Origin: Mycobacterium sp. Root265
GTDB taxonomy: Bacteria; Actinomycetota; Actinomycetes; Mycobacteriales; Mycobacteriaceae
Length of the DNA stretch: 64,000 nt
Assembly: GCF_001428895.1 (NCBI RefSeq)
Contig: NZ_LMJA01000004.1
Coordinates: forward strand, 99,787-163,786
Direction: 5' to 3'
Made by a program: the position numbers and the translations under genes. Position 1 is the first letter of the stretch, and each line of letters opens with the position of its first letter. The notes below the pieces were generated by a model that ran no database searches, was not told the origin of the DNA, and saw nothing but the letters and a program-made list of their open reading frames with translations. Shown here piece after piece: positions 1 through 64,000 of this stretch.

Positions 1-1078
1 GGAGAACTCGGCGTTCGGCCCGACCCGCAACCCGTGGGACACCGACCGGGTGCCCGGCGGCTCCGGTGGTGGCAGCGCCGCCGCCCTGGCGGCCTTCCAG
101 GCGCCGCTGGCAATCGGCACCGACACCGGCGGCTCGATCCGCCAGCCCGCCGCCCTCACCGCGACCGTCGGCGTGAAGCCGACCTACGGCACGGTCAGTC
201 GCTACGGTCTGGTCGCCTGCGCGTCCTCGCTGGACCAGGGCGGGCCGTGCGCGCGCACCGTGCTCGACACCGCGCTGCTGCATCAGGTCATCGCGGGCCA
301 TGACGTACGGGACTCCACCTCGGTGGACGCCCCGGTGCCCGATGTCGTGGCAGCCGCCCGTGCGGGCGCGAGCGGTGACCTCAAGGGCGTGCGCATCGGC
401 GTGGTGAAGCAGCTGCGCGGCGACGGGTATCAGCCCGGCGTGCTCGCCTCGTTCAACACCGCCGTGGACCAGCTCACCGCGCTCGGCGCCGAGGTGACCG
501 AGGTGGACTGCCCGCACTTCGATCATGCGATGGCGGCCTACTACCTGATCCTGCCCTCGGAGGTGTCCTCCAACCTCGCCCGGTTCGATGCGATGCGGTT
601 CGGGCTGCGCGTCGGCGACGACGGCACGCACAGTGCCGAAGAGGTGATGGCCCTGACCCGCGCGGCCGGATTCGGCCCGGAAGTCAAGCGCCGCATCATG
701 ATCGGCACCTACGCCCTGTCGGCCGGGTACTACGACGCCTACTACAACCAGGCGCAGAAGGTCCGCACCCTGATCGCCCGCGACCTCGACGAGGCCTACC
801 AGAAGGTCGACGTGCTGGTTTCCCCCGCGACGCCGACCACAGCCTTCCGGCTGGGGGAGAAGGTCGACGATCCGCTGGCCATGTACCTGTTCGACCTGTG
901 CACGTTGCCGCTGAACCTGGCCGGGCACTGCGGTATGTCGGTGCCCTCGGGTCTGGCGGCCGAGGACAATCTGCCCGTCGGTCTGCAGATCATGGCGCCG
1001 GCGCTGGCCGATGACCGGCTCTACCGGGTCGGTGCGGCCTACGAAACGGCGCGGGGAGCGCTGCCCACCGCGCTGTAG
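1..1078 (+). CDS. gatA: Aspartyl/glutamyl-tRNA(Asn/Gln) amidotransferase subunit A (3' part)
   Basis: C-terminal part of the amidase subunit of GatCAB, which releases ammonia from glutamine so that Glu-tRNA(Gln) can be converted to Gln-tRNA(Gln). The reading frame is open from base 2, so the true start lies upstream of the window. The Gly/Ser-rich amidase signature ([10 protein letters not shown]) is followed by [10 protein letters not shown], which carries the nucleophilic Ser, and by the conserved [15 protein letters not shown] stretch. The catalytic Lys must be upstream. The frame ends in TAG. The gatB partner is at 8290, separated by several inserted genes; gatC is not in the window. Family assignment is secure. 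Confidence 0.97.
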
Positions 1079-1081
1079 CCG

Positions 1082-2812
1082 TCAGTCCAGGATGCGGCGC
1101 GCCACATTGGTGCTGACCAGATCCAGCAGCTCGTCGGACCGTCCGGCCAGGATGGTCCGGATCGCGTACAGCGAGAAGCCCTTGGCCTGTTCGACGGTGA
1201 TGGCCGGCGGAATGGACAGCTCCTGACGCGCGGTCACCACGTCGATCACCGCCGGGCCGTCGTGGGCGAACGCCTCGGTGAGCGCGGACTCGAGGTCACC
1301 TGGCTGTTCCACCCGTCGGCCGAAGAGCCCCAGTGACCGCGCGACGGCCGCGAAGTCGGGATTGTGCAGGTCGGTGCCGAAGGTCACGATGCCGGCCGCC
1401 TTCATCTCCAGTTCCACGAAGTTCAGCGACGAGTTGTTGAACACGATCACCTTCACCGGCAGCCGGTTCTGGCTCAGGGTGATCAGCTCACCGAACAGCA
1501 TGGTCAGTCCGCCGTCGCCGGCGAAGGCCACCACCTGCCGGTCGCGGTCCACGGTCTGGGCGCCGATGGCCAGCGGCAGCGCACACGCCATGGTGCCGTG
1601 GTTGAACGAGCCCAGCAGGCGCCTGCGCCCGTTCATCGTCAGGTATCGCGCCGCCCACACCACCGGTGATCCGACGTCGACGGTGAACACCGCATCGTCG
1701 TCGGCCAGCCGATCGGCCGCGGCGGCAAGGTATTCCGGCCGAATGGGGGTTTTGTCGCGGTCGTTGACGGCGAGCTCGTCGAGCCGGCGCCGGGTCTTGC
1801 GGTAGTGCGTCAGCGACCGGTCCAGATGCGTGCGGTCGTTCTTGGCGGTGAGCAGCGGCTGCAAGGCGGCCATGGTGTCGCCGACGGAGCCGACCAGACC
1901 GAGGTCGATGGGGGTGCGCCGGCCCAGGTTGCGGCCGCGGATGTCCACCTGGATGACGGTGGCGCGCTCGGGATAGAACTGCCGGTACGGGAAGTCCGTG
2001 CCCAGCATGAGCAGCACCTCGGCCTCCTTGATGGCCTTGTAGCCGGAGGCGAATCCGAGCAGGCCCGTCATCCCGACGTCGTACGGATTGTCGTATTCGA
2101 CGAACTCCTTGCCGCGCAGCGCGTGCACCACCGGCGCCTGCACGGTGCCGGCCAAGGTCACCAGCTCGTCGTGGGCGCCCTCGACACCGGCGCCCGCCAG
2201 GATGGTGATCTTGCTGGAGTTGTTGAGAATGGTTGCGGCCTTGCGCAATTCATCATCGGCAGGCCGGCAGATCGAGCGGGTGGGCAGCACGGGAGTGACC
2301 CTCAGGTCGCCGACCTTGTGCAGGAACACCTCGCCGGGGATGACGACGACGGCCACCCCGTTCTCCTCGACGGCGGCACGCATGGCCATCTGCAGCACCC
2401 GTGGCGCGGCCTCCGGTGTGGTGACCAGCTCGCAGTACACGCTGCACTCGCGGAACAGTTCCTGCGGCCGGGTCTCCTGGAAGTACTCCGAGCCGATCTC
2501 GGACTGCGGGATGTGCGCCGCGATGGCCAGCACCGGCACCCGGCTGCGCTGGGCGTCGAAGAGCCCGTTGATCAGGTGCAGGTTGCCCGGCCCGCAACTG
2601 CCCGCGCAGACCGCGAGTTGTCCGGTCAGGGCGGCATCGCCGGCCGCGGCGAAACCGGCCGCCTCCTCGTGGCGAACGTGTTCCCAGGTGAAGCCGTCGG
2701 CACGCCGGATGGCGTCGGTCAGCCCGTTGAGACTGTCTCCGGGCAGCCCGTAGACGCGGGTGATCCCACTGGCCTGCAGTGTCGAGATGACGTGATCGGC
2801 GAAGGTGGTCAT
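1082..2812 (-). CDS. poxB: Pyruvate dehydrogenase (quinone), PoxB-type ThDP enzyme
   Basis: A 576-residue protein that probably oxidises pyruvate to acetate and CO2, passing electrons to membrane quinone. The N-terminal part closely follows E. coli PoxB as recalled: the ThDP-activating Glu lies in HEE at residues 48-50, followed by LAVCAGSCGPGNLHLINGLF and the PQELFREC segment. The C-terminal ThDP site is GDGGLTMLFGEL followed by FNN about 25 residues later. The length matches E. coli PoxB (572). It is convergent with gatA (3-base gap) and divergent from pfkA across 77 bp. In M. tuberculosis gatA and pfkA are neighbours, so this gene interrupts that order. A related acetolactate-synthase-like activity cannot be excluded. 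Confidence 0.88.
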   Translation of the reverse strand: MTTFADHVISTLQASGITRVYGLPGDSLNGLTDAIRRADGFTWEHVRHEEAAGFAAAGDAALTGQLAVCAGSCGPGNLHLINGLFDAQRSRVPVLAIAAHIPQSEIGSEYFQETRPQELFRECSVYCELVTTPEAAPRVLQMAMRAAVEENGVAVVVIPGEVFLHKVGDLRVTPVLPTRSICRPADDELRKAATILNNSSKITILAGAGVEGAHDELVTLAGTVQAPVVHALRGKEFVEYDNPYDVGMTGLLGFASGYKAIKEAEVLLMLGTDFPYRQFYPERATVIQVDIRGRNLGRRTPIDLGLVGSVGDTMAALQPLLTAKNDRTHLDRSLTHYRKTRRRLDELAVNDRDKTPIRPEYLAAAADRLADDDAVFTVDVGSPVVWAARYLTMNGRRRLLGSFNHGTMACALPLAIGAQTVDRDRQVVAFAGDGGLTMLFGELITLSQNRLPVKVIVFNNSSLNFVELEMKAAGIVTFGTDLHNPDFAAVARSLGLFGRRVEQPGDLESALTEAFAHDGPAVIDVVTARQELSIPPAITVEQAKGFSLYAIRTILAGRSDELLDLVSTNVARRILD

Positions 2813-2889
2813 ACCTCAACCCTAAGACGCTGAGCTCCACTTTCGCTGTGGGCGAGCCCGGACTGGACGAAGCTGGCAGGATCTAACCC

Positions 2890-3921
2890 ATGCGTATTGG
2901 TGTTCTCACAGGTGGCGGTGACTGTCCTGGCCTGAATGCGGTGATCCGCGCGGTGGTGCGCACCAGTGCGGTGCGGTACGGCTCGTCGGTGGTGGGTTTC
3001 CAGGACGGCTGGCGCGGTTTGTTGGAAGACCGCCGCATCCAGCTGTCGAACGACGACCGCAATGACCGGCTGCTCGCCAAGGGCGGCACCATGCTGGGCA
3101 CCGCGCGTGTCAACCCGGACAAGCTGCGCGCCGGTCTGGACCAGATCAAGCAGACCCTCGAAGACAACGGGATCGACGTCCTGATTCCCATCGGCGGCGA
3201 GGGCACGCTGACCGCGGCGCACTGGCTGTCCGAGGAGAACGTCCCGGTGGTCGGGGTGCCCAAGACCATCGACAACGATATCGATTGCACCGACGTCACT
3301 TTCGGCCATGACACCGCCCTGCACGTCGCGACCGACGCCATCGACCGGCTGCACAGCACCGCCGAATCGCATCAGCGGGTGATGCTGGTCGAGGTGATGG
3401 GCCGCCACGCCGGGTGGATCGCGCTCAACGCCGGCCTGGCCTCGGGGGCGCACATGACGCTGATCCCCGAGCAACCTTTCGACGTGGAGGAAGTGTGCCG
3501 GCTGGTCAAACAGCGCTTCGTGCGCGGTGATTCGCACTTCATCTGTGTGGTGGCCGAGGGTGCCAAGCCTGCAGAGGGTTCGATGCAGCTCAAGCAGGGC
3601 GGTACCGACGAGTTCGGGCACGAGAAGTTCACCGGTGTGGCACACCAGCTCGGCGTCGAGATCGAGAAGCGGATCAACAAGGAAGTGCGGGTCACGGTGC
3701 TCGGCCACGTGCAGCGTGGCGGTACCCCGACGCCGTATGACCGGGTGCTGGCCACCCGATTCGGCGTCAACGCCGCCGACGCCGCGCACGCGGGTGAGTA
3801 CGGGATGATGGTGTCGCTGCGCGGACAGGAAATCGGCCGGGTCCCGCTGGCCGACGCCGTGCGTCAGCTCAAGCTCGTCCCGCAAAGCCGCTATGACGAT
3901 GCCGCGGAGTTCTTCGGGTAG
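2890..3921 (+). CDS. pfkA: 6-phosphofructokinase
   Basis: A 343-residue group A phosphofructokinase, which phosphorylates fructose 6-phosphate to the 1,6-bisphosphate in glycolysis. The nucleotide loop GGGDCPGLN is at residues 8-16, GGEGT at 102-106 and the catalytic PKTIDND at 124-130, followed by TFGHDTA and the MGRHAGW sugar-phosphate motif. The length equals the mycobacterial enzyme. The GGEGT segment resembles the actinobacterial ATP-using group rather than the GGDDT form of PPi enzymes, but donor specificity is inferred. The ATG lies directly after a short divergent spacer shared with poxB. Confidence 0.96.
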
Positions 3922-3972
3922 CCGCGGCTGGTCCGCGCTTCGCGCTTCCCGATGTTTGCAAAGGCGGCAACC

Positions 3973-3991
3973 AAGTTAGTCGTCCTTACTT
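3973..3991. promoter_or_regulatory. Near-palindromic AT-rich dyad upstream of DyP cluster
   Basis: Arms AAGTTAG and CTTACTT (6 of 7 positions symmetrical) flank TCGTC, in the 205-bp gap between pfkA and the DyP cluster, about 135 bp before the first start codon. It does not match the IdeR consensus. It may be an operator; no regulator is assigned. Confidence 0.25.
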
Positions 3992-4126
3992 TTTCCCGGC
4001 GAGCCCCGGCCGCATCGAAATCGCCTAAGCCGCAGGCGGATCAGTGATTTCACCTCTTGCAGTTCGCGCGCCGGAACGGGTCTCCGGGTGTAGCGTCCGA
4101 GACACCGAATCGGGAAAGGTGTCGAC

Positions 4127-4687
4127 ATGGCGGCAGGGAATGACGACTGGACCAAGCCGGCAGCGATGGCCATCCCCAAAGAGGGCTATTTTGAGCTGGA
4201 ACGCGGAAGGTACGGTCCGGTCTACCCCAGGACGCCCGCGTGCCACGGCTTCTCGATCATCGCGAAGGTGAAAGAGGGCCGCGAGGAGGCGGTCCGCGCC
4301 TACGGCAAGACGATCGAGGAGACCATCGCGGCGAGCCCGGAGGCATTGGCGCCGCTGAAGTTGCACTACCTGCGGTGGAATCTCTTCGACATCGGTTCCG
4401 GCCTGCACTTCCAGTACATGGGCATCTTCGACACCGACTTCGACAAATACACCGAGGATGCCGTCCAGTTGTTCAGTGCGACCGGCATCACCACCATTTT
4501 CACCCAACTCGAAGGCTTCCCCGAGGACTGGAAGGAGAACCCCGAGGCCTTCATCAAGTTCGTCCGCGACCACCAGCAGCCGAGCTTCCTGGAATACGGC
4601 GAATACCCCTACGTGACCGCCGACGAGATCAAGAAGGCACTGAAACTCAAGGCCGCCTTCTCGGACATGCTCGACCAGATGCAGTGA
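4127..4687 (+). CDS. Hypothetical protein, first gene of DyP-peroxidase cluster
   Basis: A 186-residue soluble protein with no signal peptide or membrane segment, not confidently recognised. Residues 40-115 have an alpha/beta ferredoxin-like look: a strand HGFSIIAKV, a helix, then the KLHYLRWNLFDIGSGLHFQY block at 78-97 and FDTDFDKY at 101-108. This RW-strand-FD pattern resembles half-domains found next to or fused with some DyP-like peroxidases; that link is inferred. The ATG follows GGGAAAGG at suitable spacing. Its stop overlaps the GTG of the peroxidase gene (GTGA), so the two are translationally coupled. It probably partners the peroxidase; no reaction can be assigned. Confidence 0.75.
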   Translation: MAAGNDDWTKPAAMAIPKEGYFELERGRYGPVYPRTPACHGFSIIAKVKEGREEAVRAYGKTIEETIAASPEALAPLKLHYLRWNLFDIGSGLHFQYMGIFDTDFDKYTEDAVQLFSATGITTIFTQLEGFPEDWKENPEAFIKFVRDHQQPSFLEYGEYPYVTADEIKKALKLKAAFSDMLDQMQ

Positions 4688-6018
4688 CCACAACGCTCGA
4701 ATTCGACGATATCCAGCACATCCTGCTGACCAGGACGCCGGCGATCACCGGGCGTTACGAGTTCCTGACGTTCGATACCCCGGCCGGTGGACGCGCCTGG
4801 CTGACGGCATTGCTCGATCGGGTGCAGTCCGCATCCGACGCCACATCGACCATGGACGAATCGGACCGCTGGGTCACCCTCGCGTTCACCTGGACCGGCC
4901 TGCGCGCACTCGGCGTGCCCGAGGAATCGCTGGCCACCTTCCCCGACGCGTTCCGCGAGGGGATGGCCGGCAGGGCCGCCATCCTCGGTGACACCGGTAC
5001 GTGCGCACCCGAACACTGGGTCGGCGGGCTGGCCGGCGACGATGTGCACGCCATTGCGATCCTGTTCTCCCGCACCGACGAGCAGTGCGCCCGCTCGATC
5101 GAAGAACACGACAAACTGTTGGCGCGCACCGAGGGTGTGCGCAGCCTGTCCTACCTCGACCTGAACGCCTCGCCGCCGTTCAACTACGCCCACGATCATT
5201 TCGGCTTCCGGGACCGGCTGTCCCAGCCGGTCATGAAGGGCTCCGGCGAGGAACCGACACCGGGATCGGGCGACGCGCTGGAAGCCGGCGAGTTCATCCT
5301 CGGGTATCCCGACGAGAACGGTCCGGTCGCGAATCTTCCTCAGCCCGAGATCTTGTCGCGCAACGGAAGTTTCATGGCCTACCGCAGGCTGCAGGAGCAC
5401 GTCGGAACGTTTCGCGAGTATCTGAGCGATCACGCCGAGACGCCCGAGGAGCAGGAACTGCTGGCCGCCAAGTTCATGGGCCGCTGGCGCAGCGGCGCAC
5501 CACTGGTGCTGGCACCCGAGCACGACGATCCGGAGTTGGGTGCCGACCCGATGCGCAACAACGATTTCAACTACAAGGAGATGGATCCGCACGGGTACGC
5601 CTGCCCGCTGGGTTCGCACGCCCGCCGGCTCAACCCGCGTGACACTGCGCATTACATGAACCGTCGCCGGATGATCCGGCGCGGCGCCACCTACGGTCCG
5701 GCGCTACCCGACGGCGCACCCGATGACGGTGTCGAGCGCGGTATCGCGGCGTTCATCATCTGTGCAGATCTGGTGCGCCAGTTCGAATTCGCGCAAAACG
5801 TCTGGATCAATGACAAGGCATTCCACGAGTTGGGCAATGAGCACGATCCGATCGCCGGGACCCAGGACGGCACGCTGGATTTCACCGTCCCCAACCGGCC
5901 GATCCGCAAGGTCCATAAGGGCCTGCCGGCGTTCACCACCCTCACCGGAGGGGCGTACTTCTTTCTGCCGGGCATGTCGGCGATGAGGTACCTGGCGGCA
6001 CTGGACACGGGAGAGTGA
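4684..6018 (+). CDS. DyP-type heme peroxidase
   Basis: A 444-residue dye-decolorising-type peroxidase using H2O2 to oxidise an unknown substrate. The variant signature GFRDRLSQP (catalytic Asp at residue 177) is at 174-182, followed by LGYPDENG and NGSFMAYRRLQ. The proximal heme His is probably H312 in GSHARRLNPRD, and the distal Arg lies in RRRMIRRG (about 327-334). The GTG at 4684 was chosen because it overlaps the upstream stop by 4 bases. There is no signal peptide or Tat motif. The C-terminus (LAALDTGE) shows no obvious encapsulin-loading tail. It sits between two unknown genes in a tight + strand operon. Confidence 0.9.
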   Translation: MTTTLEFDDIQHILLTRTPAITGRYEFLTFDTPAGGRAWLTALLDRVQSASDATSTMDESDRWVTLAFTWTGLRALGVPEESLATFPDAFREGMAGRAAILGDTGTCAPEHWVGGLAGDDVHAIAILFSRTDEQCARSIEEHDKLLARTEGVRSLSYLDLNASPPFNYAHDHFGFRDRLSQPVMKGSGEEPTPGSGDALEAGEFILGYPDENGPVANLPQPEILSRNGSFMAYRRLQEHVGTFREYLSDHAETPEEQELLAAKFMGRWRSGAPLVLAPEHDDPELGADPMRNNDFNYKEMDPHGYACPLGSHARRLNPRDTAHYMNRRRMIRRGATYGPALPDGAPDDGVERGIAAFIICADLVRQFEFAQNVWINDKAFHELGNEHDPIAGTQDGTLDFTVPNRPIRKVHKGLPAFTTLTGGAYFFLPGMSAMRYLAALDTGE

Positions 6019-6019
6019 C

Positions 6020-7027
6020 ATGACCGCTGCGCGCACCTACAACCAATCCCATGTGCCGCGACCGCACAACGGGCGCCGCCGGATCAGCATCTACTGGACG
6101 TGGAGTTATCCCTGGGAGGCGCAACGCGATCCGGCGGCCATGGCGAACCGGTTCTCGACCATCACCGAAGTCCGCAATGTGCTGTGGCCGGCCTACGAGA
6201 CGCCCGAATACGACGCGGCGAACTTCCTGCAAGGCATCCCGGGCACGCTCGAACTCTTCCACCGGTCCACGCTGGCGTTCCAGGCGCTGGCCGAGGAAGC
6301 CACCGGGCATCCAGTGGCGGTGTTCCAGCGAATCGACCAGGCCGGCTACCGGCTACCGATCGACGAACGCATCCTGGCCGACACCGACACCCTGATGGTG
6401 TTCGGGCTCGACCATCTGCCGTCGGCGCAGGACGCCGACCCCGACGAGATCGCCGCGATCAAGCAGTGGCTGCAACGGGAGGGCACCTGCCTGGTGCTGG
6501 CCCCGCACCATGACGTGGGATTCACCGACGACTACGACCAGCGCCAGGTCGAGTACCTGCACCACGGCGACCGGCTGGTGCCCCGGCAGCAGCGTTTCAG
6601 CCAGTACACCCGCTCCCTGATGGCGGCGCTGCAGGTACCGGTGCACAACACCTGGGGGCTGCGCCCGGCCGTCGTCGACGGCACCACCAACCAGATCGCG
6701 CCGCTGACCGCGTTTCACGATCTCGACGGGACCGGCCTGCTGGCCGACGTCACCACCTTCAACTTCCACCCGCACCTGCCGCACTACGAACTGACCGCCC
6801 CCGAAAGCGCGGATCTGGTGGTGCTCGGCAAGCAGCGCGTCGACCCCAATCGGCCCCACCCCTTCACCGCGGCCGGCCATACGGAGTTCAACGCATTGAT
6901 CTCGATGCCACCGACCGGGGCACGGGCGGGTCACATGGTGCTGGTCGACTCCACGAACTTCACCACCCTGTTCGGCGGCACCGACAGCCTGCAGAACTTC
7001 TGGCGCAACGTCGCCACCATGACGTGA
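6020..7027 (+). CDS. Hypothetical protein, third gene of DyP cluster
   Basis: A 335-residue predicted soluble protein whose ATG lies one base after the peroxidase stop. It is not recognised as a named family. The middle region (about 125-165: a strand DTLMVFGL, then a helix and CLVLAPHHDVG) looks like a Rossmann-type or glutamine-amidotransferase-like alpha/beta core. The rest is rich in His, Trp and Tyr (for example YLHHGDR, FHPHLPHYE), which could bind metal or heme. No catalytic Cys is evident. Co-translation with the peroxidase suggests a shared pathway. Function unknown. Confidence 0.75.
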   Translation: MTAARTYNQSHVPRPHNGRRRISIYWTWSYPWEAQRDPAAMANRFSTITEVRNVLWPAYETPEYDAANFLQGIPGTLELFHRSTLAFQALAEEATGHPVAVFQRIDQAGYRLPIDERILADTDTLMVFGLDHLPSAQDADPDEIAAIKQWLQREGTCLVLAPHHDVGFTDDYDQRQVEYLHHGDRLVPRQQRFSQYTRSLMAALQVPVHNTWGLRPAVVDGTTNQIAPLTAFHDLDGTGLLADVTTFNFHPHLPHYELTAPESADLVVLGKQRVDPNRPHPFTAAGHTEFNALISMPPTGARAGHMVLVDSTNFTTLFGGTDSLQNFWRNVATMT

Positions 7028-7034
7028 TTCCCGC

Positions 7035-7727
7035 TCACGCCGACGCGAAGGCCTCGCGCCGGACCATCTGCCACAGGGTGGGAGTATCGGCCACGGTGGA
7101 GATCGTCACACGGGAATTCGGCCCGGATGTCTGCGCCAGCGCCAGCAGATAATGCGCAAGGTCGGTACGTGAGGTGAAGGCCCCCACCGGATCGACCTTT
7201 CCGGCAACGTATTCGGTGACATGGTCCAGATCGAACAAGCCGGACGGGCGCACCACCGTCCAGTCCAGCCCGCAGCCGGACACCACCGCTTCCATTGCGC
7301 GCTGATCGGCGTAGGTGGTCCGGCCGATGCTCGTCTTGAGGACGGGCTCGACGAATTTCAGGGCCAACGGCGCTCCGGTGCGCCCGGGATAGGTGGCCAC
7401 CGCGGTCGAGCTGACGGCGATGAGGCGCCGAATCCCACTGTCCGCCATGGCCTTGACGATGTTCTGAGCGGCGACCGAGTAGGTGTCGATGCGGCGCAGG
7501 CCCATCGGCACGCCGAGCACCGATATCACGGCATCAGCACCCGCGACGGCGGCTGCGACATCGGCGGGGTGATGGGCGTCCGCCTCGGCGACGCGTAGCC
7601 GCTCGCCGGACAGTGGAAACCCGGCGGGCTTGCGCGTCACCGCGACCGCATCGTGTCCTGCGTCGAGGACCTGCTGGGTCAGCAGCCGACCGGTCTGACC
7701 GTTCGCGCCGAAGACGGCAATGCGCAT
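7035..7727 (-). CDS. NAD(P)H-binding SDR/NmrA-like protein
   Basis: A 230-residue atypical short-chain dehydrogenase/NmrA-like protein. The dinucleotide-binding loop GANGQTGR is at residues 7-14. The later segment with AVSSTAV and TVVRPSGL matches the NAD(P)-binding epimerase family (PF13460 type). The second in-frame ATG (7727) was chosen because the protein then opens directly with the beta strand MRIAVFG. It may be an enzyme or a redox sensor. It is divergent from a MarR regulator across a short intergenic region holding a multi-part dyad, so it is probably that regulator's target. Confidence 0.85.
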   Translation of the reverse strand: MRIAVFGANGQTGRLLTQQVLDAGHDAVAVTRKPAGFPLSGERLRVAEADAHHPADVAAAVAGADAVISVLGVPMGLRRIDTYSVAAQNIVKAMADSGIRRLIAVSSTAVATYPGRTGAPLALKFVEPVLKTSIGRTTYADQRAMEAVVSGCGLDWTVVRPSGLFDLDHVTEYVAGKVDPVGAFTSRTDLAHYLLALAQTSGPNSRVTISTVADTPTLWQMVRREAFASA

Positions 7728-7736
7728 GATGATCTC

Positions 7737-7777
7737 CAATAGTCACTGGTTGTGATTATCACACTATATGACTATCA
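7737..7777. promoter_or_regulatory. Nested operator dyad between NmrA-like gene and marR
   Basis: An 11-bp perfect palindrome GTGATTATCAC (7752-7762) shares its centre, base 7757, with outer arms ATAGTCA (7739-7745) and TGACTAT (7769-7775). Read another way there are two direct nonamers, TGATTATCA (7753) and TGACTATCA (7769), and a third degenerate inverted copy at 7737-7745. The position between divergent genes and the low GC content fit an autoregulatory MarR operator. The DNA symmetry is seen directly; binding is inferred. Confidence 0.6.
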
Positions 7778-7799
7778 ATTCTCGGGCTAGTCTTGGGCG

Positions 7800-8273
7800 G
7801 TGACCGGACCCGGCATCGTCGAGCTGCATCAGCGCATCCCGTTCCTGCTGTCTCAGCTCGGCGTGCACATCGCCGACGACTTCGTCACCCGCCTGCTGCC
7901 CTACGAGGTGGGTCCGCGCACCTATGCGGTGCTGATGGCGCTCGCCGCCGGCGACGGACAGTCGCAGCGACAGCTCTCCCAGCGGCTCGGCATCCACCGC
8001 AACGCGATGGTCACGGTCATCGATGATCTGGAGGTCAAAGGCCTGGTGGCGCGCCGTCCGCACCCGGATGACCGCCGGGCCTTCGCCGTCACGCTGACGG
8101 ACGCCGGCCGTGAGCTGCTGCCCGATCTGGATGCCCAGGGGCGGGCCCAGGAGGACGAGATCACCGCCTCGCTGACGGCTCAGGAACGCACCGTGCTGCT
8201 GGGTCTGCTGCAGACCATCTCGGCGGGTCTGGGCATGAGCCCGGGTGTGCATCCGAAGCTGGCGGAGGGCTGA
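7800..8273 (+). CDS. MarR-family transcriptional regulator
   Basis: A 157-residue winged-helix regulator. The recognition region [28 protein letters not shown] is followed by the MarR wing signature [22 protein letters not shown] at 7800 is the only sensible start. Divergent transcription from the NmrA-like gene and the dyad at 7737-7777 suggest it represses both. The ligand is unknown. gatB follows after 16 bp, so readthrough into gatB is possible. Confidence 0.92.
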
Positions 8274-8289
8274 CACTAAAATCGCGGTC

Positions 8290-9792
8290 ATGACCACTTC
8301 TACTGCCGACCTCGTCGACTACGACGACGTCATCGCCGAGTTCGACCCCGTGATGGGCATGGAAGTGCACGTCGAGCTGTCCACCGCCACCAAGATGTTC
8401 TGCCCGTGCGCCAACAAGTTCGGCGCCGAGCCCAACACGCAGGTGTGCCCGGTGTGCCTGGGCCTGCCCGGGTCACTGCCGGTGCTCAATCAGGCCGCGG
8501 TCGAATCGGCGATCCGGATCGGGCTGGCCCTCAACTGCGCCATCGCGCCCTGGGGACGTTTCGCCAGGAAGAACTACTTCTATCCCGATCAGCCGAAGAA
8601 CTATCAGATCTCCCAGTACGACGAGCCGATCGCCATCGACGGCTACTTGGACGTGCCGCTCGACGACGGCACCACCTGGCGCATCGAGATCGAACGCGCG
8701 CACATGGAAGAGGACACCGGCAAGCTCACCCACCTGGGCAGTGACACCGGCCGGATCTCCGGTGCGACCACCTCGCTCGCCGACTTCAACCGGGCCGGTG
8801 TGCCGCTGATCGAGATCGTCACCCGGCCCATCGAGGGCACCGGCGAACGGGCCCCGGAGATCGCGCGCGCATACGTGACCGCCCTGCGCGATCTGCTGCG
8901 CGGGCTCGATGTGTCCGATGTGCGGATGGACCAGGGATCGATGCGCTGCGATGCCAACCTGTCACTGAAACCCAAGGGCGCCAGTGAGTTCGGCACCCGC
9001 ACCGAGACCAAGAACGTCAACTCGCTCAAGAGTGTCGAGGTCGCGGTCCGCTACGAGATGCGCCGTCAGGCGGCGGTGCTGAAGTCCGGTGGCACCGTCA
9101 CCCAGGAGACCCGCCACTTCCACGAGGACGGACACACCAACGCGGGCCGCAGCAAGGAGACCGCGCAGGACTACCGGTACTTCCCGGAGCCCGACCTGGA
9201 GCCGGTGGCGCCGTCGGCCGAGCTGGTGGAGCGGTTGCGTGGCACCATCCCGGAGCTTCCGTGGTTGGTGCGCAACCGCGTTCAGCAGGAGTGGGGCATC
9301 TCCGATGAGGTGATGCGCGACCTGGTCAACAATGGCGCGATCGACCTGGTGGCCGCGACCGTGGCCCAGGGCGCGTCCAGCGAGTCCGCCCGCGCCCTGT
9401 GGGGAAACTTCCTCGTGCAGAAGGCCAACGAACAAGGGGTCGAACTCGAGGCTCTGCCGATCACGCCCACCCAGGTGGCCGCGGTGATCAAACTCGTGGA
9501 CGACGGCAAGCTGTCGAACAAGTTGGCCCGTCAGGTCATCGAGGGTGTGCTGGCCGGTGAGGGCGAACCCGAGCAGGTGATGAACGACCGCGGTCTGGTC
9601 GTGGTGCGCGACGATTCCCTGATCCAGGCCGCCATCGATGAGGCGCTGGCCGCCCAACCCGATATCGCCGAGAAGATCCGCGGCGGCAAGGTGCAGGCCG
9701 CAGGCGCGATCGTCGGCGCGGTGATGAAGGCGACCAAGGGCCAGGCCGACGCCGCCCGGGTGCGCGAACTGGTGCTCGCCGCCTGCTCCTGA
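8290..9792 (+). CDS. gatB: Aspartyl/glutamyl-tRNA amidotransferase subunit B
   Basis: A 500-residue subunit of GatCAB that binds the misacylated tRNA and activates the acyl group with ATP. The family opening [16 protein letters not shown] is followed by the Cys cluster (C-x-C, then [16 protein letters not shown]). [18 protein letters not shown] and the C-terminal YqeY-like helical tail ([21 protein letters not shown] region) are intact. The ATG at 8290 starts MTTSTADL; an upstream in-frame start would run back into marR. It converges with the HNH gene (10-bp gap). Confidence 0.97.
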
Positions 9793-9802
9793 GTGACGTC
9801 GG

Positions 9803-11215
9803 TCAGGGGTCTCGTTCCTCTGCTTTGGGTTTGCGTTCCTTGGTTACCTGCGTCTCCGGCGGCCGCGTTCCCAGCATCCTTTCTGGATGGTGGAACAGAT
9901 TTGTCCGCGGTCCGGCGGTGTCGAGGGCCGCGGGTGGATGCCAGTGCACGGTGCCGTCGGCTGAAATGGTGGTCCTCCAGCCGCCTTCGGTGACGAGCCG
10001 GTTGTGCACACCGCAGGCCAGGGCGAGTTCGTTGATATTCGTCTGGCCGTTTCTTGCGAAGTCTCTGACGGCGTGGTGGACCTGGCAGCCATAGGCGGGG
10101 ACCCGGCAGCCGGGGAAGGTGCACCCGCGTTGCAAGTAGGTCAGCACGAGGCGTTGGTCGAGGGTGGCGCAGCGTTTTGTGCGCCCGAAATCCAGCACTT
10201 TGCCGGTGACGTCGTCGAACACCGTCAGGCACAGGTAGGCGTGGGAGGCCAGCCGGATGACATCACGGGTTGGGATCTTGGTGCCGTCGGCGGTGTGTCC
10301 GGTGCCGGTGCCGGCGTCGAGTTCGGCAGCGCCGACCCCGATGACGACGGTGACGGGCAGCCCGTTGTGGTCGCCGAGTTTCCCTGAGGTCAGGGTGCCG
10401 CGGGCGAGTGTCATCAGAGCGTCATGTTGGCGTTGCCCGGTGGTGCGGGTGTCGGTGTCGATCTTGTCCTGGCTGGGGGTGCCCGCGGTGCAGGGTGTGT
10501 CGTTGTCCGGGTTGCACATGCCCTTGCCGGCGAATTTGGCGAAGATCGGCCCCAGGTAGGCCCGGAACTCCGGGGTGATGGTCAGCCGCATCTCGGACAT
10601 GCCGTCCTGGTCCTGGTCACCCAGGACGCAGTCGCGACGGTCGCGGCGGCGTTGTTCGACCTCGTCGTCGTTTGGTTCGGGTCCGTCGGGGTCGAGGACG
10701 TCCAGCAAGTGGTTGGCGGCTTTGCGTAGGGCTTCGGGGGTTTGTTCACAAGCGATCTGGGCCAGGGTGGCCTCGGCGTCGGCACGGGTCGCAGCGTCGA
10801 TGTGGGCCGGCATCGCGGCCATTGCGGCGGTGATGATGCGCACGTGCTCGGCGGTGATCGCCCCGGCGGCTTGGGCGCCTGCGGTGTGCGGATACTTCGG
10901 CGGCAATGCCTGCCCGGTCACCGAGCGGCGAGGACCCAGGGTGTCGGCTTCGGCGAAGCGTCGGTGTGCATCGGGGGACGAGATCAGCATGCGGACCTGG
11001 AGCACTTCGGCCCAGCTTTTGGCGCCCAGTTCCGCGGGAGTGGTCTGGAAGGTCAGCGCGGCCAGCAGCCGATGTTCGACGGCGGGGATGCGTCGGGCGA
11101 GATCTTCCAAGGCGGATTCGAAGCTGAGCAGTTCGGCCGGGGTGGCGCGGTCGAACCCGATGCTGGTGACCTTGTCGAGCAAGGCCACCAGATCGGTGAG
11201 CAGACCGCCATCCAT
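9803..11215 (-). CDS. DUF222/HNH endonuclease domain protein (13E12-repeat type)
   Basis: About 470 residues. The N-terminal two thirds is the alpha-helical DUF222 region. The C-terminal part contains CTFPGCRVPAYGCQVHHAV and ELALACGVHNRL, which form an HNH-nuclease core with zinc-binding Cys and catalytic His. This is the REP13E12 family, common and multicopy in mycobacteria. The start at 11215 (MDGGLLTDLV) fits the family better than an upstream in-frame option at 11284. A charged Lys/Glu/Arg tail (about the last 12 residues) ends the protein. It has no partner genes, and it probably behaves as a mobile or selfish nuclease gene; this is inferred. Confidence 0.88.
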   Translation of the reverse strand: MDGGLLTDLVALLDKVTSIGFDRATPAELLSFESALEDLARRIPAVEHRLLAALTFQTTPAELGAKSWAEVLQVRMLISSPDAHRRFAEADTLGPRRSVTGQALPPKYPHTAGAQAAGAITAEHVRIITAAMAAMPAHIDAATRADAEATLAQIACEQTPEALRKAANHLLDVLDPDGPEPNDDEVEQRRRDRRDCVLGDQDQDGMSEMRLTITPEFRAYLGPIFAKFAGKGMCNPDNDTPCTAGTPSQDKIDTDTRTTGQRQHDALMTLARGTLTSGKLGDHNGLPVTVVIGVGAAELDAGTGTGHTADGTKIPTRDVIRLASHAYLCLTVFDDVTGKVLDFGRTKRCATLDQRLVLTYLQRGCTFPGCRVPAYGCQVHHAVRDFARNGQTNINELALACGVHNRLVTEGGWRTTISADGTVHWHPPAALDTAGPRTNLFHHPERMLGTRPPETQVTKERKPKAEERDP

Positions 11216-11352
11216 GCTTCGAACATTAGTTCGATAGACCGACAAAAATCGCCGAGATGTGGCAGGTGGGACCACAGTGAGCAAAGTTTTTCGATGGCGC
11301 CCGAATGTCGCCGGCTGGTCGGGCGATCCACCCCAGCAGGCGGGTATTCCCG

Positions 11353-12486
11353 TTACGTCTTGTCGGCGTTACTGCGGGGGAATCCGCCACCGGACGGGAA
11401 CAGCGGAAAGACCACATCGTCGAACGACCCGGCGTCCCCGGAGGTCTTGTTCACCGTGGCGCCCCAGATGTTGCCGTCCGGGGACACCGCGAGCGCCCAG
11501 GCGTGGCCGTGCTGGTCCTGACGCACGACCTCGGGCTCGCCGGTGACCGCGCCGGTGTCGGGCGCCAACCGCAGTGCCACCGTCTGCTTGGTGTTCACCA
11601 GGTTCACCAGCACGGTGCCGTCGAGTGCGGCGCAGCCGGCCACCCCGGGACGGTCCGGCCAGGTCCACACCGTCGAGACGTTGGAGTCCTTGGTGATCCG
11701 CTGTACGCGGTCCGCGGTCGGGGTGCGGTCGGTGACATACAGCGCGCCGTCGGCCGGATCCACGCACATGCTGCCGCCGGCGCCCATCCCGGACAGCGCC
11801 GTGGTCTGCGGTGCCTGGTCGACGGTCGTCGGCTGCTCGATGCGCAGCACCTTGCCGGCCATCGAGCCCGGATCATTGCTCTGCGCCGGGTTACCGGCGT
11901 CACCGGTCAGCACCAGCAGGGTGGTCGGACTGGTGAACACCAGTGCCCCGGCATTACCCGTCGCGCCCTTCGGGATCCCGGTGAGGATCGGCTTGGGCGG
12001 ATCGCCGTCGGCGATGCGCACCACACGGTTGTCGGTGGGCGTGCTGATGTAGGCGTACATCAGCCGGTCCTGGGCGTAGGTCGGCGACTTGATGATGTCG
12101 AGCAGACCGCCGTCGCCGGTCGGATCGACCGGGATGACGAGCTTGACGATCGGCTCGGCCCTCGTCGACACCTCTTTCACCACACCGGTGGTGCGCTCGG
12201 CGACCAGTGCCGACTGGCTGTCGCCGCCCATGATCAGCCCGCTGGTGCTGTCCAGGCAGCCCTGCATGACGCCCTGGGCCTTGCACTCCTTGGGGAACGG
12301 CGTCGCCGGCAGCGGTGGTGGCGGTTCGGGCTTGGTCGGCGGCGGAGGCGTCATCGCGGGTTGGGTGGTGAACGGCTGGGACTGGGCGTCGTCGAACCGC
12401 GCGCAGCCCGAACCGACCAGCAATGCCGCGCACAGCAGCGCGGCCAGTCGCGCCGGCATGCTCCGCGTCGGTCCGCCCAGTCTCAT
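11353..12486 (-). CDS. lppZ: Lipoprotein LppZ, beta-propeller sugar-dehydrogenase-like
   Basis: A 377-residue exported lipoprotein. The start at 12486 gives a signal peptide ending in lipobox LVGSGC with the lipidated Cys at residue 28. A Pro-rich linker follows, then a six-bladed propeller of the glucose/sorbosone dehydrogenase type. The sequence follows M. tuberculosis LppZ (Rv3006) closely from memory, for example YAYISTPTDNRVVR, GKVLRIEQPTT and the FPLFP-GGGFPR end. Enzymatic activity is unproven. It is divergent from the DoxX gene, as in M. tuberculosis. Confidence 0.93.
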   Translation of the reverse strand: MRLGGPTRSMPARLAALLCAALLVGSGCARFDDAQSQPFTTQPAMTPPPPTKPEPPPPLPATPFPKECKAQGVMQGCLDSTSGLIMGGDSQSALVAERTTGVVKEVSTRAEPIVKLVIPVDPTGDGGLLDIIKSPTYAQDRLMYAYISTPTDNRVVRIADGDPPKPILTGIPKGATGNAGALVFTSPTTLLVLTGDAGNPAQSNDPGSMAGKVLRIEQPTTVDQAPQTTALSGMGAGGSMCVDPADGALYVTDRTPTADRVQRITKDSNVSTVWTWPDRPGVAGCAALDGTVLVNLVNTKQTVALRLAPDTGAVTGEPEVVRQDQHGHAWALAVSPDGNIWGATVNKTSGDAGSFDDVVFPLFPSGGGFPRSNADKT

Positions 12487-12637
12487 GCTGGCCAGATTAC
12501 GGATCGCCGAGCAGTGCGCGCCACGAAGGCCTGTTGTATGCGCCGGTGTGTCACAACTCGGCAACGGTGTGGATACGCTGCGCAATGCGCCGCGCCAATC
12601 CCTTGCTCTGCGGTGACTTGCACTTACGCTGGCATTC

Positions 12638-13459
12638 GTGACCGCTGAACCTCAGAACCTGACCGACTGGCAACGGCCGGCGTCGGCGCAGTTGGTCGAC
12701 CCCGAAGAAGACCTTCCCTCGTCGACCTATGGGGGAGACTTCGAAACCACCGCCATCCCGCGCTATGACATCGATGGCAGCCCCAAGCCCGATCAGTCGC
12801 CCTTCGCGCTGCTCAACGATCCCGAGCCGCTGCCCTATGTCTCTCCGGCGCAGCCCAACCCGTACGCCGCGGCACCCGCCGCCCCGACCGAGATCGGCCC
12901 GTACGACGCTGAACAGCAGATTCGCCACGCCGGCCGGCGTGGCACCACCGACCTGGGCCTGATGCTGCTGCGGGTCGGCCTGGGTGCACTGCTGATCGTG
13001 CACGGCCTGCAGAAGATCTTCGGCTGGTGGGGTGGCGCGGGCCTGAGCGGATTCGAGGGCTCGCTGGCCGACCTCGGTTACCAGCACGCCGGCCTGCTGA
13101 CCTATGTCGGCGCCGGAGCGCAGGTTGCCGCCGGTTTGCTGCTGGTGCTGGGGCTGTTCACCCCGCTGGCCGCGGCCGCCGCGCTGGCCTACCTGGTCAA
13201 CGCGCTGCTCGCGTCCATCGCCGCCGAACCCGGCGTCAGCTTCGTCGATTTCGTCATCCCGACCGGGCATGAGCATCAGGCAACTCTGGTGCTGGTGGCC
13301 GCCGCGCTGACGTTGACCGGTCCCGGGCGCTACGGCCTGGACGCCGGCCGCGGCTGGTCTCGGCGCCCGTTCGTCGGATCTTTCCTGGCGCTGCTGCTCG
13401 GCATCGGCGTCGGTGTCGGTATGTGGGTGCTGCTCAACGGCGCCAACCCGCTGGGGTAG
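12638..13459 (+). CDS. DoxX-family membrane protein
   Basis: A 273-residue protein with a roughly 100-residue Pro/Ala/Asp-rich cytoplasmic N-terminus followed by four to five membrane segments (about 107-125, 150-172, 175-195, 212-228 and 248-268). DLGLMLLRVGLGALLIVHGLQK is a typical DoxX opening. It corresponds to the Rv3005c position; in M. tuberculosis this protein has been linked to a membrane oxidoreductase complex with SodA. GTG start at 12638. The final helix before the stop has a Gly-rich face (LLLGIGVGVGMWVLL). Confidence 0.88.
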   Translation: MTAEPQNLTDWQRPASAQLVDPEEDLPSSTYGGDFETTAIPRYDIDGSPKPDQSPFALLNDPEPLPYVSPAQPNPYAAAPAAPTEIGPYDAEQQIRHAGRRGTTDLGLMLLRVGLGALLIVHGLQKIFGWWGGAGLSGFEGSLADLGYQHAGLLTYVGAGAQVAAGLLLVLGLFTPLAAAAALAYLVNALLASIAAEPGVSFVDFVIPTGHEHQATLVLVAAALTLTGPGRYGLDAGRGWSRRPFVGSFLALLLGIGVGVGMWVLLNGANPLG

Positions 13460-13512
13460 ACCCGCGCAGTCGCCAGTTCACCCGTCAAGGCCTCACCCGT
13501 CGAGGGGGTCGG

Positions 13513-13761
13513 ATGCTGGAATTGCGTCCCAGCTGCGAGTGCTGTGATCGTGACCTCGATCTCGCGGCACCGGACGTCTACATCTGTTCCTTCGAGTGCA
13601 CGTGGTGCGCCGATTGTGTTGCATCATTCCCCGGCCGGGCCTGCCCGAACTGCGGCGGCAACCTGACCCCGAGGCCGATCCGGCCGGCCGCCTTACTGGC
13701 GGCCAATCCGCCGGTCACGACCCGAACGTACAACCCGGACTGCCGCATCGCACCGGCGTGA
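13513..13761 (+). CDS. DUF1272 zinc-ribbon protein
   Basis: An 82-residue protein with eight Cys in the pattern CECC, CSFECTWCADC and CPNCGG, a small zinc-binding DUF1272 domain. The DLDLAAPDVYICSFECTWC opening is characteristic of the family. The start at 13513 (MLELRPSC) has GAGGGGG just upstream. The C-terminal 25 residues are Pro/Ala-rich and variable. Function unknown; probably a small metal-binding or protein-interaction module. It is convergent with cfp6. Confidence 0.85.
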   Translation: MLELRPSCECCDRDLDLAAPDVYICSFECTWCADCVASFPGRACPNCGGNLTPRPIRPAALLAANPPVTTRTYNPDCRIAPA

Positions 13762-13768
13762 AGGCCCG

Positions 13769-14149
13769 CTACTCGTAGGGGTTGGGCACGCGGCCGCCGC
13801 TGACCGCCGTCAGCAGCGGCAGAGTCGCGAATGTCACTGCAGGAAGCGTCAATTCGCTGCCATCGGTGAGCCGGGCCTTGGCCCAGGAGGACCTGTCGAA
13901 ACGCAGACCGTCGATCTCGGTCCACGGCACGGTCCGGCTGCGGAGCAGCGTCCGCGAGGTCACCTGGTCGCGGTCGGCCACCGTGCGGTAGCGGACGACG
14001 GCCGCCGACACCAGCACCGGGATCACGAACAGCACCCGTGTCCAGCTCGGCCACACGAACACCAGCGCCGCCAGCCCGAGGAACAGAAAGAACACCGCGA
14101 AGTGCGCCATCGGGGAGATGCGGATGACAAGCGGGGAAGGGTCACTCAC
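13769..14149 (-). CDS. cfp6: Cfp6-like PH-domain membrane protein
   Basis: A 126-residue protein. Two closely spaced membrane segments (about 14-32 and 37-52) are followed by a bacterial PH domain in which TSRTLLRSRTVPWTEIDGLRFDRSSW is the characteristic piece. It matches the position and general sequence of Rv3004 (CFP-6, low-molecular-weight antigen 6). The role is unknown. It is divergent from the ilvB leader region. Confidence 0.85.
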   Translation of the reverse strand: MSDPSPLVIRISPMAHFAVFFLFLGLAALVFVWPSWTRVLFVIPVLVSAAVVRYRTVADRDQVTSRTLLRSRTVPWTEIDGLRFDRSSWAKARLTDGSELTLPAVTFATLPLLTAVSGGRVPNPYE

Positions 14150-14224
14150 CCCGCCATCTTCTCACCGCCGGTGGGACCGCCTTTTCGGCGGACGTCGCCG
14201 GCGCCGGGATCCTGGATGGGCAAT

Positions 14225-14262
14225 TTGACCTTTGAGCAGTGCGGCGGCTACCGTCAAGGTCT
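14225..14262 (+). promoter_or_regulatory. Putative ilvB leader promoter
   Basis: A -35-like TTGACC (14225-14230) is separated by 18 bp from TACCGT (14249-14254), which fits the mycobacterial TANNNT -10. The expected start site is at 14261-14263, directly on the ATG of the leader peptide, so the transcript would be leaderless. Confidence 0.6.
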
Positions 14263-14334
14263 ATGTACACCCCGGACAAGCTCGTAGTAATTGGTTGGCG
14301 CGTTGATGCCGCGCTAGCTCTCTGCCGGGCTTAG
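14263..14334 (+). CDS. ilvB leader peptide (attenuator)
   Basis: A 23-codon ORF (ATG to TAG) upstream of ilvB. It contains Leu-Val-Val-Ile in a row at residues 7-10, then Val14, Leu18 and Leu20. The codons GTA, GTA, ATT and CTA are rare at this GC content, as expected where ribosome speed must report charged tRNA(Val), tRNA(Ile) and tRNA(Leu). It is followed by a long stem and an intrinsic terminator. Leader-peptide attenuation of ilvBNC is known in Corynebacterium glutamicum; its operation here is inferred. Confidence 0.75.
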
Positions 14335-14357
14335 CCAACAGCATCGACGCGCCAACC
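14293..14357 (+). promoter_or_regulatory. Attenuator stem linking leader ORF to terminator
   Basis: GGTTGGCGCGTTGATGC (14293-14309), immediately after the Val-Val-Ile codons, pairs along 17 bases with GCATCGACGCGCCAACC (14341-14357), one pair being G-U. The 3' arm overlaps the first two bases of the terminator stem. A ribosome stalled at 14284-14292 would cover the 5' arm. Confidence 0.65.
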
Positions 14358-14391
14358 CTCGTACAGCGGACTCCGCTGACGGGGGTTTTTT
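14356..14391 (+). terminator. Intrinsic terminator (attenuator) before ilvB
   Basis: The stem pairs CCCTCGT with ACGGGGG on the outside (one T-G pair) and CAGCGGA with TCCGCTG on the inside, followed by six T residues (14386-14391). It lies 53 bp before the ilvB start and behind the leader peptide, so it acts as a conditional terminator. Confidence 0.85.
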
Positions 14392-14443
14392 GCTGTCACA
14401 GAACGTCACAACACCACAGAAACACCGAATCAACGAGGTAAAA

Positions 14444-16294
14444 GTGAGCGCACCCACCACGCGACCGCCGGAGTCCACCCCGCGCGCGAACGGCGTCCAG
14501 GCCCCCGCCAAGGCGGAGCCGAAGCCCAATGTTGTTGCACCACAACGGATGACCGGCGCGCAGTCGGTCGTGCGGTCGCTCGAGGAGATCGGTGTCGAGA
14601 TCATCTTCGGCATCCCCGGTGGCGCCGTGCTGCCCGTCTACGACCCGCTCTACGACTCGAAGAAGCTGCGCCACGTGCTGGTGCGCCACGAGCAGGGCGC
14701 CGGGCACGCCGCCAGCGGCTACGCCCACGCCACCGGCAAGGTCGGCGTGATGATGGCCACCTCGGGCCCGGGTGCCACCAACCTGGTGACCCCGCTGGCC
14801 GACGCCCAGATGGATTCCATCCCGGTCGTGGCCATCACCGGACAGGTCGGTCGCGCCCTGATCGGCACCGACGCCTTCCAGGAGGCCGATATCACCGGCA
14901 TGACCATGCCGGTCACCAAGCACAACTTCCTGGTGCGCGAGGGCGATGACATCCCGCGGGTGATCGCCGAGGCGTTCCACATCGCGTCGTCCGGGCGCCC
15001 CGGTGCGGTGCTCGTCGACGTCCCCAAGGACATCCTGCAGAGCGAGTGCACCTTCTCCTGGCCGCCGGTGATGGATCTGCCGGGCTACAAGCCGAACACC
15101 AAGCCGCACAGCCGCCAGGTGCGCGAGGCCGCCAAGCTGATCGCCGCGTCCCGCAAACCCGTGCTCTATGTCGGCGGCGGCGTCATCCGCGGCGAGGCAA
15201 CCGCCGAACTGATGGACCTCGCCGAGCTGACCGGCATCCCGGTGGTCACCACCCTGATGGCCCGCGGCGCGTTCCCCGACAGCCACCCGCAGCACATGGG
15301 TATGCCGGGCATGCACGGCACCGTCTCGGCGGTGGCCGCGCTGCAGAAGAGCGATCTGTTGATCGCGCTGGGCACCCGCTTCGATGACCGTGTCACCGGC
15401 AAGCTGGATTCCTTCGCCCCCGACGCCAAGGTGATCCACGCCGACATCGACCCCGCCGAGATCGGCAAGAACCGGCACGCCGACGTGCCGATCGTGGGCG
15501 ATGTGAAAAATGTCATCACCGATCTGCTGGAGATCCTGCGCCGCGACGAGACGAATGCGGCATCGCTGAAGCTGGACAGCTGGTGGGACTACCTGTCGAG
15601 CATCAAGGCGACCTTCCCGCTGAGCTACGGCCCGCAGAGCGACGGCAGCCTGAGCCCCGAGCTGGTCATCGAGAAGCTGGGCCAGATCGCCGGACCGGAG
15701 GCGCTGTACGTCGCCGGTGTCGGTCAGCACCAGATGTGGGCCGCCCAGTTCGTGAAGTACGAGAATCCCAAGACGTGGCTGAACTCCGGCGGTCTGGGCA
15801 CCATGGGCTACGCGATCCCCGCGGCGATGGGTGCCAAGTTCGCCCGTCCCGAGGCAGAGGTGTGGGCGATCGACGGTGACGGCTGCTTCCAGATGACCAA
15901 TCAGGAACTGGCCACCTGCGCCCTGGAGGGTGCGCCGATCAAGGTCGCGCTGATCAACAACGGCAACCTGGGCATGGTGCGGCAGTGGCAGACGCTGTTC
16001 TACGGAGAGCGCTACAGCCAGACCAACCTGTCCACGCACAGCCACCGGATCCCCGATTTCGTGAAGCTGGCCGAGGCGCTGGGTTGTGTCGGATTGCGTT
16101 GTGAGCGTGCCGAAGACGTCGAAGACGTCATCAACCAGGCGCGCGCCATCAACGACCGTCCCGTCGTCATCGACTTCATCGTCGGCGCCGACGCGCAGGT
16201 GTGGCCGATGGTCGCCGCAGGCACCAGCAATGACGAGATCCAGGCCGCCCGCGGCATCCGTCCGCTGTTCGACACCGAAGAAGGGCACGCCTGA
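14444..16294 (+). CDS. ilvB: Acetolactate synthase large (catalytic) subunit
   Basis: A 616-residue ThDP/FAD enzyme making acetolactate and acetohydroxybutyrate, the first shared step of Val/Leu/Ile synthesis. The variable N-terminal extension (about 33 residues) is followed by [21 protein letters not shown], the ThDP Glu in [10 protein letters not shown], and the cofactor motif [14 protein letters not shown] with LINNGN. GTG 14444 was chosen because GAGG lies 5 bases upstream; a TTG further upstream sits inside the terminator. The length matches mycobacterial IlvB1 (about 618). First gene of ilvBNC; it overlaps ilvN (TGATGA). Confidence 0.97.
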
Positions 16295-16803
16295 TGAGCA
16301 CGGTCTCCACCCACACGCTGTCGGTGCTCGTCGAGGACAAACCCGGTGTGCTGGCGCGCGTCGCGGCACTGTTCTCCCGACGCGGCTTCAACATCCAGAG
16401 CCTCGCCGTCGGCGCCACCGAGCAGAAGCACCTGTCCCGGATGACGATCGTCGTCGAGGTCGAGGACTTCCCGCTGGAGCAGGTCACCAAGCAGCTCAAC
16501 AAACTGATCAACGTGATCAAGATCGTCGAGCAGGACGATGCGCAGTCGGTCTCGCGTGAGCTCGCGCTCATCAAGGTGCGCACCGATGCCACCACCCGCA
16601 GCCAGGTGATTGAAGCGGTCAATCTGTTCCGTGCCAAGGTTGTGGACGTGTCCACCGAGTCGCTGACCATCGAGGCCACCGGGACGCCCGAGAAGCTCGA
16701 GGCATTCCTGCGTGTGCTCGAGCCGTACGGTATTCGGGAAATCGTGCAGTCCGGCATCGTCTCGCTGTCGCGCGGACCGCGCGGTATCGGCACCGCCAAA
16801 TAG
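16294..16803 (+). CDS. ilvN: Acetolactate synthase small regulatory subunit
   Basis: A 169-residue partner of IlvB conferring activation and valine feedback. The N-terminal ACT domain carries HTLSVLVEDKPGVLARVAALFSRRGFNI, and a C-terminal ACT-like dimerisation domain follows. The ATG overlaps the ilvB stop. The length is standard. Confidence 0.97.
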   Translation: MSTVSTHTLSVLVEDKPGVLARVAALFSRRGFNIQSLAVGATEQKHLSRMTIVVEVEDFPLEQVTKQLNKLINVIKIVEQDDAQSVSRELALIKVRTDATTRSQVIEAVNLFRAKVVDVSTESLTIEATGTPEKLEAFLRVLEPYGIREIVQSGIVSLSRGPRGIGTAK

Positions 16804-17868
<1,065 letters not shown>

Positions 17869-17882
17869 CTCGCTGAACCATC

Positions 17883-17922
17883 CGAAATGGCTGCCACCGG
17901 AGTTCCGGTGGCAGCCATTTCG
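17883..17922. terminator. Perfect 19-bp hairpin between convergent ilvC and 17935 gene
   Basis: CGAAATGGCTGCCACCGGA is repeated in perfect inverted orientation with only two bases between the arms. It lacks a long T tract but sits between two convergent genes. It is probably a bidirectional terminator. Confidence 0.7.
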
Positions 17923-17934
17923 TCATTCTGGAAG

Positions 17935-18360
17935 CTACGGCGTCGCCTCGTGACCGTCGCGGCCCTTCGTGCGCCGGTCCTCTTTCATCTCCGCTTCGAA
18001 CACGTGTCGCCGGCCGTCCATCAGCTCATCGCGGACCCTCTTCTCGTGCTCGCGGAAACGCGACCAGTAGTCGTCGTCGAATTCCTCGACGACCTGGAAC
18101 GTCCAGCGGCCGCGAATGACGTTGCGGCCGACCATGTCGTCGGTGAGCCGATCGGCAATCCCGTCGTGCCCGGCGTCGCGCAGGGCGTCGGCTGCCTCGC
18201 CGAGCAGCAGGTCGGCGTGCCCCATCAGCTGATGGAACGAGTACAGGTGCCCGCGCGCCCGTTCGACGTATTCCAGCGCCTCGGACACCTTGCCGACGGC
18301 CTCGACGGTGTCATCGGAGGTGCCCGGTGGCCGGGCGTGGGCTGAGTCGACGGACGTCAT
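17935..18360 (-). CDS. Hypothetical protein (141 aa)
   Basis: An all-helical, highly charged protein with no signal peptide. Residues 14-65 look like a helical pair (VSEALEYVERARGHLYSFHQLMG). A later conserved-looking piece reads NVIRGRWTFQVVEEFDDDYW, followed by a basic/acidic tail. It is not recognised as a named family. Its ATG overlaps the stop of the upstream TUDOR-like gene by 4 bases, so both come from one operon. The association with a DUF2945 protein hints at a stress role, no more. Confidence 0.75.
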   Translation of the reverse strand: MTSVDSAHARPPGTSDDTVEAVGKVSEALEYVERARGHLYSFHQLMGHADLLLGEAADALRDAGHDGIADRLTDDMVGRNVIRGRWTFQVVEEFDDDYWSRFREHEKRVRDELMDGRRHVFEAEMKEDRRTKGRDGHEATP

Positions 18361-18572
18361 GACGAGCGCTTCTTCAGCGCCTCGGGTTTGTGCACCGCGT
18401 CGCGGCCACTCTTGTCGCTGGTCACGCGGTACTGCGGTTCGTCCGTGCTGGCCTTCACCGTGCGACCGGCGGCTTCGGTCTCGGAGGTGATCTTCTCTTC
18501 AACGGTGCCGGGCACAGTGGTGCCGTGGCTCTGCCACGACACCTTGTCGCCCTTCTTCAGTGAATCACTCAT
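18357..18572 (-). CDS. DUF2945/HVA-TUDOR domain protein
   Basis: A 71-residue protein. KKGDKVSWQSHGTTVPGTVEEKI with KASTDEPQYRVTSDKSGRDAVHKPEAL is the hypervirulence-associated TUDOR-like domain (DUF2945). This is a small SH3-like barrel found as stand-alone proteins in many bacteria; its biochemical role is unclear. First gene of a two-gene - strand operon. Confidence 0.85.
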   Translation of the reverse strand: MSDSLKKGDKVSWQSHGTTVPGTVEEKITSETEAAGRTVKASTDEPQYRVTSDKSGRDAVHKPEALKKRSS

Positions 18573-18613
18573 GCGCCCTGGTGTACCCGCGCCGGGACGC
18601 TTTCAGTCAGGTT

Positions 18614-19213
18614 TCAGGATGCGAGGCGGCCCGCGATGCCGACCACCCGCCGCGCCAGGTGATCGAGGGCATCGTTGGTCGCGTCATCGAACTCGGTGAC
18701 GTTCTCCCGGTTCGCGATCAGGCCGGCCCCATAGGGGTTGCCGTCGACGAATTTCACCGGATCGGTGTATCCCGGCGGCACGATGATCCCGCCGAAATGC
18801 ATCAGCGTCACATACAGATTGAGCAGGGTGGATTCTTGTCCGCCGTGCGCGGTCTGGGTGGAGGTGAACGCGGCGTACACCTTGTCGGCGAGCTTGCCTT
18901 CGGACCACAACCCGCCGAGCGAGTCCAGGAAGGCCCGCAGTGGCGCCGCCGGAGAACCGAATCGGGTGGGGGAGCCGAAGATCACCGCGTCGGCCCACAC
19001 GATGTCCTCGCCGGTCGCGGCCGGCAGGTCCTTGGTGGCCTCATGGTTGGCCGACCACGCGGGGTTCTGCGCGAACGACGCGGGGTCGTTGGTCTCGGCG
19101 ACGTGGCGGGTGCGCACCTCGGCGCCCGCCGCCTCGGCGGCAGCAGACACCCGGGCGGCCATCGAGGTGCCGTGCCCGGTGGCCGAGTAATAGATGACGG
19201 CGAGTTTGGTCAT
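18614..19213 (-). CDS. wrbA: NAD(P)H:quinone oxidoreductase, WrbA family
   Basis: A 199-residue flavodoxin-like type IV quinone oxidoreductase. The FMN phosphate loop YYSATGHGTSMA is at about residues 8-19. FGSPTRFGSPAAPLRAFLD and AFTSTQTAHGGQESTLLN complete the flavin site, and the GGIIVPPGYTD segment is typical of WrbA. It reduces quinones by two electrons, avoiding radicals. It overlaps the end of the upstream FAD oxidoreductase gene by 4 bases. Confidence 0.93.
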   Translation of the reverse strand: MTKLAVIYYSATGHGTSMAARVSAAAEAAGAEVRTRHVAETNDPASFAQNPAWSANHEATKDLPAATGEDIVWADAVIFGSPTRFGSPAAPLRAFLDSLGGLWSEGKLADKVYAAFTSTQTAHGGQESTLLNLYVTLMHFGGIIVPPGYTDPVKFVDGNPYGAGLIANRENVTEFDDATNDALDHLARRVVGIAGRLAS

Positions 19214-20658
19214 GGCGCCAGTCTAGGAAGCTCCCGGATGCCGAATTCCCGTTTCAGGACGGTCCGCGCGGCATAGAAACCGGCCATACCGTGCACGCCA
19301 CCGCCGGGCGGGGCTGCCGAGGAACACAGGTAGGCCTTCGGGATCGGGGTGGACCACGGATTGATCCGCGGGGTGGGGCCGGCGATCGCGCTCACCATGT
19401 TGTTGCCGCCGACGCCGATGTCCCCGCCGACCAGGTTGGCATTGTGATCGGAAAGTCGTGCGGCGGGCACGCTGCGCACCGCGACCACCGCATCGCGGAA
19501 TCCGGGGGCGAACCGTTCGAAGATGCCGGTGACGGCCTCGGCCATGTCCACCGTCGAACCGGCAGGCACATGGGCGTACGCCCACAGCGGCCGCCGGCCC
19601 TGCGCATCGATGCGGGCCGGGTCGGCGATGTGCGGCAGGGCCGCCAGCACCATCGGCCACTCCGCGTGCCTGCCGGCGGCGATCTCGGATTCGGCGAGCG
19701 CCATCTGCGCTCGGCTGCCGCCCAGATGAAGCGTCGGGGCCTGCGCCAGACGTGGATCCCGCCAGGGGATTTCGCCGGACAGGACGAAGTCGACCTTGGC
19801 GACGCCGGGCCCATAACGGTAGCGCTGCAAGGCTTTTGCGTACCGGGGGGGCAGAGTCGAGCCGTAGATGAACAGCAGGGCCGTCGGCGCCGTGTCATAG
19901 AGCACCACGCCGCCCGGAGGTGTGCTCACCTCTTCGCCGAGGATGAGTTCCCCGCCGTGATCCAGCAGGTCGGCGATCAGGACATCCGGAATGGCCTGGG
20001 ATCCACCGACCGGGATCGGCCAGCCGACCGCGTGCCCGAGGGTGGCCAGCATCAATCCGGCACCGGAGGCGACCAGCGACGGCATCTGCGAAATGGTATG
20101 TGCGGCAACACCGGTGAACAGTGCGCGGGCATCCTCACCCTTGAGCGTGTTCCACAGCGGGCCACCCTGGAGCAACAGCCGCGGTGCGAGTTTGAGCGCG
20201 GCGGTGACCGACGGCGGCAGCGAACGCTTGTCGCCGAGGATCAGCCCCACCACGCCCTCGCTGTCGGCCGCGAGCGGTCCGAGCAGTCGCCGCCAGGAGT
20301 CGCCGTCGGACAGTTCGGCGGCGGTGCGCTCGATATCGCGATAGCCGATGGCCGCCGGCCGGTCGACCAGAGGGCTGGCGTAGGAGATCTCCGGGACCGA
20401 CAGCGTCACCCCGCGCGCCTGCAGGTCGTAGGCGGCGAAGAACGGCGACGCCAACGCCAGCGGGTGCACCGCCGAACAGATGTCGTGGCTGACACCGTCG
20501 AATTCCGGGTCGGGCAGGGTGCGCGCACCACCGCCCGCGGTGGTCTGCGCTTCGATGACGCGCACGGACAACCCGGCCCTGGCCAGGATGACGGCTGCGG
20601 TCAGCCCGTTGGGGCCACTTCCGACGACGGTGACGTCCACCACATCAGTAGACATCAT
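19210..20658 (-). CDS. FAD-dependent oxidoreductase, phytoene-desaturase-like
   Basis: About 482 residues. The FAD-binding GxGxxG motif VVGSGPNGLTAAVILARAG is near the N-terminus, followed by the Glu of the second strand (VRVIEA). The C-terminus has the GVHGMAGFYAARTVL segment of the phytoene desaturase/amine oxidase-like group. It corresponds in position to Rv2997. The start at 20658 was chosen because the flavin fold begins about ten residues later; a start at 20703 would add a non-homologous-looking basic leader. The substrate is unknown. Co-transcribed with wrbA and divergent from serA. Confidence 0.85.
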   Translation of the reverse strand: MMSTDVVDVTVVGSGPNGLTAAVILARAGLSVRVIEAQTTAGGGARTLPDPEFDGVSHDICSAVHPLALASPFFAAYDLQARGVTLSVPEISYASPLVDRPAAIGYRDIERTAAELSDGDSWRRLLGPLAADSEGVVGLILGDKRSLPPSVTAALKLAPRLLLQGGPLWNTLKGEDARALFTGVAAHTISQMPSLVASGAGLMLATLGHAVGWPIPVGGSQAIPDVLIADLLDHGGELILGEEVSTPPGGVVLYDTAPTALLFIYGSTLPPRYAKALQRYRYGPGVAKVDFVLSGEIPWRDPRLAQAPTLHLGGSRAQMALAESEIAAGRHAEWPMVLAALPHIADPARIDAQGRRPLWAYAHVPAGSTVDMAEAVTGIFERFAPGFRDAVVAVRSVPAARLSDHNANLVGGDIGVGGNNMVSAIAGPTPRINPWSTPIPKAYLCSSAAPPGGGVHGMAGFYAARTVLKREFGIRELPRLAP

Positions 20659-20717
20659 CGCCCGCGAGCGCACGTGGCCTGTGGTAGCGCGGCGGGCACA
20701 CACTAGGCTGTAGCGCC

Positions 20718-22304
20718 GTGAGTCTTCCCGTTGTTCTGATCGCCGACAAGCTTGCCGAGTCGACCGTCGCCGCGCTCGGCGACCAGGTCGAGGTCCGCTG
20801 GGTGGACGGCCCGGACCGTCCGAAACTGCTGGAGGCCGTCGCCGACGCGGACGCGCTGCTGGTGCGCTCCGCGACCACGGTGGACGCCGAGGTCATCGCT
20901 GCCGCGCCGAAACTCAAGATCGTCGCCCGCGCCGGCGTCGGCCTGGACAACGTCGACGTCGACGCGGCCACCGCACGCGGCGTGCTGGTCGTCAACGCGC
21001 CGACCTCCAATATCCACAGCGCCGCCGAGCACGCCCTGGCACTGCTGCTGTCGGCGGCCCGCCAGGTTCCGGCCGCCGACGCCACGCTGCGCGAGCACAC
21101 CTGGAAGCGGTCCGCGTTCTCGGGCACCGAGATCTTCGGTAAGACCGTCGGCGTGGTCGGGCTGGGCCGCATCGGTCAGCTCGTCGCCGCGCGGCTCGCC
21201 GCGTTCGGCACCCACATCGTGGCGTACGACCCCTATGTGTCCTCGGCGCGCGCCGCGCAGATCGGCATCGAGCTGGTCAGCCTCGACGAGCTGCTGAGTC
21301 GGGCCGACTTCATCTCGGTGCACCTGCCCAAGACCAAGGAGACCGCGGGCCTGCTCGGCAAGGAAAACCTCGCCAAGACCAAGCCCGGCGTCATCATCGT
21401 CAACGCCGCGCGCGGTGGCCTCATCGACGAGCAGGCGCTCGCCGACGCCATCACCAGCGGGCACGTCCGCGGCGCGGGACTGGACGTGTTCTCCACCGAA
21501 CCGTGCACCGACAGCCCGCTGTTCGATCTGCCGCAGGTCGTGGTCACCCCGCACCTGGGCGCATCGACCGCCGAGGCGCAGGACCGGGCCGGCACCGATG
21601 TGGCCGCCAGCGTGAAGCTGGCATTGGCCGGTGAATTCGTGCCCGACGCCGTCAACGTCGGCGGGGGAGCCGTCGGCGAAGAAGTGGCGCCGTGGCTGGA
21701 CCTGGTCCGCAAGCTCGGCCTGCTGGTCGGCTCGCTCGCCGAGGCCGCGCCGGTGTCGCTGAGCGTCCAGGTCCAAGGCGAGCTGGCATCCGAGGACGTC
21801 GAGATCCTTCGCCTGTCGGCGCTACGCGGCCTGTTCTCGGCCGTTGTCGACGAGCAGGTGACCTTCGTCAACGCACCCGCCCTGGCCAAGGATCGCGGCG
21901 TGACCGCTGAGATCAGCACCGCCAGTGAGAGTCCCAACCACCGCAGCGTGGTGGACGTGCGCGCGGTCTACGCCGACGGGGGTTCGCTGAACGTGGCGGG
22001 CACCCTGTCCGGTCCGCAGCAGGTGCAGAAGGTCGTCCAGATCAACGGGCGCAACCTGGATCTGCGCGCCGAGGGCTACAACCTGGTGGTCAACTACCAC
22101 GATCAGCCCGGCGCGCTCGGCAAGATCGGCACGCTGCTCGGTGGTGCCGATGTCAACGTGCTGGCCGCGCAGATGAGCCAGGATGCCAGTGGCGACAGCG
22201 CCACCGTGATGCTGCGCCTGGATACCGATGTGCCCGAAGATGTGCGCGCCGCGATCGCCTCGGCGGTCGGCGCCACCACACTGGAAGTGGTCGATCTGTC
22301 ATGA
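20718..22304 (+). CDS. serA: D-3-phosphoglycerate dehydrogenase
   Basis: A 528-residue long-form enzyme converting 3-phosphoglycerate to 3-phosphohydroxypyruvate, the first step of serine synthesis. The catalytic/NAD domain has [14 protein letters not shown] and [10 protein letters not shown], and the active-site His lies in PHLGAST. An intervening regulatory domain (about 310-450) and a C-terminal ACT domain ([18 protein letters not shown]) follow, as in the M. tuberculosis enzyme of identical length. Serine feedback through the ACT domain is expected. GTG start; it overlaps leuB by 4 bases. Confidence 0.97.
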
Positions 22305-23311
22305 AGCTCGCTGTAATCGCCGGTGACGGTATCGGTCCGGAGGTCATCGACCAGGCGCTGCGGGTACTGGATGCGGTGCTGCCCGGAGTCGAGCGCACCG
22401 AGTACGACCTGGGAGCGCGGCGCTACCACGCATCGGGCGAACTGCTGACCGCGGAGACGATCGAAGAACTGCGCGGTTATGACGCCATCCTGCTCGGCGC
22501 GATCGGTGATCCGTCGGTACCCAGCGGCGTGCTGGAGCGTGGGCTGCTGCTCAAGCTGCGTTTCGCGCTCGACCATCACGTCAACCTGCGTCCCGGTCGG
22601 CTCTATCCCGGTGTGAGCAGCCCGCTCTCGGGTGTCACCGGTATCGATTTCGTCGTGGTCCGCGAGGGCACCGAGGGGCCCTACACCGGAAACGGTGGAG
22701 CGCTGCGGGTCGGCACCCCCCACGAGGTGGCCACCGAGGTCAGCGTCAACACCGCCTTCGGGGTGGAGCGCGTCGTGCGCGACGCGTTCGCCCGCGCACA
22801 GGCCCGCCGCAAGCATCTGACGTTGGTGCACAAGACCAATGTGCTGACCTTTGCGGGCAGCCTGTGGTCGCGGGTGGTGGCCGAGGTCGGCACCGAGTTC
22901 CCCGAGGTCGAGGTCGCCTACCAGCACATCGACGCCGCCACCATCCACATGGTCACCGACCCGGGACGTTTCGACGTCATCGTCACCGACAACCTGTTCG
23001 GCGACATCATCACCGACCTGTCGGCGGCGGTGTGCGGCGGTATCGGTCTGGCCGCCAGCGGCAATATCGATGCGACGCGGACCAATCCGTCGATGTTCGA
23101 GCCGGTGCACGGCAGCGCGCCCGACATCGCGGGCCAGGGCATCGCCGATCCGACCGCGGCCGTGATGAGCGTGGCGTTGTTGCTCTCGCATGTGGGCGAA
23201 GAGGATGCGGCGACGCGGGTGGACAAGGCGGTCTCCGAGCACCTGGCGACCCGCGGCGACGCAAAACTGTCGACCAGCGAGGTCGGCGACCGGATCCTGT
23301 CTCTGCTGTAG
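22301..23311 (+). CDS. leuB: 3-isopropylmalate dehydrogenase
   Basis: A 336-residue NAD-dependent beta-decarboxylating dehydrogenase of leucine synthesis. The first strand and GDGIGPEV loop are at residues 6-15. The substrate Arg region [19 protein letters not shown], the metal-binding [14 protein letters not shown] and the NAD site [18 protein letters not shown] are all present. The ATG overlaps the serA stop (ATGA), so the pair is translationally coupled. Confidence 0.96.
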
Positions 23312-23316
23312 CTCCG

Positions 23317-23880
23317 GTGTCCGCCTTCGCGACGCTGAGCCGGCAGTGCCGGCTGTTCGCGATCGGTTCGATGTTCTTCGCGGTGGCCACCGCACCGGGA
23401 TTCGCCGCGCTCGCGGGGGCCGGTGCGTCCAACGCGTTGTGCTTCATCGGCTCGTGGTTCTTCACCACGGCCGCATGGATACAACTGGCATTGTCGGGTC
23501 GCGGCATCGGCTGGTGGTCATCGGCCAGCCAGTTCGCCGGCACCATCCTGTTCAACGTCAGCACCGGGGCGTCGGTGTGGGCGCACACCCTCCATGCCGA
23601 GCGCCGTGACGTGTGGGCGCCGGACGCGACGGGCTCGGTGGCGTTCCTGATCAGCGGCGTGCTCGCCGTCACGGCGGTCGGCCGGTGGGCTCCGCGATCG
23701 GTGGACTGGCAGGCGGGGTGGATCAATCTTGCCGGCTGCATCGCGTTCGGGGTGTCTGCGGCTGCGGCGTTCGTGTTCACCACCGGGGAGACGGTGAACG
23801 CGGCGGTGGCCAACCTCGGCACCTTCGTCGGGGCATTGTGTTTCCTGGCGGCGGCACTGGTGGTGCTGCCGCGGCGATGA
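23317..23880 (+). CDS. Multi-pass membrane protein, YrhK-like
   Basis: A 187-residue protein with about five to six hydrophobic helices (around 12-35, 40-58, 65-83, 105-122, 132-152 and 160-180). The LFAIGSMFFAVATAPGFAAL and FIGSWFFTTAAWIQL pieces resemble YrhK-domain proteins; this is a tentative link. GTG 23317 lies 5 bases after the leuB stop and gives the shortest protein starting just before the first helix. The stop overlaps the next ATG. Function unknown. Confidence 0.7.
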   Translation: MSAFATLSRQCRLFAIGSMFFAVATAPGFAALAGAGASNALCFIGSWFFTTAAWIQLALSGRGIGWWSSASQFAGTILFNVSTGASVWAHTLHAERRDVWAPDATGSVAFLISGVLAVTAVGRWAPRSVDWQAGWINLAGCIAFGVSAAAAFVFTTGETVNAAVANLGTFVGALCFLAAALVVLPRR

Positions 23881-24518
23881 GTTCGGGTGGCCTTGCTGGT
23901 CTATCCGGTATGGGACTCATCGATATCGAACTGTTCGCAACGCTGGATCTGGTCGGGCAGGGGCCCGGCGGCCCCGAGGAGGATCCGATCGGCTTCCCGT
24001 TCGGTGGCTGGCAGGCGCCGCTGGTGGACGAGGTGGCCGGCGCGCAGGTGGCGGCCGCCTACGAAGGCACCGACGCACTGCTGCTCGGCCGGCGGACCTA
24101 TGACATCTTCGCCGCGTTCTGGCCGCACCAGGATGACGAGTTCGCGGCATTGTTCAACCGCATCCCGAAGTATGTGGTCTCGCGCGGCAGGCCCGACCTG
24201 TCCTGGGCGGGATCGACGCAGCTCGGCCCGGACCTGGTCGGCGCGGTGCGAGAGATCCGGGACCGGCACGAGCGGGTGAAGGTCGTCGGCAGCCTCAATT
24301 TGGTGCAAACGCTGTTGCGCGAGAAGCTCTTTGACGGGATCGACCTGTGGCTTCATCCGATCATGCTCGGCGTCGGGAAGAAGGTGTTCGACGGTGGTGT
24401 GGTGCCCACGAACATCACACTGCTGCAGCCGCCGGTCGCCAGCCCGAAGGGATCGGTGTATCTGCGCTACGGTCTGGCCGAGGGTGTGCCGGCCACGGGG
24501 GATATGACCGCCTCCTGA
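23877..24518 (+). CDS. Dihydrofolate-reductase/RibD C-terminal family protein
   Basis: About 213 residues of the DHFR-like RibD_C family, probably an NADPH-dependent reductase of unknown substrate. DALLLGRRTYDIFAAFWPHQ, KYVVSRGR, VKVVGSLNLVQTLL and IDLWLHPIMLGVGKKVF are the usual family blocks. The ATG at 23877 overlaps the previous stop; a second ATG at 23910 (MGLIDIELF) is a credible alternative because it starts directly at the first strand. There are no features of a true folate-pathway DHFR. Confidence 0.85.
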   Translation: MSSGGLAGLSGMGLIDIELFATLDLVGQGPGGPEEDPIGFPFGGWQAPLVDEVAGAQVAAAYEGTDALLLGRRTYDIFAAFWPHQDDEFAALFNRIPKYVVSRGRPDLSWAGSTQLGPDLVGAVREIRDRHERVKVVGSLNLVQTLLREKLFDGIDLWLHPIMLGVGKKVFDGGVVPTNITLLQPPVASPKGSVYLRYGLAEGVPATGDMTAS

Positions 24519-24536
24519 AAGTTGTTCGCAGCTGGG

Positions 24537-25739
24537 CTATTTCCCGCGTGCGACGGCGTCGGAACCGGGGTCGGCGGGCACCAGGAAGACCGCTGCCGCA
24601 GGGAACAGCGCGCACACAGCGAACGCAAAAGGAAATCCGACGGCTGCGATCAACCCACCGAACAACGGCGACCCGACCGCCGTGGCCAGATGCTGGCTGG
24701 TGTTCTGGGTGCCCAGCGCGCGTCCACTCCAGAACGGACCGGCGATCTCGGCGATCGCGGTGAACGCCAACCCGTTGTCGGACACCGTCACCACCGAGGC
24801 GATGACGATCAGTGCGATGCTCACCGGCGAGCTCAGTGCGTCGGTGACGGCAAGCAAGGCCATCGTCGCCGCCGCGGCCGCAGCGATGAATCGGATGGGC
24901 CGCAGGCGCAGGCCCAGCACATCGGACCACCGCCCGGCCGCAATGCGACCCGCTGCGCCCAGCACCTGAGAAGCCGTGACGAGCGCGCCCGCCGACGCGG
25001 CCGACCACCCGCGCTCGGTCATCAGCCACACCAGCATGAAGGTCCACACGAAACCCTGAGGGATGACCAGCAGCACGGATACCGCGTGAATGCGTGCCAG
25101 CACAGACGATCCGCGGTACGGGTTGGCCAGATCCTCTGGCGGCGCCTCGGCTCGGGGCGGCCGCGGCGGGTCCAGTACGCCGATCGCGCAGATCACCGCG
25201 GACAGCACGCACACCACTGCGGGAAACAGCAATGCGGTGCCCACACCATGGCTTTCGGCGACCCGTGGGATCATGAGGGCGCCCAGTCCGACGCCCAGGG
25301 GTGTCGCGGTCTGACGGATTCCCATGGCCAGGCCGCGCTGCTCCGGCGGGAACCAGCCCACCACGACGCGTCCGCTCGCGGCATTGCTGCTCGCTGCGGC
25401 CATTCCGCCGAGCAGCAGGAATGCCCCGACGGCGAACAGGGAGTGCACCGACGCGGCACCGAAGGCGAATGCCGCGGTGAGTGCCGAGCCGACGGTCAGC
25501 ACGATGCGTTCGCCGACCCGGTCCACCAGCCAGCCCCAGGCGATCAGCGTCACCACCATGCCGAAGCTGGGCATCGCCGAGAGCAGTCCCGCCGCAGCCA
25601 GGTCCACGCCGCGCTCGCTGTGCAGGGTGGGAATGAGAAAGGCCGCGCCGTTGATGAAGACATTGGCGCACGTGGTCGCCGTCAGGGCGATCACCAGCAT
25701 GGACCAGCGCCGCGCGGTGCTGATGGTCGACGTGGGCAT
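24537..25739 (-). CDS. Major facilitator superfamily transporter
   Basis: About 400 residues with roughly 12 hydrophobic helices and the MFS loop signature [12 protein letters not shown] between helices 2 and 3. It sits where M. tuberculosis has Rv2994. The start at 25739 (MPTSTISTARR, just before helix 1) was preferred. In-frame ATGs at 25766 and 25787 also exist and no ribosome-binding site separates them clearly. The substrate is unknown; drug or small organic-acid export are both possible. It is divergent from the FAH-family gene, with a TCTCA/TGAGA dyad in between. Confidence 0.85.
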   Translation of the reverse strand: MPTSTISTARRWSMLVIALTATTCANVFINGAAFLIPTLHSERGVDLAAAGLLSAMPSFGMVVTLIAWGWLVDRVGERIVLTVGSALTAAFAFGAASVHSLFAVGAFLLLGGMAAASSNAASGRVVVGWFPPEQRGLAMGIRQTATPLGVGLGALMIPRVAESHGVGTALLFPAVVCVLSAVICAIGVLDPPRPPRAEAPPEDLANPYRGSSVLARIHAVSVLLVIPQGFVWTFMLVWLMTERGWSAASAGALVTASQVLGAAGRIAAGRWSDVLGLRLRPIRFIAAAAAATMALLAVTDALSSPVSIALIVIASVVTVSDNGLAFTAIAEIAGPFWSGRALGTQNTSQHLATAVGSPLFGGLIAAVGFPFAFAVCALFPAAAVFLVPADPGSDAVARGK

Positions 25740-25781
25740 GACGACATGGTGCCATGGCCATCCCATGATATTGAACTCTGA

Positions 25782-25796
25782 TCTCATGATGTGAGA
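25782..25796. promoter_or_regulatory. Inverted repeat upstream of MFS gene
   Basis: Arms TCTCA and TGAGA flank five bases (TGATG). It lies 43 bp upstream of the chosen MFS start in the region divergent from the FAH gene. It may be an operator; the regulator is not identified. Confidence 0.3.
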
Positions 25797-25868
25797 GACA
25801 ATGCTCTTGCGCAGGCAAAGGTCGACGCCGCGCGGCGACCGGCTGCCGGGGCTCATTAGGCTGAGCGG

Positions 25869-26681
25869 ATGCGCCTCGGTCGAATCGCCAGTCCTGACGG
25901 GGTCGCCTTCGTGGTCATCGAAGGCGACTCGAACTCCGATGCGGTGTGCCGCGAGATCGCCGAGCAGTACCTGTCGCGAAACCCCACCTTCACCGGTCGC
26001 AGCTGGCCGCTGGCCGACGTGCGGCTGCTGGCCCCGATCCTGGCCAGCAAGGTGGTGTGCATGGGTAAGAACTACGCCGCGCACGCCCTCGAGATGGGTG
26101 GCGAGGCGCCGGAGGATCCGGTGATCTTCCTCAAGCCCAACACCGCGATCATCGGGCCCAATGTCGCCATCCAGCTGCCCGCAGATGCGCACCCGGTCCA
26201 TCACGAAGGCGAACTGGTGGCCGTCATCGAACGGCCCTGCAAGGACGTGCCCGCCGCGAAGGCCGCCGACTACATCCTCGGCTACACCATCGCCAACGAC
26301 GTGTCCGCACGCGACCAGCAGCAGAAGGACGGCCAGTGGATGCGGGCCAAGGGCCATGACACCTTCTGCCCGGTCGGTCCGTGGATCGAAACCGCCGTCG
26401 ACCCCGCCGAGCTGGACCTGCGCACCGAGGTCATCCACCCGGCCGAGGACGGTTCGGTCGGCGAGATCGAGGTTCGTCAGAACAGCAACACCGCGATGCT
26501 GCTGCATGATGTGGGCGCCATCATCGAATGGGTGTCGGCGGTCATGACACTGCTGCCCGGCGATCTCATCCTGACCGGCACCCCCGAAGGCGTCGGCCCG
26601 ATCGAGGACGGCGATATCGTCAGCATCACCATCGAGGGCATCGGCACCCTCTCCAATCCTGTTGTGCGTAAAGGAAAGTAG
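25869..26681 (+). CDS. Fumarylacetoacetate hydrolase family protein
   Basis: A 270-residue FAH-fold enzyme with the position and appearance of Rv2993c. [15 protein letters not shown], the metal ligands in [13 protein letters not shown] and [11 protein letters not shown], and the Gly-rich TGTPEGVGP loop are present. Family members are acylpyruvases, oxaloacetate decarboxylases or homoprotocatechuate-pathway isomerases; specificity cannot be chosen from sequence. It ends 2 bases before gltX, so the two are probably co-transcribed. Confidence 0.92.
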
Positions 26682-26683
26682 CG

Positions 26684-28135
26684 ATGACCGTTCGGGTACG
26701 TTTCTGCCCATCACCGACGGGCACCCCGCACGTCGGGCTGGTCCGCACCGCGCTGTTCAACTGGGCCTACGCCCGGCACACCGGTGGCGCCTTCGTCTTC
26801 CGCATCGAGGACACCGATGCGGCCCGCGACAGCCAGGAAAGCTATGACGCGATTCTGGACGCGCTGCGCTGGCTCGGTCTGGACTGGGATGAGGGCCCGG
26901 AGGTCGGGGGACCCTACGAGCCCTACCGGCAGTCGCAGCGATCCGATCTCTACCGCGATGTGATCGCCAAACTGCTCGCCGCGGGCGAGGTGTACGAGGC
27001 CTACTCCACGCCCGAGGAGGTCGAGGCCCGTCATATCGCCGCGGGCCGAAATCCCAAACTGGGCTACGACAACCATGACCGCGACCTCACCGACGATCAG
27101 CGTGCGGCCTTCACCGCCGAGGGACGTAAACCGGTGTTGCGGTTGCGGATGCCGGATGCGGACCTGACCTGGAACGATCTGGTGCGCGGGGAGACCACCT
27201 TCGCTGCCGGCGTGGTGCCCGATTTCGCGATCACCCGGGCCAGCGGAGATCCGCTGTACACCTTGGTCAATCCCGTCGACGACGCGTTGATGAAGATCAC
27301 CCACGTGCTGCGCGGCGAGGATCTGCTGTCCTCCACGCCGCGCCAGATTGCCCTGTACCAGGCGCTGATCCGGATCGGTGTCACCGACAGCATTCCCGAG
27401 TTCGCGCACCTGCCAAGCGTTCTCGGCGACGGCAACAAGAAGCTGTCCAAGCGTGACCCGCAGTCGAATCTGTTCCTGCACCGCGACCGGGGATTCATCC
27501 CGGAGGGGCTGCTGAACTATCTCGCGCTGCTGGGCTGGGGTATCGCCGACGACCACGATCTGTTCAGCCTCGATGAGATGGTCGCGGCGTTCGACGTCGT
27601 CAACGTCAACTCCAACCCGGCCCGGTTCGACCAGAAGAAGGCCGACGCCATCAACGCCGAGCACATCCGGCGCCTGTCACCCGAGGATTTCTGCGCCCGG
27701 CTGCGGGCCTTCCTGGAGGCGCACGGCCACGACACCGGTCTGGACGACGCCGGCTTCGCGGAAGCGGCGGCACTGGTGCAGACCCGCATCGTGGTGCTCG
27801 GCGATGCGTGGGATCTGTTGAAGTTCTTCGACGACGACAGCTATGTGCTCGACGAGAAGTCGGCGGCCAAGGAACTGAAGGCCGAAGCCGCCCCGGTGCT
27901 CGACGCCGCCCTAAGCGCTCTGGAGGCTGCGCCGGAGTGGACGACGTCCTCGATCGAAGAGGCGCTGAAGACGGCGCTGCTGGACGGCCTTGAGCTCAAA
28001 CCGCGTAAGGCCTTCGGTCCGATCCGGGTCGCGGTCACCGGTTCGTCGATCAGTCCGCCGCTGTTCGAGTCGATGGAGCTGCTGGGTCGCGACCGCAGCC
28101 TGGCCCGGTTGCGCGCCGCACGGGGTGGGGTGTGA
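26684..28135 (+). CDS. gltX: Glutamyl-tRNA synthetase
   Basis: A 483-residue class I synthetase. The HIGH-equivalent motif is [13 protein letters not shown] (residues 15-27), the KMSKS-equivalent is [11 protein letters not shown], and a C-terminal helical anticodon-binding domain follows. With gatA/gatB and the tRNA-Gln gene in the same window, the enzyme is expected to be non-discriminating and to charge both tRNA(Glu) and tRNA(Gln) with glutamate; this is inferred from the known actinobacterial pathway. Confidence 0.97.
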
Positions 28136-28251
28136 AAAGTGGCCGCGATTCTTTGGTAATCTGTTCGTCGGCCCGAAAAGCACAGCGGAGATCATCACCG
28201 CGGCGCTGATTGGGCCAAATGATGCCCTGACCTGCAGTGATGGGCATCAAA

Positions 28252-28323
28252 TGGGGTATGGTGTAATTGGCAACACTAGGGATTCTGATTCCCTCATTCT
28301 AGGTTCGAGTCCTGGTACCCCAG
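28252..28323 (+). tRNA. tRNA-Gln (CTG anticodon)
   Basis: A complete cloverleaf. The acceptor pairs TGGGGTA with TACCCCA, the anticodon stem AGGGA/TCCCT encloses loop TTCTGAT (anticodon CTG), and the T-arm contains GGTTCGAGTCC. The discriminator is G, and CCA is not encoded. It lies 116 bp downstream of gltX. Confidence 0.95.
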
Positions 28324-28415
28324 CGGTGATGAGCGTTCACGCGAAGAACGTTCAGGCACAGCGGTGATTAGGTCTGCATACGCTCCTGAGCTATGCTGGC
28401 TCACCGGAAGTTCTA

Positions 28416-28488
28416 GCCCCCGTCGTCTAGCGGCCTAGGACGCCGCCCTCTCACGGCGGTAGCGTGGGTTCGAATCCCATCGGGGGTA
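28416..28488 (+). tRNA. tRNA-Glu (CTC anticodon)
   Basis: A complete cloverleaf. The acceptor pairs GCCCCCG with CGGGGGT (one G-U), the anticodon stem CCGCC/GGCGG encloses CTCTCAC (anticodon CTC), and the T-loop is TTCGAAT. The discriminator is A; CCA is not encoded. An intrinsic terminator follows after 6 bases. Confidence 0.96.
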
Positions 28489-28494
28489 CAGACG

Positions 28495-28525
28495 AAGTCC
28501 CAGGAGAAATCCTGGGACTTTTTTT
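28495..28525 (+). terminator. Intrinsic terminator after tRNA-Glu
   Basis: AAGTCCCAGGA and TCCTGGGACTT form an 11-bp perfect stem with a GAAA loop, followed by an uninterrupted T run to 28525. Confidence 0.92.
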
Positions 28526-28542
28526 GTGCCGTGTCGCGAACG

Positions 28543-29748
28543 TCACAGAAAGCCGATGGGTCGCCGGCCCGGGCCCACCGATGGCTCCGGATCGGTGCCC
28601 AACGTCTGATCGAGCAGTTCGTGATAGACGTCGCGAAAATCGGTGGTGGTCTTCAGGTCGCCGTCACTCAGATCGGTGAGGCTGGGCGCGTCACCGTAGA
28701 ACCCGCCCCGCACCGACTCGCCGAGAATCAACACCGGACCCGAGGTGCCGTGGTCGGTGCCCTGGGTGGCGTTGGCGGCCACCCGTCGGCCGAACTCCGA
28801 ATAGATCATCGTCACCACGTGCCGGCCGTAGGCGCTGTTGCGCATCTGCTTCAGGAACGGTGTGACGGCGTCGTTGAGGGCAGTGAGCAGTTTCTGTTGG
28901 TCACCGCGCTCGTTGGCGTGGGTGTCGAATCCGCCGAGCGAGACCATGTACACCTTGGTGGGCACCCCGGCCCGCACGCACTGGGCCACCAGTTCCAGAT
29001 CGTCGGCCAGTTGTCTGCCCAGATCGGTGGCCGCCGTCGGGGGTAGCGGATTGTCGGTGAAGGTGCGGAACGTGTCATCGGTCGTGCGATAGGCCCGGTA
29101 GTCGGCACGCACGGCCGCCATCGCGGGGGTGTCGAGCGGGTCGGGGGCGCTCATCGCCTCCAGAACGCCGGGCATATCGGGTGGCAGCTTCGGGATGGTC
29201 GCGGAAAGCCCGGCCGCGGTGTGCTTTTGGCCGATGGCCATCGGGGGCAGCACGGTTCCGATGTTCACCGCGCGCAGCGGATCGTCCCCGCCTGCGTCCA
29301 ACCAGCGTCCGATCCAGCCGGATGCGGTCGGGTCGTCGGGGGAGGCCGTCTGCCAGATATCCATTGAACGAAAATGACTTCGGTCCTGTTTCGGATAGCC
29401 GACACCGCGGATGATGGCCAGGTTGTCGCTGCGCCACGCCGACGCCAGACCGGTCAGCGCGGGGTTCAGCCCGAACGCACCGTCCAGATCGATGACCGTC
29501 TCCGGTCCGAACGCCAGATCGGGACGTGCGTCGTAATAGGCGTTGTCGGTGAACGGGATCACGGTGTTGAGGCCGTCGTTGCCGCCGTAGAGCGTGAGGA
29601 TCACCAGGATGCCGGTGTCGGCGGGCAACGGTTGTTGTTGCGCGCGCTCGAACATCTGGGGCAGGGTGACCGCCGCGCCGGCCGCTGCGGCCAGCCCGGC
29701 GGCCCCCGCACTGGCGATCAGGAATCTGCGGCGATTCATCTCCGGCAT
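28543..29748 (-). CDS. Tat-exported DUF1501 protein
   Basis: A 401-residue protein with a twin-arginine signal (NRRRFLIASAG, then a hydrophobic Ala/Gly-rich stretch to about residue 28), so it is probably exported folded. LYGGNDGLNTVIPF, KQDRSHFRSMDIWQ, SLGGFDTHANE and IYSEFGRR with TDHGT are typical of the DUF1501 alkaline-phosphatase-like superfamily. It lies 21 bp downstream of the DUF1800 gene, the usual arrangement of this pair. An in-frame ATG at 29739 is an alternative start. Function unknown. Confidence 0.9.
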   Translation of the reverse strand: MPEMNRRRFLIASAGAAGLAAAAGAAVTLPQMFERAQQQPLPADTGILVILTLYGGNDGLNTVIPFTDNAYYDARPDLAFGPETVIDLDGAFGLNPALTGLASAWRSDNLAIIRGVGYPKQDRSHFRSMDIWQTASPDDPTASGWIGRWLDAGGDDPLRAVNIGTVLPPMAIGQKHTAAGLSATIPKLPPDMPGVLEAMSAPDPLDTPAMAAVRADYRAYRTTDDTFRTFTDNPLPPTAATDLGRQLADDLELVAQCVRAGVPTKVYMVSLGGFDTHANERGDQQKLLTALNDAVTPFLKQMRNSAYGRHVVTMIYSEFGRRVAANATQGTDHGTSGPVLILGESVRGGFYGDAPSLTDLSDGDLKTTTDFRDVYHELLDQTLGTDPEPSVGPGRRPIGFL

Positions 29749-29769
29749 GGTTGTGTCACCCCAACTTCG

Positions 29770-31122
29770 CTAAACCGTGAGGTATTCGGGTGTGTTGACG
29801 GCGGCGGCGACCAGCCGGTCCGGGCGGTCGGCCAGCGGCTTCAACGCCCCGGCCGTGGTGTCGGTCCAGGCGCCGATACCCAGCAGGTAGCCCGCGGCAT
29901 CGATGCGGTCGCCGGGAGCGGCATCCGACACCAGCGAGAGATCACCCAGGGGGACGAACCGGTCGGCCGCCCAGACCCGCGCGGCCGCACTCGTATTGGA
30001 CAGCCACACCCGGCCCTGCGGCCAGCCATCGACGTCCGGTGGCGCAAAGGGACGCTGGCCCATCACCTTGAGCACGACATCGCAGGCGGTCAAGGTGTCC
30101 GGGCCGTCGAGCGGCACCGACAGCGAGCGCAGCATGCCGACCAGCCACTCCACCGGTGTGACGACCGAGGTGCCGGCGCCTGCGGTGAAGTCGGGGTCGA
30201 GAAAGATGGCTTTGGTCAACGCTTTCAGATCCCGGTTCGGGCCGTAGGCGGCGACCAGCCGGGCGGAGGCGGCCTCGCTCGGGTCGGTATCGGAGGCCAG
30301 CAGACGCCACAGCTTGGAGCTCACGAAGCGTGCCGACGCAGGGTGCCCGACCACGATGTCGCAGAAGTCGTTGTCCCCGAAGGGGCCGGTCTTGCCCAGG
30401 ATCGTCTTGGAACCGCCGTCGTGGTGCTCTGCCACCAACAAGGTGCCCCGGCCCAGCGTGTCGAAACGCCCGGTGAGCGCCCGCGCGCCCTCGCGGACAT
30501 CGCTTTCGTTGTAGCCGTTGTCGTGACCGAGGGCGAAGAGTTCCATGAATTCCCGGGACAGGTTCTCGTTGGGCGCCTCTTTGGTGTTGCCCAGGCCATC
30601 GAGCCAGCGCAGCATCGCCGAGTCGGTCAGGATGGCGTAGGCGAGATCCCGGAAGTCACCGAGCGTGTGGGTGCGCAGAGTCTGGTTCTGGGCCGCCATG
30701 AATTCCGCGGCCACCACCTTTTCCGCCGAGGTGGCGAAGTGGTTGTGCCAGACGAACGTCAGCTTTTCGTGGATCGGTTGACGCACGGCGACCATACGAC
30801 GTATCCACCAACCGGACAGATCCTGCATCTGCGCCAGCATGCTGCTCACGAAGGGCGCCGTGGTGGCTTCGCTGGCGGGCAGTGCTGGGGTCGAGTAGGA
30901 CGCCATCGGCGTCGCGATGGCACCCGGGTCGGCGGCGGGGTCAAGATCGAGCACCTCGTCGAGGTATGCCCGCCACTCGCGATTCACCACCGCGTCGATT
31001 TCGCGCCCGGTCGCACCGAAACCGGACCGCCGCATCATTCGTGCGGTGGCCAGCCATTGCGGCGATTGCGAACCCGTGATCTGCTCCTCCGGCCAGCGCA
31101 GCTGCGCTCGTGGTGTCGACAA
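29770..31122 (-). CDS. DUF1800 protein
   Basis: A roughly 450-residue DUF1800-family protein. LATARMMRRSGFGATGREIDAV, TFVWHNHFATSAEKV and NENLSREFMELFALGHDNGYNESDVREGARALTG (split across the family core) are diagnostic. The start is uncertain: the longest frame begins with TTG at 31122 without an obvious ribosome-binding site, and the next candidate ATGs come about 28 codons later. No clear signal peptide is visible. It is probably partnered with the exported DUF1501 protein; role unknown. Confidence 0.85.
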   Translation of the reverse strand: MSTPRAQLRWPEEQITGSQSPQWLATARMMRRSGFGATGREIDAVVNREWRAYLDEVLDLDPAADPGAIATPMASYSTPALPASEATTAPFVSSMLAQMQDLSGWWIRRMVAVRQPIHEKLTFVWHNHFATSAEKVVAAEFMAAQNQTLRTHTLGDFRDLAYAILTDSAMLRWLDGLGNTKEAPNENLSREFMELFALGHDNGYNESDVREGARALTGRFDTLGRGTLLVAEHHDGGSKTILGKTGPFGDNDFCDIVVGHPASARFVSSKLWRLLASDTDPSEAASARLVAAYGPNRDLKALTKAIFLDPDFTAGAGTSVVTPVEWLVGMLRSLSVPLDGPDTLTACDVVLKVMGQRPFAPPDVDGWPQGRVWLSNTSAAARVWAADRFVPLGDLSLVSDAAPGDRIDAAGYLLGIGAWTDTTAGALKPLADRPDRLVAAAVNTPEYLTV

Positions 31123-31144
31123 TAGGGCCCGCGCGCGAAGTTTG

Positions 31145-31846
31145 CTAGAGCCGGCGGGTCAGGGCTTCCGACGCGGCCAGCAGATCGGCGGCCCAGCGGG
31201 CGCCCGGCCGGCGCCCCATCCGGTCGATGGGCCCGGACACCGAGATGGCGGCGATCACCGCGCCGCGTCCGTCGCGCACCGGCGCGGACACGCTGGCGAC
31301 CCCGGATTCGCGTTCGGCGGCGCTTTGCGCCCAGCCCCTCTTGCGGACCTCGGCGAGCGTGCGTTCGGTGAATTTCGCGGTCGTGAGCACCGACTGCTGG
31401 GTGGCGCTATCGCTGTAGGCCAGTAGCACTTTGGCCCCGGACCCCGCCGTCATGGGCAGCCGGGTGCCGACGGGGACGGTGTCACGCAGACCGACCGGTG
31501 GCTCCAGGGAGGCCACGCACACCCGGGAGCTGCCCTCCCGGCGATAGAGCTGGACGCTCTCGCCGGTGAGTTCGCGCAGCCGGGGCAGGACGGCGGCACC
31601 GGCGGCCAGCAGCGGATCGTTGACCTGCCCGGCCAGTTCGGTCAGCGCCGGTCCCAGCCGCCATCGACCCTCGGTGTCCCGGGCGAGCAGGCGGTGCACT
31701 TCCAGTCCGGCGGCCAGCCGGTGCGCGGTGGCCCGCGGCAGGCCGGTGCGTTCGCACAGTTCGGCCAGACCGCAGGGTGACTCGGCCACCGTGTGCAGTA
31801 CGCCCACCGCTTTGTCGAGGACGCCGATACCGCTATCCTGTCTCAC
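31145..31846 (-). CDS. IclR-family regulator of leuCD (NdgR/LtbR-like)
   Basis: A 233-residue regulator. The N-terminal winged helix (GLAELCERTGLPRATAHRLAAGLEVHRLL, in pieces) is followed by an IclR effector domain with TAGSGAKVLLAY and GVASVSAPVRDGRGAVIAAISVSGP. It is divergent from leuC, the arrangement of Rv2989 in M. tuberculosis, LtbR in Corynebacterium and NdgR in Streptomyces. Control of leuCD is therefore likely. GTG start at 31846, overlapping one arm of the TCTCAC/GTGAGA dyad. Confidence 0.92.
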   Translation of the reverse strand: MRQDSGIGVLDKAVGVLHTVAESPCGLAELCERTGLPRATAHRLAAGLEVHRLLARDTEGRWRLGPALTELAGQVNDPLLAAGAAVLPRLRELTGESVQLYRREGSSRVCVASLEPPVGLRDTVPVGTRLPMTAGSGAKVLLAYSDSATQQSVLTTAKFTERTLAEVRKRGWAQSAAERESGVASVSAPVRDGRGAVIAAISVSGPIDRMGRRPGARWAADLLAASEALTRRL

Positions 31847-31876
31847 AGGGAGATACTAGCGTCCCGCATCGTGAGA
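31841..31876. promoter_or_regulatory. Dyad between IclR regulator and leuC
   Basis: TCTCAC (31841-31846) and GTGAGA (31871-31876) are inverted arms in the short divergent region, one of them covering the regulator's own start codon. It is a candidate site for the IclR protein; binding is inferred from position only. Confidence 0.4.
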
Positions 31877-31922
31877 TAGCCAGCCCGTCACGGCAGGACG
31901 CCCGAGTCGAATAGAGATACCC

Positions 31923-33365
31923 ATGGAGCAGACACAGTCCAGTCCGCGGCCCCGAACCCTGGCCGAGAAGGTGTGGGATGACCACGTCGTGGCCCGCGGC
32001 GCCGGTGAACCCGACCTGATCTACATCGATCTGCACCTCGTGCACGAGGTCACCAGCCCGCAGGCCTTCGACGGTCTGCGGTTGGCCGGGCGCCCGGTGC
32101 GGCGCCCCGATCTCACCATCGCCACCGAGGATCACAACGTGCCGACGGTGGATATCGACAAGCCGATCGCCGATCCGGTGTCGCGCACCCAGGTGGACAC
32201 CCTGCGGCGCAACTGCGAGGAGTTCGGTATCCGGCTGCATCCGATGGGCGACGCCGAGCAGGGCATCGTGCACATCATCGGACCGCAACTGGGTCTGACA
32301 CAGCCGGGTATGACGGTGGTGTGTGGCGACAGCCACACCTCGACCCACGGCGCGTTCGGCTCGATCGCCATGGGTATCGGCACATCTGAGGTCGAGCATG
32401 TGATGGCCACCCAGACGCTTCCGCTCAAGCCTTTCAAGACCATGGCGGTCAACGTCGACGGCGAGCTGCCCGAGGGAGTGAGCGCCAAGGACATCATTCT
32501 GGCGGTCATCGCCAAGATCGGCACCGGTGGCGGGCAGGGTCACGTCATCGAATACCGGGGCAGCGCCATCGAATCCTTGTCGATGGAGGGCCGGATGACG
32601 ATCTGCAATATGAGCATCGAGGCCGGCGCCCGGGCAGGCATGGTGGCGCCCGATGCCACCACATTCGAATTCCTCAAGGGCCGTCCGCACGCGCCGAAGG
32701 GCGCCGATTGGGATGCCGCGGTGCAGGCCTGGACCGAGTTGCACACCGATGAGGGCGCTGAATTCGACACCCAGGTCTACATCGACGCCGCGACGCTGAG
32801 CCCGTTCGTCACCTGGGGGACCAACCCCGGGCAGGGTGTGCCGCTCTCGGCGACGGTGCCCGATCCCGAGATGATGCTCGATGACGACGCCAAGCAGGCG
32901 GCTGAGAAAGCGTTGACCTATATGGACCTTCGCGCCGGCACCCCGATGCGTGAAATCCCGGTGGACACCGTCTTCGTCGGATCGTGCACGAACGGACGCA
33001 TCGAGGATCTGCGGGTGGTCGCCGAGGTTCTGGACGGCCGCACGGTGGCGGACGGGGTGCGGATGCTGGTGGTCCCCGGCTCGATGCGAGTGCGCGCACA
33101 AGCCGAATCCGAGGGTCTGGGAGCAATCTTCACCGCCGCCGGGGCGGAATGGCGCCAGGCCGGCTGTTCGATGTGTCTGGGGATGAACCCGGATCAGCTT
33201 GCCCCCGGCGAGCGTTGCGCCTCGACCTCCAACCGCAATTTCGAAGGCCGACAGGGCAAGGGCGGGCGCACCCATCTGGTGTCGCCTGCGGTGGCAGCAG
33301 CCACCGCAGTGCGCGGCACGCTGTCTTCCCCGGCCGATCTCGAACCAGCCGCCGCCACCCACTAG
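31923..33365 (+). CDS. leuC: 3-isopropylmalate dehydratase large subunit
   Basis: A 480-residue aconitase-family subunit that, with LeuD, isomerises 2- to 3-isopropylmalate. The [4Fe-4S] ligands are in VGSCTNGRI and in [36 protein letters not shown] and EDHNVPT are further family blocks. ATG start 76 bp from the divergent regulator. leuD follows after 28 bp. Confidence 0.97.
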
Positions 33366-33393
33366 GTCTTCGAACCGCAAGGAGTACCAGGAC

Positions 33394-33987
33394 ATGCAGG
33401 CTTTCACCACTCATACCGGAATCGGCGTGCCGCTGCGCCGTACCAATGTCGATACCGACCAGATCATCCCGGCCGTCTATTTGAAGCGGGTCACCCGAAC
33501 GGGTTTCGAGGACGGTTTGTTCGCCGCATGGCGTAACGACCCGTCGTTCATTTTGAATCTGGCGCCCTTCGACAAGGGGTCGGTTTTGGTGGCCGGCCCC
33601 GATTTCGGCACCGGATCGTCGCGCGAACACGCCGTCTGGGCGCTCATGGACTACGGCTTCCGAGTCGTCATCTCACCGCGATTCGCCGATATTTTTCGGG
33701 GCAACGCCGGCAAAGCGGGTCTTTTGGCGGCCGAAGTGTCACATGATGATGTCGAACTTCTCTGGAAGCTGATCGAGCAGAATCCGGGCTTGGAAATCAC
33801 TGTGAATCTTCAAGATCGGACCATCTCCGCTGGAACGGTCCTGCTGCCGTTCAACATTGATGACTACACCGCATGGCGGCTGCTCGAGGGACTCGACGAT
33901 ATAGGCCTTACGCTGCGGAAACAGGACGAAATCGAAGCCTACGAGCAGCGTCGACCGAGCTTCAAACCGCGCACACTTCCGGTCTGA
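33394..33987 (+). CDS. leuD: 3-isopropylmalate dehydratase small subunit
   Basis: A 197-residue swivel-domain subunit. [24 protein letters not shown] opens the protein, and [34 protein letters not shown] is the substrate loop. The ATG 33394 is preceded by AAGGAG at 33379-33384. The length matches the mycobacterial homologue (198). Confidence 0.97.
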
Positions 33988-34154
33988 ATTCGGGGTTTCC
34001 GGGGCCCCAAATATGGCCCGGCAACCACATTCTCGGACGCCGGTACCACTGTCCAAGTGGGCCAATCGGATTGCCGAATATTCATCAGCTACGTATGAAA
34101 CTGCGCGTGGCTCTTGGAAATATGCGCCCAATGGGTTTACCGTGTCCTCTAGTC

Positions 34155-34169
34155 GGTCCAAGGTGGACC
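34155..34169 (+). promoter_or_regulatory. Hairpin-forming repeat in hupB 5' region
   Basis: GGTCCA and TGGACC flank AGG, ending 21 bp before the hupB ATG. The 203-bp leuD-hupB spacer also contains CCACT/AGTGG and GGGGCCCC repeats. It may be a 5' UTR structure or an operator; nothing more is assigned. Confidence 0.3.
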
Positions 34170-34190
34170 ACTGGACTTCGGAGGGTTTGC

Positions 34191-34853
34191 ATGAACAAAG
34201 CAGAGCTCATCGACGCACTCACAACCAAGTTGGGCACCGATCGTCGACAGGCTACTGCCGCGGTTGAGAACATCGTTGACACGATCGTGCGTGCCGTGCA
34301 CAAGGGCGAGAGCGTCACCATCACCGGCTTCGGCGTTTTCGAGCAGCGTCGCCGTGCCGCCCGTGTGGCTCGTAACCCGCGTACCGGTGAGACCGTCAAG
34401 GTCAAGCCGACGTCGGTTCCGGCATTCCGCCCGGGCGCGCAGTTCAAGGCGGTTGTCTCTGGCGCGCAGCGTCTCCCGGCAGACGGCCCCGCCGTCAAGC
34501 GTGGTGTGGCAGCGGCTCCGGCCAAGCGCACCGCCGCCAAGAAGGCCGCTCCGGCCAAGAAGGCGGCAGTGAAGAAGGCTGCACCGGCCAAGAAGGCTGC
34601 ACCGGCCAAGAAGGCTCCGGCCGCCAAGAAGGCTGCACCGGCCAAGAAGGCCGCTGCACCGGCTAAGAAGGCTGCACCGGCCAAGAAGGCTCCGGCCGCC
34701 AAGAAGGCCGCACCGGCTAAGAAGGCTCCGGCCGCCAAGAAGGCTGCACCGGCCAAGAAGGCCGCTGCACCGGCAAAGAAGGCCGCCGCGAAGGCTCCCG
34801 CCAAGAAGGCTCCGGCCAAGAAGGCGGCTCCGGTCAAGCGCGGCCGCAAGTAG
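34191..34853 (+). CDS. hupB: Histone-like nucleoid protein HupB
   Basis: A 220-residue actinobacterial HU. Residues 1-90 are the HU fold ([51 protein letters not shown]). Residues about 105-217 form a histone-H1-like tail of Lys/Ala/Pro repeats (PAKKA and PAAKKA units) that adds non-specific DNA binding and is a known acetylation target in mycobacteria. It ends in KRGRK. It is slightly longer than M. tuberculosis HupB (214) because of the repeat number. ATG with GGAGGG about 7 bases upstream. Followed by a strong terminator. Confidence 0.97.
34518..34838 (+). repeat. Tandem Lys/Ala/Pro-coding repeat in hupB
   Basis: Imperfect direct repeats of units such as GCACCGGCCAAGAAGGCT and GCTCCGGCCGCCAAGAAG run through the coding tail. 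They are translated in frame, so they are not a CRISPR array. Such DNA is prone to copy-number change between strains. Confidence 0.85.
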
Positions 34854-34867
34854 TTCCGGCTCTTACC

Positions 34868-34909
34868 CACAAAAGCACCCCAGAACAGTGGTTCTGGGGT
34901 GCTTTTGTG
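34868..34909. terminator. Bidirectional terminator between hupB and mutT1
   Basis: ACAAAAGCACCCCAGAAC and its perfect inverse, extended by one further C-G pair, flank the loop AGTG. The stem carries A and T runs at its ends, so it can act on both strands. It lies between the convergent genes hupB and mutT1. Confidence 0.9.
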
Positions 34910-34914
34910 TGTGC

Positions 34915-35835
34915 CTATTCCAGGACGGCCAGTGGGCTGCCGATATGGTCGGCGGCGATCAGGCGGCCACCCACCGACGACAGCACCCAGGTGCTGCCCT
35001 TGCGGTTTCGTGACTTGTCGGGCCGCACACCGTCGCGCTCGCACCACCACGCGATGAGATCGGGAATCACCTTGCCCTGGGTGCAGATCACCGGCGTCGC
35101 ATCGGCTGAACCGGAGGCGATCTCCAGAACCCGGGCGCGGGCGGTCTTCTTGTCATCGGAGTAGGCCTCATCGGTGAGGGCGGCCTCTGTGTCGATGGGC
35201 ACACCGATTTCCTGAGCCAGTGGCTCCAGCGTCTGCCGGCATCGCACCCGCGGGGCGGCGTGAAGCTCGGTGGCACCAAAGGCAAGTAGTTGACTCACCA
35301 GCGATTCGGCCTGTGCGCGACCGAGCTTGTCCAGCGGTCGTTTGGAATCCTCGCCCTTGTACTTGGACCGCGAACCGGCCCGCGCATGCCGCACGATGAT
35401 CGTCGTCGCGGTGTCGGCGGGTGCTTTGGCGAAGCGTCGCAGCACCTTACGGTCCTGCTGGTACTGCAGCCGCTTCATTGCGTCTTTCGGCGGCAGCCAG
35501 AGCAGTTCGTCCACCTCGTCGTTGGCGCTGAACGCGCCGTCACCCACGCCGGCCGCCCAGTACACGACCCGCTTGACCGCACCGTCCACCGGATAACTGA
35601 TGACGGCCAGCCTGCGCCCGAGTCGGCTCTGAAATCCGGTCTCCTCACGGATCTCCCGGACCGCGGTGGCGGGGTGGCTCTCGCCGGGGTCGACCTTGCC
35701 CTTGGGAAGAGACCAGTCGTCGTAGCGCGGGCGGTGCACGACCGCGACCTCGGTGCGTCCCGCATGCTCCCGCCACAGCACCGCACCGGCGGCATGGACG
35801 GTCTTCACCTTCTTGCGGGTCGAGCTGTCCGACAC
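34915..35835 (-). CDS. mutT1: MutT1-type Nudix hydrolase with histidine-phosphatase domain
   Basis: A 306-residue two-domain protein. The N-terminal Nudix domain contains [25 protein letters not shown], read as the G-x5-E-x7-REUXEEXGU box. A C-terminal histidine phosphatase domain has the catalytic VRHARAGSR near residue 150. Mycobacterial MutT1 cleans 8-oxo-dGTP and diadenosine polyphosphates. GTG start. It converges with hupB and is followed by ppk, whose end is 40 bp upstream. Confidence 0.95.
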
Positions 35836-35875
35836 ATCAACTCCTAGGTGTTGTCAGTGGCCGACAGTCCGGGGG

Positions 35876-38047
35876 TCAGGGTGAGCGATGTCTCGCCATC
35901 AGGGCGACTTGGTGGTCGCGCACCGTCTGGCCGGGGAGCGGCAGCGCATTCCATCGACCGTCGGCCTGGAGCTCCCAGCACCTGGTCGCCGGATCCATGG
36001 TGGACTCGAACATCTCGTCCAATTGGGCCGTCAGCCGCTGATCCTTGACCTGTGCCATGACTTCCACCCGGCGGTCCAGATTACGATGCATCATGTCGGC
36101 ACTGCCGATCCAGAACTCATCGATGGCGCGGAAGTGAATAATTCGGGAGTGTTCCAGGAAACGGCCGAGAATCGAGCGCACCACGATGTTCTCGGACAGA
36201 CCCTCATGGCCGGGACGTAACGCACAGATTCCGCGGACCACCACCTCGACCCGGACACCGGCCTGCGAGGCCCGGTACAACGCGTCGATCACCTGTTCGT
36301 CGACCAGGGCGTTGGCCTTCAGCCGGATTCGGCCCTGCCCGGTCTCCAGATGTGCAGCGGTCTCCTGCTCGATCCGCCCGATGATGCCCTTGCGCACACT
36401 GTGCGGCGCCACCAGCAGGTTGCGGTAGGACACCTTGCGGGAGTACCCCGTCAACGAGTTGAACAGGTCGGTCAGGTCGGCGCCGATGTCGGGGGAGGCG
36501 GTCAGCAGGCCGACATCCTCATACAGCCGGGCGGTTTTCGGGTTGTAGTTGCCGGTGCCGATATGGCAGTACCGCCGTATCGTCGAGCCCTCACGCCGGA
36601 CCACCAGGCAGGTCTTGCAGTGCGTCTTCAGCCCGATGAGCCCGTAAACCACGTGCACACCGGCTTGTTCGAGGGCACGTGCCCATTTGATGTTGGCCTG
36701 CTCGTCGAACCGCGCCTTGATTTCCACGAGCGCCACCACCTGCTTGCCGGCCTCCGCGGCGTCGATCAGCGCGTTGACGATCGGCGAGTCACCGGATGTG
36801 CGGTACAGCGTCTGCTTGATGGCCAGCACGTTCGGGTCGGCCGCGGCCTGTTCGATGAAGCGCTGCACCGTCGTCGAGAACGAGTCATAGGGATGATGCA
36901 CCAGCACATCACCGTCACGCAGCGTCGAGAAGATGCTCTTCGGCGTCTCGCGCTCGCCGAACGCGGCGGGCGTGGCGGGCACGAACGGACGGTCCTTGAG
37001 ATCGGGCCGGTCCACCCCGTAGATCTGCCACAGTGACGAAAGGTCGAGGAGCCCTGGCACCTCGATGACATCACCGGGATGCACGTCGAGTTCCCGCAAC
37101 AACAGCTCGAGCATGTTCTCGGTCATGTCGTCGGCGACCTCGAGACGCACCGGCGATCCGAACCGGCGCCGGGCCAGTTCCCGCTCCAGCGCCTGCAGCA
37201 GATCTTCGTCGCGATCCTCGGCGACCTCGAAGTCGGCATTACGGGTGATCCGGAACGCGTGCTGCTCGACGATCTCCAGGCCCGGGAACAGTACCGACAG
37301 GAAGGCGCCGATCAGCTCCTCCAGGGGCAGGAAGCGCACCGGACCCGGCGTGCCGTCCTCACCTTCGCGGCGGGGCAGCTCGACGAACCGGTCGACGTTG
37401 TCGGGCACCTTGATTCGGGCGAAGTGCTGGGTGCGGTCATCGGGCTGGCGCACCGTGATCGCCAGGTTCAGGCTCAGGCCGCTGACGAACGGGAACGGGT
37501 GCGCCGGGTCGACAGCCAGCGGCGTCAGCACCGGGAACACCTGCTCGTGGAAGTAGGTGGACAGCGTGGCGTGTTCGTCCTCGTCCAGATCGGCCCAGCT
37601 GACGATCAGGATGCCCTTCTCGGCCAACGCGGGTCGCACCGATTCCAGGAACACCTGGGCGTGGCGGCTGGAGATCTGCTGGGTGCGCTCACCGATGCGG
37701 CGCAACTGTTCCCGCGGGGACAGCCCGTCGGCGGAGCGCACCGACAGTCCCATCTCGTCACGACGTTTCAGGCCGGCGACGCGCACCATGTAGAACTCGT
37801 CGAGATTGGAAGAGAAGATGGCCAGGAACTTGGCCCGCTCCAGCAGCGGCAGCGAAGTGTCGGCGGCCAGCGCCAGCACCCGGGCATTGAAGTCCAGCCA
37901 GCTCAGTTCACGATTGAGGTAGCGGTCCTCGGGCAGCGCGTCCTCGATGGCGGCGGTGGTCTCCGCGGGGGGAGCGTCGGGTGAGCCGTCCACGGCCTCG
38001 GCCGGCGTCCACTCGGTGTCAGTAGTCGTTGTATCGGCGTCGGTCAT
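35876..38047 (-). CDS. ppk: Polyphosphate kinase 1
   Basis: About 723 residues, reversibly forming polyphosphate from [23 protein letters not shown] and [21 protein letters not shown] open the N-domain. The catalytic, phosphorylated His is in [21 protein letters not shown]. The ATG 38047 (MTDADTTTT) was chosen over a GTG eight codons upstream; both fit because the first 45 residues are an acidic, non-conserved leader. Same gene order as M. tuberculosis (mutT1, ppk, fbiD). Confidence 0.96.
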
Positions 38048-38095
38048 GTGTCGATCATTGCCTATCCCCACCGTGCATTCCAGTGCGCATCGTGA

Positions 38096-39798
<1,703 letters not shown>

Positions 39799-39826
39799 GC
39801 GCCACCCGGAGCGACGGGAGATAAGC

Positions 39827-40927
39827 ATGGATGGTTATGGTGATTCCACCCGCAGCGTGAATGCTGTTGGAGCACACGGAGTTCCAGGTTCACCCATCGC
39901 GCCGGTGCCGGTTCCGGCGTCGGCGTACCACCTGTCGCCGGACGAGTCCGCACCGCTGGACACCTACGGTCGGGCCTCGAATCCGACGTGGCGCCAGCTG
40001 GAATCGGCACTGGCCGAGCTGGAGGGCGCCTCCTCGGCGCTGACCTTCGGTTCCGGTATGGGCGCCATCAGCGCGGCACTGCGGGTGCTGGCGAAACCGG
40101 GCAAGACACTGGTCGTGCCCGCCGACGGCTACTACCAGGTGCGCCGGTACGCCGCCGAATACCTGGCACCGCTGGGCGTCACCGTCGTCGAGGCGTCCGC
40201 CGCGCAGATGTGCGCGGCGGCCGAGCACGCCGACGTCGTACTCGCCGAGACGCCGGTGAACCCGACGCTGGACGTGGTGGACCTGCACCGACTGGCCACC
40301 AGTTGTCGTTCCCGCGGCGCGACCCTGCTGGTCGACAACACCGCCGCCACCCCACTGGGCCTGCAGCCGCTGTCGCTGGGTGCCGACCTCGTGGTCGCCA
40401 GCGCCACCAAGGCACTGTCCGGGCACAGCGATCTGCTGGCCGGCTACGTGGCGGGCTGCCACCCCGAACTGATGGCCGCGGTGGAACGCGACCGGCTGCT
40501 GGCCGGGCCGGTGCTCGGCACGTTCGAGGCCTGGCTGGTGCTGCGCAGTCTGGGCAGCGCCGGGCTGCGCATCGACCGGCAGTGCCGCAACGCGCAGGCA
40601 TTGGCGCTGATGTTGCGCGATCATCCGGCGGTGCGTTCGGTGCGCTACCCGGGCCTGCCGCAGGACCCGTCCCACCCGATCGCCGTCGAGCAGATGCGGC
40701 GTTTCGGTGGCCTGGTGTCCGTCGAGCTCGCCGATGCCGACGCCGTGCACAAGCTGGTGGAGCGCAGCGCGCTGCTGGTGGCGGCCACCAGTTTCGGCGG
40801 TATCCACACCTGTGTGGACCGTCGGGCACGGTGGGGAGACCCGGTGCCCGAGGGCTTCGCCAGGATCTCGCTGGGTATCGAGGACACCGACGACATCGTC
40901 GCCGATATCGAGCGCGCGCTGGCCTGA
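39827..40927 (+). CDS. Cystathionine gamma-lyase/synthase family PLP enzyme
   Basis: A 366-residue Cys/Met-metabolism PLP enzyme. The cofactor Lys lies in SATKALSGHSDLLAGYV. TFGSGMGAISAALRVL, DNTAATPLGLQPLSLGADL and the C-terminal ARISLGIEDTDDIVADIERAL are family signatures. It may act as cystathionine gamma-lyase or a related gamma-synthase; specificity is not settled. The ATG has GGGAG 7-8 bases upstream. It lies between gpsA and ddlA, which are adjacent in M. tuberculosis. Confidence 0.9.
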   Translation: MDGYGDSTRSVNAVGAHGVPGSPIAPVPVPASAYHLSPDESAPLDTYGRASNPTWRQLESALAELEGASSALTFGSGMGAISAALRVLAKPGKTLVVPADGYYQVRRYAAEYLAPLGVTVVEASAAQMCAAAEHADVVLAETPVNPTLDVVDLHRLATSCRSRGATLLVDNTAATPLGLQPLSLGADLVVASATKALSGHSDLLAGYVAGCHPELMAAVERDRLLAGPVLGTFEAWLVLRSLGSAGLRIDRQCRNAQALALMLRDHPAVRSVRYPGLPQDPSHPIAVEQMRRFGGLVSVELADADAVHKLVERSALLVAATSFGGIHTCVDRRARWGDPVPEGFARISLGIEDTDDIVADIERALA

Positions 40928-40979
40928 GCCAATCCCTGAGAATCCGGCCGGTGCCCGAAGCCGGTAGCCTCTGCAGGTT

Positions 40980-42077
40980 GTGAGTGCCCGTACCCGTGTC
41001 GCCGTCATCTATGGCGGACGCAGTTCTGAGCACGGGATTTCCTGTGTTTCCGCAGGAAGCATCCTGCGCAATCTCGACCCGCAGCGCTTCGACGTGGTTG
41101 CCGTCGGGATCACCCCGGACGGCTCCTGGGTGCTGACCGACGGTAAGCCCGAGACCTTGGCGATCACCGCCGGTGAGCTGCCGAATGTGGCCGGCGGCAC
41201 CGCGCTGGCGCTGGCCGCCGACCCGGTGCGCAGGGGCGAACTGCTCTCGCTGGGCGAGGGCGCCGGTGAGGTGCTGGCCGCCGTCGACGTGGTGTTCCCG
41301 GTGCTGCACGGCCCCTACGGCGAGGACGGCACCATCCAGGGCCTGCTGGAACTGGCCGGCGTTCCTTATGTCGGGGCCGGGGTGCTGGCCAGCGCCACCG
41401 GTATGGACAAGGAATTCACCAAGAAACTGCTGGTCGCCGACGGTCTGCCGATCGGCGATCATGTGGTGCTGCGTGCCCAGCAGGACACCGTCGCACTCGA
41501 CGACCGGGAACGCCTCGGCCTGCCGGTGTTCGTCAAACCCGCCCGCGGCGGCTCCTCGATCGGCGTCAGCCGGGTGACGGCCTGGGATCAGCTGGCCGCC
41601 GCGATCGCCGACGCCCGCCGGCACGACCCGAAGGTCATCGTCGAGGCGGCCATCATCGGCCGCGAACTCGAGTGCGGCGTGCTGGAGTTCCCGGACGGAC
41701 GCGTGGAGGCCAGCGAGATCGGGGAGATCCGGGTGGCCGGGGTGCGCGACCGCGAGGACACCTTCTATGACTTCGCCACCAAATACCTCGATGACGCCGC
41801 CGAGCTCGATGTGCCGGCCAAGGTCGACGACGAGATCGCCGGCGAGCTCCGTGCGCTGGCCATCAAGGCGTTCCGCGCCATCGACTGCCAGGGCCTGGCC
41901 CGGGTCGACTTCTTCCTCACCGAGGACGGTCCGGTGATCAACGAGATCAACACGATGCCCGGCTTCACCACCATCTCCATGTACCCGCGGATGTGGGCGG
42001 CCAGTGGGGTGGACTACCCGACGCTGCTGGCGACGATGGTCGACACCGCGGTGGCCAGGGGTACCGGCCTGCGGTGA
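40980..42077 (+). CDS. ddlA: D-alanine--D-alanine ligase
   Basis: A 365-residue ATP-grasp enzyme making D-Ala-D-Ala for peptidoglycan. [53 protein letters not shown] and the metal-binding [21 protein letters not shown] are intact. GTG start. This is the classical target of D-cycloserine. It converges with the DUF3515 gene (7-bp gap). Confidence 0.97.
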
Positions 42078-42084
42078 TGCTCGG

Positions 42085-42627
42085 TCAGCGCGGCGGCCCG
42101 GGATCCAGCGGCTGGGCCGGCATGGTCCGCGCGATCGCCTTGGATATCAGCTGGATCGGCGTCGGACCGGACCCCGACGGCAGCGTGAGCGCCACATAGG
42201 TGCCCCGGTCCACGGCGAACCAGGTGCTGATCCCGTAGGCGTTCACCTCGAACCACTGCACCTCGTCGACGACCTGCAGTGGGGTGCCCACCACGAAGTC
42301 GGCCGGGCGGTCCAGGCCGCAGCGCAGGATGACCGCGTCGGCATCGGGATCGGCCTGCCAGGCGGCGGCGCCGGCGGGTACCGGTTCTACGGCCTGCGCG
42401 CGCCGGTAATCACCCAGCTGTTCGGGCAGCGCTTCCAGCAGCGCCGCGCACTGCGGGCTGTCGGCCTGCGGGGCGGGAGCGGCGGCGATGGCCACCGGTG
42501 TGTCCGGCGGCGCGGCTTGGCGGGTCGCGGCGAAGGTGAGCACCACGATCACCGCGGCCACGGCTACTCCGACCGCCGCGATGATCAGCGACCGCGGCGG
42601 GCCGTCCTGCTCATCGGGCTGCGTCAC
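42085..42627 (-). CDS. DUF3515 membrane-anchored protein
   Basis: A 180-residue protein with one N-terminal membrane segment (about 13-33) and an exported domain containing two Cys, in SPQCAALLEALPEQLG and ILRCGLDRPADFVVGTPLQ. It matches the DUF3515 family and the Rv2980 position. GTG start. Function unknown. Confidence 0.88.
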   Translation of the reverse strand: MTQPDEQDGPPRSLIIAAVGVAVAAVIVVLTFAATRQAAPPDTPVAIAAAPAPQADSPQCAALLEALPEQLGDYRRAQAVEPVPAGAAAWQADPDADAVILRCGLDRPADFVVGTPLQVVDEVQWFEVNAYGISTWFAVDRGTYVALTLPSGSGPTPIQLISKAIARTMPAQPLDPGPPR

Positions 42628-42637
42628 ATGGGTAACT

Positions 42638-42880
42638 CTAGGGATGCTGCGTCTCGGCGATCGGGCAGGTCAGGGTCCGCGTGATTCCGGCCACCTGCTG
42701 CACCTTGTCCACGACATCGCGCTGCAATCCGTCCAGCGTGTCGGCGCCGACCCGGGCCACCACGTCGTACGGTCCGGTCACATACTCCGCCGAGTGCACC
42801 CCGGGCAGTCCGGCCAGCTGTTTGGCGACGACCTCGGCGCGGCCCACCTCGGTCTGAATCAGCATGAATGCCTCTACCAC
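42638..42880 (-). CDS. Stand-alone AsnC/Lrp ligand-binding (RAM) domain protein
   Basis: An 80-residue protein consisting only of the effector/dimerisation domain of Lrp/AsnC regulators (alpha/beta ferredoxin-like: FMLIQTEVGRAEVVAKQLAG, VHSAEYVTGPYDVVARV). There is no DNA-binding helix-turn-helix. GTG 42880 has GGAGGG 8 bases upstream and was chosen over ATG 42865. It could modulate a full-length Lrp by mixed oligomers or bind an amino acid. Downstream (- strand) lies DUF3515 after 10 bp. Confidence 0.85.
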   Translation of the reverse strand: MVEAFMLIQTEVGRAEVVAKQLAGLPGVHSAEYVTGPYDVVARVGADTLDGLQRDVVDKVQQVAGITRTLTCPIAETQHP

Positions 42881-42986
42881 TGGGTGTGCCCTCCGTTTCC
42901 GCTGCATAGACTCGTCGCCGCAGGGACCAAACGTACCGCAGGTCGCGGCAGTGTTCAGGCCGGGAACCCCTACCCAGGACGGTGAG

Positions 42987-43937
42987 ATGAGCGACAGCGA
43001 GCCGACGTTGGCACAGGTCGGGGAGTTCGGCGTCATCGACCGGATCAACGCGGGGCGTCACCAGCCCGCGGCCGTGGTGCTGGGTCCCGGGGATGATGCC
43101 GCGGTGGTCACCGCGGCCGACGGGCGCACCGTGGTGTCGACGGACATGCTGGTGCAGGACAGGCATTTCCGGCTGGATTGGTCCACGCCGCACGACATCG
43201 GCCGCAAGGCCATCGCCCAGAACGCCGCCGATATCGAGGCGATGGGTGCGACGCCGACGGCGTTCGTGGTCGCCTTCGGTGCACCGCCGGACACCGCGGC
43301 GTCCGCGGCGCAGGCCTTGTCGGACGGTTTGTGGGATGAGGCGCAGCGCTGTGGGGCGGGGATCGCCGGCGGTGATCTGGTCAGCGCGCCGCAGTGGGTG
43401 GTGTCGGTGACGGTGCTCGGCGATCTCGGCGGCCACGCTCCGGTGCGACGGGACACCGCGCGCCCCGGTGACATCGTCGCCGTCGCGGGTGACCTGGGCC
43501 GTTCGGGTGCCGGATATGCGTTGTGGCTCAACGGCATCGGCGAACCGGCCGCGCTGCGCGAACAGCATCTGGTGCCGAAACCGCCCTACGGTCAGGGCCG
43601 CGTCGCCGCCGCTGCCGGGGCCACCTCGATGACCGATGTGTCCGATGGGCTGCTGGCCGACCTGGGCCATATCGCCACCGCGTCCGGGGTCGTCATCGAG
43701 GTGTTCAGGGAAGCGCTGGGCAGCGATCACGATGCCTTGGCCGATGCCGCAGCGGCCACCGGATCCGACGCCTGGAACTGGGTGTTCGGCGGGGGAGAGG
43801 ACCATGCGCTGGTAGCCACCTTTCCCGGTGCGGTTCCGGCCGGGTGGCGGGTCATCGGCCGGGTGCGCGACGGTGCGCCCGCAGTGCTCGTCGACGGACA
43901 GGCCTGGCAGGGAAACGCGGGCTGGCAGTCCTACTGA
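42987..43937 (+). CDS. thiL: Thiamine-monophosphate kinase
   Basis: A 316-residue PurM-like enzyme phosphorylating thiamine monophosphate to the diphosphate. VLGPGDDAAVV, STDMLVQDRHFRLDW, KAIAQNAADIEAMGATP and TDVSDGLLADLGHIA carry the Mg2+/ATP-binding Asp residues. The ATG follows GACGGTGAG at 42979-42986. It is divergent from the AsnC-type gene and followed by ung after 27 bp. Confidence 0.95.
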   Translation: MSDSEPTLAQVGEFGVIDRINAGRHQPAAVVLGPGDDAAVVTAADGRTVVSTDMLVQDRHFRLDWSTPHDIGRKAIAQNAADIEAMGATPTAFVVAFGAPPDTAASAAQALSDGLWDEAQRCGAGIAGGDLVSAPQWVVSVTVLGDLGGHAPVRRDTARPGDIVAVAGDLGRSGAGYALWLNGIGEPAALREQHLVPKPPYGQGRVAAAAGATSMTDVSDGLLADLGHIATASGVVIEVFREALGSDHDALADAAAATGSDAWNWVFGGGEDHALVATFPGAVPAGWRVIGRVRDGAPAVLVDGQAWQGNAGWQSY

Positions 43938-43964
43938 ACCGGCGGCACGCTAGTTTTGGGCCTC

Positions 43965-44648
43965 GTGACACCACGCCCGCTGACAGATCTCGTCGAACCC
44001 GGTTGGGCGCGTGCGCTCGAGCCGGTGGCCCCGCAGGTGACCGAGTTGGGCGAGTTCCTGCGCGCCGAACTGGCCGCCGGACACCAATACCTGCCGGCCG
44101 GAGAGAACGTCCTGCGGGCGTTCACGTTTCCGTTCGAGGCGGTCCGCGTACTGATCGTCGGCCAGGATCCGTACCCGACTCCGGGACATGCCGTGGGACT
44201 GAGTTTCTCGGTGGCCCCGGACGTTCGCCCGGTGCCGCGCAGCCTGGTCAACATCTTCACCGAGTACGGTGCCGACCTCGGCTACCCGGTGCCCGCCAAC
44301 GGCGATCTGAGTCCGTGGGCCGCGCAGGGTGTGATGCTGTTGAACAGGGTGCTCACCGTGCGGCCCGGTGCGCCGGCCTCACATCGCCGCAAGGGGTGGG
44401 AGGCCGTCACCGAATGCGCGATCCGGGCACTGGTCGCGCGCCCGCAGCCGCTGGTGGCAGTGCTCTGGGGACGCGACGCGCAGACGCTGAAACCGATGCT
44501 GATCGAGGGCGGCTGCGGTGTCATCGAATCGGTGCACCCGTCGCCGCTGTCCGCGTCGCGAGGATTCTTCGGATCGAAGCCGTTCAGCCGTACCAATGAA
44601 CTGCTGACGAAGCTGGGCGCCGATCCGATCGACTGGCGACTGCCGTAG
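43965..44648 (+). CDS. ung: Uracil-DNA glycosylase
   Basis: A 227-residue family 1 UDG that removes uracil from DNA. The catalytic water-activating loop [17 protein letters not shown], the uracil-binding LLNRVLTVR and the minor-groove loop [14 protein letters not shown] are intact. GTG 43965 gives exactly the length of the M. tuberculosis protein (227). Confidence 0.97.
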
Positions 44649-44670
44649 CAGTACCTGGAGTCACCAAAAC

Positions 44671-44695
44671 GACGGCACCCGCGAGGGTGACCGTC
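44671..44695. terminator. Hairpin between ung and rpmB
   Basis: GACGGCACCC and GGGTGACCGTC form an imperfect stem around GCGA between the convergent genes. It has no T run, so termination efficiency is uncertain. Confidence 0.45.
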
Positions 44696-44736
44696 GATGT
44701 GGTGCAGATTTCAGCTGTGGACCGCGCGAGGCGGAA

Positions 44737-44931
44737 TCAGCCGCGTGCGACCTTGCCGGCCTTCAGGCAGGAGGTGCAGACGTTCAGACGCTGCTTGTTA
44801 CCGCCGGGGCGGGTCACGGCGTTGACGGTCTGGATGTTCGGGTTCCAGCGACGGTTGGTCCGGCGATGGGAATGCGACACCGACTTGCCGAAGCCGGGGC
44901 CCTTAGCGCAGATGTCGCACACGGCAGCCAT
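44737..44931 (-). CDS. rpmB: 50S ribosomal protein L28, zinc-ribbon form
   Basis: A 64-residue L28. The Cys pairs CDIC (residues 5-8) and CTSC (52-55) mark the zinc-containing (C+) form. SVSHSHRRTNRRWNPNIQTV is the family core. It is divergent from the DAK2 gene across 222 bp, which should hold both promoters; no clear motif is called there. Confidence 0.96.
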   Translation of the reverse strand: MAAVCDICAKGPGFGKSVSHSHRRTNRRWNPNIQTVNAVTRPGGNKQRLNVCTSCLKAGKVARG

Positions 44932-45153
44932 GTCTAGAACTCCTTGTAATCAGTACTGGGGGCCAGCGACCGCAAGCGGGTGACCCGACAACTGGACCAG
45001 GATACCGGCCCGGTGAACGGATCTCCAAAACGTCCCGCTGATCCGCTCGCCGCGTTCACCCGAGCTGTCCACAACCTGTGCGGCTGCGGCCCCGCTGTCG
45101 GCGGCGATGGCTATTCTGGCCCGCACGGCTGGTGCGACGCTCAGGAGGTGTAG

Positions 45154-46752
45154 ATGTCGGCTGCGCGGCTCGACGCATCGGCGATGCGACGTTGGGCCCA
45201 CACCGCCGTCGGGCACCTGATCACCCACACCGACGAGATCAACCGGCTCAACGTCTTCCCCGTCGCGGATTCCGACACCGGCACCAACATGCTGTTCACC
45301 ATGCGGTCGGCGGTGGCCGGGCTGGAGGGGCGCGAGGATCTCGACCTGATGGCGGTCACCGGCTGCCTGGCCGACGGCGCCTTGCGCGGTGCCCGCGGCA
45401 ACTCCGGGGTGATTCTGTCCCAGATTCTGCGCGGCCTCTCCGATGTCACCGCCGAACGGCACCTCTCCGAGATCGGCGGTGAGGCCTTCGCCGCCGCCCT
45501 GCGCCGCGCCGAGGGACTGGTGGTGGCCTCGATGGGTGAGGCGGTCCCCGGCACCATCGTCTCGGTACTCGGCTCGGCAGCCGACACCGCCGAAGAACGC
45601 GCCGCCGCGGGTGCCGATGTCAGCACCGTCGTCGAAACGGCCGCCACCGCGGCGGTCGCCGCCTTGGAGCGCACCACCGACCAACTCGACGTGCTGGCCG
45701 AGGCCGGGGTGGTCGACGCCGGCGGGCGAGGTCTGCTGGTGCTCCTCGACGCGCTGACCGCGACCCTCGTCGGAAACGCACCCCGGCGGCACGCTTACGA
45801 ACCGGCCGCCGGCGCCCCCGAACCGGCCGTCGGCTCGGCCGCGCCCCCGCAGTTCGAGGTCATGTACCTGCTCGACGGCTGCCGGGCCGAGTCCGTGGAG
45901 GGGTTGCGCGCCACGCTGGCCGCGCTCGGCGACTCGGTGGCCATCACCGCCGGCCGCAGCGGAACCCAGTCGGTGCACGTGCACACCGACGATGCCGGCG
46001 CCGCGGTGGAGGCCGGGCTCGCGGTAGGTAGTCCCAGCAGTATCCAGATCACCGTGCTCACCGGCGCCCGTCCGGTGCACACCGCCGGGCGCGACCGCGC
46101 GGTGCTCGCCGTGGTCGACGGCGACGGCGCGGCGACTCTGTTCGCCGGCGAAGGTGCCCGGGTGCTGCGCCCGCACGATGGCGTGCCGATCAGCGCGCAG
46201 CAGCTGCTGCGCGCGCTGGTCGACGCCGATGCCGCGCAGATCATGTTGCTGCCCAACGGTTTCATCGCCGCCGAGGAACTGGTGGCCGGCTGCACGGCCG
46301 CGACCGGGTGGGGTATCGATGTGGTGCCGGTGCCGACCGCCTCGATGGTGCAGGGGCTGGCGGCCCTGGCCGTACACGACGGGGCCCGCCAGGGTGTGGA
46401 CGACGGATACACCATGGCGCGCGCCGCCGCCGGCGCGCGGCACGGTTCGGTGCGGGTGGCCACCGATGACGCGCTGACCTGGGCGGGGCACTGCAAACCC
46501 GGTGACGGACTGGGCATCTCAGGTGATGAAGTGCTGATCGTCGGGCGCGATGTGGCCTCGGCCGGGGCCGGTCTGATCGATCTGTTGCTCGCCGCCGGTG
46601 GCGAGCTGATCACCGTGCTGATCGGCAGCGGTGTCGACGAGGGAGTGGGGGAGCGGTTGCGCGATCACGTGCGCCAGCAGCATCTGGGTGCCGAACTGGT
46701 CAGTTACCGCACCGATCACGACGGTGACGCGCTGCTGATCGGGGTGGAGTGA
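45154..46752 (+). CDS. DAK2/FakA-like kinase-domain protein
   Basis: A 532-residue protein. The N-terminal DAK2 (DhaL-type) nucleotide-binding domain has NRLNVFPVADSDTGTNMLFTM at 30-50 and RGARGNSGVILSQILRGLS. A central linker and a C-terminal DegV/DAK1-like domain with IMLLPNGF follow. The architecture is that of fatty-acid kinase FakA and relatives, which need an acyl-binding FakB partner; no fakB is adjacent. In M. tuberculosis H37Rv the equivalent is annotated as two ORFs (Rv2975c, Rv2974c). Followed 3 bases later by recG. Confidence 0.9.
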   Translation: MSAARLDASAMRRWAHTAVGHLITHTDEINRLNVFPVADSDTGTNMLFTMRSAVAGLEGREDLDLMAVTGCLADGALRGARGNSGVILSQILRGLSDVTAERHLSEIGGEAFAAALRRAEGLVVASMGEAVPGTIVSVLGSAADTAEERAAAGADVSTVVETAATAAVAALERTTDQLDVLAEAGVVDAGGRGLLVLLDALTATLVGNAPRRHAYEPAAGAPEPAVGSAAPPQFEVMYLLDGCRAESVEGLRATLAALGDSVAITAGRSGTQSVHVHTDDAGAAVEAGLAVGSPSSIQITVLTGARPVHTAGRDRAVLAVVDGDGAATLFAGEGARVLRPHDGVPISAQQLLRALVDADAAQIMLLPNGFIAAEELVAGCTAATGWGIDVVPVPTASMVQGLAALAVHDGARQGVDDGYTMARAAAGARHGSVRVATDDALTWAGHCKPGDGLGISGDEVLIVGRDVASAGAGLIDLLLAAGGELITVLIGSGVDEGVGERLRDHVRQQHLGAELVSYRTDHDGDALLIGVE

Positions 46753-46755
46753 CCC

Positions 46756-48984
46756 GTGGTTGCGCTCAACGACCTGCTCTCACCCATCATCGGCGCCAAG
46801 GCCGCCGACAAGCTGGAGGAAGCCTTCGGCATCCGTACGGTCAACGACCTGCTGCGCCATTACCCGCGCAAGTACAGCGACGGGATGACCGTCCGCGAAG
46901 AGGGCGAGGAGATCGAACTCGAGGAGGGCACCCATGTGACCTTCGTCGACGTCATCACCGCCACCGATGTCCGGCAGATGAAACCCCAGCCGGGCAAGCG
47001 ACCACGCAAGATGCTCAAGGTCACCCTCGGTGAGCGCAACCCCGCGATCACCGCCACCTTCTTCAACGCCGATTACCTCGTCAACAGCCTCACCCGGGGC
47101 ACCAGGGTGATGCTCTCCGGTGAGATCGGCTACTTCCGGCAGACGATGCAGCTGTCGCATCCGGCGTTCCTGATCATCGGCGCCCCGGGCGAACGGACCA
47201 TCGGGACAAGGTCGTTCGCGAAGATCGCCGACGCGTCGGGGGAGTCCGGCTCGGACGTCCTGGCCGCCTTCGAAAGAGAGTTCTTCCCGATCTATCCGGC
47301 GACCAAGAAGCTGCAGAGCTGGGACATCTACGCCTGCATCTGTCAGGTGCTGGCGGTGCTCGACCCGATCCCCGAGCTGCTGCCGGATGCCTTTCTGCGG
47401 CAATGGAATCTGATCTCGGAAGACACCGCCCTGCGCCGCGTGCACGTCTCGGAGAACGCCGTCGAGCGGGAGGCCGCGCAGGAACGACTGACCTACGACG
47501 AGGCGATCGGCCTGCAGTGGGCGCTGGTGTCGCGGCGCTACGGCGCGCTCGGTGAGACCGGGCCGGCGGCCCCGCTGCGCAGCGACGGTCTGGCGGCCGC
47601 CCTGATGAAGCAGTTGCCGTTCGAGTTGACCGGCGGTCAGCGTGAGGTGCTCGACGTCATCTCCGGTGAGCTCGCCAAGACCCGGCCGATGAACCGGATG
47701 CTGCAGGGTGAGGTGGGCTCCGGCAAGACCATCGTGTCGGTACTGGCGATGCTGCAGATGGTCGACGCCGGCATGCAGTGCGCGCTGCTGGCGCCCACCG
47801 AGGTACTCGCCGCGCAGCACTACCGTTCCATCCGCCAGGTACTGGGGCCGCTGGCGATGGCCGGTGAACTCGGGGCCGCCGACGGGGCCACCGCCATCAC
47901 CCTGCTCACCGGTTCGATGTCACCACAGCAGAAGCGCCAGGCCCGTGATGAGATCTATTCCGGCACAGCAGGAATCGTGGTGGGAACGCACGCCATCATC
48001 CAGGAGTCGGTGGAGTTCGGCCGGCTCGGCATGGTGGTGGTGGACGAACAGCACCGGTTCGGCGTCGAGCAACGGGACCGGTTGCGCGCCAAGGCCACCG
48101 GGGGGATCACCCCGCACCTGCTGGTGATGACGGCGACGCCTATCCCGCGCACCATCGCCCTGACCGTGTTCGGCGACCTGGAGACCTCCACGCTGCGAGA
48201 GCTGCCCCGTGGACGCCAGCCCATCACCAGCAATGTGGTGTTCACCAAGGACAAGCCGTCCTGGCTGGACCGGGCGTGGGCGCGCATCATCGAGGAGGTG
48301 GCCGCCGGGCGGCAGGCCTACGTGGTGGCCTCGCGTATCGATGAGGAGCCCGACAAGAAGAACGCCTACGAGCACGGCCCGCCGCCGGTCACCGTGCTGC
48401 AGGTGCTGGAACGGCTGAGCACCGGGCCGTTGGCCGGGTTACGGCTCGGGCTGATGCACGGGCGGCTGGCGCCCGAGGAGAAGGACGCGGTGATGTCGGC
48501 ATTCCGGGCCGGCGAGATCGACGTGCTGATCTGTACCACCGTCATCGAGGTCGGCGTCGACGTGCCCAACGCCACCATGATGGTGGTGATGGATGCCGAC
48601 CGGTTCGGCATCAGCCAGTTGCACCAGCTGCGGGGGCGTATCGGCCGCGGGCAGCATCCGAGCCTGTGCCTGTTGGTGACACGGATGCCGGAGAGTTCCA
48701 AGGCCGGTGAACGGTTGCGCGCGGTGGCGGGCACCCTGGACGGTTTCGCGTTGGCCGACCTCGACCTCCAGGAGCGTCAGGAGGGAGATGTGCTGGGCTA
48801 CAACCAGTCCGGACGTCTCACCACGCTGCGCTTCCTGTCATTGGCAGATCATCTGGGCATCATTCAGGACGCCCGCAGTTTCTGCGAGTCCGCGTATCTG
48901 GACAATCAGTACCAACCCGGGCTGGACGTGCTGGCCGCGCCGTTCGCCGACTCGGATCGGGTTCAGTACCTGGACAAGTCGTGA
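46756..48984 (+). CDS. recG: ATP-dependent DNA helicase RecG
   Basis: A 742-residue superfamily 2 helicase that remodels stalled forks and Holliday junctions. The N-terminal wedge/OB domain (VRQMKPQPGKRPRKMLKVTL) is followed by Walker A GEVGSGKT at 318-325, DEQH as the Walker B variant, VMTATPIPRTIALT and QLRGRIGRGQHPSLCLL. GTG start. Its stop overlaps the GTG of the next gene by 4 bases. Confidence 0.97.
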   Translation: MVALNDLLSPIIGAKAADKLEEAFGIRTVNDLLRHYPRKYSDGMTVREEGEEIELEEGTHVTFVDVITATDVRQMKPQPGKRPRKMLKVTLGERNPAITATFFNADYLVNSLTRGTRVMLSGEIGYFRQTMQLSHPAFLIIGAPGERTIGTRSFAKIADASGESGSDVLAAFEREFFPIYPATKKLQSWDIYACICQVLAVLDPIPELLPDAFLRQWNLISEDTALRRVHVSENAVEREAAQERLTYDEAIGLQWALVSRRYGALGETGPAAPLRSDGLAAALMKQLPFELTGGQREVLDVISGELAKTRPMNRMLQGEVGSGKTIVSVLAMLQMVDAGMQCALLAPTEVLAAQHYRSIRQVLGPLAMAGELGAADGATAITLLTGSMSPQQKRQARDEIYSGTAGIVVGTHAIIQESVEFGRLGMVVVDEQHRFGVEQRDRLRAKATGGITPHLLVMTATPIPRTIALTVFGDLETSTLRELPRGRQPITSNVVFTKDKPSWLDRAWARIIEEVAAGRQAYVVASRIDEEPDKKNAYEHGPPPVTVLQVLERLSTGPLAGLRLGLMHGRLAPEEKDAVMSAFRAGEIDVLICTTVIEVGVDVPNATMMVVMDADRFGISQLHQLRGRIGRGQHPSLCLLVTRMPESSKAGERLRAVAGTLDGFALADLDLQERQEGDVLGYNQSGRLTTLRFLSLADHLGIIQDARSFCESAYLDNQYQPGLDVLAAPFADSDRVQYLDKS

Positions 48985-49685
48985 AGCGGATCGGTCTGCT
49001 CGGGGCCGGCGTCGCGCTGGCGGTGCTGGTCGCCGTGCAGGTCAGCACCGAACCCGGTGCGGGTTCGGCGCGATATGTGGCCGAGGCCGATATCCCGACC
49101 GTCGCGCCCGGCGTCGACGTGCTGGCCGGGGTGATCGAGATCCCGGTCCGGATGCCCGGTTACGACTACCGCCGTGACGCGTTCGGGGAGTCCTGGGACG
49201 ATGACAACGATGCCCCCGGCGGGCGCAACGGCTGCGACACCAGAAACGACATCCTGGACCGCGATCTCGTCGAGAAGTCGTACGTATCGATCAAGCGGTG
49301 CCCGACCGCGGTTGCCACCGGCACGCTGATCGATCCGTACACCAACACCACCATCGCCTTCGTGCGCGGCAACCAGATCGGGGCGTCGGTGCAGATCGAC
49401 CACATCGTTCCGCTCTCGCTGGCCTGGGATCTCGGCGCCCGCACCTGGACCGGCGAAATGCGGCTGCGGTTCGCCAATGACCCGGCCAATCTGCTCGCCG
49501 TCGACGGGCCGACGAATCAGAACAAGGGTGACAACGAGCCGGCGGTGTGGATGCCGCCCAACCGGGCGTTCTGGTGCCAGTACGCGGTGCAGTTCGCCGC
49601 GGTGCTGCGCGGGTACGGGCTGCCGGTGGATGCGCCCTCGGCACGGGTGCTGCGGGAGGCGGCCGGGACGTGCCCGACGGGCTGA
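48981..49685 (+). CDS. Secreted DUF1524/HNH nuclease-like protein
   Basis: A 234-residue protein with an N-terminal signal or anchor (about 4-20) and a C-terminal HNH-type domain. CDTRNDILDRDL, QIDHIVPLSLAWDLGA (active-site DH) and DGPTNQNKGDNEP follow the DUF1524 pattern of extracellular nucleases. It corresponds to Rv2972c. It is coupled to recG by a 4-base overlap. Nuclease activity is inferred from the motif. Confidence 0.88.
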   Translation: MKRIGLLGAGVALAVLVAVQVSTEPGAGSARYVAEADIPTVAPGVDVLAGVIEIPVRMPGYDYRRDAFGESWDDDNDAPGGRNGCDTRNDILDRDLVEKSYVSIKRCPTAVATGTLIDPYTNTTIAFVRGNQIGASVQIDHIVPLSLAWDLGARTWTGEMRLRFANDPANLLAVDGPTNQNKGDNEPAVWMPPNRAFWCQYAVQFAAVLRGYGLPVDAPSARVLREAAGTCPTG

Positions 49686-49691
49686 GGCGCG

Positions 49692-49714
49692 ATCTACGTA
49701 GCAGAGGCGTAGAT
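49692..49714. promoter_or_regulatory. Candidate BlaI operator upstream of blaI
   Basis: ATCTACG (49692-49698) and CGTAGAT (49708-49714) are perfect inverted arms, centred on 49703 and ending 26 bp before the blaI ATG. The left half contains CTACGTAG. Over 19 positions it matches the second dyad at 52293-52311 at 14. Confidence 0.65.
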
Positions 49715-49739
49715 TGGCCGTTCGGGAACGGAGGTGCGC

Positions 49740-50117
49740 ATGCAGCAGCGCGGGTTCGGTGACCTCGAGGCGACCGTGATGGACCGGGTGTGGGGCCGCG
49801 AGGACGGCGTCACCGTGCGTGAGGTCTTCGAGGAACTCACCGACGCACGCCAGATCGCCTACACCACGGTGCTGTCCACCCTGGACAATCTGCATCGCAA
49901 GGGCTGGGTGCGGCGTGTACGCGAAGGCAAGGCCTACCGGTACTGGGCGACGATGACCCGTGAGGAGCGCTCGGCCAACCTGATGCGCGCCGCGTTCGAG
50001 TCCGGCGGCAAGCCCGAGGCGGTGCTGGCGTTCTTCGTCGAACAGATGTCGGCCGACGAATCCGCGCAACTGAAGGCGGCGCTGCGGTCGTCCGGTACCC
50101 AGAAGCGCCGCCGATGA
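49740..50117 (+). CDS. blaI: BlaI/MecI-family penicillinase repressor
   Basis: A 125-residue winged-helix repressor. LEATVMDRVWGREDGVTVREV and IAYTTVLSTLDNLHRKGWVRR are the BlaI DNA-binding signatures. The C-terminal helices form the dimer, whose linker is cleaved or released in response to the M56 protease. ATG 49740 was chosen because GGAGG lies 5 bases before it; a GTG at 49734 would overlap that site. The sequence differs clearly from M. tuberculosis BlaI (Rv1846c) as recalled, so this is a second-type system. The ATGA overlap couples it to the protease gene. An operator-like dyad sits at 49692. Confidence 0.92.
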   Translation: MQQRGFGDLEATVMDRVWGREDGVTVREVFEELTDARQIAYTTVLSTLDNLHRKGWVRRVREGKAYRYWATMTREERSANLMRAAFESGGKPEAVLAFFVEQMSADESAQLKAALRSSGTQKRRR

Positions 50118-51028
50118 CCGCCGCGGTCTACCTGCTGGCCTACGGGGCGCTGGTGACCTGGCTGGCGCCGCCACTGTTGGCCAGGCTCACCCGCCGCGGG
50201 CTGAACCCGCAACTGGGAGTGGCGGCCTGGCTGACGGCCATCGTCGGTGTACTGGCGGCATGGGCGGTGGCGATATCGCTCATCGTGGTCAACGGGTTAC
50301 GCGGACTACCGGATTCACCGGTGCTGGTCGTCTGCCTGGAACTGCTCGGGATCCCCGAACAGGTCGCCACCCCGGGGTTGCCGGGCCTGTTGCTGGTGAT
50401 CGCCGCCGGTGTGGTCCTGACCGCAGCGGTGAGCATGAAGGTGGGACGCGCGGTGCGGGGGTCCCGCGATCGCAGCCATGATCACGCGCACGCCGCCCGG
50501 CTGGTAGGTCTGCCCACCGATCGTCCGGATGTCTTTCTGCTCAATGCCGAACGGCCCGCCGCATATTGCGTGGTCGGGCGCCCGAACGCGATCGTGGTGA
50601 CCACCGCAGCCGTGCAGCGCCTTACCCCATCGCAGCTGAATGCGGTGCTGGCCCACGAAGACGCGCACATCGCAGGCCGTCACCACCAGGTACTGATGTT
50701 CTTGCGGGCCTTGGCCGCAACACTGCCGCGTCTGCCGCTCTTCCCGCGCGGTGCCGCGGCGGTGGGTGACCTGCTGGAAATGTGCGCCGATGACGCCGCC
50801 GCTCGACGGCACGGCAGCCGGGCGCTGGTCGCGGGAATGCTCGAACTGGCCGGACCGGTGCAGCCGGCAGGTCTGGCGGTCGGCGCAAGCGCGATCGCCG
50901 TGCGTGCCAATCGGCTACTCGTGCCGGCGGGCCGGGGGAGTCTGCAGCGTCACCGGTTGCTGGCGTGGGCGACCATCGCCGTGACGGCCGGCGCACCCGT
51001 CGTCATCAACCTGATCTGTCATCACTGA
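50114..51028 (+). CDS. M56-family membrane protease, BlaR-like without sensor domain
   Basis: A 304-residue membrane protein. Helices are at about 3-24, 36-60, 90-108 and 283-300. The zinc-protease motif HEDAH is at 181-185, with the likely third ligand Glu222 in LLEMCADDAA. Conserved M56 blocks VVTTAAVQRLTPSQLNAVLAHEDAH precede it. It ends shortly after the last helix, so the extracellular penicillin-binding domain of staphylococcal BlaR1 is missing. It is expected to cleave or inactivate the adjacent BlaI. How it senses damage is not visible in its own sequence. Confidence 0.9.
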   Translation: MTAAVYLLAYGALVTWLAPPLLARLTRRGLNPQLGVAAWLTAIVGVLAAWAVAISLIVVNGLRGLPDSPVLVVCLELLGIPEQVATPGLPGLLLVIAAGVVLTAAVSMKVGRAVRGSRDRSHDHAHAARLVGLPTDRPDVFLLNAERPAAYCVVGRPNAIVVTTAAVQRLTPSQLNAVLAHEDAHIAGRHHQVLMFLRALAATLPRLPLFPRGAAAVGDLLEMCADDAAARRHGSRALVAGMLELAGPVQPAGLAVGASAIAVRANRLLVPAGRGSLQRHRLLAWATIAVTAGAPVVINLICHH

Positions 51029-51048
51029 TAACCAGGTGAGACGGCTGG

Positions 51049-52251
51049 TCAGGCGGCGGCGTTGCCCGCTTTCCACTGCTCCCACGGGATGTTCCAGTCA
51101 CCGAGACCGTCGGTACCCGGCAGCGTCGGCCCGACGGTGTTCACCACCTCGACGATATCCCCGCGTTTGGTGTTGTCGTAGAACCACTTCGCGTTCTCGG
51201 TGCTGGCGTTGAGGCAGCCGTGGCTGACGTTGGCCCGGCCCTGACTGCCCACCGACCAGGGAGCGGCGTGCACGAAGATCCCGCTGTAGGACATCCGGGT
51301 GGCCCACTTGACCTCGGTGCGATACCCGTCGGGTGAGTTCACCGCCACGCCGTAGGTCGACGAATCCATCACCATGTCCGCCAGGCGTTCGGCCACGATG
51401 TAGGTGCCGTGGTCGGTGGGTGTCTTGTCCTTGCCCATCGAGATCGGCATCGTCTTGGCCACTTCGCCGTTGACGCGCACGGTCAGCGTCTTGGTGGCGT
51501 CATCGGCGGTGGCGATGACCTCGTCGCCGATGGTGAATCGGGTGGTGGCATCGTCCTGGCCGAACAGGCCATCGCCGAGATCCACGCCGTAGGTCTTCAC
51601 CTGCACCTCGACGATGGTGCCGGGTTTCCAGTATTGCGCGGGCCGCCAGCGGACCTCGCGGCCGCTGAGCCAGTAGAACGCCCCCTCGACCTCCGGGGTG
51701 GTGGTCACGGTGATGGCGCGTTGCGCGGCCACCCGATTGGGGATGACCTCATCGAAGGTCACCGAAATGGGCTGGCCCACACCGACCACCGCGCCGTCAT
51801 CGGGCATGACGTAGGGCATCGCCAGATTCTGCGGGGAGTGTGTCTCGAAGGTCGCGCTGGTGTGGGTCACCCCGCCCAATCCGAAGGCGTCGGCGTCGAG
51901 CGTGTATTCCTTGTTGTAGCCCAGTGGTTCGGCGGAACGCCAGGAGACGCCGTCGGCGCTCAGTTCGCCGTCGACGACCCGGCCCTGGGCATTCACCAGT
52001 GTCACCTCGCCGAGCACACCGGCCTCGACGCTGACGGTCACCGGTTCCTCCACCGACACGCCGATGTCGCCGTCGGTGACCGAGGCCTGCAATGTCGGTA
52101 CCAACAAGTCCCCGTACGGCGTGCCCTTGTCCGTCACCGTCTGTGCTTGCGGCGGGGCCGGTGCCGAGGTGCAGGCACTCAACCCCAACACGACCGCCAC
52201 GACGGTCAGCAGAGCCAGAGCCGCGGTTGCCGATGTCGCCCGCCTCATCAC
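51049..52251 (-). CDS. L,D-transpeptidase lipoprotein, LdtMt2-like
   Basis: A 400-residue exported lipoprotein that forms 3-3 peptidoglycan cross-links, a reaction insensitive to most penicillins. The signal peptide ends in lipobox LSAC (Cys27). Two Ig-like domains precede the YkuD catalytic domain, whose nucleophile Cys346 lies in SHGCLN, followed by the 54-residue end also found after the catalytic Cys in M. tuberculosis LdtMt2. Long stretches such as [15 protein letters not shown] and [18 protein letters not shown] closely follow LdtMt2. It is divergent from the DsbA-like gene, with a BlaI-type dyad between, and convergent with the M56 gene. Confidence 0.95.
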
Positions 52252-52292
52252 AGTGTTCCTGCCGTCCGTCGAAGTGCCCTTGCGCTAACATC

Positions 52293-52311
52293 CTACGTAG
52301 TAACTACGTAG
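52293..52311. promoter_or_regulatory. Candidate BlaI operator between ldt and dsbA-like gene
   Basis: CTACGTAGTAACTACGTAG consists of two copies of the self-complementary octamer CTACGTAG separated by TAA; the whole is a palindrome apart from its central base. On the - strand a TTGACG -35-like element (52322-52317) lies directly upstream of it, so binding would block the transpeptidase promoter. Confidence 0.7.
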
Positions 52312-52367
52312 ATGCACGTCAACGCGTGTGCGGGGCGACGCGAGCGGTGCATCGGGGAAGAGAAACC

Positions 52368-53027
52368 GTGTTGAAGACCCGCGCCGGCCGCGCCTGGGTG
52401 ACCGCATTCGCCGTCCTGGTGATCCTTGCGGTGGGTGTCGTGCTACTGGCCACCCGCGGCGAGGACGATCGCGACGCGCAGGCATCGGACACCGGCGCGG
52501 TGCAGGTGGTGCGCGACAGCAGCCACCGCCTGAACGCTCCGCAGGACGCGACCGTGACATTCGTCGAATTCCTGGACTTCGAATGCGAGGGCTGCCGGGC
52601 CGCCTATCCGATCGTCGAACAGCTGCGCACCGACTACGGTGACCGCGTCGAGTTCGTGCTGCGGTACTTCCCCTTGTCGGGTCACTTCAACGGCGAACGC
52701 GCCGCGCGTGCCGTGGAAGCCGCAGCGCAGCAGGGCCGGCTTGAAGCGATGTACCGAAAGATGTTCGACACCCAGGCCGAATGGGGCGAGCAGCGCACGC
52801 CCGCCGATGACGTCTTCCGCGGTTTCGCCGGCGATCTCGGCCTGGACCTGGCGGCCTTCGACGCCGCCTACAACGACCCGGCCACCCTGGAACGCATCCG
52901 GGTCGACCAGCGTGACGGCGAAGCGCTCGGTGTGATGGGTACACCCACCTTCTTCGTCAACGGCGAGCAGATTCCCGTACAGAGATCAGAAGACCTGCGC
53001 AACGCCATCGACAGCGCGCTGGGGTGA
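52368..53027 (+). CDS. DsbA-like thioredoxin-fold oxidoreductase, membrane-anchored
   Basis: A 219-residue protein with an N-terminal membrane anchor (about 9-28) and an extracytoplasmic DsbA-type domain. The active site is C73-E-G-C76 in FLDFECEGCRAAYP and the cis-Pro is in MGTPTFFVNG (P193). GTG 52368 has GGGGAAGAG five bases upstream. The stop overlaps the GTG of the serine-hydrolase gene, so the two are co-translated. It probably oxidises or isomerises disulfides in exported proteins. It is distinct from the DsbA at 60117 (CPHC). Confidence 0.88.
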   Translation: MLKTRAGRAWVTAFAVLVILAVGVVLLATRGEDDRDAQASDTGAVQVVRDSSHRLNAPQDATVTFVEFLDFECEGCRAAYPIVEQLRTDYGDRVEFVLRYFPLSGHFNGERAARAVEAAAQQGRLEAMYRKMFDTQAEWGEQRTPADDVFRGFAGDLGLDLAAFDAAYNDPATLERIRVDQRDGEALGVMGTPTFFVNGEQIPVQRSEDLRNAIDSALG

Positions 53028-53839
53028 CACCCGCACGTGCCCTGGTGGCGGTCTGGATGCTGTGCGCGGGCCTCATCGCCGCTCCGGTGGCCTCGGCGAA
53101 CTGCGATACCTCGGACCCGCAATGTGTGCTGCAACAGCGCGTCGCGACCGCCGAGAAGTACGTCGCGACCCGACCGGGAACGGTCGGGTTCGTGCTGCGT
53201 GACCGGGTCACCGGCGCGCGGTACCGCAACGCCGCGGCGGGGACACCGATCTGGACCGCGTCGACGATCAAACTGGCGATGGTGGCCGACCTGCTCACCC
53301 GCGAACAGGCCGGGACGTTGCGTCTCACCGCGGCAGACCGGGATCAGATGGCCGCAATGCTGCGCAGTTCCGACAACGAGGCCGCCGACTCACTGTGGTC
53401 GCGCCACGGCGGCACCGACAACGTGTTCAATACGAACTTCGCTCGGTTCGGGATGAAAAGCGTGCGGCCCCAATCCGGTTTCGGTGACGTCTATCCGTAC
53501 TGGGGCTTTCAGAAGGGCACCGCCGACGATTTCGACGCCTTGATGAACTATGTGCTCACCGGGCTCACGCCGGCCAACGCGGCAGCGGTGGTCGCCGAGA
53601 TGCAGCGGGTGGACAGCTCGCAGCAGTGGGGTGTCTGGGGTGCCGGTGCGGCGATGACGCCGGGCAACAAGAACGGCTGGTCGCAGGAGCAGGGTGGGTG
53701 GGTGGTCAATTCTGTCGGATTCGCCGGCCCGGGCCAGCGCTACACCCTGGCCATCATGAACGGTCTCGGTGGCGACGGCGGATACGACGACGGGGTGCAA
53801 ACGACGACCGAGCTGTCCCGAATTCTGCTGGGACCGTAG
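53024..53839 (+). CDS. Secreted beta-lactamase-fold serine hydrolase
   Basis: A 271-residue exported protein with a signal peptide ending near VASA (residue 25). The class A motifs are S80-T-I-K83 (SxxK), S116-D117-N118 (SDN) and K216-N217-G218 (KTG position). The omega-loop ExxLN containing the deacylating Glu166 is not apparent between them. It may therefore acylate beta-lactams without efficient hydrolysis, or act as a peptidase or binding protein. Its mature part has only two Cys (C27, C34), which could form a disulfide supplied by the coupled DsbA-like protein. The last gene of the cassette, it ends 3 bases before a convergent tetR. Confidence 0.85.
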   Translation: MTPARALVAVWMLCAGLIAAPVASANCDTSDPQCVLQQRVATAEKYVATRPGTVGFVLRDRVTGARYRNAAAGTPIWTASTIKLAMVADLLTREQAGTLRLTAADRDQMAAMLRSSDNEAADSLWSRHGGTDNVFNTNFARFGMKSVRPQSGFGDVYPYWGFQKGTADDFDALMNYVLTGLTPANAAAVVAEMQRVDSSQQWGVWGAGAAMTPGNKNGWSQEQGGWVVNSVGFAGPGQRYTLAIMNGLGGDGGYDDGVQTTTELSRILLGP

Positions 53840-53842
53840 GGT

Positions 53843-54502
53843 TCAGCCCGCCGGCTGCCAGCCGTTCATCGCGGTGTCCATCTGATCGTCGTCGAGTGCG
53901 TTCACCGGCAGCCGGGCCTGTCCGTCGCGGTGCCGCAGACCGTCGAGCAGCAACGCGACGTAGCGGCGCCAGAGGTCGGGCTCGACATGGCCGGCCCACT
54001 CACTCACGGTGCCGGCCAGCATGCTGAGGATCGGCATATCGGTGTGGTCGGCATCGGCACGCAGATAACCATCGGCGCGGGCGCGGTCGACGAGTCGCGA
54101 GATCGGGGGCACCAGCCGAAGCCGCGCGCATTCGACCGGGTATCCGCCATAGGCGGTGCTGTAGACCATCTCGCGCAGACCGCGATCGGTTGCGGTCAGC
54201 TCACAGAGATGTTCGACGAACCACACGAAGCCGTCCCACGAGTTCTGGCGCTGCATGGCCGATTCGGCGAGCGCCACGATCTGCTCGATGGCGTTCTCGA
54301 AGATCGCGTCGAGCAGTTCCTGTTTCGTGGCGAAACGCCGATATACGGTTCCGACACCGACATTGGCATGGTGGGCGACGTCGTTGAGGGTGGCTTCCAG
54401 GCCTCGCTGCGCGAACAGGTCCCGCGCGGCATCGAGGACGCGTTGCCGATTGCGTTCGGCGTCCTTGCGCAACGCGCGGCGGGGTTCGTCGGTGGTGGTC
54501 AC
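53843..54502 (-). CDS. TetR-family regulator (second of a coupled pair)
   Basis: A 219-residue regulator. The helix-turn-helix is TLNDVAHHANVGVGTVYRRFATKQELLD (about residues 38-65). The C-terminal domain resembles TetR regulators with a YP-rich ligand pocket (YSTAYGGYPVECARL). Its GTG/ATG region overlaps the end of the upstream tetR by 4 bases. The target is not certain; the pair is divergent from the metal-hydrolase operon. Confidence 0.92.
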   Translation of the reverse strand: MTTTDEPRRALRKDAERNRQRVLDAARDLFAQRGLEATLNDVAHHANVGVGTVYRRFATKQELLDAIFENAIEQIVALAESAMQRQNSWDGFVWFVEHLCELTATDRGLREMVYSTAYGGYPVECARLRLVPPISRLVDRARADGYLRADADHTDMPILSMLAGTVSEWAGHVEPDLWRRYVALLLDGLRHRDGQARLPVNALDDDQMDTAMNGWQPAG

Positions 54503-55152
54503 GGCGGGAACACCTGTGTGATGCTGCCGGTGGCGGCGTGCGCGATGTGATCCCGCTGGGCGGCCACCGCGCCACCGAGCCAGCGCCGCAGGAATTTTCG
54601 TAGCTCGGCCGGTGGCCGGTGGGCGTCGTTGGGCGCGACGAAGAAGGACAGCATGATCCGCAGCGTGAACTCCACCAACTCCTGAAGGCTGGCTTCGTCA
54701 TAGCCGTGGGCGGCCCAGTCCACGTCGAAACGGTCGACCATGCGCATGCCGATGGCGCGGGCCTCCTCGGAGGTCAGATCCTCGGTGTGGTTGTGCGGGT
54801 AGGACTCTGAGAGCAGGATGCCCAGGTGCGGGGTGCGGCTGACCTCGTCGAGGGTGAACAGGGTGCCTTGGGTGAGCGCGTCGGCCGGGTCGTGCAGACC
54901 GCGCACGCTGTCGGCGAGACGGTCCAGAAAGGCATCGACCGAACCCATGGCCACCGCGTGCATCAGGGCATCGGAGGTGGGGAAGTAGCGGTAGACGGTC
55001 TGGCGGATGATGCCCAGTGAGTTGGCGACCTCGGCGAGGGAGACGGCCGATCCGGTGGCGCTGATCAGATCGACGGCGGCCGTGATGATGCGCTGGGTGG
55101 CCTCTTCATCGGTCTGGGGTGGGTTGCCGCCCCACCCGCGCCTGCGTGCCAT
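54499..55152 (-). CDS. TetR-family regulator (first of a coupled pair)
   Basis: A 217-residue regulator. The helix-turn-helix SLAEVANSLGIIRQTVYRYFPTSDALM is near residue 40. ATG 55152 (MARRRGWGGN) has GGGAG upstream and was preferred over an ATG at 55194. The effector domain is a different sequence from its neighbour, so the two are not a recent duplication. It is divergent from the 55247 gene, with the dyad at 55198-55227 between them. Confidence 0.92.
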   Translation of the reverse strand: MARRRGWGGNPPQTDEEATQRIITAAVDLISATGSAVSLAEVANSLGIIRQTVYRYFPTSDALMHAVAMGSVDAFLDRLADSVRGLHDPADALTQGTLFTLDEVSRTPHLGILLSESYPHNHTEDLTSEEARAIGMRMVDRFDVDWAAHGYDEASLQELVEFTLRIMLSFFVAPNDAHRPPAELRKFLRRWLGGAVAAQRDHIAHAATGSITQVFPP

Positions 55153-55197
55153 GACCAACTCCCTCTCGGCGGTACGCGACGGTAGCACGCACATGTC

Positions 55198-55227
55198 ATC
55201 ATACAGTTAGACGTAGAGTCGTATGAT
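55198..55227. promoter_or_regulatory. Candidate TetR operator
   Basis: ATCATAC (55198-55204) and GTATGAT (55221-55227) are perfect inverted arms centred on ACGT (55211-55214). The site lies between the tetR pair and the metal-hydrolase gene, 20 bp before the latter's ATG. Confidence 0.6.
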
Positions 55228-55246
55228 CGTGTGATAGTTTGCGGGC

Positions 55247-56176
55247 ATGACCAACCTCCAAGTGCGCAAGATGCGGTTCGGCTTCGCCGACCACGACGTG
55301 CCGTTCCTCTGGAATGAGACCAACCCGGCGTTCTCCGCGATGGCCAATGCGGTGTCATTTCTGGCCATCGCGTTCGAGAAGATGATCGTCACCACGATGG
55401 CCGAGGCGAAGCCGCTGCTCACCGACCCGGCCATCGCCGAGGAGGCCGACGCCTTCACACGCCAGGAGGGCCAGCACTCGATGGCCCACCGCCAGCACGC
55501 CCGCGGTCTGATCAAGGCCTACCCGGCACTCAAGGAAACCCTCGATGAGGTGATCGCGGCCTTCGACGACCTCGTGGACACCAAGCCGCTGAAGTACCGG
55601 CTCGCGTACACCGCCGATCTCGAAGCCACGTTCACGCCCGTCTTCAAACTGATGCTCGATCACGACGACACGCTGTTCGCTCCCGGCGATGACCGGGTGG
55701 CCTCACTGTTCCTCTGGCACTTCGTCGAAGAGGTCGAGCACCGTAGTTCCGCGCTGATCATCTACGACGGACTCGTCGACGACCCCTGGTACCGGATGCG
55801 GGTGGCGCCCTCGATCTTCAAGCACGTCCTCGACGTGGTCCGGTTGGCCTGCGACGGGTTCAACAAACACATTCCGCTGGAGGTGCGCAAGGTCGACGCG
55901 GTCTCCACCTTCGCCTTGGAGCGGCGCAAGAACCAGTTCCTCACCCGCATCGGGCGCCGCCCCAACTACGGGCCGCTGGCGAACGCGTTCGCCCACCTGC
56001 CCAAGCGCGAGATGGCCACCGCGATGGCCGGCATCGTGCGCAGCCAGATCCCCGGCCACAATCCGGAACACGAAAAGCTGCCCGCGCTGGCCGCGCAATG
56101 GTTCGATCGGTTCGACGCCGGATACGACGTCACCAAGTGGTACACGGCCGACAACAAGGAGGCAGCCGATGTCTGA
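55247..56176 (+). CDS. Predicted metal-dependent hydrolase (ferritin-like, PF10118)
   Basis: A 309-residue all-helical protein of the Metal_hydrol (PF10118) family. Candidate metal ligands lie in FEKMIV (E44), in FTRQEGQHSMAH (E74, H77) and in FVEEVEHRS (Glu/Glu/His), a ferritin-like diiron pattern. This suggests an oxidase or hydroxylase rather than a true hydrolase; that is inferred. It overlaps the following membrane-protein gene by 8 bases. Controlled presumably by the divergent TetR. Confidence 0.85.
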   Translation: MTNLQVRKMRFGFADHDVPFLWNETNPAFSAMANAVSFLAIAFEKMIVTTMAEAKPLLTDPAIAEEADAFTRQEGQHSMAHRQHARGLIKAYPALKETLDEVIAAFDDLVDTKPLKYRLAYTADLEATFTPVFKLMLDHDDTLFAPGDDRVASLFLWHFVEEVEHRSSALIIYDGLVDDPWYRMRVAPSIFKHVLDVVRLACDGFNKHIPLEVRKVDAVSTFALERRKNQFLTRIGRRPNYGPLANAFAHLPKREMATAMAGIVRSQIPGHNPEHEKLPALAAQWFDRFDAGYDVTKWYTADNKEAADV

Positions 56177-57311
56177 CCTGTGCGCACCGACGTTCGAGCA
56201 ACTGGCCGAACGCCTGGGATTCTCCTGCGCGGAGGCCGGCGGCCTGGTGGAACTTCGCAGCCCGTTCGGTCTTGAGAACTGGACACTGCCGGTGCTGGAA
56301 CTCACGGTGATCGCCGGCGCGATCCTGGCCCTGGTGTACGCGGTCACCCGACTCCGCCGGCACGGAGACGCGACCAATATCGCGCTGTGGTTCGGCGCCA
56401 TCGCCTATCTGCTGATCATCGAACCGCCGCTGTACTTCCCGGCGCAGTTCGGAATCTCCGAGTACGTCGACACGATGTTCGCGCACAACGTGTTCACCGT
56501 GGACTTCCTGTGGGGCCGGCTGCCGCTCTACATCGTCGCGATCTACCCGATGATGGCCACCATCGCCTTCGAGATCGTGAGAACCCTTGGGGTCTTTCGT
56601 CGTTACGGCACCCTGGTCGGCGCGGTGTGCGTCGGCTTCGTGCACCACGCCTTCTACGAGATATTCGATCACCTGGGCCCGCAACTGCGTTGGTGGGAGT
56701 GGACGCTGGATCACCCGATGAACCAGCCGTTCCTGGACTCGGTGCCGTTGCCCAGCGTCGTGGTGTTCGCCGCGCTCTGGCCGATGTCGCTGGCCTTCTG
56801 CGTGCAGTTCTTCGTCGGGCGCCACGCCGACCGGGGCCGGCGGTTCACCGGTCTACAGATCGTGTGGCGCACCGTCGTCATCGGCCTGTTGGCCTCGATC
56901 GGCACCGTGCTGCTGCCCGCACCCGCGACGGTCATCGGATCGTTCACCAACGTCACGGTGATGGGTGTGGTGTACGCGCTGGAACTCGTGGTGATCGCCG
57001 TCGTCGCGATCCCGGTGATGGTCAAACAGTGGCAGCGGCTGCGCAACACGCCGGCCGGTGCCACCGAGGCGCGGTATGCGAACCCGTTGATGGTGCGCTT
57101 CGGCGTCGGCTACCTGGCGGTCATGGCCGTGCTGTGGGTGACCGCGCTGCCCGCGTATTTCGGGTCCGTCGACGGCGTCACCGACAACGGGGACCCAGTG
57201 GGCAGTCTCTGGTACACCGCACTGTGTTTCGTCATCGCCGGCCTGAGTACCTTTGCCGCGCTGACGGTCTCGGCGGCCCAGACCCAGAAGGTGCCCGCGC
57301 CGGTGTCGTGA
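56169..57311 (+). CDS. Polytopic membrane protein of unknown function
   Basis: A 380-residue protein with about eight hydrophobic helices (roughly 40-60, 73-90, 112-135, 150-168, 195-215, 230-250, 262-285 and 305-375). Conserved-looking His/Glu positions lie in VGFVHHAFYEIFDHLGP and in the loop NVFTVDFLWGRLPLY. It is not recognised as a transporter or enzyme. Co-translated with the diiron-like protein, it may be its membrane partner, for example an electron donor or substrate carrier. Function unknown. Confidence 0.75.
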   Translation: MSDLCAPTFEQLAERLGFSCAEAGGLVELRSPFGLENWTLPVLELTVIAGAILALVYAVTRLRRHGDATNIALWFGAIAYLLIIEPPLYFPAQFGISEYVDTMFAHNVFTVDFLWGRLPLYIVAIYPMMATIAFEIVRTLGVFRRYGTLVGAVCVGFVHHAFYEIFDHLGPQLRWWEWTLDHPMNQPFLDSVPLPSVVVFAALWPMSLAFCVQFFVGRHADRGRRFTGLQIVWRTVVIGLLASIGTVLLPAPATVIGSFTNVTVMGVVYALELVVIAVVAIPVMVKQWQRLRNTPAGATEARYANPLMVRFGVGYLAVMAVLWVTALPAYFGSVDGVTDNGDPVGSLWYTALCFVIAGLSTFAALTVSAAQTQKVPAPVS

Positions 57312-57330
57312 GCTCGCGCCGAGAAGTGGG

Positions 57331-58170
57331 CTACTCGCCGGTGTAGGTGGTGGGATCCGGGCGGAACCGGGTGCCGTCGTCCAGGCCGGTCAGCGCCGCC
57401 AGGTGCTCCTCGGCCAGCTCGAAGTCGAACACGTCGAAGTTCTGCGCGATGCGTTCCGCCGAGGTCGAACGGAAAACGACCGCATTGCTCAATTGCAGAT
57501 TCCAGCGGATCAGCACCTGGGCGGGCGTCTTGCCGTACTCACCGGCGACCGAGGTGACCGTCGGGTTCTCCAGCAGCTTGCCCACGCCCAGCGGGCTGTA
57601 GGCCTGCGTGACGATGCCGTGCTCGGCATGCGCCGCGCGCAGCTCGGTCTGGACCAGTTGCGGGTGCAGTTCCACCTGGTTGACGGTCGGCACCACATAG
57701 GTCAGATCGATGATCGTCGACAGATGCTCCGGGGTGAAGTTGGCGACACCGATCGACTTGGCGAGCCCGTCGCTCTGGACGCGCATGAGTCCACCCCAGG
57801 TGTCCACGTACTTTCCGCCCTCACCGCCGGGCCAGTGGATGAGGTAGAGGTCGACGTACTCCTGACCCAGGCGCTCCACGCTGGCCCTCGCGGCATCCTG
57901 GGAGGCCTGGAATCCCAGGTCCGCGATGTCCAGTTTGGTGGTGAGGAAGATCTCGGCGCGCGGCACGCCGGAGGCCGCGATGGCCCGGCCGACACCCTCT
58001 TCGTTGCCGTAGGCGGCTGCGGTATCGATAAGGCGGACACCGATTTCCAGTGCGGCCGCGACCGCCTGCTCGGCCTCGGTGTCGGAGAGACCACCCACTC
58101 CGATGCCGAGGGCCGGGATGGTGTTCTCATCGCTCAAACCGATGTTTGGCGCCGCAGCTGCCGATGTCAT
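57331..58170 (-). CDS. Aldo/keto reductase (AKR5-like), copy 2
   Basis: A 279-residue NADPH-dependent aldo/keto reductase. The catalytic tetrad positions are in [11 protein letters not shown] (Asp, Tyr), LTTKLDIAD (Lys) and LYLIHWPG (His). The C-terminal NADPH loop is [14 protein letters not shown]. It lies 6 bp downstream of a related reductase; Rv2971 is the single counterpart in M. tuberculosis. Substrates are probably small dicarbonyls such as methylglyoxal; inferred. Confidence 0.95.
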
Positions 58171-58176
58171 GTCTAC

Positions 58177-59025
58177 CTAGCCTGTCCAGTTGAAAGTCCG
58201 CGGATCCGGTCCCAGTCGGGTGCCGTCGTCGAGTGTCGCGATGGACTCGATGTCCTGCGCGGTCAGCTCGAAATCGAACACGTCGAAGTTACTCGCTATC
58301 CGGTCGGGGTTCACCGACTTCGGGATGACGATATTACCCAGCTGCAGATGCCATCTGATCAGCACCTGGGCTGGGGTTTTCCCGTGCGCTTCGGCCACAC
58401 CGACCACGGTGGGGTCACTCAGCAACGCACCCTGCCCGAGCGGGCTCCACGCCTCGGTGGCGATACCGAGCTCGGCGTGCACTTCCCGCAACTCCTGCTG
58501 GGGGAATCTGGGGTGCAGTTCCACCTGGTTCACCGCGGGCACGATGCCGGTACCGTCCACCAGGGTCCGCAGATGCTCGGGCGCGAAATTGCTCACGCCG
58601 ATGGAGCGGACCCGGCCCTCGTCACGCAGTGCGGCCAACGCCTTGAACGTGTCGACGAACTGATTGACCTCGGGCATCGGCCAATGAATCAGATACAGAT
58701 CCACGTAGTCGACGTCGAGGCGCTTGGCGCTCGCGTCGAAGGCCTTGAGCGCCTTGTCATATCCGTGCTCGGCGTTCCACAGTTTGGTGACGAGGAACAC
58801 ATCCTCGCGCGCCACGCCCTTGTCGGCGGCGGCCTTCAGGGCCTGGCCCACCTCGGGTTCGTTCTTGTAGGCCGCCGCGGTGTCGACGTGCCGGTAACCC
58901 GTCGTCAGGGCGGCCTCGACCGCCTGCCGGGTCTCCTCGGCCGGGGTCTGCCAAACTCCCAACCCGACCGTGGGGATGGAATTACCGTCGTTCAGCAACA
59001 GCGTGGGATGCGAAAGGCCAGTCAT
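58177..59025 (-). CDS. Aldo/keto reductase (AKR5-like), copy 1
   Basis: A 282-residue reductase. HVDTAAAYKNEPEVGQAL, LVTKLWNAEHGYDKAL and LYLIHWPMP supply Asp/Tyr, Lys and His; [23 protein letters not shown] is the cofactor end. It is close in sequence to the following copy but not identical, indicating an older tandem duplication. Its ATG (59025-59023) shares three bases with the ATG of lipN on the other strand (CATG), which makes at least one of the two start calls doubtful. Confidence 0.94.
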   Translation of the reverse strand: MTGLSHPTLLLNDGNSIPTVGLGVWQTPAEETRQAVEAALTTGYRHVDTAAAYKNEPEVGQALKAAADKGVAREDVFLVTKLWNAEHGYDKALKAFDASAKRLDVDYVDLYLIHWPMPEVNQFVDTFKALAALRDEGRVRSIGVSNFAPEHLRTLVDGTGIVPAVNQVELHPRFPQQELREVHAELGIATEAWSPLGQGALLSDPTVVGVAEAHGKTPAQVLIRWHLQLGNIVIPKSVNPDRIASNFDVFDFELTAQDIESIATLDDGTRLGPDPRTFNWTG

Positions 59026-60106
59026 GTCACAGAGTCTGCCAGCACGGCAGAACCCGAGCCCGTTCCGGTTGAAGTTCGCCGAGGTCGCCAGCCGGCTGTC
59101 GTTGCCGGTCATGGCGCGAACTCCGGACCCCGTCAAACGGGTCCTGCTGGGCCGACGTTCGATCACCATCGAGGGCAACACGTTGGACACCACCCTGCAG
59201 TTGATGCTCAACGCGCAGCAGCTCTCCGGGGTCGGCGGCCTCGTTGCCAGCGACGATGTCGTCGTCGCCAGAAATCAGCTCGACAGCGTCGCCTCCGCGC
59301 TGAGCACCCCGGTTGTCGTCCCGGCGCGGGATTTCACCATCCCGGGCCCGGCCGGTGAGCTGACCGTTCGGCACTACGCCGCCGAGCCCGGAGCGCCGCT
59401 GCTGGTTTTCCTTCACGGTGGCGGATTTGTGGTCGGCAGCCTGGGCACCCACGACGGTTTGTGCCGGCGCCTCTGCCATGACGCCGGGGTGCACGTCCTG
59501 TCGGTCGATTACCGGTTGGCCCCCGAGCACAAGGCGCCCGCCGCCGGTGAGGACTGCATCGCGGCCTACCGCTGGGCGGTGGAGCACGCCGACGAGCTCG
59601 GCGCCGATGTTCGACGGGTGGCGGTCGGCGGGGACAGCGCGGGCGGGAACCTGGCCGCGGTGGTCACCCAGGCCGCCCGTGACACCGGGGTGGCGCTGCC
59701 GGTTCTGCAGATGCTCATCTACCCGATGGTCGACCCGGGAGGCGAGACCGTGTCCCGGACGCTGTTCGCCGACGGCTATTTCCTGACCAAGGCAGATATC
59801 GACTGGTTCAACACGCACTACATCGACGGCTCCGGTCTCTCGCCGACCGATATCCGGGTGGCCCCGTTGCGGGCCACCGATCTGTCAGGGCTGTCGCCGG
59901 CGTTGGTGCTGACCGCGGGGTTCGATCCGTTGCGCGACGAGGGTGCCGCCTACGCCGCGGCGCTCGCGGCTGCGGGTGTACCGGTGGACCTGCGTGAGTA
60001 CGGATCGCTGACGCACGGCTTCGCCAACTTCTTCCCCCTCGGCGGCGGCAGTGAGGTGGCGCTCACCGACCTGACCTCGGCACTGCGGGCACATCTGAGC
60101 CGGTAG
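59024..60106 (+). CDS. lipN: Hormone-sensitive-lipase-family esterase LipN
   Basis: About 360 residues of the alpha/beta hydrolase HSL family. The oxyanion motif is FLHGGGFVVGSLGTHD, the nucleophile Ser is in GGDSAGGNLAAVV, the acid is in GFDPLRDEG and the His in SLTHGFANFF. It corresponds to M. tuberculosis LipN (Rv2970c). The 59024 start gives an N-terminal helix as in LipN but overlaps the divergent reductase's start; ATG 59111 is the alternative and would shorten the cap helix. Short-chain esterase activity is expected. Confidence 0.92.
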   Translation: MSQSLPARQNPSPFRLKFAEVASRLSLPVMARTPDPVKRVLLGRRSITIEGNTLDTTLQLMLNAQQLSGVGGLVASDDVVVARNQLDSVASALSTPVVVPARDFTIPGPAGELTVRHYAAEPGAPLLVFLHGGGFVVGSLGTHDGLCRRLCHDAGVHVLSVDYRLAPEHKAPAAGEDCIAAYRWAVEHADELGADVRRVAVGGDSAGGNLAAVVTQAARDTGVALPVLQMLIYPMVDPGGETVSRTLFADGYFLTKADIDWFNTHYIDGSGLSPTDIRVAPLRATDLSGLSPALVLTAGFDPLRDEGAAYAAALAAAGVPVDLREYGSLTHGFANFFPLGGGSEVALTDLTSALRAHLSR

Positions 60107-60116
60107 GCTGCATCCC

Positions 60117-60848
60117 GTGGCGAACAAACCGAAGAAGCAGGCCAGCTACGACTTGAAGGCCGCCGACCGCAAGCGCAACCTTTTCGTCCAGATCGGGCTC
60201 ACCTCGGTCGTGGTGCTCTTCGCAGTCGCGTTGGTGCTCTGGATCGTGCTGTCGGGCGAGACCAAGCCCGAATCCGGCGAGGCCCGCTCGGTCCGCATCG
60301 AGTCGAGCAATGTGGTCAAGAAGGACGACGGGATCGAGCCCAAGCTCGTGCTGTCGGTCTACGAGGATCCGCTGTGCCCGCACTGCGGCGCCTTCGAGAA
60401 GGCCTTCGGGCCCACCATCAACAAGCTCATCGACGGCGGCGCGATCGCGGTCGACTACTACATGGTCGGCATCCTGAACAGCGCCGGCAACCAGAACTAC
60501 TCGTCGCGGGCCAGCGGCGCCGCCTACTGCGTCGCCGATGAGTCGACCGAGGCGTTCCGCCGATTCCACGGCGCCCTCTACGCCCAGCAGCCCAGCGAGA
60601 CCGGCGGCGCCTACCCGACCGACGCGCAACTCATCGAGACCGCGCGCCAGGCCGGCGCCGCGGGCAAGGTGCCCGAGTGCATCGACAAGGGCCGCTACGT
60701 CGACATGGCTTCCGGCATGGCCGCCGCCACGGAGATCAATGCCACCCCGACCGTCCGCGTGAACGGCGAGGACTACCAATACAGCACCCCCGAGGCCCTG
60801 GTCGCGAAGGTCAAGGAGATCGTCGGCAACGTGCCGGGGATGCCGTGA
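60117..60848 (+). CDS. dsbA: DsbA-type disulfide oxidoreductase
   Basis: A 243-residue membrane-anchored (about 22-46) thioredoxin-fold enzyme, orthologue of Rv2969c. The active site is C87-P-H-C90, the cis-Pro is in NATPTVRVNG, and C138/C188 match the extra structural disulfide described for the M. tuberculosis protein. GTG start 10 bp after lipN. It is coupled by a GTGA overlap to the VKOR gene, which re-oxidises it. Confidence 0.95.
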   Translation: MANKPKKQASYDLKAADRKRNLFVQIGLTSVVVLFAVALVLWIVLSGETKPESGEARSVRIESSNVVKKDDGIEPKLVLSVYEDPLCPHCGAFEKAFGPTINKLIDGGAIAVDYYMVGILNSAGNQNYSSRASGAAYCVADESTEAFRRFHGALYAQQPSETGGAYPTDAQLIETARQAGAAGKVPECIDKGRYVDMASGMAAATEINATPTVRVNGEDYQYSTPEALVAKVKEIVGNVPGMP

Positions 60849-61462
60849 CGGTAGAAGCGCCTCTCGAGTCGGCCGAGGTTCCGGCCGAGCAGAGCGGGGT
60901 GCGCAGGTCCAGCGCGATCGGTGTGCTCATCGCCGGCGTGCTGGGGCTCGCCGCGGCCGCGACGCTGACCGTCGAGAAGATCGAGATCCTGATCGATCCC
61001 AGCTACATCCCGTCGTGCAGCCTGAACCCGGTGTTGTCCTGCGGGTCGGTGATGACGACACCGCAGGCCTCGGTCTTCGGGTTCCCCAATTCGCTGATCG
61101 GCATCATCGCCTTCACCGTCGTGCTGGTGACCGGCGTGCTGGCCGTCGCGCGGATCGATCTGCCGCGCTGGTACTGGGCGGGTCTGGCCATCGGCACCGG
61201 CCTGGGCGTGGTTTTCGTGCACTGGCTGATCTTCCAGAGCCTTTATCGGATCGGGGCGCTGTGCCCCTACTGCATGGTGGTCTGGGCGGTGACCGTCCCG
61301 CTGCTGGTGATCGTCACGTCGATCGCCCTGCGTGCCGACACCGGCACCGGGGTGCTGGGCGCGGTCTACCAATGGCGCTGGTCGCTGGTGGCGCTGTGGT
61401 TCACCGCGGTGCTGCTGATGATCCTGGTTCGTTTCTGGAATTACTGGTCGACTCTGGTGTGA
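60845..61462 (+). CDS. Vitamin K epoxide reductase (VKOR) homologue
   Basis: A 205-residue membrane protein with about five helices, the DsbB-equivalent of actinobacteria. The loop Cys C58 and C66 (SCSLNPVLSC) and the active-site pair C140-P-Y-C143 are present. Electrons flow from DsbA through these to menaquinone. Orthologue of Rv2968c. GTG 60845 overlaps the dsbA stop. Confidence 0.95.
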   Translation: MTVEAPLESAEVPAEQSGVRRSSAIGVLIAGVLGLAAAATLTVEKIEILIDPSYIPSCSLNPVLSCGSVMTTPQASVFGFPNSLIGIIAFTVVLVTGVLAVARIDLPRWYWAGLAIGTGLGVVFVHWLIFQSLYRIGALCPYCMVVWAVTVPLLVIVTSIALRADTGTGVLGAVYQWRWSLVALWFTAVLLMILVRFWNYWSTLV

Positions 61463-61521
61463 TTTCTGGCGGCGACGCCGGTGTTACATCCAGGTAACAA
61501 CAGCGAAGTTAGGGTAGCGCC

Positions 61522-64000
61522 GTGATTACCAAACTCCTGGTGGCCAACCGCGGTGAGATCGCCATTCGCGCGTTCCGTGCGGCGACCGAGATGAATATCT
61601 CGACGGTCGCGGTGTATCCGTTCGAGGACCGCAACTCGTTGCACCGGCTCAAGGCCGACGAGTCCTATCAGATCGGTGATGAGGGTCATCCGGTGCGGGC
61701 GTATCTGTCGGTCGACGAGATCATCCGGGTGGCCAAGCATGCCGGCGCGGACGCGGTCTATCCCGGGTATGGCTTTTTGTCGGAGAACCCGGAGTTGGCC
61801 TCGGCGTGCGCGGCCGAGGGCATCACGTTTGTGGGTCCGGGCTCGGATGTGTTGGAGCTGACCGGCAACAAGGCACGGGCGATCGCGGCGGCGCGGGAGG
61901 CCGGGTTGCCGGTGCTGGCGTCCTCGGAGCCTTCGGCGTCGGTGGATGAGTTGGTGTCGGTGGCGGAGTCGATGGCGTTCCCGCTGTTCGTGAAGGCGGT
62001 CTCCGGTGGTGGGGGGCGCGGGATGCGCCGGGTGGCGGAGGCATCGGATCTGGCCGAGGCGATCGAGGCTGCCAGCCGTGAGGCGGAATCGGCGTTCGGT
62101 GATCCGATGGTGTATCTGGAGCAGGCGGTCATCAATCCGCGCCATATCGAGGTGCAGATCCTGGCCGACGGTGCGGGCAAGGTGATCCATCTGTTCGAGC
62201 GCGACTGCAGTCTGCAGCGCCGCCATCAGAAGGTCATCGAGCTCGCGCCGGCACCGAATCTGGACCCGGCGGTGCGGGAGAGAATCTGCGCCGATGCGGT
62301 GGCGCTGGCGCGGCACATCAACTATTTCTGCGCGGGCACCATCGAGTTCCTGCTCGATGAGCGTGGCCATCATGTGTTCATCGAGTGCAACCCGCGCATC
62401 CAGGTGGAGCACACGGTGACCGAGGAGATCACCGATGTGGATCTGGTGGCCTCGCAGTTGCGGATCGCGGCGGGGGAGACGCTGGATGATCTGGGGTTGA
62501 GCCAGGATTCGATCCAGATCCGTGGCGCGGCGATGCAGTGCCGCATCACCACCGAGGATCCGGCGAATGGTTTCCGCCCCGATACCGGGCGGATCACCGG
62601 GTACCGGTCCCCGGGTGGTGCGGGTATCCGCCTGGACGGTGGTACCCACACGGGTGCGGAGATCAGCGCGCACTTCGATTCGATGCTGGTGAAGTTGACG
62701 TGCCGTGGTAGGGATTTCGCGATGGCCGCGACGCGTGCGCGGCGTGCGTTGGCGGAGTTCCGGGTTCGTGGTGTGTCCACGAACATCCCGTTCCTGCTCG
62801 CGGTGTTCGATGATCCGGATTTCCGGGCGGGCCGGGTGACGACCTCGTTCATCGACGAGCGCCCGCAGTTGCTGACCGCACACATCCCGGCCGACCGGGG
62901 CAGTAAAATGCTCAACTATCTGGCGGATGTGACGGTGAACTCGCCTCACCGGGACCGGATCAGGGTGTATCCGCAGGACAAGCTGCCCACGTGTGATCTT
63001 TCGGTGGAGCCGCCGGCGGGCTCGAAGAACAAGCTGGTCGAACTCGGCCCCGAGGGTTTTGCCAAGTGGCTCAAGGATTCTCCGGCTCTCGGTGTCACCG
63101 ACACCACGTTCCGTGATGCGCACCAGTCGCTGTTGGCGACTCGGGTGCGCTCGTCGGGTCTGCTCGCGGTGGCGCCCTATATTGCGCGGTTGACCCCGCA
63201 GTTGTTGTCGGTGGAGTGCTGGGGCGGGGCGACTTATGATGTGGCGCTGCGCTTTTTGAAGGAAGACCCATGGGAGCGGTTGGCGGCGCTGCGGGAGGCG
63301 ATGCCCAACATCTGTCTGCAGATGCTGCTGCGCGGCCGTAACACCGTGGGCTACACCCCGTACCCGGAGCTGGTGACCCAGGCCTTCGTCGATGAGGCCA
63401 CCGCGACCGGGATCGATATCTTCCGGATCTTCGATGCGCTGAACAACGTGGACTCGATGCGCCCGGCCATCGATGCGGTGCGCGAGACCGGCACTGCGGT
63501 CGCCGAGGTCGCGATGTCCTACACCGGGGACCTCTCCAATCCGGCCGAGGACCTGTACACCCTGGATTACTACCTGCGCCTGGCCGATCAGATCGTGGAT
63601 GCCGGGGCGCATGTGCTGGCCATCAAGGACATGGCCGGGCTGCTGCGCCCGCAAGCGGCCACCAAACTCGTCTCGGCGCTGCGGGAACGGTTCGATCTGC
63701 CGATCCACGTGCACACCCATGACACCCCGGGCGGGCAGCTGGCCACCTACCTGGCGGCCTGGACCGCCGGGGCGTCGGCGGTCGACGGGGCGTCGTCGCC
63801 GTTGGCGGGCACCACGAGTCAGCCCGCGCTCTCGGCGATCGTGGCCGCGACCGCGCACACCGAGTTCGACACCGGCCTGGACCTGGCCGCGGTGTGTGAC
63901 CTGGAACCGTATTGGGAGGCGCTGCGCAAGGTCTACGAGCCGTTCGAGGCCGGGCTGCCGGCCCCGACCGGTCGGGTCTACACCCACGAGATCCCGGGCG
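61522..64000 (+). CDS. pyc: Pyruvate carboxylase (5' part)
   Basis: The first 826 codons of a roughly 1,127-residue biotin enzyme forming oxaloacetate from pyruvate; the window ends inside the gene. The N-terminal ATP-grasp biotin carboxylase has KAVSGGGGRGMRRVAEA and EFLLDERGHHVFIECNPRIQ. The carboxyltransferase domain starts near residue 530 with TDTTFRDAHQSLLATRVR, and its metal His pair is in HVHTHDTPGG. The C-terminal biotinyl domain (expected MKM) lies beyond the edge. GTG start, leaving 59 bp after the VKOR gene. No stop occurs in this frame to base 64000. Confidence 0.97.
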   Translation, partial: MITKLLVANRGEIAIRAFRAATEMNISTVAVYPFEDRNSLHRLKADESYQIGDEGHPVRAYLSVDEIIRVAKHAGADAVYPGYGFLSENPELASACAAEGITFVGPGSDVLELTGNKARAIAAAREAGLPVLASSEPSASVDELVSVAESMAFPLFVKAVSGGGGRGMRRVAEASDLAEAIEAASREAESAFGDPMVYLEQAVINPRHIEVQILADGAGKVIHLFERDCSLQRRHQKVIELAPAPNLDPAVRERICADAVALARHINYFCAGTIEFLLDERGHHVFIECNPRIQVEHTVTEEITDVDLVASQLRIAAGETLDDLGLSQDSIQIRGAAMQCRITTEDPANGFRPDTGRITGYRSPGGAGIRLDGGTHTGAEISAHFDSMLVKLTCRGRDFAMAATRARRALAEFRVRGVSTNIPFLLAVFDDPDFRAGRVTTSFIDERPQLLTAHIPADRGSKMLNYLADVTVNSPHRDRIRVYPQDKLPTCDLSVEPPAGSKNKLVELGPEGFAKWLKDSPALGVTDTTFRDAHQSLLATRVRSSGLLAVAPYIARLTPQLLSVECWGGATYDVALRFLKEDPWERLAALREAMPNICLQMLLRGRNTVGYTPYPELVTQAFVDEATATGIDIFRIFDALNNVDSMRPAIDAVRETGTAVAEVAMSYTGDLSNPAEDLYTLDYYLRLADQIVDAGAHVLAIKDMAGLLRPQAATKLVSALRERFDLPIHVHTHDTPGGQLATYLAAWTAGASAVDGASSPLAGTTSQPALSAIVAATAHTEFDTGLDLAAVCDLEPYWEALRKVYEPFEAGLPAPTGRVYTHEIPG

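What the first reader, a model, noticed from the sequence alone, without database searches (positions are those of the whole stretch)
49692..53839. Compact BlaI-type cassette pairing an L,D-transpeptidase with a co-translated DsbA-like/serine-hydrolase unit
Seen: blaI overlaps an M56 protease gene; convergent to it is an LdtMt2-like L,D-transpeptidase; divergent from that are a DsbA-like gene and a beta-lactamase-fold gene overlapping by 4 bases. Two CTACGTAG dyads lie at the two promoters. Known: BlaI/M56 pairs de-repress genes on cell-wall damage, and L,D-transpeptidases bypass penicillin-sensitive cross-linking. Inferred: one circuit that switches cross-link chemistry and exports a folded beta-lactam-binding protein. 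I know of no such cassette at this place in M. tuberculosis.
Basis: partly seen in the sequence, partly recalled or inferred. Interest (0 to 1): 0.85.

Follow-up and report, generated by a model that had tools for sequence, protein, structure and literature searches.

The report
BlaI-controlled mycobacterial cell-wall repair cassette
A mycobacterium carries a five-gene, probably self-regulated cassette that may switch on a spare cell-wall cross-linking enzyme and helper proteins when the envelope is damaged, and the same control sequence turns up in related gene islands, many with metal-resistance genes, that I did not find described.

Summary
In detail: blaI and a membrane-protease gene overlap by 4 bases and face an LdtMt2-type L,D-transpeptidase gene; divergent from that are dsbA-like and class-A-beta-lactamase-fold genes overlapping by 4 bases. 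There are three CTACGTAG dyads, not two: one before blaI and two, 11 bp apart, between ldt and dsbA2. The 6.67-Mb genome has eight.

Before dsbA2 the 11-bp dyad pair is present in 20 of 20 loci examined (window and 19 relatives; at least one exact dyad in 19). It stays with the remaining target where ldt or dsbA2 is missing. The exact pair occurs in 37 of 397 same-genus genomes (reversed pattern: 1); all 37 carry this BlaI subfamily. The dyad before blaI is exact in only 5 of 24.

I read it as a BlaI/protease envelope-stress switch. The protease lacks BlaR1's penicillin sensor but has two near-invariant cysteines on its predicted outer face. Of 20 more distant BlaI loci, 15 carry metal-type genes; of the 18 closest, none does. 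BlaI binding and the signal are unproven. A spare Ldt with an exported penicillin-binding-type protein is plausible; a beta-lactam-sensing circuit is not supported. New variant of a known kind.

The parts
49694..49701 (.). CTACGTAG dyad in the blaI promoter region
   Evidence: exact in 5 of 24 blaI upstream regions, window included
49710..49715 (+). TAGATT, possible -10 box of blaI (TANNNT consensus recalled); the dyad would lie in the spacer (inference)
   Evidence: sequence; TAGATT within 75 nt before blaI in 18 of 24 loci
49740..50117 (+). blaI (called BlaI2 here), no cysteine; 39% identical over 121 aa to the genome's other BlaI
50114..51028 (+). membrane metalloprotease (M48/M56-like; HExxH 181-185, E222), no penicillin sensor, near-invariant C74 and C302
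51049..52251 (-). ldt: lipoprotein L,D-transpeptidase of LdtMt2 type, second copy in this genome; cysteines only at 27 (lipobox) and 346 (SHGC)
52293..52300 (.). CTACGTAG dyad 1 of the ldt/dsbA2 divergent promoter
52304..52311 (.). CTACGTAG dyad 2, 11 bp after dyad 1
52368..53027 (+). dsbA2: DsbA-like thiol oxidoreductase with invariant CEGC and an N-terminal hydrophobic stretch
53024..53839 (+). bla2: probably exported class-A-beta-lactamase-fold protein (S80xxK83, S116DN118, K216xG218, C27/C34 invariant in 17 sequences)

Best explanation
A BlaI/membrane-protease switch for envelope stress. Shown by comparison: a BlaI subfamily usually sits next to an M48/M56-type protease, and a CTACGTAG tandem (11-bp period) sits at the promoters of recurrent neighbours, above all ldt and dsbA2-bla2. 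Inferred: BlaI holds this divergent promoter off; damage or thiol/metal stress at the outer face activates the protease, which inactivates BlaI; the cell then makes a second LdtMt2-type cross-linker, a DsbA/DsbG-like protein that may keep the Ldt's single mature catalytic cysteine usable or form a C27-C34 disulfide in bla2, and bla2, a PBP-A-like serine protein that could bind beta-lactams or trim peptidoglycan. The inducer is probably not a beta-lactam bound by the protease itself; copper or thiol damage is my leading guess.
For: Dyad: 8 in 6.67 Mb, 3 of them here. Tandem in 37 of 397 genomes against 1 for the reversed pattern; all 37 are among the 180 with this BlaI, hypergeometric 2e-14 (ignores relatedness). 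51 dyads in 38 BlaI2 loci (608 kb) against 0.73 expected at the own-genome rate, and 0 in 20 random loci (320 kb). 11-bp spacing in 20 of 20 dsbA2 promoters. The tandem precedes dsbA2 where ldt is missing (L051, L054) and ldt where dsbA2 is missing (L049). Lone ldt or dsbA2 genes at a tandem: L117, L124, L142, L113. ldt in 27 of 38 BlaI2 loci, dsbA2 19, bla2 20, against 0 of 20 random (24, 17 and 17 of 35 without three loci picked with bla2 in mind). C74 57 of 58, C302 58 of 58. bla2 fold matches class A enzymes, PBP-A and LRA-5. Ldt/DsbG link in E. coli: PMC3526765 (passages).
Against: No binding or expression data. The dyad does not fit the published CopY/BlaI core TACANNTGTA (PMC7253601, passages): CTAC and GTAG touch. 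The blaI upstream region lacks the exact dyad in 19 of 24 loci. Ten of 38 BlaI2 loci have no exact dyad at all. In six loci no protease gene was found beside blaI (L060-L063, L078, L081; L060 and L061 near-identical). CGATATCG is nearly as frequent in BlaI2 loci (46 against 51), though it is also commoner than CTACGTAG in the window (9 against 3). Metal-type genes: 0 of the 18 closest loci. The protease model is weak (pLDDT 69), so closeness and side of C74 and C302 are untested.
Confidence: 0.6

Rival explanations
1. A true beta-lactam response: wall damage by beta-lactams triggers the protease indirectly, or bla2 is a detached penicillin sensor acting in trans, and Ldt bypasses the blocked transpeptidases.
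For: BlaI-type repressor; Ldt of LdtMt2 type; bla2 has SxxK, SDN and KxG and a class A fold; blaI, protease and bla2 stay together in loci where ldt and dsbA2 were not found (L055, L059).
Against: No sensor domain on the protease; bla2 not found in L049, L052 and L056, which keep BlaI, protease and dyad; bla2 was found in 20 of 38 BlaI2 loci only, and islands without it hold RipA/RipB or metal-type genes.
Confidence: 0.22
2. CTACGTAG belongs to another regulator that shares these islands, and BlaI regulates through other sites.
For: Dyad geometry differs from the published BlaI/CopY core; exact dyad missing before most cassette blaI genes; islands also hold OmpR-type regulators and histidine-kinase-like genes.
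Against: In the window no other regulator gene lies between blaI and bla2, though two TetR genes follow; every tandem-bearing genome (37 of 37) has this BlaI.
Confidence: 0.15
3. The genes are independent neighbours at a recombination hot spot and the arrangement has no joint function.
For: About 2-7 kb separate recG-HNH from blaI in some relatives (L043, L045, L047, L048, L056-L058).
Against: Recurrence in rearranged orders with the tandem retained; random loci give 0 of 20.
Confidence: 0.03

Closest known systems
BlaI-BlaR1 / MecI-MecR1 of staphylococci
   Same: winged-helix repressor plus membrane metalloprotease, dyads at a divergent promoter (layout of the staphylococcal systems recalled)
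   Different: no penicillin-binding sensor domain; CTACGTAG tandem instead of TACANNTGTA; neighbours are Ldt, DsbA-like and PBP-A-like proteins
M. tuberculosis BlaI (Rv1846c; PDB 2g9w assigned to it from memory) and its M56 neighbour
   Same: same family; repressor gene followed by protease gene
   Different: the window BlaI matches 2g9w at 77.5 bits, the genome's other BlaI (L009) at 231 bits end to end, so that one is the likely counterpart; its protease lacks C74 and C302
CopY/CopR copper repressors
   Same: best NCBIfam hit of this BlaI is CopY_TcrY, below cut-off (35 of 121.95 bits); distant relatives near metal-type genes
   Different: no CXC metal motif, indeed no cysteine; protease partner present
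LdtMt2 (Rv2518c; locus tag recalled)
   Same: match over nearly the whole protein, 577.7 bits
   Different: the genome's other copy scores 624.9, so this is a second copy
PBP-A and LRA-5 (class-A-like proteins; lack of the usual Glu166 recalled)
   Same: fold match; no ExxLN motif seen in bla2
   Different: 16-18% identity; bla2 has an N-terminal cysteine pair and D or E at 155

Membership tests
BlaI/BlaR1 beta-lactam-inducible system | Penicillinase_R repressor | tested here: met
   88.3 bits, cut-off 22.6
BlaI/BlaR1 beta-lactam-inducible system | M56 protease next to it | tested here: inconclusive
   HExxH membrane protease, but Pfam M56 below and M48 above cut-off
BlaI/BlaR1 beta-lactam-inducible system | penicillin-binding sensor domain on the protease | tested here: not met
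   304 aa, no such domain in Pfam; chain ends after the last helix; best fold matches are M48-type proteases, none at E <= 0.001
BlaI/BlaR1 beta-lactam-inducible system | TACA/TGTA-type operator | tested here: not met
   the conserved dyad is CTACGTAG with touching half-sites (published core); that it is BlaI's operator is itself unproven
BlaI/BlaR1 beta-lactam-inducible system | induction by beta-lactams | not testable with these tools
   needs expression data
CopY copper repressor | C-terminal CXC metal motif | tested here: not met
   no cysteine in the 125 aa
CopY copper repressor | NCBIfam CopY_TcrY cut-off | tested here: not met
   35 of 121.95 bits
L,D-transpeptidase, LdtMt2 type | YkuD domain with SHGC motif and Ig-like domain | tested here: met
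class A beta-lactamase | SxxK, SDN, K-T/S-G | tested here: inconclusive
   SxxK and SDN in 17 of 17; third motif is K-N-G (15) or K-D-G (2)
class A beta-lactamase | Glu166 (ExxLN) | tested here: inconclusive
   no ExxLN seen; D (14) or E (3) at 155; model weak at 151-160 and 201-240; NCBIfam bla_class_A 19.1 of 200 bits
DsbA family | DSBA domain with CXXC and TP loop | tested here: met
   74.3 bits, cut-off 25.6; CEGC and TP invariant in 16 sequences

The most novel reading that the evidence does not exclude
A BlaR1-like protease that has an outer-face cysteine pair (C74/C302) in place of a penicillin sensor works as a thiol or copper sensor. It commands, through CTACGTAG tandems, a mobile backup set of cysteine-dependent envelope enzymes (Ldt, RipA, RipB, DsbA2, with a spare CtaE), replacing those that copper or oxidation poisons. 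The window cassette is a chromosomal descendant that shed the metal genes.
Probability: 0.35. Interest if true: 0.78.

Novelty: new variant of a known kind. Interest (0 to 1): 0.62.

Why it matters
It gives a precise, testable candidate operator and target list for a mycobacterial regulon that my paper searches did not find. It also offers a reason why metal-type genes and peptidoglycan enzymes recur together: copper is reported to inhibit L,D-transpeptidases (Peters 2018, seen only as a citation and one clause in PMC12729407). If right, metal exposure in the environment would bear on wall chemistry that also matters for beta-lactam tolerance.

Tried and rejected
Beta-lactam sensor on the protease: rejected on length and domains. 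Chance dyads: rejected. General control of blaI by the dyad: rejected, exact in 5 of 24. CopY membership: rejected, no CXC. The protease model was too weak to place C74 and C302, and no coordinates were available to measure. The operator of M. tuberculosis BlaI could not be read: Sala 2009 was met only in reference lists; passages of five papers were seen, of which PMC12565901 reports a BlaI motif in a figure that is not held. Paper searches for such a regulon (listings, with abstract starts) showed none among the papers listed; several listings were capped, and 'CTACGTAG' gave 156 papers of which 30 were listed, none about this by title. A single-dyad count over the genus was not run, to save the genome quota. 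No phylogenetic correction was made for the 37-of-37 association. In my scripts two island genes bore labels that a later check did not bear out: 'CopC' is a DUF1775 protein (copper link recalled), and 'MCO456' has no family and is not used.

Choice and dropping of rows: the 38 BlaI2 loci are mostly the best-scoring BlaI hits, with a few passed over; L078, L080 and L081 were taken knowing that a bla2 hit lay near. L061 (near-identical to L060) and L064 (overlaps L063) were dropped, L061 also; protease proteins outside 270-360 aa were dropped.
Full report
ANATOMY. The block lies after recG (46756-48984) and a secreted-looking HNH gene (48981-49685) and before two TetR genes. blaI and the protease gene overlap by ATGA; ldt is convergent to them; dsbA2 and bla2 overlap by GTGA and diverge from ldt. 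A second DsbA-type gene and a VKOR-like gene (my reading; only the first was scanned) are also in the window (60117-61462; labels Rv2969c/Rv2968c recalled). That M. tuberculosis lacks the block here is recalled, not tested.

DYADS. CTACGTAG occurs at 49694, 52293 and 52304 and eight times in 6.67 Mb. In 20 loci with dsbA2 (window and 19 relatives), two dyads 11 bp apart precede dsbA2 in all 20: both exact in 9, one exact and one with 1-2 mismatches in 10, both with one mismatch in 1 (L054). Before blaI the exact dyad is in 5 of 24 (window, L042, L044, L046, L047). The exact tandem was sought in 397 same-genus genomes: 37 have it, at 45 sites; the reversed control occurs in 1. All 37 are among the 180 of 397 with this BlaI at E <= 1e-24 (hypergeometric 2e-14, which ignores relatedness). 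Of the 45 sites, 34 were fetched anew and 11 lay in stretches already held. A BlaI2 hit is within about 8 kb in 27 of the 34 and in all 11 (window). The other seven: L117, L124 and L142 have a lone ldt at the tandem, L113 a lone dsbA2, L139 short dsbA2 and bla2 matches, and L134 and L144 lie on stretches cut short by contig ends.

ENRICHMENT. Thirty-eight loci taken from the BlaI hits (mostly the best; see Tried and rejected) hold 51 dyads in 608,537 bases, in 28 of 38 loci; 0.73 are expected at the own-genome rate. Without the three loci picked with bla2 in mind, 45 in 552,235 bases. 34 of 51 lie outside called genes against 186 of 692 for other palindromes of the same composition, p = 2e-8. 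A caveat: CGATATCG is nearly as frequent (46), though it is also common in the window at large (9 against 3). Twenty random 16-kb loci from 16 genomes that carry this BlaI hold none in 320,020 bases.

VARIANTS ('not found' means no tblastn hit at 1e-8 in the fetched stretch). Full order: window, L042-L048, L053, L057, L058. blaI-protease-dsbA2-bla2 without ldt: L051, L054. blaI-protease-bla2: L055, L059. ldt kept, dsbA2 and bla2 not found: L049. bla2 not found: L052, L056. Protease not found next to blaI: L060-L063, L078, L081; those genomes have further BlaI2 hits, so a protease could act in trans (inference). L050 is cut by a contig end. Named carriers of the full order include Mycolicibacterium sp. 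P9-22, M. aurum and M. neoaurum ATCC 25795; M. frederiksbergense LB 501T has the form without the protease. Of 79 dsbA2 loci from named records (MAGs included; the best 80 of 126 were kept), 18 have an exact dyad within 150 bp upstream, 21 a BlaI hit, 22 an ldt, 23 a bla2, 19 a protease, and 43 a hit to the P-type ATPase query.

PROTEINS. Ldt matches LdtMt2 over residues 10-400 (577.7 bits), but the genome has another copy, 69% identical to it, that scores 624.9. Its cysteines are C27 (lipobox) and C346 (SHGC motif). DsbA2 has invariant CEGC in 16 sequences. Bla2 has invariant S80xxK83, S116DN118, K216xG218 and C27/C34 in 17 and a class A fold (model pLDDT 74; beta-lactamases, PBP-A and LRA-5 among the top matches); no solved structure matches by sequence at E <= 0.01. 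The protease has HExxH and no sensor domain. Among 58 distinct relatives (35-88% identical to the window's), C74 is kept in 57 and C302 in 58; with the window they are the only columns at 95% or more between residues 40 and 123 and after 295. C152 is as conserved but is shared with the genome's other BlaI-linked protease, which has T at 74 and F at 302 (S at 302 in the re-alignment). H304 is less conserved (43 of 58). Two Rhodococcus plasmid relatives keep both cysteines. If the protease domain is cytosolic as in BlaR1 (recalled), both face outward; this is inference.

METAL LINK. Five plasmid stretches were read. RipA, RipB or an Ldt-type gene lies within the stretch in four (M. poriferae pJCM12603, M. 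gilvum pMSPYR101, M. vanbaalenii JOB5, R. erythropolis CERE8, where the Ldt-type gene is 43% identical) and not in Rhodococcus sp. WAY2; copper-type genes are annotated in four (not in gilvum, which shows arsenic/cadmium-type genes). The vanbaalenii table lists no protease, but PLSDB tables are incomplete. One representative each from island loci passed NCBIfam cut-offs for a copper P-type ATPase, RipA, RipB, CtaE and CopM. In loci nearest the window's BlaI (L042-L059) metal-type genes (P-type ATPase, DUF305 or DUF1775 queries) were found in 0 of 18; in L060-L081 in 15 of 20 (14 without DUF1775), among them all five that carry ldt-dsbA2-bla2 (L060, L062, L063, L078, L081); in random loci in 1 of 20. 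The queries come from these islands, which favours them, and singly the ATPase, DUF305 and DUF1775 differences from random are not significant (p = 0.14, 0.08, 0.08; together 0.005). In a protease tree the 18 proteins of the cassette group form one clade (FastTree support 1.0) nested among island ones (the group was set beforehand from BlaI similarity and gene order).

READING. Regulation by BlaI through the tandem is likely but unproven. What is sensed is open; I lean to thiol/metal damage at the envelope. In E. coli DsbG is reported to protect transpeptidases with a single cysteine (review PMC3526765, passages), which gives the ldt-dsbA2 pairing a precedent.

Noticed in passing
L007:1501-1508 (G000:C28): An intergenic CTACGTAG about 20 bp before a gene elsewhere in the same genome: a possible further target of this BlaI.
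   Followed up: partly
L068:4985-6094 and 3729-4988; L064, L073, L077 similar by eye: BlaI2 islands carry an SbnA-like PLP enzyme (below cut-off) next to an MFS gene, perhaps a small metal-chelator pathway.
   Followed up: partly
L114, L120, L127, L130, L131, L135, L137: CTACGTAG tandems about 0.4-0.6 kb from a cytochrome oxidase subunit III gene of CtaE type, with a subunit I gene about 6-8 kb off.
   Followed up: partly
G111:C314, G391:C42, G347:C93: bla2 relatives lie in two adjoining pieces in different frames: a frameshift, pseudogene or assembly error; left as found.
   Followed up: no
window 53843-55194: Two overlapping TetR-type genes follow the cassette and have matches beyond bla2 in the nearest relatives (L042-L048).
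   Followed up: no
G096, G346, G356: Nine to ten matches to this BlaI subfamily in one genome.
   Followed up: no
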